Positions 1-27,336 of a stretch of 27,336 nucleotides of DNA are shown in pieces. The first letter of the stretch is position 1; each line of letters opens with the position of its first letter. The translations under genes were made by a program, and so were the position numbers. The notes under the pieces are model-generated. The model had not been told where the DNA came from, searched no databases, and was given only the letters and a program-made list of their open reading frames with translations. Where the stretch lies: IMG/VR virus record IMGVR_UViG_3300042479_000825, positions 1 to 27,336 of that record. One strand, 5' to 3'. The stretch is from a virus.

Positions 1-483
1 CAAATGTTAAGCGAAGGGATTTATCCTGAACATATGGTATATTTAAAATCTGCTGGTATCTGTGGACAGTCAGATTTAGTTGAGGTTGCTAATGGTCAAG
101 TGCATATACTTGATTATAAGACAAATAAGAAAATTGAAACTGAATCTTATGTAAACTGGGAAGGATTGTCAAAGAAAATGACAGGTCCTGTTTCACATTT
201 AGATGACTGTAACTTAAACCATTATAACTTGCAGTTGTCAATTTATATGTACATGATCTTGAAACATAATCCAAACTTAGTTGCTGGTAATGTTATCATA
301 CATCATATTACATTTGAAAACACTGGAGAAGATGATTATGGTTATCCTATAACTAAATTAGATGAGCAAGGAAATCCTATCATCAAAGAGATAGTTGCTT
401 ATGAACTACCTTATCTTAAAGAGGAAGTTCATAATATAATGGCATGGTATAAAGAAAATAAAGACACAATTAAAAAGAAATGA
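1..483 (+). CDS. PD-(D/E)XK (RecB-like) nuclease, C-terminal part; 5' end outside window
   Basis: The reading frame is open from base 1 (codon CAA before the first ATG at 4), so the gene probably starts upstream; the visible part is 160 codons. Numbering from the ATG at 4, GQSDLVEV supplies the first acidic residue (D24), HILDYKTNKK supplies the D-x-K pair (D37, K39), and NLQLSIYMYM gives the Q-xxx-Y helix (Q77, Y81) typical of the RecB/Cas4/lambda-exonuclease-like PD-(D/E)XK fold. Such enzymes cut or resect DNA with Mg2+. In phages they serve recombination, replication or host DNA breakdown. The C-terminus overlaps the next start by ATGA. The family call is strong; the exact role (exonuclease or endonuclease) is not determined. 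The alternative that the ATG at 4 is the true start is less likely because the N-terminal helix of the fold would be missing. Confidence 0.8.
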   Translation, partial: QMLSEGIYPEHMVYLKSAGICGQSDLVEVANGQVHILDYKTNKKIETESYVNWEGLSKKMTGPVSHLDDCNLNHYNLQLSIYMYMILKHNPNLVAGNVIIHHITFENTGEDDYGYPITKLDEQGNPIIKEIVAYELPYLKEEVHNIMAWYKENKDTIKKK

Positions 484-764
484 TCATGAAAGACACAAAA
501 ACATTTTTAAAAGCAGAGTTTGTTTTAGAGAACATGTCACAAACTCATATTACTGGTAAAAGAGAAGGAGACTTAGCGTTTGTTCAAGGTTATTTTGTAA
601 AAGAAGATGTATTACACTACAGATCATCTGTGGACATTGATAATAATATTGAACCTTACACGTATGTTCAAACTGAATCAGGCATTGACATGTGTGTAAA
701 CATGACTGTACATAAGTTCCATATGTTATTGAATGGGATTGAAGAAAAAGAAGCAGAATTATGA
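480..764 (+). CDS. small hypothetical protein, 94 aa
   Basis: This 94-aa ORF is coupled to the upstream nuclease by an ATGA overlap; a second in-frame ATG at 486 could be used instead. The sequence is mixed alpha/beta with no signal peptide, membrane segment or motif that I recognise. Its stop overlaps the next start (ATGATAA). It is supported as a gene by this tight packing on both sides and by codon use like that of its neighbours. The function is unknown. Confidence 0.65.
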   Translation: MIMKDTKTFLKAEFVLENMSQTHITGKREGDLAFVQGYFVKEDVLHYRSSVDIDNNIEPYTYVQTESGIDMCVNMTVHKFHMLLNGIEEKEAEL

Positions 765-1273
765 TAAAATTATTTGACTTAAACAATGGGGTAGTGGTGC
801 CAACTGAGCACTGCTATACCCTTAAACATTTAAAGGTGATTATTGACAAGTATCCTGAGAACTACATGGATATTTTTTTATATGTATTTTACATGACTTG
901 TCCAAACCCAGAACTTAATCCATTTTTTGATATCAAAGAACATGACAGAGAAGAATCCATCCTTACGCAAATTAATGCTTCCTTTTCTGTGGAAGATGAT
1001 GACATTATCAATGCTGTTACGCTCAGTGCAACATTATATCAAACGCCAACTTACAGAGCGTACATGGGAATAAAAGGTGTACTAGATAAATTAGCATCTT
1101 ATATGGAGAAGACAAACATTACAGATGGTAGAGATGGAAATATTACTGCTATTGTTAATGCTGCTAAAAACTTTGAAGGAATTAGAATGTCTTTTAGAGG
1201 AGCATATAAGGATTTAATGGAGGAACAAAAGTCTACTGTAAGAGGTGGTCAAAACTTAGCATATGATCAATAA
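761..1273 (+). CDS. conserved-looking hypothetical protein, 170 aa
   Basis: A 170-aa soluble, mostly helical protein. The N-terminal half contains an aromatic stretch (MDIFLYVFYMTCPNPELNPF, about residues 36-55) and an acidic patch around EHDREES and EDDDI. The C-terminal half (about 95-160) is helical and charged. It overlaps both neighbours, so it belongs to the same transcript as the nuclease upstream and the terminase downstream. Its place a few hundred bases before the large terminase would suit a small terminase subunit, but I see no helix-turn-helix or other direct support for that, so it remains of unknown function. Confidence 0.7.
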   Translation: MIKLFDLNNGVVVPTEHCYTLKHLKVIIDKYPENYMDIFLYVFYMTCPNPELNPFFDIKEHDREESILTQINASFSVEDDDIINAVTLSATLYQTPTYRAYMGIKGVLDKLASYMEKTNITDGRDGNITAIVNAAKNFEGIRMSFRGAYKDLMEEQKSTVRGGQNLAYDQ

Positions 1274-1499
1274 AATGAAACTATTTTATACCTTTCTGAT
1301 ACTCAGTATTTTATCGTGTGCACGTGGACTTAACTATAATGTTGGTAGAACCCACAATGCTGACATGGCAAATAGAACTAAAATTGTTAGGAAGCAGGAC
1401 ATTATTATGAAGGACAAAATGAACAAATCAAGAAAGAAAGCATCAAGAGTTGTGCAACCACATAGGCATGTACGTCATTCAAAAAGAAAATTTATATGA
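1263..1499 (+). CDS. small basic protein with lipoprotein-like N-terminus, 78 aa
   Basis: Starts at 1263, overlapping the previous gene by 11 nt; an in-frame ATG at 1275 would give a cleaner signal (MKLFYTFLILSILSCARG). That segment is Lys, then a run of hydrophobic residues, then a cysteine, like a type II (lipoprotein) signal, although the residues just before the Cys (I-L-S-C) deviate from the usual L-A/S-G/A-C. The rest (about 55 aa) is very basic, rich in Lys, Arg and His, and ends KRKFI. An exported or membrane-tethered role is plausible, including an outer-membrane spanin-like (Rz1-type) lysis lipoprotein, but no partner inner-membrane spanin or endolysin is visible nearby. It overlaps the next start. 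Confidence 0.6.
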   Translation: MINKMKLFYTFLILSILSCARGLNYNVGRTHNADMANRTKIVRKQDIIMKDKMNKSRKKASRVVQPHRHVRHSKRKFI

Positions 1500-1690
1500 A
1501 CACTATACAACTAGAATTTGTACACATTAGTGATGGAACTATTGCTTACATGCGTAGTCCTTATGTGCCAAACAGAAAAGATTTAATTGACTACAATGAT
1601 AAGAAGTATGTAGTTCTGGATATTATATGGAAGTTTCCTATAACGGCTACAACAAGTATTCAACTAATAATTGATGAAGTATGTTCTTAA
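1496..1690 (+). CDS. small hypothetical protein, 64 aa
   Basis: A 64-aa protein whose alternating hydrophobic pattern suggests a small beta-barrel (strands around IQLEFVHI, GTIAYMRS, KKYVVLDIIWKF, SIQLIIDEV). It overlaps the preceding gene by ATGA and the terminase start by 10 nt, so its translation is probably coupled to both. No known motif; function unknown. The dense overlap is the main evidence that it is real. Confidence 0.6.
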   Translation: MNTIQLEFVHISDGTIAYMRSPYVPNRKDLIDYNDKKYVVLDIIWKFPITATTSIQLIIDEVCS

Positions 1691-3891
1691 CAATCCCAAC
1701 ATATGATCATAACTTAGGTGCGTGGTCTACAACAGAATTTGAAACAAGAGAAGAGTACGTGGCTTTCTTATGGTCCTGTTTTAAAGAACCAGGAGAGTAT
1801 GAATTTGACGACTGTTCTTTGATGTTCAATGAGCAATCAAAGTTGTTTACAAAGAACAAAGTGTATTGTGTAGCACCATTTAGATCTAAAGATTATATCA
1901 AGTATTGGGATGATCAAAAGGAAAAATGCACCAAAGGTGCCATCTTTAAATACAATGGTAAGACGTGGTTTTTGACACGGTATTACTACATGTGGTTAAA
2001 TTTCTTACCAATCTATAACAAAGAGATAAGCAAATTTGGCTTTGTAGATATCCGTGATGCTCAATATCATATGTCTTTATATGAGGAACTTGCAAAGTAT
2101 AGTTTTAAACATGCTGCAATATTAAAGAAAAGACAGATTGCTTCGTCATACTTTCATGGAGCTATCCTCATAGGAAACTACTGGTTTGATGAAGGATCCG
2201 TTAATAAGATAGCAGGTTCTTTAAAGGATTACATAGGCGAAAAAGGAACCTGGCGGTTCCTTGAGGAGTATCGTAACTTCCTCAATGTTAACACTGCTTG
2301 GTATAGACCATCTAATCCTGATAAAGTTTTAAACTGGGAACAAAAGATTGAAGTAAATGAAGGAGGTAGAAAACGTGATAAAGGTTTAAAGTCTACCATC
2401 ATGGGTCTTGTATTAGAAAAAGATCCAACGAATGGTGTAGGGGGTCCATGTACATTCTTCTTTCATGAGGAAGCAGGGATTGCTCCAAAGATGAATGAAA
2501 CAGTAGAGTACTTATTACCTGCTATGAAATCAGGTATGATTTATACAGGTATGTTTGTTGTTGCTGGATCAGTGGGTAACTTAGAACAATGTGATCCATT
2601 AAAGAAAATGGTTCTTAATCCTGACAGTAAAGATGTGTTGGCTGTGCCAACAAAGTTGCTAAATGCTGAAGGAGAACATGCTGAGTGTGGTTTATTTATT
2701 CCAGAACAATGGTCAATGCAACCTTGCATAGATGATTTTGGAAATTCATTAGTAGAAGAAGCTTTAAAGATGATCTTTGAAGAAAGAGAACTTTGGAAAA
2801 AATCTCTTGACCCAGAGGATTATCAACTACGTATTTCACAAAAGCCAACTAACATAGAAGAAGCATTTGCTTCAAGAAAAGATTCTAAGTTTCCAGCATA
2901 TCTTGTCACACAACAGATACGAAGAATTGAAGATAAAGAATACTTTAGAGAGTTTGTTGAACTAGAAAGAAATGCTGAAGGTAAAATTGAGTTTAAACCT
3001 TCATCAAGAATTCCTATATCTGAATTTCCAATATCCCCTAAGACGAAGGAAAAAGAAGGAGTGGTAGTAATTTATGAAAGACCACATGCAAATCCAACAC
3101 ACGGCATGTATTACGCCTCTATTGACCCTGTAGCAGAAGGAAAAACAACAACATCAGATTCTTTGTGTAGTATATTTGTGTATAAGACTTCTCAAGAGGT
3201 AACAAGACATAAAGAAGATGGTTCAATTGAACAACATATTGAACGCGATGGTTTAGTTGCAGCATGGTGTGGTAGGTTTGACGATTTAACAAAAACGCAT
3301 GAGCGTTTGGAAATGATCATTGAAGCATACAACGCTTGGACTATTGTTGAGAACAACGTTAGTTTGTTTATCCAACACATGATTCAAAGAAGAAAGCAAA
3401 AGTACCTTGTACCTAAAACGCAAATTCTGTTCTTAAAAGAACTACAAAGTAACGCAAATGTTTTTCAAGAATATGGTTGGAAGAATACAGGAACATTGTT
3501 TAAGGGAAACTTAATATCATATGGTGTACAGTTTATTGTAGAAGAGATTGATACTGAGAGTACTCCAGATGGAACTATTACAAAAGTAAGACACGGTGTT
3601 GAGAGAATACCTGATATAATGTTACTAAAAGAAATGCTTGCCTACAGAGATGGACTTAACGTGGATAGACTTGTAGCATTTTGTTCTTTGGTTGCCTTTG
3701 CAAAGGTTCAAGAATCAAACAGAGGATATACTAAACGTGTTGAACGAGAAGAAAGTATTAACTTGCAAAAACCAAATAAAAATGGTAACTTATTCATGAA
3801 TCCATTTCGTCATATTGGAACCACTAATAGTAACTCAAAGTTAGGCAGTGGGCAACAAAGAAACAGAAGTGCATTTAAAAACATGAGATAA
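1681..3891 (+). CDS. terL: terminase large subunit (packaging ATPase and nuclease)
   Basis: A 736-aa protein with the two-domain TerL layout. ATPase half: a P-loop-like element KKRQIASSYFHG (about 149-160), a hydrophobic strand ending in acidic residues TFFFHEEAG (258-266, Walker B with catalytic Glu), and a coupling-type segment VVAGSVGN (293-300). Nuclease half (RNase H-like): YYASIDPVAEGK with first Asp D482, TIVENN with E557, and IPDIMLLKEMLAY...NVDRLVAF with D645 and D662 as later acidic ligands. It translocates DNA into the prohead through the portal and cuts the concatemer. The portal gene follows after 11 nt. The P-loop is degenerate (no GK[ST]), as in some large-phage terminases. The last 60 residues are polar and probably flexible. 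The start at 1681 overlaps the upstream ORF. Confidence 0.93.
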   Translation: MFLTIPTYDHNLGAWSTTEFETREEYVAFLWSCFKEPGEYEFDDCSLMFNEQSKLFTKNKVYCVAPFRSKDYIKYWDDQKEKCTKGAIFKYNGKTWFLTRYYYMWLNFLPIYNKEISKFGFVDIRDAQYHMSLYEELAKYSFKHAAILKKRQIASSYFHGAILIGNYWFDEGSVNKIAGSLKDYIGEKGTWRFLEEYRNFLNVNTAWYRPSNPDKVLNWEQKIEVNEGGRKRDKGLKSTIMGLVLEKDPTNGVGGPCTFFFHEEAGIAPKMNETVEYLLPAMKSGMIYTGMFVVAGSVGNLEQCDPLKKMVLNPDSKDVLAVPTKLLNAEGEHAECGLFIPEQWSMQPCIDDFGNSLVEEALKMIFEERELWKKSLDPEDYQLRISQKPTNIEEAFASRKDSKFPAYLVTQQIRRIEDKEYFREFVELERNAEGKIEFKPSSRIPISEFPISPKTKEKEGVVVIYERPHANPTHGMYYASIDPVAEGKTTTSDSLCSIFVYKTSQEVTRHKEDGSIEQHIERDGLVAAWCGRFDDLTKTHERLEMIIEAYNAWTIVENNVSLFIQHMIQRRKQKYLVPKTQILFLKELQSNANVFQEYGWKNTGTLFKGNLISYGVQFIVEEIDTESTPDGTITKVRHGVERIPDIMLLKEMLAYRDGLNVDRLVAFCSLVAFAKVQESNRGYTKRVEREESINLQKPNKNGNLFMNPFRHIGTTNSNSKLGSGQQRNRSAFKNMR

Positions 3892-3902
3892 AAAAGAAAC
3901 AT

Positions 3903-6638
3903 ATGAAAGTATATAATGCAATGCAGTTAAAGAATGGGGCAAAGTCTGAGTACCATAGAATGGGTACATTGACACAACCTATTCAGTTTTTACCTAAGGT
4001 AGAAAAAGATGAACTCTGGGCAGCTTGGAATATTGATTGGTTTGAAATGCAAGGTCTTAAACAATTAAGACGCAATGCAAGACGTTTGTTAAAAAATTAC
4101 AAACTTGCAAATGGTATTATTGATAAGACAGACTACATTGTTGAAGAAGATAATGAGGTTGCAGACATGATTGATATATTGACACAAGAAGATGAATCAG
4201 CATTTGATTTAAAATTCTTTCCAATTATACCAAATGTAATCAACGTGTTATGTGGTGAGTTTGCCAAAAGAAATGACAAGATTACATACAGAGCAGTTGA
4301 TGATCTTTCTTACAATGAAATGATTGATGAGAAAAGAAAGATGATTGAACAAAATCTTGTTGCAAGAGGAGAACAGCTCATGCAAAAAAAGATTGAAGAA
4401 ATGGGTATTGATACTGAATCTGAAGAAGGTGCTCAACAAGCACAACAAATGATGTCTCCAGAGAGTATTAAAACTTTACCAGAGATTGAACAATTCTTTA
4501 AAAAAGATTATAGATCAATGGTTGAACAATGGGCTTCTCATCAACATGAAGTAGATGTTGAGAAGTTTCAAATGAAAGAAATGGAAAACATGGCATTCAG
4601 AGATATGCTTATCACTGATAGAGAGTTTTGGCATTTTAAAATGAATGAAACAGACTATGAAATTGAATTATGGAATCCTTTGTTAACATTCTATCACAAA
4701 TCTCCTGATGCACGTTATGTATCACAATCAAACTATGCTGGTAAGATTGATATGATGACGTTAGCTGACGTTGTAGATAAATATGGATGGATGATGGATG
4801 ATGATCAGTTAAGGTCTTTAGAAGCAATCTATCCTGTAAAATCTGCAGGTTATATTTTACCTGGTTTACAAAATGATGGTTCTTTTTATGATGCAACCAA
4901 ATCACATGAGTGGAATACACAAGGACCATCTCTAGGAATGAGACAAATGTTATCTTTCAATGATACATTTGGTTTGGGAATGGGTGGTACTAGTCATGAT
5001 GTTATTGCAGAAATACTACATGAATCTGAAGATATGCAAGAGTTTGGTGATACAACTTTATTGCGTGTCTCAACTGTTTATTGGAAATCTCAAAAAATGT
5101 TAGGTCACTTAACAAAAATTCTTGAGACTGGTGAAATGATAGATACTATTGTTGATGAATCATACAAGGTTACTGAAAAACCTATTTATGATACGTCTGT
5201 TATAAAAAACAAAACACGTGAAACAGTTGTATTTGGTGAACATATAGATTGGATCTGGATTAATGAAGTTTGGGGTGGTACTAAGATTGGTCCTAATAGA
5301 CCAGCTTTTTATGGTAACGCAGACAACTTTGGTTTGAACCCTATTTATCTAAACGCAAAACCTGTTAAGTTTCAATTTAAAGGAGACTTCACATTATATG
5401 GCTGTAAGTTACCTGTAGAAGGAGCAATCTTTTCTGATCGTAACAGTAAGTCAAGATCAATGGTTGATAGAATGAAACCTTACCAAATTGGTTACAACCT
5501 GGTTAACAACCAGATAGCTGATATTCTTATTGATGAATTAGGTACTGTAATTATGTTAGATCAGAATGCTTTACCAAGACACTCAATGGGAGAAGATTGG
5601 GGACACAACAATTTCCAGAAAGCATACGTTGCAATGAAGGATTTCCAAATGTTACCACTTGATACAACTATCACTAACACAGAAAGTGCAACAAACTTTA
5701 ATCACTATCAAGTATTGAACTTGCAACAAACAGAAAGATTGATGTCACGTATTCAGTTAGCTGGTTACTTTAAACAACAATGTTTTGATTCTATTGGTCT
5801 TACACCTCAACGTATGGGTGCAACAAATGCACAAGAAACCGCAACAGGTGTAGAGCAGGCAATTAACATGAGTTACAGTCAAACAGAAACGTATTTCATA
5901 CAGCATTCTGAATACTTAATGCCAAGAATCCATCAGATGAGAACAGACTTAGCTCAGTTCTATAACTCTACTACCCCTAGTCTAAGATTGCAGTATACTA
6001 CAACGATGGATGAACAGGTAAACTTTGAGATGAATGGCACAGATCTTTTGGCTAGAGATTTAAACATATATATTTCTACCAAAGTAAATCAACGTCAGTT
6101 AATGGATCAGATAAGACAACTTGCTTTATCTAACAACACTGCTGGGGCATCTATCTACGATCTAGGAAACATAATGAAAGCAGATTCATTAGCTGAGATA
6201 ACTCACGTAATGAAATCAATGGAGCAGAAAACTGATGCTATAAGACGTGAACAAACAGATGCTCAATCTGAACAAGTTAAAATGCAACAACAAGCTGAGA
6301 CTGAAAGACAAGATGCTAAACTTAAATTTGAAGCTGAGCAAAATGCAATGAATAGAGATACTGAAGTTCAAGTTGCTGAAATTCGTGCTGCTGTTAACAC
6401 AGGACAAACAGATACAAATGAAAATCAACAATCTGATTATATTGACACTCTTGAATACTTAGATAAAAAGAACGCAACTGATAGAGACCATGCTTTTAAA
6501 AGAGAACAATCTTTAGGACAACAAATCAATACTGAAAAAGATAGAGCGTTAAAAGAAAGAGAACTTCAAACAAGAGAGAGAATTGCTAACAAACAATTGC
6601 AAGTTGCAGCAAGAAATAAGAATAAATATGACAAGTAA
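3903..6638 (+). CDS. portal protein
   Basis: A 911-aa protein directly after the terminase. It has the composition and order of a large Bacteroidota-phage portal: an N-terminal helical region with LKFFPIIPNVINVLCGEFAK (103-122), which matches the stem-entry helix seen in crAss-like portals; a variable, Gln/Glu-rich insertion (about 140-200); and a central wing/stem region with NPLLTFYHKSPDARY (258-272) and a long helix around 520-550. From about 770 to 905 it is a Glu/Gln/Lys/Arg-rich, nearly uninterrupted helix, probably a coiled coil or barrel reaching into the capsid. The role is the dodecameric vertex for DNA entry and exit. Family assignment rests on position, length and these segments rather than on any catalytic motif. 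Confidence 0.88.
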   Translation: MKVYNAMQLKNGAKSEYHRMGTLTQPIQFLPKVEKDELWAAWNIDWFEMQGLKQLRRNARRLLKNYKLANGIIDKTDYIVEEDNEVADMIDILTQEDESAFDLKFFPIIPNVINVLCGEFAKRNDKITYRAVDDLSYNEMIDEKRKMIEQNLVARGEQLMQKKIEEMGIDTESEEGAQQAQQMMSPESIKTLPEIEQFFKKDYRSMVEQWASHQHEVDVEKFQMKEMENMAFRDMLITDREFWHFKMNETDYEIELWNPLLTFYHKSPDARYVSQSNYAGKIDMMTLADVVDKYGWMMDDDQLRSLEAIYPVKSAGYILPGLQNDGSFYDATKSHEWNTQGPSLGMRQMLSFNDTFGLGMGGTSHDVIAEILHESEDMQEFGDTTLLRVSTVYWKSQKMLGHLTKILETGEMIDTIVDESYKVTEKPIYDTSVIKNKTRETVVFGEHIDWIWINEVWGGTKIGPNRPAFYGNADNFGLNPIYLNAKPVKFQFKGDFTLYGCKLPVEGAIFSDRNSKSRSMVDRMKPYQIGYNLVNNQIADILIDELGTVIMLDQNALPRHSMGEDWGHNNFQKAYVAMKDFQMLPLDTTITNTESATNFNHYQVLNLQQTERLMSRIQLAGYFKQQCFDSIGLTPQRMGATNAQETATGVEQAINMSYSQTETYFIQHSEYLMPRIHQMRTDLAQFYNSTTPSLRLQYTTTMDEQVNFEMNGTDLLARDLNIYISTKVNQRQLMDQIRQLALSNNTAGASIYDLGNIMKADSLAEITHVMKSMEQKTDAIRREQTDAQSEQVKMQQQAETERQDAKLKFEAEQNAMNRDTEVQVAEIRAAVNTGQTDTNENQQSDYIDTLEYLDKKNATDRDHAFKREQSLGQQINTEKDRALKERELQTRERIANKQLQVAARNKNKYDK

Positions 6639-6655
6639 ACAACGATAGCGTTATA

Positions 6656-6711
6656 ATGCAGATTCTTTTGTAAAATAGTTTCTGCATTTATAAACCTTTC
6701 AAGTTTATTTT
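6656..6711 (+). terminator. two weak hairpins downstream of the portal gene
   Basis: In the 116-nt gap after the portal gene, ATGCAGA (6656-6662) pairs with TCTGCAT (6681-6687) across an 18-nt loop, and ATAAAC (6690-6695) pairs with GTTTAT (6703-6708) across a 7-nt loop followed by T residues. The stems are AT-rich, so this would be a weak or partial terminator or a processing site between portal and scaffold messages. Confidence 0.3.
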
Positions 6712-6712
6712 G
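6705..6712 (+). promoter_or_regulatory. possible Bacteroidota-type -7 element before the scaffold gene
   Basis: TTATTTTG differs at one base from the TAnnTTTG -7 consensus of Bacteroidota housekeeping promoters and lies 43 nt before the next gene. No TTTG/TTG is seen at the expected -33 distance, so support is weak. Confidence 0.2.
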
Positions 6713-6754
6713 TAGTTTATATATGAAGACAAACACAAACCAACAACAAACAAA

Positions 6755-8002
6755 ATGGAATTAGAAGAAGACAAAAACAAAGCAACTATGGAACTGGATA
6801 ACATTGATGATTTCCTTCCATTACCAGGTGCTGATAGTGTTGTCACATCTGATGAAGAACCAAAACCAAACTTGTTCACTAATAAACAAACAAGTGCAGA
6901 TTTAGCTTTCTTAGATGAAGATGACGATGAACCAGCTCCAGGGAGCAAAGCAGATACTGACAATGTTCTAAATGAACTTGATGAAGAGTTATCTAAAGGT
7001 TCAGATGATGATGATCAAAAAAAGTCAACTGGTCGTAAAAGAACAGATAAAAATGGCTTGGTAGAGTTTTTGAAAAAACGTATTGAGTCAGAAGAAATGT
7101 TTACATTTGATGACTTTGATGACTCAAAAGAAAGTCTTGATGAATACTTAGGCAAATTATCAGACAAAGACATTGATGAACTTTGGAAAGAAAATGTTAA
7201 AGCTTTAAAAGATGATGTAGCTGCAAAGACTCCAAAAGAATTCTTCAACGCTTTACCAGAAGAAATGCAAAAAGCTGCAAAGTATATTGCTGATGGTGGT
7301 AAAGATTTAAAAGGATTGTTTAGAAGTTTAGCTCAAGTACAAGAATACAAAGATTTGAATCCTTCAGATGAAGGAGATCAAGAGTTGATTGTAAGACAAT
7401 ACTTATATGCAACACAATTTGGTGAAGGTGATAGAGAATTGATTGAAGAACAAATACAAGAGTGGTATGAAAATGGCACAATTGCAAAAAGAGCTAATCA
7501 GTTTAAACCTAAACTAGATAACATGCAAGAACAAATTCTTGAACAAAAACTTGCTCAGCAAGAAGACTTCAAGAAACAACAAGCTGCAAAAAAAGATGAG
7601 TATATGGAAAACATATATAACACTTTAAAACCAGCTGAATTAAATGGTATCAAGATAGATGGTAAACGTCAAAAGTTCTTATGGGATGAATTGACAAATG
7701 CTAAATATGAGTCTTTAAAAGGTACTCCTACAAACTTATTAGGAAAACTGTTAGAAGATTATCAATTTGGAAAAGCACCAAGATATGATTTGATATCAGA
7801 AACACTTTGGTTACTTTCTGATCCTGAAGATTACAAGGAACATATTAGAAAGCAAGCAAAAAATGAAGCAGTTCAAGACACTGTTAAAAAACTTAAAACG
7901 GAACAAGCTCATAAGATTTCATCTAACTTTACTGATGATGATGATGAGAAAGCTCCAAAAAGAAAAATAAGTAAGCCTTCTAACATTTTTGCTAGAAGAT
8001 AA
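6755..8002 (+). CDS. acidic helical protein between portal and capsid; scaffold candidate
   Basis: A 415-aa strongly charged, mostly helical protein. The first about 100 residues are rich in Asp and Glu (for example LDEDDDEPAP, SKGSDDDDQKK). The middle is alternating helices with Gln-rich coiled-coil character (about 240-285). The C-terminus turns basic (KAPKRKISKPSNIFARR). Position between portal and major capsid, charge pattern, low aromatic content at the ends and a basic tail that could contact the capsid floor are what is expected of an internal scaffolding protein. No protease is visible in the window, so whether it is cleaved is unknown. A start at 6788 (MELDN) is an alternative. It could also be an internal head protein. 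Confidence 0.65.
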   Translation: MELEEDKNKATMELDNIDDFLPLPGADSVVTSDEEPKPNLFTNKQTSADLAFLDEDDDEPAPGSKADTDNVLNELDEELSKGSDDDDQKKSTGRKRTDKNGLVEFLKKRIESEEMFTFDDFDDSKESLDEYLGKLSDKDIDELWKENVKALKDDVAAKTPKEFFNALPEEMQKAAKYIADGGKDLKGLFRSLAQVQEYKDLNPSDEGDQELIVRQYLYATQFGEGDRELIEEQIQEWYENGTIAKRANQFKPKLDNMQEQILEQKLAQQEDFKKQQAAKKDEYMENIYNTLKPAELNGIKIDGKRQKFLWDELTNAKYESLKGTPTNLLGKLLEDYQFGKAPRYDLISETLWLLSDPEDYKEHIRKQAKNEAVQDTVKKLKTEQAHKISSNFTDDDDEKAPKRKISKPSNIFARR

Positions 8003-8048
8003 CATAGTACACAAAAACAAATATAATAATAACTCTTAAATTTTAAAC

Positions 8049-9695
8049 ATGAGTACACCTGTAATGAACAATGGATTGTTCTTGAGAGACACGAACTATA
8101 AAGTTAGCTCTCACTTGGATTCTTACCACTTGGTGAACATGCTAAAATCTGCTGAACCTATGGATTTAGGACCAGTTGATTTGTGGGCAATGACACAAAA
8201 AGTAGAAATGCCTTTATACCAAATGGCTTCTTTTGGTGGTAAAAACACAATTATGGTAGACACTCCTCGTGGAGAGTACAAATGGCAAACACCAATTGTA
8301 CAAGATTTACCTTACATCACTGAAAACGTTGAACCTGCTAACGCTAAGTTAGGACAAGATGGTACAACTTTCAAAATCAAAGTTAACAAACGTGCGTTTG
8401 GACATGGTGACATCGTTACTTATGACAAATACAAAGGTTTGGAGATGTACGTTACTGCTGATGACATTCTTCCTTCTGGAGATGGTTACATCTATACAGT
8501 ACAGTTAGTGAACAACAACAACACTGCTTATTTAGATGCAGTTAAGTATTTGAAACCAGGGACTAAGTTCTTCAGAAAAGGTTCTGCCCGTGGTGAATAT
8601 GGAGAGAAATTCTCTGACATCGGTGAATTAACAAATGGCTTTAGAGAGTACTACAACTTTGTTGGTGGTGCTGAAGCTCACGTTCACTATTCAGTTTCTT
8701 CTCGTGCTGAGTTAATGTTGAAAGGTGGTATTAACCAAGATGGTACAGTTCCTGTAACTGAGATCTGGAGATCATTTGATAAAAACATTGACCCTTCTTT
8801 GACAAACATCGATGCTATGGTGAAAACTATGGGTAAAGATTACATCAAAAAAGCATATGACAATGGTAACTTAACTCGTTCTTTCTTAACTAAGTTAGAG
8901 TCTGCTCACTTATCAAAAATTGCAAATGACATTGAGACTTACTTAATGTGGGGTCAAGGTGGTAGAATCAAACAAGATGGTCCAGATGATATGAGATTAT
9001 CTGTAGGTTTATGGGGTCAATTAGATAACTCTTTCAAACGTATCTACAACAAATCTTCTTTCTCTTTGGAGTTATTCCGTTCTGAGATTTTCAACTTCTA
9101 CAATGGTAAAGTTGAGTTTAAAGGTCCAGATCCATCTCGTCAAATCATTGTTCAAACTGGTATGGCTGGTATGAAAATGATCAATGAGGCTATCAAAAAA
9201 GAAGCATTTAACACTGCAGGTTCTGGAACACAGTTATACGCAAGTATGGACAAATCTGGTATGAATGCTATCTCTGGTAACAACGCAATGGATTTGAACT
9301 TTGGATTTGCATTTACTTCTTACACAATTCCTTTCTTAGCGAATGTGAAATTTGTGTTGAACTCTGCATTTGACAACGTACATACAAATGACATTGAAAA
9401 CCCAATCATAGATGGTTTCCCATTGTCTTCTTACAACTTCATCGTTTTTGATATCACTGATAACACTAATGACAACATTTACTTGTTGAAATTAAAATGG
9501 GACAATGAATTGAAATGGTTCTACCAAAATGGAACAATGGATTACATGGGTCGCTCTCAAGGTTTTGCATCATCTGGTAACTTCAATGGATACCGTGTAA
9601 TGATGTCTCAAACTATGCCAGCTATCTGGGTTAAAGATCCAACTAAGGTTCTTAAAATTGTTATGAGAAACCCTATCACTGGTGGTTCTTTCTAA
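8049..9695 (+). CDS. major capsid protein (HK97-fold, by context)
   Basis: A 548-aa protein after the scaffold candidate. Its composition suits an HK97-type shell protein: an N-terminal arm (1-60), a mixed alpha/beta body with many Gly/aromatic turns, a long central helix region around 245-300 (KDYIKKAYDNGNLTRSFLTK, then HLSKIANDIETYLMWG), and a C-terminal part ending in a beta-rich segment (VMRNPITGG). The gene uses more C-ending Asn, Lys-neutral and Phe codons (AAC, TTC) than its neighbours, as expected of a highly expressed gene, and it has its own strong terminator just after the stop. These two facts and its place after portal and scaffold are the main evidence; I did not identify a diagnostic short motif. 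The start follows an A/T-only leader. Confidence 0.8.
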   Translation: MSTPVMNNGLFLRDTNYKVSSHLDSYHLVNMLKSAEPMDLGPVDLWAMTQKVEMPLYQMASFGGKNTIMVDTPRGEYKWQTPIVQDLPYITENVEPANAKLGQDGTTFKIKVNKRAFGHGDIVTYDKYKGLEMYVTADDILPSGDGYIYTVQLVNNNNTAYLDAVKYLKPGTKFFRKGSARGEYGEKFSDIGELTNGFREYYNFVGGAEAHVHYSVSSRAELMLKGGINQDGTVPVTEIWRSFDKNIDPSLTNIDAMVKTMGKDYIKKAYDNGNLTRSFLTKLESAHLSKIANDIETYLMWGQGGRIKQDGPDDMRLSVGLWGQLDNSFKRIYNKSSFSLELFRSEIFNFYNGKVEFKGPDPSRQIIVQTGMAGMKMINEAIKKEAFNTAGSGTQLYASMDKSGMNAISGNNAMDLNFGFAFTSYTIPFLANVKFVLNSAFDNVHTNDIENPIIDGFPLSSYNFIVFDITDNTNDNIYLLKLKWDNELKWFYQNGTMDYMGRSQGFASSGNFNGYRVMMSQTMPAIWVKDPTKVLKIVMRNPITGGSF

Positions 9696-9707
9696 CAACT
9701 GAATTAT

Positions 9708-9738
9708 GAAGAGGGAGGCAACCCCCTCTTCTTTTTTT
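9708..9738 (+). terminator. intrinsic terminator after the capsid gene
   Basis: GAAGAGGG (9708-9715) pairs perfectly with CCCTCTTC (9724-9731) across an 8-nt loop and is followed by seven T residues (9732-9738). This is a textbook Rho-independent terminator, 13 nt after the capsid stop codon. Confidence 0.9.
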
Positions 9739-9761
9739 CTTAAACTCCACACCTCAAACAT

Positions 9762-9833
9762 ATCTAGCAATAGATCGCCAGGGATAAAATCCTGGTACTT
9801 CTAAGTAACAACAACCTTTAAGTGGTTTAGAAG
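9762..9833 (+). other. cluster of three hairpins in a gene-free leader
   Basis: Between the capsid terminator and the next gene there is no ORF but three consecutive inverted repeats: ATCTA-GCAA-TAGAT (9762-9775, a GNRA-type tetraloop), CCAGG (9778-9782) with CCTGG (9791-9795), and CTTCTAA (9798-9804) with TTAGAAG (9827-9833). It does not fold as a tRNA: no T-arm consensus is present. It could be a small structured RNA, an mRNA processing site or a regulatory leader. Confidence 0.4.
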
Positions 9834-9863
9834 ATAAGTAGCAGTAATGTGAAACTAATGTTG

Positions 9864-9871
9864 TAAATTTG
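9864..9871 (+). promoter_or_regulatory. Bacteroidota-type -7 promoter element
   Basis: TAAATTTG, followed by CA, is an exact match to the Bacteroidota -7 consensus TAnnTTTG and lies 25 nt before the next ATG, just after a terminator. A clear -33 TTTG is not seen, so it may depend on a phage factor or be a chance match. Confidence 0.45.
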
Positions 9872-9896
9872 CATAAACCAACAAAAAAACAAAAAG

Positions 9897-10919
9897 ATGA
9901 GTACAATTATTGAAAAGCACCAAGCCTTTAAAAAGAACAGTGCATTAGCAATCAGACCTTTTATCAATGATGAAATTGATAACATGGGTTTAGAAAAATA
10001 TAACATGGTTTTATTTGAATCAGTTTTTCATGAAGAACCATTAATGTGTTTAGAATACAATGGTATCAAACGCTATGTAACAGGTTTAAATGAGTTTGCT
10101 CCAGAAGTAAAAAATTTACCTGATGAGGAAAAAGAAGCTGCAATAAAAGAAATAAGAACTATTGTTGCTTCATTAGAAAGAGACTTAGCATCAAACGTTG
10201 TTAAGATTGATGATGAAAACTTTTGGGATAAGGTAAAACTTTTAAACCCATCAAACGATGAGTTCTGGGACAAGATTGTAATGAGATTTGGAAATGAACC
10301 TGTGTTCTTAGATCCAGTGAATGATCCTTATGATTTGATCAAATTAAAAGCTATAGAAGCAGGAGGTTTTTCATTGGTGTTTAAATCTTTGAATGATGCA
10401 AGAGCTAATGGTGGACAAGGAACAGGAGCTAAGTTTTACTTAGATAAATTTGAAGAAACTGCTTCTATCAAAACTGAAGTTAAAAAATTACGTAACAAAG
10501 CTGCTGCTGAATTACAAAAATTATTTGATAAAAACTTTAACAAGTTATTCTTAGTTGCTAAAGTTATAGATGCAAACTCTTCTCAATACAAAAAATCTAC
10601 ACCATTAGATATTATTTATGGTAACATGGATGCATACATCAATGGTGAAACAGTTGAAAAAGACAAAAAGAAAACTGCACAAAGATTCTTGGATATTGCT
10701 GCTTTAGATATGGAAACATTGAAATTGAGAGCAATTGTTAAAGATGCTAACTTATACAAACTGATTGCTGTAAGAGGTGATGGTTATATTTACCATATGA
10801 AATCTTCTGCAATGTTAGGTAAAAACTCATCTGATGTAGTTGAGTATTTGAAAAACCCATTGAACGAGGATGTTTTAATGGATGTAACAAAAGGAACTGA
10901 ACAATACTGGAATAGCTAA
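9897..10919 (+). CDS. conserved phage protein of unknown function after capsid, 340 aa
   Basis: A 340-aa soluble protein, first gene of the transcript that begins after the capsid terminator. The N-terminal half is acidic and helical (LPDEEKEAAIKEIRTIV; DDENFWDKVKLLNPSNDEFW). The C-terminal half has a Lys-rich helical segment (KKLRNKAAAELQKLFDKNFN, about 200-219) and ends in a mixed alpha/beta part. No transmembrane segment or catalytic motif is visible. Its position between major capsid and connector genes suggests an accessory head, neck or internal virion protein. Its stop TAA overlaps the next ATG by one base, so translation of the following connector-like gene is probably coupled. Confidence 0.7.
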   Translation: MSTIIEKHQAFKKNSALAIRPFINDEIDNMGLEKYNMVLFESVFHEEPLMCLEYNGIKRYVTGLNEFAPEVKNLPDEEKEAAIKEIRTIVASLERDLASNVVKIDDENFWDKVKLLNPSNDEFWDKIVMRFGNEPVFLDPVNDPYDLIKLKAIEAGGFSLVFKSLNDARANGGQGTGAKFYLDKFEETASIKTEVKKLRNKAAAELQKLFDKNFNKLFLVAKVIDANSSQYKKSTPLDIIYGNMDAYINGETVEKDKKKTAQRFLDIAALDMETLKLRAIVKDANLYKLIAVRGDGYIYHMKSSAMLGKNSSDVVEYLKNPLNEDVLMDVTKGTEQYWNS

Positions 10920-11617
10920 TGGATAATAATACGTTACAAATCAAGGTAAGAGAAAGGTTAAACAAGTTAGCTTCTCAAGATTATGACAACATTGAGTGTT
11001 GGCATATTGCAGAAGCGTTTAACAAAGCTCAATTGGAATGGGTTAGGCGTCAAATACATGTTGGTGCTGGACATACTACTTCTGATGAATCTAGTAAGAT
11101 GCAAATCGATGACATTCAGCCTTTGATTGTTCCTAACACTATGACTATAACGGCAATGGACTCCTATTATGAAACAGGGTTATTACCTGCAAATTATTTA
11201 TATTTTAAAAGAATATCTGTCAAAGCTTTGTCAAACTGTTGTCCTCCAAGGAGGATGATAGTTTACCAGGCTACTGTAGCTGATGTAGATAATCTTTTAG
11301 AAGATGTTCATAAAAGTCCAAGTATAGAATGGGGTGAAACTTTTTTTACACTGCAAAGTAACAGAATTAGAATCTATACAAACAATAAGTTTGCTATTGA
11401 ACCACCAGTTTTATATTACTATAGAAAACCAAGATATGTTTCATTTTTAGGTTGTGCTAGTCTTGCAGACGGTACACCTTCTCCAGATGTAACATGTGAA
11501 TTTAAAGATGATATTGCTGAGTTAATCATAGATTCTACTGTTGCTATTATAGCAGGTGATTTAGAACTCTTTAATCAATATCAAAGAAACAAAGGTAACG
11601 CACAAGAAAACGATTAA
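10919..11617 (+). CDS. head-tail connector / neck protein candidate, 232 aa
   Basis: A 232-aa protein starting with a helical segment (LQIKVRERLNKLASQDYDNI...WHIAEAFNKAQLEWVRRQI), then a beta-rich core (LPANYLYFKRISVKA, RIRIYTN, VLYYYRKPRYVSF), then a C-terminal helix (FKDDIAELIIDSTVAIIAGD). This helix - beta core - helix plan, in this position, is common to a group of small Bacteroidota-phage proteins thought to form a ring under the portal, equivalent to gp6/gp15-type head-completion proteins. Cysteines CC at NCCPPRR may bind metal. It lies 2 nt before the Dps-like gene. Functional assignment is by analogy and position only. Confidence 0.6.
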   Translation: MDNNTLQIKVRERLNKLASQDYDNIECWHIAEAFNKAQLEWVRRQIHVGAGHTTSDESSKMQIDDIQPLIVPNTMTITAMDSYYETGLLPANYLYFKRISVKALSNCCPPRRMIVYQATVADVDNLLEDVHKSPSIEWGETFFTLQSNRIRIYTNNKFAIEPPVLYYYRKPRYVSFLGCASLADGTPSPDVTCEFKDDIAELIIDSTVAIIAGDLELFNQYQRNKGNAQEND

Positions 11618-11619
11618 CT

Positions 11620-12087
11620 ATGGACATGGATTTCAGTGGTCAATACAGACTAAAAAGAAGAACGTTCTCACCTGCAGGTTCTGTAGAAAGAGAAGAAAGA
11701 GATGAACCACTTGAGGTATGTGTTGCTGAAGTGGTATCATGTTTAATGAATGCTGCTACATCTTTTCACAAACTTCACTTAAGAGTTTCTGGTCAAGGTG
11801 CTTATGCTGCACATAAAGCATTGAATGAATTATATGACGCTTTACCTGGACATGCTGATGATTTAGCAGAAAGTTTTCAAGGAAGAGCAGAAAAACTATT
11901 GGTTTACGAAGAAAATCCTCCAAAAGTTTTGAATTCTGTTGAGGAAGCGTTATCTTATTTAAGAGAGTTAGATATGGAAATTTGTGAACTACAGTCAAAG
12001 ATGCCTTACAGCGAGATAGTCAATGACTTAGATACAGCAAAAAGCACATTAAACTCAAGCAAATACAAACTATTATTTTTAAAATAA
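11620..12087 (+). CDS. Dps/ferritin-like protein
   Basis: A 155-aa protein whose residues 33-90 align without gaps to the core of Dps (ferritin-like DNA-protection protein). SFHKLHLRVSG gives H53, AAHKALNELYD gives H65, and HADDLAES gives D80 and E84. Spacing H53-H65-D80-E84 equals that of the E. coli Dps ferroxidase residues H51-H63-D78-E82; the fifth ligand (D67) is Asn69 here with Glu70 next to it. A third helical segment spans about 105-155. Dps proteins form 12-mers that oxidise and store iron, and some bind DNA. A short basic N-terminal tail (RLKRRTF, 10-16) could contact DNA or protein. Related phage proteins have been filed under domain-of-unknown-function families. Placement among connector and tail genes suggests co-production with virions. 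Confidence 0.75.
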   Translation: MDMDFSGQYRLKRRTFSPAGSVEREERDEPLEVCVAEVVSCLMNAATSFHKLHLRVSGQGAYAAHKALNELYDALPGHADDLAESFQGRAEKLLVYEENPPKVLNSVEEALSYLRELDMEICELQSKMPYSEIVNDLDTAKSTLNSSKYKLLFLK

Positions 12088-12120
12088 ACACTTTTTTTAT
12101 TAACCCTTAATTTTTATCTT

Positions 12121-13758
12121 ATGAGTTATTTTCCACATGCATTTGAAAAGATGCTGGTTGCTACGGCAGCAACAACACCATTCCGTGTAGGTAATGGTAC
12201 ATTAAACACTTTAGATTTGACAGCTGGTCAAATTGGAGTTGTTGATGCAAAAACAAATTTGTTGTTAAATACAACAGGTACACCTACTTACGCTGCTACA
12301 CCAATGGTGTATTTAGCACAAGGTTCTTTTAGAGTATCTGATAAACTTGGTTCATCTTTACATGGTGGATATCAAGAAACAGTAAAATCAAAAGGTATCA
12401 ATCCTAAGTATGTAAGTAAGTTTTACAAAACTTTACCTGCATTACCAGTACAAAACATTATCAAAGTTAACAATCCTGGATGTGCATTAAAATGTAACAC
12501 AACATACAGATTGCGTTTAGATGTAAAAGGTTCTCCTGCATTACGTTTCTTAACACATAACTTGTACAGAACTTTAGATGCTACAACTGGATGTTGTGCA
12601 ACTGGAAATCCTGACGTTGATGCTAACATTGTATTGTTACAATGGAAAGATCAAATCAATGACTATCCTTTAGTACAAGATTTTGTTAAAGCAATCGTTT
12701 GGAACAAATTGATTACTGTTGCTACAGGTACAGCTACTGCTGCTGCTGCATTAACAATGTCTGACAGAACAGGTATCAAAGCTGGTCAAAGAGTAACTTT
12801 TACTCCTTCAACTGCTTCATCTGCAACTGTTTCTAACATTACTGGATTTACTTTTACAGTTGGTACTGCTACTAATACTGTATTCTCTGTAGGTCAAGTA
12901 CTTACTGGAACAGGTGTTTCTGCAGGAACAAAAATTGTTGAATTGTTAACTGGTAACGGTGGTACAGGTTCTACATTTAGAGTTGATAAATACAGTGCAA
13001 CTGGTTCTCAAACTATTGCGTCTGCTACTGCTCTTACACTTTTTGTTGCTTCAACTTATGTTGCTGCTACTGGTGCTGGTGCTGTTGCGTTAGTTGCTGC
13101 TAAACTTCCATGGGAAGCTAGTACAACTGCTACTGCAAATATTACTACAACTATCATCACTCCTGTTTTCAATGAAAACATTATCAGTGATTACTACGAT
13201 TCAACTGGTGCTCTTATTACTGGATACGTTCCTGTTACAGGTGCATCTATTGCAAACGTTGTTTCTTACTTAGAATTAATTGGAGCATATACTGCAACTG
13301 AATTCTTAGATTGTTCTTTCTCTCCAAGAGATCACGTTGAATTACAACCAATTCAAATCTATGCATCTATTGTTGATGATTCAGGATTAGCTTGTAGTGC
13401 ATCTTGTTTTGCTGTTTCTGAAACACAACAAACATTCCAAGGTAAAGGATTCCGTGAGCCATTAGTTAGAGAGTTAATCTTAGCTAAACGTTACATGCAA
13501 GAAGACTGGAAAGAAGATGTACGTTTACGTGAAGTTTTAGGTGATACATCTTTAGCAGAACTTGAAAAAGGTGCTAAATTTGTTGTGTATCACATCTTAC
13601 ATAGTGTACCACGTAAATCTAACCCATCTGGTTTATTTGACAATGATCAATACTTGATCAAAGTTGTAGCTAAAGCTGAAGACACTGTCTTTGAAACATA
13701 CTTGAACACATTGTTATTAAGTTCTGGTAACAACGTTCAGTTAGAAGTTTTAGCATAA
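12121..13758 (+). CDS. probable abundant virion structural protein (tail tube/sheath or decoration candidate), 545 aa
   Basis: A 545-aa protein not recognised by a diagnostic motif. Residues 1-200 and 350-545 form a mixed alpha/beta frame, with a charged helical segment (EPLVRELILAKRYMQEDWKE, 446-465) and a beta-rich C-terminus. Between about 200 and 345 lies a Thr/Ala-rich, low-complexity beta region that includes VGQVLTGTGVSAGTKI and GNGGTGSTFRVDKYSATGSQ (257-297), a Gly-turn module often found in phage surface and fibre proteins and probably an inserted exposed domain. The gene has its own strong terminator, like the capsid gene, which suggests high output. It is the best candidate in this window for the second most abundant virion protein. 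Tail sheath, tube or head decoration cannot be separated from sequence alone. Confidence 0.6.
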   Translation: MSYFPHAFEKMLVATAATTPFRVGNGTLNTLDLTAGQIGVVDAKTNLLLNTTGTPTYAATPMVYLAQGSFRVSDKLGSSLHGGYQETVKSKGINPKYVSKFYKTLPALPVQNIIKVNNPGCALKCNTTYRLRLDVKGSPALRFLTHNLYRTLDATTGCCATGNPDVDANIVLLQWKDQINDYPLVQDFVKAIVWNKLITVATGTATAAAALTMSDRTGIKAGQRVTFTPSTASSATVSNITGFTFTVGTATNTVFSVGQVLTGTGVSAGTKIVELLTGNGGTGSTFRVDKYSATGSQTIASATALTLFVASTYVAATGAGAVALVAAKLPWEASTTATANITTTIITPVFNENIISDYYDSTGALITGYVPVTGASIANVVSYLELIGAYTATEFLDCSFSPRDHVELQPIQIYASIVDDSGLACSASCFAVSETQQTFQGKGFREPLVRELILAKRYMQEDWKEDVRLREVLGDTSLAELEKGAKFVVYHILHSVPRKSNPSGLFDNDQYLIKVVAKAEDTVFETYLNTLLLSSGNNVQLEVLA

Positions 13759-13778
13759 TCTAACACACTATAAAAATT

Positions 13779-13806
13779 AGGGAGAGCATTAGTTCTCCCT
13801 TTTTTT
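13779..13806 (+). terminator. intrinsic terminator after the 545-aa structural gene
   Basis: AGGGAGA (13779-13785) pairs with TCTCCCT (13794-13800) across an 8-nt loop, followed by a run of T residues to 13806. It closes the transcript that starts near 9897. Confidence 0.9.
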
Positions 13807-13861
13807 GTTTATGTGACTTTTTATTACTAAATTCTTATTGTAGAACTTACTTATTTGACTT

Positions 13862-14431
13862 ATGGCAACAAGACACGAATTAGCATTAGATGTGATAGAA
13901 ACATCATGTGAAAACATACTAAACATTAGAGACCAATCTATTTATGCATTGGGTCTTAGTGTAGATTGCCCACGTTTAGATGTGTGGGTTCCAGGTTTTG
14001 CACAACCAAATTACTTTGATACACCTACAACAGGTCTTTTACCAAACTTTGATTTGAGACTTACACCTGCTCAATTATGTGCACCAGGTTTACCAGTAGG
14101 TGCAACAAGTACATTACCTGATGGTATTTATACTATAAGATATAGCGTATCTCCAAATAATTTAGCATTTGTTGAGTACTATCATTTAAGAACTACTAAG
14201 TTAACAAATGCATACTATAAAGAATTATGCAAGTTAAGATTAGAACCTTGTGAACCAACAGCAGAGATAAAACAAAAATTAAATGATTTGCGTTATATCA
14301 AGATGTTGATTGATGGTGCTAAAGCAAAAACAGAATACTGTCATGCTCCAAAACAAGGAAAAGAAATGTATGATTTTGCTGCAAAGCAATTACATAAATA
14401 TCAAAATGGATGTTGTTTAACATGCCATTAA
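13862..14431 (+). CDS. cysteine-rich virion-associated protein candidate, 189 aa
   Basis: A 189-aa protein opening a new transcript after a terminator. The N-terminal 110 residues are beta-rich (VDCPRLDVWVPGF; DFDLRLTP-like strands; LPDGIYTIRYSVSPNN, 88-103) and resemble a small tail or baseplate beta-sandwich. The C-terminal part is helical, with several charged repeats, and ends in a cysteine cluster GCCLTCH. Other cysteines at CENIL, DCPR, LCAPG and LEPCEP make it unusually Cys-rich for a virion protein. Together with the two small genes that follow, it forms a Cys-rich trio just before the fibre genes. Function unknown; an adaptor to which fibres attach is a reasonable guess. Confidence 0.6.
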   Translation: MATRHELALDVIETSCENILNIRDQSIYALGLSVDCPRLDVWVPGFAQPNYFDTPTTGLLPNFDLRLTPAQLCAPGLPVGATSTLPDGIYTIRYSVSPNNLAFVEYYHLRTTKLTNAYYKELCKLRLEPCEPTAEIKQKLNDLRYIKMLIDGAKAKTEYCHAPKQGKEMYDFAAKQLHKYQNGCCLTCH

Positions 14432-14457
14432 TATAAACACTTTAAAACCAACAAGTT

Positions 14458-14607
14458 ATGTTTTGTCCAAATTGTCAAAGAAGTTTAGGATGTGGTTGTC
14501 AGAAACGTGTTGCATCTGATGGTGCACAAGTTTGTCAACATTGTATCAGTGATTATGAAATAAAAATTGCAAATCTTAAACACATACCTAAAACTAAACT
14601 CAACTAA
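14458..14607 (+). CDS. 49-aa zinc-ribbon-like miniprotein
   Basis: A short ORF in the gap between two longer genes: ATG at 14458, stop TAA at 14605-14607, 49 codons. It begins MFCPNCQRSLGCGCQK and continues with VCQHC, giving two C-x-x-C knuckles (C3/C6 and C26/C29) plus C12-G-C14. This is the layout of a compact zinc ribbon. It starts 26 nt after the preceding stop and ends 1 nt before the next ATG (14609), so the trio of small genes is translated as a unit. The spacing of cysteines, the A-rich leader and lack of any overlap with better ORFs support it as real. Zn binding is inferred; partner unknown. Confidence 0.7.
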   Translation: MFCPNCQRSLGCGCQKRVASDGAQVCQHCISDYEIKIANLKHIPKTKLN

Positions 14608-14608
14608 T

Positions 14609-14836
14609 ATGTCAGCAAAATCCACAATCAATAAACTTTTTTCTGAAGCAATTTTTGCTGATTATCAAACTAAACGTTTTGGTTTGAAAAATTGTAATAA
14701 CAAGGTTGATGTAGATCTTGCATATGACTTGTTAAATTTGTACAATGTAACAAACAGTTTAGTTGATTGTAATCCTGAAGAACAACTTGCTTGTTGTCCA
14801 CTTTGTGTTATTGAAGAACGTATAAATACTTTATAA
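14609..14836 (+). CDS. small cysteine-containing protein, 75 aa
   Basis: The frame is open from 14567, but the likely start is the ATG at 14609, which follows the miniprotein stop by 1 nt; an earlier start would overlap that gene by 41 nt. The 75-aa product is mainly helical (INKLFSEAIFADYQTKRFGL; DVDLAYDLLNLYNVTNSL) and ends with a cysteine cluster ACCPLC before a charged tail. Its stop TAATGG shares a base with the start of the following adhesin. It could be a metal-binding adaptor or chaperone for the fibres; nothing is recognised directly. Confidence 0.65.
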   Translation: MSAKSTINKLFSEAIFADYQTKRFGLKNCNNKVDVDLAYDLLNLYNVTNSLVDCNPEEQLACCPLCVIEERINTL

Positions 14837-16464
14837 TGGAACCATTAGATAATAGTTTAAAACTAGGAAAGACTGCATGCACATATCAGTCTACGCAATG
14901 TGTAATCTGGGAAGGTCCAGATTTGCCTTGTATAAACTTGTGTAAAGGTGATTCAATACAAGATGTTGTCTATAAACTAGCAGAGAAAGTTTGTTTAATG
15001 GCTGAAGCAATACAGATTGATGCTACTACTATTAACTTTTCTTGCATTAGAGAAGGTGATACTACTACACCAGATAATTTAAAAGAAACAATACAAGCAC
15101 TTATTTATAAAGCATGTGAATCAACTTCAACAAATGGTGGTTCAAGTGGTGAATTACCAAATATCACATTACCAAGTTGTTTATGGTATCCTAATATTGA
15201 TGGTGATCTTGTATCTATTGCACCATTAGATGAAGCAGTTTCTATTCTTGCTGGTGATTTTTGTCAATTAGTTACAACTGTAACTGGTTTACAATCTCAA
15301 ATAAATGTATTAGATCAAAGAGTTGATGCATTAGAACTTGCTGGTTCAGGATCTGGAGGTGGTGGTACTGTTGTAACAACACCAATAACAATCAGTCCTA
15401 CTTGCGTTTCTGGAACACCTGGTGTTGCTACACCTATTGCTACAGCATTTGAAGCATTGGAAAATAGTTATTGTAACTTTAAATCTTTATTAGGAACGCC
15501 AACACAGATAAATACTGCTGTTGCTTCTCAATGTTTTGGATTAAATGGTTTAGATCAGTTGTTTAACAATGTTGATCAAATGAATGAACTGACTAATTGG
15601 TCTAGTTCTCCTGCTACAATGGCTCAATCTTTAACAAATGCATGGTTGACAATTTGTGACATGAGAGCAAAACTTGTTAATTATTTAGCTAGTCATGAAG
15701 GTACTTGTGTACTTATTCCATCAAAGACTTTAACTATAACGTCAATAACAGCAAATACTGCAATAATATCATGGACACATCATGGTTTAGCAGCTTTTGA
15801 TAAACCTTTGAGCGTTATAGTAACTGTTTACAATTATGATCCAATTACTGGTTCTTCAACTGGTTCAGCAATTGCTGGTTTAGGTGGAATTTATCCTGGA
15901 CCAACACCTCCTGCTTCTCCTGGAACATTATCTACTTCTTTAAATACTGCAGGTTTAGATTACACAAAAGATTATGTTGTAAAAATTGCATCAACATATG
16001 ATTGTGGTACATCTGAGACAGTTCAAGTTGTTGGTAAGTTAAGAGCATGTCCAATAAACTTTAAATTAAAAGTTGTATCATCAAATCCTGTTAATACAAC
16101 ATTAGTAACTGGTCCTTGTGCAAGTATTTTATCACCAGCAACATTGACTAATAGAACTATTACTGTAACTTTAACTGATACTGCAGGTTCTACTGTTACA
16201 AACAACAAACCCACAGCTATAACAGCTATATTAAAACTTACTGTAACTGATTGTAATATTGCCAATGATGTATATGAGTATACAACAATTACAATACCAG
16301 TTGGTGCAACAAGTTGGACAGGTACATATGGCTCTTCAGTTCCACATGTTTGTGCATCAACAGGAAATTGTTCTCCAATTTTAAAAGGAAATTCTCTTGC
16401 TAGAATTGCTTTAGAAACAATATCTTACTGTGATGTAATAAATGGACCAATTACTTACTTATAA
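14836..16464 (+). CDS. virion adhesin/baseplate-associated protein with shared N-terminal anchor and FN3-like domain, 542 aa
   Basis: Domains in order: residues 15-53, an anchor module with C15, C22, VIWEGPDLPC and DVVYKLAEKVC, which recurs in the two collagen-like proteins downstream; about 54-140, a second helical/beta segment; 140-168, a heptad-like stretch (LQSQINVLDQRVDALEL) fit for trimerisation, then a Gly/Ser hinge GSGSGGGG; 190-290, a helical Asn/Cys-rich part; 297-400, an FN3-like beta domain (KTLTITSITANTAIISW ... DYVVKIAS); 405-542, a beta-rich, Cys-containing C-terminal domain. The build is that of a trimeric tail-attached spike or fibre base. Translation is coupled to the preceding gene by a 1-nt overlap. 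The exact role is inferred. Confidence 0.65.
   Translation: MEPLDNSLKLGKTACTYQSTQCVIWEGPDLPCINLCKGDSIQDVVYKLAEKVCLMAEAIQIDATTINFSCIREGDTTTPDNLKETIQALIYKACESTSTNGGSSGELPNITLPSCLWYPNIDGDLVSIAPLDEAVSILAGDFCQLVTTVTGLQSQINVLDQRVDALELAGSGSGGGGTVVTTPITISPTCVSGTPGVATPIATAFEALENSYCNFKSLLGTPTQINTAVASQCFGLNGLDQLFNNVDQMNELTNWSSSPATMAQSLTNAWLTICDMRAKLVNYLASHEGTCVLIPSKTLTITSITANTAIISWTHHGLAAFDKPLSVIVTVYNYDPITGSSTGSAIAGLGGIYPGPTPPASPGTLSTSLNTAGLDYTKDYVVKIASTYDCGTSETVQVVGKLRACPINFKLKVVSSNPVNTTLVTGPCASILSPATLTNRTITVTLTDTAGSTVTNNKPTAITAILKLTVTDCNIANDVYEYTTITIPVGATSWTGTYGSSVPHVCASTGNCSPILKGNSLARIALETISYCDVINGPITYL
14878..14994 (+). repeat. anchor module copy 1 (protein-level repeat)
   Basis: Encodes residues 15-53 of the 542-aa protein. 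Shared pattern with copies at 16566-16691 and 21686-21814: C, then T/Q-x-C-V-x-Y/W-x-G-P, then C, then a helix ending in Cys. Confidence 0.65.
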
Positions 16465-16475
16465 AACATTAATTT

Positions 16476-18467
16476 ATGTATCCAAATTTTGATTGTAGAT
16501 CTTGTGCTGATTGTACACCAACTCAAACAGTTGTTACACCAGTAAATTGTGCTGGTGGCACACCTTGTTTAGATTTTGTAGGCACAACTTGTGTTGCATA
16601 TCAAGGTCCAACTTTTGCATGTGGTGCAATAACAATTGCAACAGGTGAAATACTTACAAGTGTTTTAACAAAAGTATTAAGTGCTTTATGTGCTGGTGGT
16701 TTTACAGGAGCTACTGGTCCTACTGGTCCTACGGGTCCTCCTGGACCAAGTATAACAGGTCCTACTGGACCTTCTGGTACAAATGGTGTAACACCAAGTA
16801 TAACAATTGCTAATACAATTAATGGTGCTCCTGGTTCAAATGCCTTAGTAGCTCTTGCTTTTGGTAGTACATTGACAAATGTTCTTTTAGATGTAACAAT
16901 ACCTAGAGGTAATCCTGGTACAAATGGTACAAATGGTGTTGGTATAGGAAGTGTAGTTGTCAATGGTTCAGGAGAATTAGTTATAACTAAGACAGATGGA
17001 ACAACTATAAATGCTGGAAGTGTACTTGGTCCTCAAGGAACACCAGGTACTAATGGTACAGACGGAATAGATGGAAGAGCTGGTGCAAATAGTTTATATT
17101 ATGTAAATGGTATTTTGACATCTGGTATTTTAGGAAGAGGTAGACTTGAAATAAATTCTCAAACACTTTCTGCAGTAACGCAAATAAAAATTAGTGACAC
17201 CTCAATGCAACAAGGTTCACCAACGTTAAATCCTCTTGGTCAAGCTTTATCATGGGTAAGTGTACCTGGTATAAATGATTATTTACAAATATATGATACA
17301 ACAGATCCAAGTATCTTTGGAATTTATAAAATTACTGCAAAATTAGCAGAACCTGTTAATCATGGCATAAAGTTTACAGTTATACCAATAACAACAAATG
17401 GTACCTCTGCCATCAGTTATGAGTTTGCTACTTCGTTTCTTTTAATGGGTAAAGATGGATTAGCTGGTACTCCTGGTGTAAATGGTTCATATGTATCTGG
17501 TACTGTCATAAATAATGCTGGTGATTTAATTGTAACACTTTCTGATTCAACAGTTTATAATGCAGGAAGTGTGTTATTTGACTTTGGTTCAGGAACTTTA
17601 AACACTGTTGCAAAATGGACACCAGATGGTTTTCATTTAGGTGATAGTTTAACAAGAGATGATGGTACTGCCATTGCAGCAGGTATTGCAGTTTTATCAG
17701 CATTCAATTTTTACAAAGTAGAGACTGATGATCATATTGGAGCAGGATGGTTTAGAACAAGTGCTATAGATTCTACACCAGGAAGATCTAGTGTAGGTTT
17801 AAAAGGAATAGCATATGGTCCTGGTACAGTAAATGCAAATATTGGAATAACTGGTTATGCGTCAAATAATACACTTTTAAATATTGGTGCTCAAGGTATT
17901 GTCGATTTTGTATCAACAACATCAACAAATATTGGTGCTGAGTTTCAAGCACTTAATGGTTTAAACAATTATCCTTTAAGACTTGTAGCACCATCAAATG
18001 ATGCTGAAACAAAATTCTTTGTTTCTAAAACGGCTGATGGAAGTGGTGATTGGGGAACAATTAATGAATATTCAGAAACAACACTAGATAAAGATAATGA
18101 TTATTTAATGTTTTATGATGCCTCAACAACATTACATGCAAAAGTGTTAGTAAATAGTTTAATTACGTTAGCTAATGAAAACTTACAAAAGGTGATAACT
18201 ACTGATTATACATTAACTGACCTTGATAATAATTACACAATTTTTGTTAATAATGCTTCAACAGCTGTAACAATAACTATAGGAGCAGTAACTTTAACAG
18301 GTTTTAGTGTAGGTTTTATACAAGAAGGTACAGCAGATGTAACTTTTTCAGGTTCTGGTTTAATAAATCCAGTTGGTCTTAAACTTAAAGGATATGGTTA
18401 TCAATCATTTATTGAAAGAAAACTTGCTACTTCTACATACTATTTACTAGGTAATACAAAAGTATAA
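16476..18467 (+). CDS. collagen-like tail fibre, 663 aa
   Basis: Order: an N-terminal Cys knuckle (CRSCADC, 7-13); the anchor module (31-72: VGTTCVAYQGP...CAGGF); Gly-X-Y collagen-like triplets (74-100: TGATGPTGPTGPPGP) and again 146-156 and 185-201; an IPRG-type beta unit (GAPGSNALV...DVTIPRG); a unit of the form VNGSGELVITKTDGTTINAG; a ~120-aa beta domain (204-325) also found twice in the 880-aa protein; a second GKDGLAGTPG collagen stretch; a segment LNTVAKWTPDGFHLGDSLT (376-394) typical of phage fibres; and a C-terminal beta domain from about 575 (TDYTLTDLDNNYTIFVNN) ending in YYLLGNTKV. It is almost certainly a trimeric host-contact fibre. It starts 11 nt after the previous gene. Confidence 0.85.
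   Translation: MYPNFDCRSCADCTPTQTVVTPVNCAGGTPCLDFVGTTCVAYQGPTFACGAITIATGEILTSVLTKVLSALCAGGFTGATGPTGPTGPPGPSITGPTGPSGTNGVTPSITIANTINGAPGSNALVALAFGSTLTNVLLDVTIPRGNPGTNGTNGVGIGSVVVNGSGELVITKTDGTTINAGSVLGPQGTPGTNGTDGIDGRAGANSLYYVNGILTSGILGRGRLEINSQTLSAVTQIKISDTSMQQGSPTLNPLGQALSWVSVPGINDYLQIYDTTDPSIFGIYKITAKLAEPVNHGIKFTVIPITTNGTSAISYEFATSFLLMGKDGLAGTPGVNGSYVSGTVINNAGDLIVTLSDSTVYNAGSVLFDFGSGTLNTVAKWTPDGFHLGDSLTRDDGTAIAAGIAVLSAFNFYKVETDDHIGAGWFRTSAIDSTPGRSSVGLKGIAYGPGTVNANIGITGYASNNTLLNIGAQGIVDFVSTTSTNIGAEFQALNGLNNYPLRLVAPSNDAETKFFVSKTADGSGDWGTINEYSETTLDKDNDYLMFYDASTTLHAKVLVNSLITLANENLQKVITTDYTLTDLDNNYTIFVNNASTAVTITIGAVTLTGFSVGFIQEGTADVTFSGSGLINPVGLKLKGYGYQSFIERKLATSTYYLLGNTKV
16566..16691 (+). repeat. 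anchor module copy 2 (protein-level repeat)
   Basis: Residues 31-72 of the 663-aa fibre: CLDFVGTTCVAYQGP, then C49, then a helix ending LCAGGF. Closest to copy 3 in the 880-aa protein, which also ends CAGGF directly before the collagen triplets. Confidence 0.7.
17085..17450 (+). repeat. fibre beta-domain copy 1
   Basis: Residues 204-325 of the 663-aa fibre. The pattern NSLYY, then KISDTSM, then W, then DYLQIYDTTDPSIFGIYKI, then a strand pair is shared with 22280-22630 and 22691-23035. Each copy is flanked by collagen-like GxxG triplets. Confidence 0.6.
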
Positions 18468-18472
18468 GTTAT

Positions 18473-21400
18473 ATGAAAAATTTTAAAAAAGATATATTTC
18501 GTACAGCATCTGATTTTTGTGAAGAATGTACAGACGGCATTGTGCAAATTGGAACACAATGGTGGTCAAAATGTAACTTAAAAGTTACAACATATAAAAA
18601 TGGAGATGTGATTCCTGAAGTATCAGATCAATCTACATGGGCAACACTTACTACAGGAGCATGGTGTCATTATAATAATAATCCATTGTATGATGCCATT
18701 TATGGCAAACTATATAATTGGCATGCTGTCAATGACCCACGAGGTTTAGCCCCAAATGGTTATCATATTCCATCAGATGCTGAATGGACTATATTAACAG
18801 ACTATTTAGGAGGATTATCTATAGCAGGAGGAAAGTTAAAAGAACCAGGCTTTTGTCATTGGAATGCACCTAATAATGATGCCACAAATAGTTCATTATT
18901 TACAGCTCTCCCAGGTGGATATCGAACCAACTCTGGAAGTTCTATCCTCATTGGTAATATTGGTAACTGGTGGAGTTCTACGGAGAGTGCTGCAACTACT
19001 GCTTGGTACCGCAACCTAAACACTAATTATGGGTATGCAAATAGAGCTACTACTAATAAGTTACTTGGAATATCTGTTAGAGTTGTAAAAGATGAGTGTT
19101 TAGATTGTACACCACATAATGTAACAATTGGTACTCAAGTATGGACAGGTTGTAATGCTAATATAGCAGTTTATAGAGACAATACAGTAATTCCTTATGT
19201 TGATGATGCAACACAATGGTCAAATTTGACTACAGGAGCATGGTGTCATTATGATAATGATCCAGCAAATGAACCAATTTATGGTAAATTATACAATTGG
19301 TATGCTATTGCGGGAGTCCATGACACAGCTTCACTTACTGATCCTTTATTAAGAAAACAATTTGCACCTGCTGGATGGCATATACCAACTAAAGATGAGT
19401 TTACTACTTTAACAAATTTTGTAGGAGGGTTGAGTGTAACAGGAACCAAGTTAAAAGAAATAGGTGATTGTCATTGGTTAGGAGGAAGCGGTGCAACTGA
19501 CGACTATGGTTTTACGGCATTACCAGCAGGATGGAGATTAAGTTATGGACCTTTTAATCTCATAACTACTCATTGTAATTGGTGGAGTTCTACTGAATTT
19601 AATGGAACCTTTACTTGGGGTCTTAACTTAAGCAATGGTAGTACCTATGGTAGTATTGCATACATGCCTAAAAAAAGTGGGTTATCGGTTAGATTTGTAG
19701 AAGATGCATGTTTTGATTGTATTGCACATGATGTTAATATTGGTACTCAAACTTGGACAGGTTGTAATGCTAATACTAAATTTTATAACAATGGTGATCC
19801 CATACCTTATGTTGATAATAATACTACTTGGGTTTCACTAACAACAGGAGCATGGTGTTATTATAACAATGATCCAGCAAGTGAAGCAACGTATGGTTTA
19901 CTATACAATTGGTTTGCAGCAAACGATGTAAGAGGAATAGCACCAACAGGATGGCATTTACCCTCAGATGCTGAGTGGACTATTTTAACTGACTTTTTAG
20001 GAGGTGAAAGTATAGCAGGTGGTAAAATGAAGGAAGTGGGATTGTGTCATTGGAATACCCCAAATACAGATGCAACAAATACATCTTTATTTACTGGTGT
20101 TCCTGGTGGATTCCGCAATGACAGTGGGTATTACTACACTATTGGTAGCAGTGCTAACTGGTGGAGTTCTACAGTGCTCAGTACAAATACAGACTTTGCT
20201 CAGTACCGTTACTTAACCAATAATAATGGTGCTGCGTACAGAAACGTCAACAATAAAAAAATTGGTTTGTCTCTTAGATTTGTAAAAGATGTATGTTTAG
20301 ATTGTACAGCAGGTGATGTTGTTATTGATACTCAAACTTGGAGTCGTTGTAACTTAAATGTTTCATCTTATAGAAATGGTGATCTAATTCCTGAGGTAAC
20401 AGATCCAACTGCATGGGCATCCCTTACAACTGGTGCATGGTGTTGGTATGCAAATGATTCAAACAATGGTATTACGTATGGTAAGTTATATAACTGGCAT
20501 GCTGTAAATGATGCAAGAGGTTTAGCTCCATTTGGATATCATATTCCTTCAAAAACTGAATGGGATACATTGTCTATTTTTTTAGGTGGAAGTGGTGTTG
20601 CTGGTGGTAAAATAAAAGAAACAGGATTTTGTCATTGGATATCACCAAATACAAATGCTGTAAATACTAGTAACTTTCAAGCTTATGGTGCTGGATTGCG
20701 TAATAAATTTGGAACTTTTGCTAATTTAAAAGTTACTGGAACATTTTGGAGTACAACATTGCAAAGTGGTTTTAGTGATGCTGCTTGGTTTCAAGAAGTA
20801 TATAAATTAGATGGTAATTTATATGGAAACTATTATGATAACGTAAGTGGTTTATCTGTTAGAGTAATAAAAGATGCACCAGTTGCACCAGCATGTCCAG
20901 ATTGTGTAGCTGCTGATATAAACATTGATGGTGTAGTTTGGAATCTTTGCAATACAAATATTACAAAATATAGAGATAACACAGATATACCACAAATAAC
21001 AAACAATACTGATTGGTATAATGCAACAACTGGAGCATGGTGTTGGTACAATAATGATCCTGCAAATGAAAGTACATATGGTAAACTATATAATTTTTAT
21101 GCTATCCAAGGAATACATGACGCAGCGTCACTTACGGATCCATCATTGAGAAAACAATTTGCTCCAAGTGGATATCATGTACCAACTGAAGCTGAATTTT
21201 TTGCATTAAATACGTATTTAGGAGGTGATGTTGTTTCTGGTGGTGCAATCAAAGAAGTTGGAACATGTCATTGGCAGTACAATAATGGTGCAACAAATAG
21301 TAGTCTTTTCACAGCATTACCTGGTGGTGCAAGAGTATATAATGGTGCATTTGACATGTTTAAAACTTCAGGTTACTGGTGGACTTCTTCTGAAAACCCT

Positions 21401-21520
21401 GTAACTTCAAATCCTAATATGATTGCTTTTACTTTTCAAGTATCAGCAAGTCAACCAGAAATGTATTACTCATATAAACGAAAATCAATTGGTGCTTCAG
21501 TTAGATTTATAAAAGATTAA
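18473..21520 (+). CDS. penta-FISUMP adhesin (five Fib_succ_major domains), 1015 aa
   Basis: The whole protein is five tandem FISUMP (Fib_succ_major, C-type-lectin-like fold) domains: residues 16-207, 209-411, 413-606, 608-801 and 808-1015. Each starts with a C-x-x-C linker (CEEC, CLDC, CFDC, CLDC, CPDC) and shows W-x-x-CN, an x-N-G/N-D-x-IP strand, TTGAWC, YGKLYNW-type, GW/YHIP, K-E-x-G-x-CHW and NWWSSTE-type blocks, ending in SVR(V/F)VKD. Domains 2 and 5 share an extra HD-ASLTDP-LRKQFAP insert. FISUMP domains are usual in Bacteroidota and Fibrobacteres surface proteins and occur as variable proteins of diversity-generating retroelements. Here the array probably displays five binding faces on the virion. 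There is no signal peptide. It lies 5 nt after the 663-aa fibre. Confidence 0.88.
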   Translation: MKNFKKDIFRTASDFCEECTDGIVQIGTQWWSKCNLKVTTYKNGDVIPEVSDQSTWATLTTGAWCHYNNNPLYDAIYGKLYNWHAVNDPRGLAPNGYHIPSDAEWTILTDYLGGLSIAGGKLKEPGFCHWNAPNNDATNSSLFTALPGGYRTNSGSSILIGNIGNWWSSTESAATTAWYRNLNTNYGYANRATTNKLLGISVRVVKDECLDCTPHNVTIGTQVWTGCNANIAVYRDNTVIPYVDDATQWSNLTTGAWCHYDNDPANEPIYGKLYNWYAIAGVHDTASLTDPLLRKQFAPAGWHIPTKDEFTTLTNFVGGLSVTGTKLKEIGDCHWLGGSGATDDYGFTALPAGWRLSYGPFNLITTHCNWWSSTEFNGTFTWGLNLSNGSTYGSIAYMPKKSGLSVRFVEDACFDCIAHDVNIGTQTWTGCNANTKFYNNGDPIPYVDNNTTWVSLTTGAWCYYNNDPASEATYGLLYNWFAANDVRGIAPTGWHLPSDAEWTILTDFLGGESIAGGKMKEVGLCHWNTPNTDATNTSLFTGVPGGFRNDSGYYYTIGSSANWWSSTVLSTNTDFAQYRYLTNNNGAAYRNVNNKKIGLSLRFVKDVCLDCTAGDVVIDTQTWSRCNLNVSSYRNGDLIPEVTDPTAWASLTTGAWCWYANDSNNGITYGKLYNWHAVNDARGLAPFGYHIPSKTEWDTLSIFLGGSGVAGGKIKETGFCHWISPNTNAVNTSNFQAYGAGLRNKFGTFANLKVTGTFWSTTLQSGFSDAAWFQEVYKLDGNLYGNYYDNVSGLSVRVIKDAPVAPACPDCVAADINIDGVVWNLCNTNITKYRDNTDIPQITNNTDWYNATTGAWCWYNNDPANESTYGKLYNFYAIQGIHDAASLTDPSLRKQFAPSGYHVPTEAEFFALNTYLGGDVVSGGAIKEVGTCHWQYNNGATNSSLFTALPGGARVYNGAFDMFKTSGYWWTSSENPVTSNPNMIAFTFQVSASQPEMYYSYKRKSIGASVRFIKD
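18518..19093 (+). repeat. FISUMP domain 1
   Basis: Residues 16-207. Belongs to the short subtype with domains 3 and 4 (NDPRGLAPNGYHIP). The segment 18914-19066 resembles a retroelement variable region. Confidence 0.8.
19097..19705 (+). repeat. FISUMP domain 2
   Basis: Residues 209-411. Long subtype, with the insert GVHDTASLTDPLLRKQFAPA that it shares with domain 5. Confidence 0.8.
19709..20290 (+). repeat. FISUMP domain 3
   Basis: Residues 413-606. Short subtype. Its linker and first strand (NIGTQTWTGCNANT) are almost identical to those of domain 2, pointing to local duplication. The segment 20105-20266 resembles a retroelement variable region. Confidence 0.8.
20294..20875 (+). repeat. FISUMP domain 4
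   Basis: Residues 608-801. Short subtype with NDARGLAPFGYHIP; its terminal part lacks NWWSSTE and reads GTFWSTTLQS instead. Codons are mostly A/T-ending, unlike the variable parts of domains 1 and 3. Confidence 0.8.
20894..21517 (+). repeat. FISUMP domain 5
   Basis: Residues 808-1015. Long subtype with GIHDAASLTDPSLRKQFAPS. It is preceded by a short APVAPA linker that is absent from the other junctions. Confidence 0.8.
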
Positions 21521-21541
21521 AAACAATAAAAATAATATATT

Positions 21542-24184
21542 ATGGCTCAAGAAAATCAAGCAAGTTCAAACTTTGTAATTGCAGGAACAGGAACAGGTTG
21601 TGGAGAATGCAATGGATTATCCCAGTGTGCATCTTGTAATCCTTCAGAATTACCACCATTGGAATCATGCAGTACAGGAACTAAATGTTTAGAAACTGTT
21701 TATACAAATTGTGTTGTTTATGATGGACCTACTATTACATGTAGTGGGGCAACAGTCGTTACAACAGGTACTGGATTAACACCTTTGATACAAGATTTGT
21801 ATGCACGAATGTGTGCAGGTGGGTTTATAGCTCCAACAGGACCAATAGGACCTCCAGGTCCAGCACCAACAATTACTGTAACACCAGCAGTTCTACTTTC
21901 AACACCAGCATTGCCACCTATTGTTACAAGTACACAAACTGGTCCAGGAGCATATAACTTTGAATTTAGATTACCTGCTGGACAAAATGGTGTATCACCT
22001 AATGTTGTACCTTATAATGTAACAACAGGAGCACCAGGAACATCTGCGTTAGTTACTTTAGATTCATCAAGTACACCAGGTCTAAAACGTTTCAACTTTA
22101 CAATTCCAAGAGGTGCTGATGGTGTGCAAGGAGATGAGGGTGTTGGTATTGTATCTGGTATTGTAAATGATTCTGGTCACTTAATTGTAACTAAATCTGA
22201 CGGTACAGTATTTGATGCTGGTTATGTTGTTGGACCAGCTGGTAATGCAGGTGCTGATGGTGATCAAGGTTCTCCTGGATCTAACTCAATCATTTATAAA
22301 ATGGGTGTAGATGCACCAGGTAATGTTGCTGTTGATGCTTTACAAGCTACATCTGTAACTAAAATAACTGCAAGTAATACATCTAGAGTTGGTTACAATG
22401 GTGTTGTGAACCCTACTCTAAGTAACGCAAATGCATGGTTAGAATCTGTAGTTGTTGGTGATAGAATACAATTGTACAATTCTTTAGATAGTACAATTTT
22501 TGGCATTTATGATGTTTGGAGAATTTATAACAACTCAACAAATACATCCCATATTTTTGAAGTAAATTTGGTAGGAGGTTCAGGAACATTCACAATGACA
22601 AGTGATATATCAGTTTCTTTTAATATAAAAGGTGATAGAGGTTCTGCTGGTAGTAATGGTATTGATGGTGAAAAAGGAGCTGTTGGTCCAAATACTTTAG
22701 TATATGAATGTAATTCTAGTACAGTAACAGCACCAGGTAAAGCCGTTTTAAACAATGGGAATTTTGCTCTTGTAAACACATTGATCTTAAATGAAACATC
22801 AATGTTAGGATATACAGGAGCTGTTGCAAGTATTGGTAATGCAATTGTATGGTTAAATGCTATTGAAACAAATGCAAGAATACAAATTACAGATGTAAAT
22901 AATTCTGATGTGTTTGCAATTTTTAGAGTTATTAGTAGTACTCATGTTGCTGATTATCATACGTTTAATGTTGCTGTAATTGCTGCAAGTAATACACTTT
23001 CTATTACTGATCAAAACTTTGCAATAAACTATGTTAATCCAGGTTTAAATGGAAACTATATTGTAACAAATTATATAGCACCTGGTTCAGATCCAACTTG
23101 TCCTTATGGTGGCGTTCTTATTGAAACACGTTCTGGTGTTGATGATACATTAGTTGATCCACCAGTAAAGATATGTAATCCAAAGAATGGTGATTATGTA
23201 AGAGTAACACCTGCACCTACGGGTGATGGTGCACCATGTGTTTATGGTGGTGTATTAATTAAAACATATGATGGAGGAAATGACGCACTTCTTTCTTCTA
23301 ATGTTGTATGTAATGGACCTGGTGATATTGATGTAACAAGCAATTGTGAATTTATTATTGAAAAAACAAATACAGTTTCTGGTGTAACTTTTGATATATC
23401 AAATAATGATTCAGGTTGGTATGATTTATTAGGTTTTGCACATCAGTCAATAGATGCAAATAGACCACAAGTAAGAAGAATTGGTAAAGAATTATATTTT
23501 AGAGGTAACATTACTGTTCCACTTGCAAATCCTACTAATGGTGGTACAACTGCAATACATTTTGGAACAGGTGTATATGCTGGATATAGTCCTGCAGATG
23601 TTGCTCTTGTAACACCTTATACTGGTACTGGTGGAGTAACTTTAAACCCAAATGGTGGTATATACTTTAATAAAAATAATTCATGCATACCTGCTGCTGT
23701 ATACTGTGATGGAATTATACCAACATTTTCAAGAGTTGTATTTGGTGGTTCTCCAATCATGCAAAGACCTTTGCTTACAGATGGTGGTGGTGTTACAATA
23801 AATGCTACAACAAAAATTATTTCAGGAAATACAGATTATGGTTCTTCCTTAAGTACAGTATGTCAATTGTTTATCATGACTAATAATGTTTTTTATTTAG
23901 CAACTGCACAAGATATTGAACAACCTATTAGAGGGGGTGTTGTAAATGATGGTGGTGGAACTCACAGACCTATTATATGTAATGTTAGAGCAGGTGATTA
24001 TTGTGCTAACTGGAATTCACCTAGTGTATCATTTCACGGAGCAGGTACCTCAACAATAAATAGTCCATTAGATGTTGATATGTCAGGTTTAGGAAAATGG
24101 ATAGTTACTTGTGATGGTGGTAATTATAATCATCTTGGTGGATTTTCTGTTACCATTGATCATATGAGACTATTATTAGATTAA
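21542..24184 (+). CDS. collagen-like tail fibre with probable receptor-binding head, 880 aa
   Basis: Order: Cys knuckles (CGEC, CASC; 20-32); the anchor module (49-91: CLETVYTNCVVYDGP ... CAGGF); short collagen triplets (99-107); an FEFRLPAG/NFTIPRG beta unit (140-192); a GIVNDSGHLIVTKSDGT unit (206-222); GxxG triplets; beta domain copy (247-363); KGDRGSAGSNGIDG; a second copy (384-498); two tandem YGGVLI-x-T repeats with Cys (518-546, 565-593); then a C-terminal domain from about 602 (ISNNDSGWYDLLGF ... RRIGKELYFRGNITVP ... TIDHMRLLLD) that looks like a receptor-binding beta-sandwich. The N-terminal half mirrors the 663-aa fibre, so the two are paralogues. The role is host recognition. A terminator follows. 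Confidence 0.85.
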   Translation: MAQENQASSNFVIAGTGTGCGECNGLSQCASCNPSELPPLESCSTGTKCLETVYTNCVVYDGPTITCSGATVVTTGTGLTPLIQDLYARMCAGGFIAPTGPIGPPGPAPTITVTPAVLLSTPALPPIVTSTQTGPGAYNFEFRLPAGQNGVSPNVVPYNVTTGAPGTSALVTLDSSSTPGLKRFNFTIPRGADGVQGDEGVGIVSGIVNDSGHLIVTKSDGTVFDAGYVVGPAGNAGADGDQGSPGSNSIIYKMGVDAPGNVAVDALQATSVTKITASNTSRVGYNGVVNPTLSNANAWLESVVVGDRIQLYNSLDSTIFGIYDVWRIYNNSTNTSHIFEVNLVGGSGTFTMTSDISVSFNIKGDRGSAGSNGIDGEKGAVGPNTLVYECNSSTVTAPGKAVLNNGNFALVNTLILNETSMLGYTGAVASIGNAIVWLNAIETNARIQITDVNNSDVFAIFRVISSTHVADYHTFNVAVIAASNTLSITDQNFAINYVNPGLNGNYIVTNYIAPGSDPTCPYGGVLIETRSGVDDTLVDPPVKICNPKNGDYVRVTPAPTGDGAPCVYGGVLIKTYDGGNDALLSSNVVCNGPGDIDVTSNCEFIIEKTNTVSGVTFDISNNDSGWYDLLGFAHQSIDANRPQVRRIGKELYFRGNITVPLANPTNGGTTAIHFGTGVYAGYSPADVALVTPYTGTGGVTLNPNGGIYFNKNNSCIPAAVYCDGIIPTFSRVVFGGSPIMQRPLLTDGGGVTINATTKIISGNTDYGSSLSTVCQLFIMTNNVFYLATAQDIEQPIRGGVVNDGGGTHRPIICNVRAGDYCANWNSPSVSFHGAGTSTINSPLDVDMSGLGKWIVTCDGGNYNHLGGFSVTIDHMRLLLD
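21686..21814 (+). repeat. anchor module copy 3 (protein-level repeat)
   Basis: Residues 49-91 of the 880-aa fibre: CLETVYTNCVVYDGP, then C67, then a helix ending CAGGF. Confidence 0.7.
22280..22630 (+). repeat. fibre beta-domain copy 2
   Basis: Residues 247-363 of the 880-aa fibre, with DRIQLYNSLDSTIFGIYDV matching the same block of copy 1. Followed by KGDRGSAGSNG triplets. Confidence 0.6.
22691..23035 (+). repeat. fibre beta-domain copy 3
   Basis: Residues 384-498 of the 880-aa fibre, with ARIQITDVNNSDVFAIFRV in place of the FGIY block. More diverged than copies 1 and 2. Confidence 0.55.
23093..23320 (+). repeat. tandem C-x-YGGVLI repeat inside the 880-aa fibre
   Basis: Residues 518-546 and 565-593 both read C-x-YGGVLI-x-T, then a G/D-rich turn, then L, then a V-C-N type end. 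They lie between the collagen-like stalk and the C-terminal head. Confidence 0.55.
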
Positions 24185-24212
24185 TAAGGTTTGTTGGTTT
24201 ACCTTTGAACTT

Positions 24213-24246
24213 ACCCCTTTGGTATAATGCTAAAGGGGTTTGTTTT
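24213..24246 (+). terminator. intrinsic terminator after the fibre operon
   Basis: ACCCCTTT (24213-24220) pairs with AAAGGGGT (24232-24239) across an 11-nt loop and is followed by a T-rich tract. It ends the transcript carrying the adhesin genes. Confidence 0.85.
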
Positions 24247-24267
24247 ATAAAAAAATTCTTATCTTTA
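24239..24267 (+). promoter_or_regulatory. possible Bacteroidota-type promoter before the metallophosphoesterase gene
   Basis: TTTG at 24239-24242 and TATCTTTA at 24260-24267, followed by CA, are separated by 17 nt. The second box differs from TAnnTTTG only in its last base. The site lies right after a terminator and 21 nt before the ATG. Confidence 0.4.
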
Positions 24268-24288
24268 CAAACATTTAAAAACAATTTT

Positions 24289-25587
24289 ATGAACAATATT
24301 GCAGAAGTGTATCAGAGTCTTCAAAGAAAAAAATCTATTGAAGCAGAAGCTGAAAGATTAGGCATCACAGTTGATGATTATGTTGCAGCCAAGGATCAAA
24401 TAAGTGAAATTCTTAGAGAGAGAAGAGAAGATATTGCAGATTACATTTCAGATTTAGCAACAGGTTCTGATAAGACTAAGTCAAACATAGACAAGTCTTG
24501 TCCAACTAAAGAGTTATTACTATCTAGTAAAGTAATTGAAGTTCATGAAAACGTTGAAGAAGGTACAAGTAAAATTACTGCGTTGTCTTCAACAGAACCA
24601 AAATCAGCTGAGGAAATCATCAGTATTCTAAAACTGGACACTACCAAGTGGAAACTTAGTCAATACTGGAATAAAGAAAAACATGATAAATGGTTAGTGT
24701 CAGCATTAGTAACAAGAGTAAAAGAAGAGGAAAGAGCAATAGTTGATTTATATCAAATTTTAAGTGACAGAGGTTTACCTGAATTTGAAGCAGTTAAACC
24801 AGAAGACTTACAACTTAATAGAGATGCAGATGAACGCGTTTGTGGAGTAATGTCTTTTCAAGATTTACATTTTGGAAAACTAGATAATGATGACATTGCT
24901 GAACAAGTATTCAATGCTGCAAAATACCTTATTTCTAAAGCGTATTTGAACTATCATTTAGAAAAAATCATTTTTGTTATTGGAGGAGACATTTTAAACA
25001 TGGATACTTTTCACGGTACAACTACCAAAGGTACCGTTGTAGAAAATGGTATGACTGCACCTGATGCTTACATTTTAGCATTTGATACAGTTTGTAGAAT
25101 AGTTAATCTGTTTAAACAATACACAGAAGATTTAGAGATAGTATTTATTCCTGGAAACCATGATAGATTATCATCTTTTCATTTATTACATGCTGTGTCT
25201 CAAGCTTTTTATAAAGAAAGATCTATTACATTTAATACTAAGTATGAAGAAAGAAAAGTTCTTCAGTTTGGAGTTAACATGTTTGCCGTTGAACATGGAG
25301 ATGTAACTGCTAAAAACAATCCACTTGTATATGCTACAGAATTTCCTGAAATATGGGGGCAAACTTTGTATAGAACATTGTATACAGGACACTATCATTA
25401 TGGTAAAACTAAAGAGTATATTACAGAAAATGGAGAGAATGGTTTTGTAACTAAAATCATACCTGCATTGACTGCTGGTGATTATTATCATCATCATAAT
25501 AAGTATACAGGATCAAGACGTTCAGCACTTATACACTTACATGATGCAAACAAAGGATTAGTTTCTGAGTTTACATATAGCATTTAA
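24289..25587 (+). CDS. calcineurin-like metallophosphoesterase
   Basis: The frame is open upstream to a TTG at 24205, but that start lies before the terminator hairpin; the ATG at 24289 gives 432 aa. Residues 1-160 form a helical N-terminal region with a segment ISILKLDTTKWKLSQYWNKE (110-129), like the DNA- or protein-binding front domain of related phage enzymes. The catalytic part has all metallophosphoesterase blocks in order: DLH (D192, H194), GGD (232-234), GNHD (289-292), EHGD (335-338) and GHYH (367-370). Such enzymes hydrolyse phosphodiester or phosphomonoester bonds with two metal ions. The substrate is unknown: nucleic acid end processing or nucleotide cleavage are both possible. 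It differs from SbcD/gp47 by lacking a long C-terminal capping domain. Confidence 0.85.
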   Translation: MNNIAEVYQSLQRKKSIEAEAERLGITVDDYVAAKDQISEILRERREDIADYISDLATGSDKTKSNIDKSCPTKELLLSSKVIEVHENVEEGTSKITALSSTEPKSAEEIISILKLDTTKWKLSQYWNKEKHDKWLVSALVTRVKEEERAIVDLYQILSDRGLPEFEAVKPEDLQLNRDADERVCGVMSFQDLHFGKLDNDDIAEQVFNAAKYLISKAYLNYHLEKIIFVIGGDILNMDTFHGTTTKGTVVENGMTAPDAYILAFDTVCRIVNLFKQYTEDLEIVFIPGNHDRLSSFHLLHAVSQAFYKERSITFNTKYEERKVLQFGVNMFAVEHGDVTAKNNPLVYATEFPEIWGQTLYRTLYTGHYHYGKTKEYITENGENGFVTKIIPALTAGDYYHHHNKYTGSRRSALIHLHDANKGLVSEFTYSI

Positions 25588-25630
25588 CTTTGAAAAGTGC
25601 TTATTTTTTAGTAATTTCTTATTGACACCC

Positions 25631-26212
25631 ATGACAGAAATAAAGATACCAGACTTAAATGCCCCAAGATTTAGAAAAGAATCTGAAGGTACTTTAAATA
25701 AAGAGTTTATTGCATTGATTAGAAAGGAGTTAGCATCTGTAAAAGATCTTACTGATGATGATATAAAAGATATCATACTCTCTTTTAATGGAAATGTTTG
25801 GAAAACTGTGATTGAAAAAAGAGATGGTGTTGAGTTACCAGAACAATTAGGTCATATTTTTATTGGAACATGTCCTGCTAAAAAAAGTAAGAATGTAGAT
25901 TTTAAAGCTACAACACAACATATGAAAGCTATACAACATAGAAACTGGGAAAGTGATCAGCATTTGGCTAAAATCTTTTTTACAAACTATGGTACAAAGT
26001 ATAGATTTAAAAATCATGAGTTGTGGGGATTTACTGCAGTAAGACAATTTAAAAGAAATGTTGGTCAAGAGTATCCTAAAAGATGGAAACAGTATATAGA
26101 AGTTGATTCAACAAAAAAGATTTCAGCTGTTTACAAAAAGAACGAATACTATATAGGCAAACAAGAAAGAGCAGAAAACAAAATAGACACTTATAACGAA
26201 TTTGATTTATGA
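25631..26212 (+). CDS. conserved phage protein of unknown function, 193 aa
   Basis: The frame extends to a TTG at 25622 but ATG at 25631 is the likelier start (MTEIKIPDL). The 193-aa product has an N-terminal helical part (KEFIALIRKELASVKDL; DDIKDIILSFNGNVWK), a beta turn with VELPEQLGHIFIGTCPAK (66-83), then a basic part rich in Lys, Arg and aromatic residues (YGTKYRFKNHELWGFTAVRQ; QEYPKRWKQYIEV). The basic C-terminal half suggests nucleic-acid or protein contact. It overlaps the next gene by ATGA. No family function is recognised. Confidence 0.65.
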   Translation: MTEIKIPDLNAPRFRKESEGTLNKEFIALIRKELASVKDLTDDDIKDIILSFNGNVWKTVIEKRDGVELPEQLGHIFIGTCPAKKSKNVDFKATTQHMKAIQHRNWESDQHLAKIFFTNYGTKYRFKNHELWGFTAVRQFKRNVGQEYPKRWKQYIEVDSTKKISAVYKKNEYYIGKQERAENKIDTYNEFDL

Positions 26213-26880
26213 CAACAATAGGAGAATCAATATCAAGAGTAAGAAACCAGATTAAGTCAGTTAAGCAAGATGCCTTTCTGACTGATAGTTTTTTATATTC
26301 AGTCATAATGAAGCATGCAAAGCTTCTTATGAGAAGACAAGACAACATAAATAAAATCATGAAGTTTTCTTCAGTATTTCAATCTTTGAAATTTGTTGAA
26401 CTTATTGATGTAGATAAAGCTGATGCGGGTTGTATTTGTATCTATACTGGTTGTACAATAAAAAGAACTAAAGAAAAACTTCCACCAATGATTGAAGGTT
26501 ACTTTGGTCCATTAATTAGAACTGTTTCTTCTTTAGATATGACAGAAGATTTTACACCAACGTATCCATCTATATATGAAAAAATGGTTAAGCAAAAAAC
26601 ATTTAGATACAACAAGAAAAAGTATTACTGGTATTTAGATGGTCATTTGTATTTTCCTAATGTTGACTGGGATGCTGTAAAAGTTGAAGGTGTTTTTGAA
26701 GGAGACATCAGTAAGTATAATTGTGATACAGAAGATGATTGTACATACATCCAAGACAAAAGTATTAATGTACCAGAGTTTTTATTTTCAGAAATTGAAC
26801 AACTGGTTGCAAGAGATATGGGTGTCATGATGCAAATTCCAAATGATAGTAGTCATGATATGGGAAGTTTAACAAGATAA
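26209..26880 (+). CDS. conserved phage virion/neck protein candidate, 223 aa
   Basis: A 223-aa protein that starts with two helices (TIGESISRVRNQIKSVKQDA; FLYSVIMKHAKLLMRRQDNI), continues with a beta-rich middle (LKFVELIDV; AGCICIYTGCTIKR), then a strand-turn block KTFRYNKKKYYWYLDGHLYF (about 130-149) and W-D-A-V-K-V-E-G, and ends in a helix (PEFLFSEIEQLVARDMGVMM). This helix - beta core - helix plan resembles that of the 232-aa connector candidate and of small head-tail completion proteins. It overlaps the upstream gene by ATGA and is 10 nt before the next. Virion role is inferred from the fold-like layout and gene context. Confidence 0.6.
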   Translation: MTTIGESISRVRNQIKSVKQDAFLTDSFLYSVIMKHAKLLMRRQDNINKIMKFSSVFQSLKFVELIDVDKADAGCICIYTGCTIKRTKEKLPPMIEGYFGPLIRTVSSLDMTEDFTPTYPSIYEKMVKQKTFRYNKKKYYWYLDGHLYFPNVDWDAVKVEGVFEGDISKYNCDTEDDCTYIQDKSINVPEFLFSEIEQLVARDMGVMMQIPNDSSHDMGSLTR

Positions 26881-26890
26881 TCTATAGAAC

Positions 26891-27336
26891 ATGTTAAAGG
26901 AAATACAATACAGAACTTTTGATGACCTGCTAGACAGTGTTAGAATTGATTTAAGAACGTTTGACTTAGAAGGTATGATAGACTCTCAACAACTGCTTAA
27001 AGTTGCTATGAGAGTAAATTATGATCTTGGTTTAAAAATCAATCCTTCAAGATCAAAGGTTATAGAAATAGTAAATGGTAAAGGAAGGCTTCCTGCAGAT
27101 ATAGATGTTTTGAATTTTGCATTATTATGTGATGACAAAAATATATTATCTTATCCAATAGAAACAAAATATTCTTACAAAACATATTGTCAAGGAATTC
27201 TTGATGGTATTAATATGGCTGATGATGTACTTAGAGCAAATGGAGGTATGATAAACTTATATACACAAACTTTGACAATTGTCCCAGGTGATAATTTGAT
27301 CAATCATAATCTTAACACAAGAGACTTTATTGTACA
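26891..27336 (+). CDS. conserved phage structural-type protein, 3' end outside window
   Basis: ATG at 26891, open to the window edge (at least 148 codons). The product begins MLKEIQYRTFDDLLDSVRID, continues with LEGMIDSQQLLKVAMRVNYD and SRSKVIEIVNGKGRLPADID, then a beta-rich part (LTIVPGDNLINHNL). The two N-terminal helices followed by strands recall the two preceding connector-type proteins, so it may belong to the same group of neck or tail-completion proteins. The C-terminal part is missing here, so the length and function cannot be given. Confidence 0.6.
   Translation, partial: MLKEIQYRTFDDLLDSVRIDLRTFDLEGMIDSQQLLKVAMRVNYDLGLKINPSRSKVIEIVNGKGRLPADIDVLNFALLCDDKNILSYPIETKYSYKTYCQGILDGINMADDVLRANGGMINLYTQTLTIVPGDNLINHNLNTRDFIV

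Follow-up and report, generated by a model that had tools for sequence, protein, structure and literature searches.

The window, by which we mean the whole 27,336-bp stretch of DNA analysed here, is a virus record and represents part, not the whole, of the genome of a crAss-like (Crassvirales-type) phage. This assignment is given by the head genes located at 1681-9695 on the plus strand, where terminase (1681-3891), portal (3903-6638) and capsid (8049-9695) were recognised by PHROG matches, and by a crAss ring protein 2 gene detected by Pfam (PF25702; 26209-26880, plus strand). Between the capsid and the ring genes lies a gene (18473-21520, plus strand) whose 1015-aa product carries five FISUMP (PF09603) domains, matched by Pfam in five stretches (E=4e-170; 562 bits for a curated cut-off of 33.9). 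The same location relative to the capsid and ring genes was found in L004, and many other relatives also have a ring gene close to their FISUMP gene. This array forms a surface adhesin of the crAss-like phage and would serve to bind variants of a host surface ligand. Collagen-like Gly-X-Y genes with PHROG tail fibre matches are found on both sides of it (16476-18467 and 21542-24184), followed by an ORF (24205-25587) with GGDILNMD and FIPGNHDR motifs, which looks metallophosphoesterase-like to the eye and has no Pfam match at E<=0.001.

Two nearest relatives were identified. One, L080, is a 99.9% identical fragment that stops short of the adhesin; the other, G002 (L004/L081), is 93% identical across 16.6 kb. 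In G002 the adhesin has two domains (L004:10013-11218) versus five in the window, with ca. 70% identity in the gene versus 93% elsewhere.

The five domains, all on the plus strand, occur at 18527-19093 (D1), 19097-19705 (D2), 19709-20290 (D3), 20294-20875 (D4) and 20894-21517 (D5). Fib_succ_major is a listed target domain of diversity-generating retroelements (DGR) [PMC4159848], and an earlier note on this DNA had pointed to segments resembling DGR variable repeats (VR) in the first and third domains. Both the five domains and the two VR-like tails were recovered in frame where it had placed them, at 18914-19081 in D1 and 20105-20278 in D3 (plus strand). The tails stand at the end of their FISUMP domain; a DGR VR is expected at the end of a C-type-lectin-like domain. 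Those of D2, D4 and D5 are not VR-like, with mismatches to template at 42-43%, 47% and 49-55%, respectively, of the sites that are not adenine in the template (non-A sites). D3 was also modelled with AlphaFold2 (mean pLDDT of 95.6); when the model was compared to the PDB, C-type lectins ranked top among matches that were all below significance.

The excess of C-ending codons that the same note had reported for both tails is clear in D3, where C occurs in 16 of 42 C/T-ending codons versus 55 of 492 elsewhere in the gene (Fisher p=2e-5) and where the densest 30-codon C-ending run of the whole gene falls (shuffle P=0.007), whereas it is weaker in D1 (9/38, p=0.029). As the note had stated for D4, neither D4 nor D5 displays such a signal (C3 of 0.03-0.07); D2 is marginal (0.11).

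Templates (TR) of DGRs were found in Bacteroidota MAGs by using a TR-enriched sequence pattern. Two Bacteroidota loci carry the complete set, with a reverse transcriptase (RT), an Avd-like gene, a TR and a FISUMP target together in L189 and the same set in L224. In both, the differences between TR and VR are nearly all at adenines and the homology spans from CTTCC to GGGAT. The L189 target also consists of collagen-like repeats joined to a FISUMP domain. One bacterial family has a good share of such templates, matched at E<=1e-10 in 18 of the 240 genomes searched; phylum-wide, with the threshold relaxed to E<=1e-3, 27 of 395 genomes gave a match, often a weak one. Two more AAC-rich, template-like FISUMP sequences, ca. 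70% identical to the L189 template, occur in a single bacterial genome, G214 (L195:1501-1657 and L222:1501-1650).

Comparison of the L189 TR with the FISUMP genes of five diverged phage relatives revealed tails with mismatches at 5-10% of the non-A sites and at 34-49% of the adenines, hereafter fresh VRs. For adenines and non-A sites, respectively, the mismatches amount to 29/71 and 5/97 in L012, 34/71 and 9/97 in L008, 35/71 and 10/97 in L002, 24/71 and 7/97 in L004, and 27/71 and 8/97 in L001. Other TRs fit the five VRs worse, with 11-17% of non-A sites mismatched for L188 and 21-26% for L224 and L300, while each of the five departs at only 2-6 of 97 sites from a shared template inferred by leaving it out. 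The template-like tract covers the whole VR from its first codon in all five, which were compared in detail, and extends in the phages from just after CTTCC to GTTAG(A/G). The homologous FISUMP gene of G002, the nearest relative that includes the adhesin, contains a fresh VR. In several related phage FISUMP genes, 40-49% of codons are C-ending in the VR stretch versus about 5-15% outside that stretch.

Between the five phages, 89-95% of the non-A sites of the VR are identical, third positions included (84-92%), whereas third codon positions of the adjoining upstream domain bodies are only 46-64% identical. Conservation of the VR beside bodies with saturated synonymous divergence indicates that the VR only, and not the domain, has been rewritten or replaced from one template. 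Likewise, codon identity with bacterial FISUMP genes at codons for the same amino acid is 0.65-0.77 for the fresh VRs versus 0.47-0.53 for the bodies; a transfer of the whole domain from bacteria is ruled out by this codon divergence of the domain body. Two further observations were made on FISUMP genes. In L184 (1-164, minus strand), a shortened FISUMP body runs directly into a fresh VR (EFELLDLSTDLPGGFR), as if joined by deletion. In L008 (14372-14461) and L012 (10748-10837), the non-coding stretch 3' of the FISUMP genes is nearly identical and the VRs upstream agree at only 44% of the template-adenine sites.

Against the same L189 TR, the window D1 tail has mismatches at 21 of 97 non-A sites and 28 of 71 adenines, and that of D3 at 24 of 97 and 25 of 71. 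At non-A sites this corresponds to 22-25% in D1 and D3 versus about 41-53% in D2, D4 and D5 (p=5e-8 for the first two against the other three). D3 further keeps a third-position C at 14 of the 20 AAC/TAC codons of the TR. When only codon positions 1 and 2 are considered, D1 has a single non-A mismatch (1/46) for 28/66 at adenines, D3 is intermediate (6/46 and 23/66) and the non-A mismatches of D2, D4 and D5 are 11-15/46. Some contrast between adenines and other sites is seen at these positions in D2, D4 and D5 as well, because conserved residues constrain the non-A sites, so that the case for D1 rests on its 1/46 versus 11-15/46 in these controls. Where D1 departs from the inferred phage template at non-A sites, 22 of the 23 differences are in third position and 15 are C to T. 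Read from these patterns, the D1 and D3 tails are ameliorated VRs, and not fresh ones, the synonymous sites of which have ceased to agree with the template, mostly through changes from C to T; the constrained non-A sites still agree with it, D1 more than D3. The earlier note had considered that the two segments do not clearly share a template; both in fact belong to the L189 TR family and are eroded rather than unrelated. Fresh, fossil and unrelated tails, i.e. the same age classes, are also found in one phage, L001. Such tails may thus be rewritten while active and then drift towards AT once inactive.

No RT or TR was found in the 27,336-bp window, in agreement with the earlier note; this covers only part of the phage genome. 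Records of related phages were searched for RTs by Pfam, by tblastn with a bacterial DGR RT and with an HMM built on six DGR RTs, crAss-like ones among them, the controls of which score 1e-130 or better; none was found. A single HMM match in G027 (8 bits, E=0.008) was weak and was put aside as chance. No TR was found in the records of G021, G027, G025, G020 and G002, or in the loci of relatives searched. The window, G002, G025, G020 and G027 are fragments, for which these results apply to the sequenced part. G021, however, is circular, as shown by an exact end repeat of 127 bp, and its 121 kb contain two fresh VRs but yielded no RT and no TR; G022 looks complete too (297-bp end overlap), but its VR-type tail is not fresh. 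Among viral contigs, the seven matches to the VR/TR pattern are all VRs, and an earlier TR-like pattern and peptides of the bacterial RT both gave zero matches. Deposited phages gave no match with the TR as query, while the bacterial RT as query retrieved 115 distant RTs, all with less than 60% identity, including those of crAss-like phages, which served as a sensitivity check. Finally, no VR-like FISUMP tail was found in the stretches that follow the portal gene in relatives more distant by portal.

The earlier note had proposed that the segments were diversified by a DGR, "here or in a donor". That D1 and D3 derive from VRs is borne out, and relatives do have adenine-specific fresh VRs, but those of the window are ameliorated. 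As for its location, the DGR was found in Bacteroidota and not in the phage records of the relatives, the gene itself being that of a crAss-like phage. A lack of RT and template in relatives was part of what the note would have taken to refute the proposal; none was found in the related phages, yet the VR origin still holds, since genomes of Bacteroidota do contain the template.

These data indicate that the phages appear to borrow the variability of their VRs, probably from their bacterial hosts, and we consider it likely that the source of the template lies outside the phage. The C-terminal third of some FISUMP domains would be a VR written from a template that is absent from the phage. During infection, a host DGR (RT, Avd and TR RNA) would rewrite the phage VR in trans, and the copies in D1 and D3 of the window would have ceased being rewritten. 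The FISUMP adhesin locus is a hot spot for gain, loss and replacement of domains, and arrays may change through domain duplication and shuffling, which would place tails of all three kinds (fresh, fossil and unrelated) next to each other. That the adhesin obtains its VRs from a DGR not encoded by the phage, probably that of the host, and that the window copies have since drifted is a reading we regard as evenly balanced between right and wrong. The fuller statement, of a crAss-like lineage with neither RT nor TR and with adhesin VRs that the DGRs of the infected bacterial hosts rewrite in trans, is put forward tentatively, at somewhat below that level.

Retrohoming in trans by a host DGR is proposed because, in the five phages, the likeness to the template takes in the entire VR and nothing else, which this mechanism explains. 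What the phage VRs lack, with no common sequence in its place, is the bacterial 3' tail (TGTTTGAGGGAT), and retrohoming might need such an end. No stem of at least 6 bp with a 3-6 nt loop and no IMH-type element was recognised at the 3' end of the phage VRs, nor in the bacterial controls, which leaves the hairpin search uninformative. Moreover, 6 non-A sites separate the closest bacterial TR from the inferred phage template, so that the exact host was not found, and the window capsid protein had no match in the 240 genomes of the TR-bearing family, a search run without a positive control. The absence of the 3' tail would be accounted for if the phage VRs had instead been swapped by homologous recombination with bacterial FISUMP VR alleles that were already diversified, with no retrohoming on phage DNA. 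The tracts would then have the size of the VR, no other part having enough similarity for recombination, and indeed codon identity with bacteria is saturated outside the VR, which would confine recombination to it. Recombination should nevertheless often leave partial tracts, whereas the five fresh VRs are template-like throughout, and no phage VR was found to equal a bacterial VR allele, although sampling of these is thin. Such exchange seems rather unlikely, and we lean to retrohoming in trans, for which we hold the scales to be level.

Alternatively, the phages may have, or lately have had, a DGR of their own, either in the unsampled part of the fragments or since lost, as happened in some epsilon crAss-like phages. 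For the window and the other fragments this is the main rival, and DGRs that are complete, fragmented or deleted have been described in crAss-like phages [PMC11054128]. It is at odds with the circular G021, with the finding that the template pattern matched only VRs among viral contigs, and with an RT search that does detect known crAss-like RTs; we regard it as improbable. A further reading concerns the window only, in which the VR likeness of D1 and D3 would reflect chance or amino-acid constraint of the FISUMP fold in a gene with no DGR history. Taken alone, the codon bias of D1 is marginal and the contrast of D3 between adenines and other sites reaches only p=0.05-0.10. Chance or constraint hardly fits, though, with the low non-A mismatch of D1 at codon positions 1 and 2 compared to D2, D4 and D5, with the separation of D1 and D3 from the other domains at non-A sites, or with the fresh VR in the homologous gene of G002, and no control FISUMP tail fitted the template as well as D1. 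This last reading is therefore very improbable.

DGRs are understood as cassettes acting on genes within the genome of their owner, be it phage or bacterium. In the present case, the VR as the written product and its writer, the RT and TR, seem to be split between different organisms. If this is true, the host's own diversifier gives its phage adhesin variation, surveys that demand an RT in the same genome overlook such genes, the template sequence could indicate the hosts of these phages, and fossil VRs such as those of the window would allow past rewriting events to be dated and counted. Candidate target genes on RT-less contigs have been noted for fragmentary metagenomes [PMC4159848]. In the open-access literature, to which the search was essentially confined (most subscription papers lying outside it), no report was found of phage VRs with neither RT nor TR whose template lies in bacteria, and the novelty of such VRs is provisional.

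Three known systems can be compared to the situation described here. In the Bordetella phage BPP-1, homing into a recipient phage takes place from a donor plasmid that provides RT, Avd and an engineered TR [PMC3240598]; its DGR requires an IMH and a downstream hairpin, neither of which was recognised in our phages or bacterial controls, and has in common with them the adenine-specific rewriting of a phage receptor-binding gene. DGRs of crAss-like phages, described for crAssphage LMMB [PMC7290462], the epsilon group [PMC11054128] and the zeta group [PMC12386605], occur in the same phage order and act on a target of receptor-binding type, but have RT and TR in cis, the RT being fragmented or deleted in some [PMC11054128], whereas our relatives carry fresh VRs, RT and TR were looked for in them and not found, and a template was found in bacteria. 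Finally, the chromosomal FISUMP DGRs of Bacteroidota (L189 and L224) gather RT, Avd, TR and target in one genome, unlike the phages, in which only the VR was found, and share with them the frame of the VR, the template family and the target domain.
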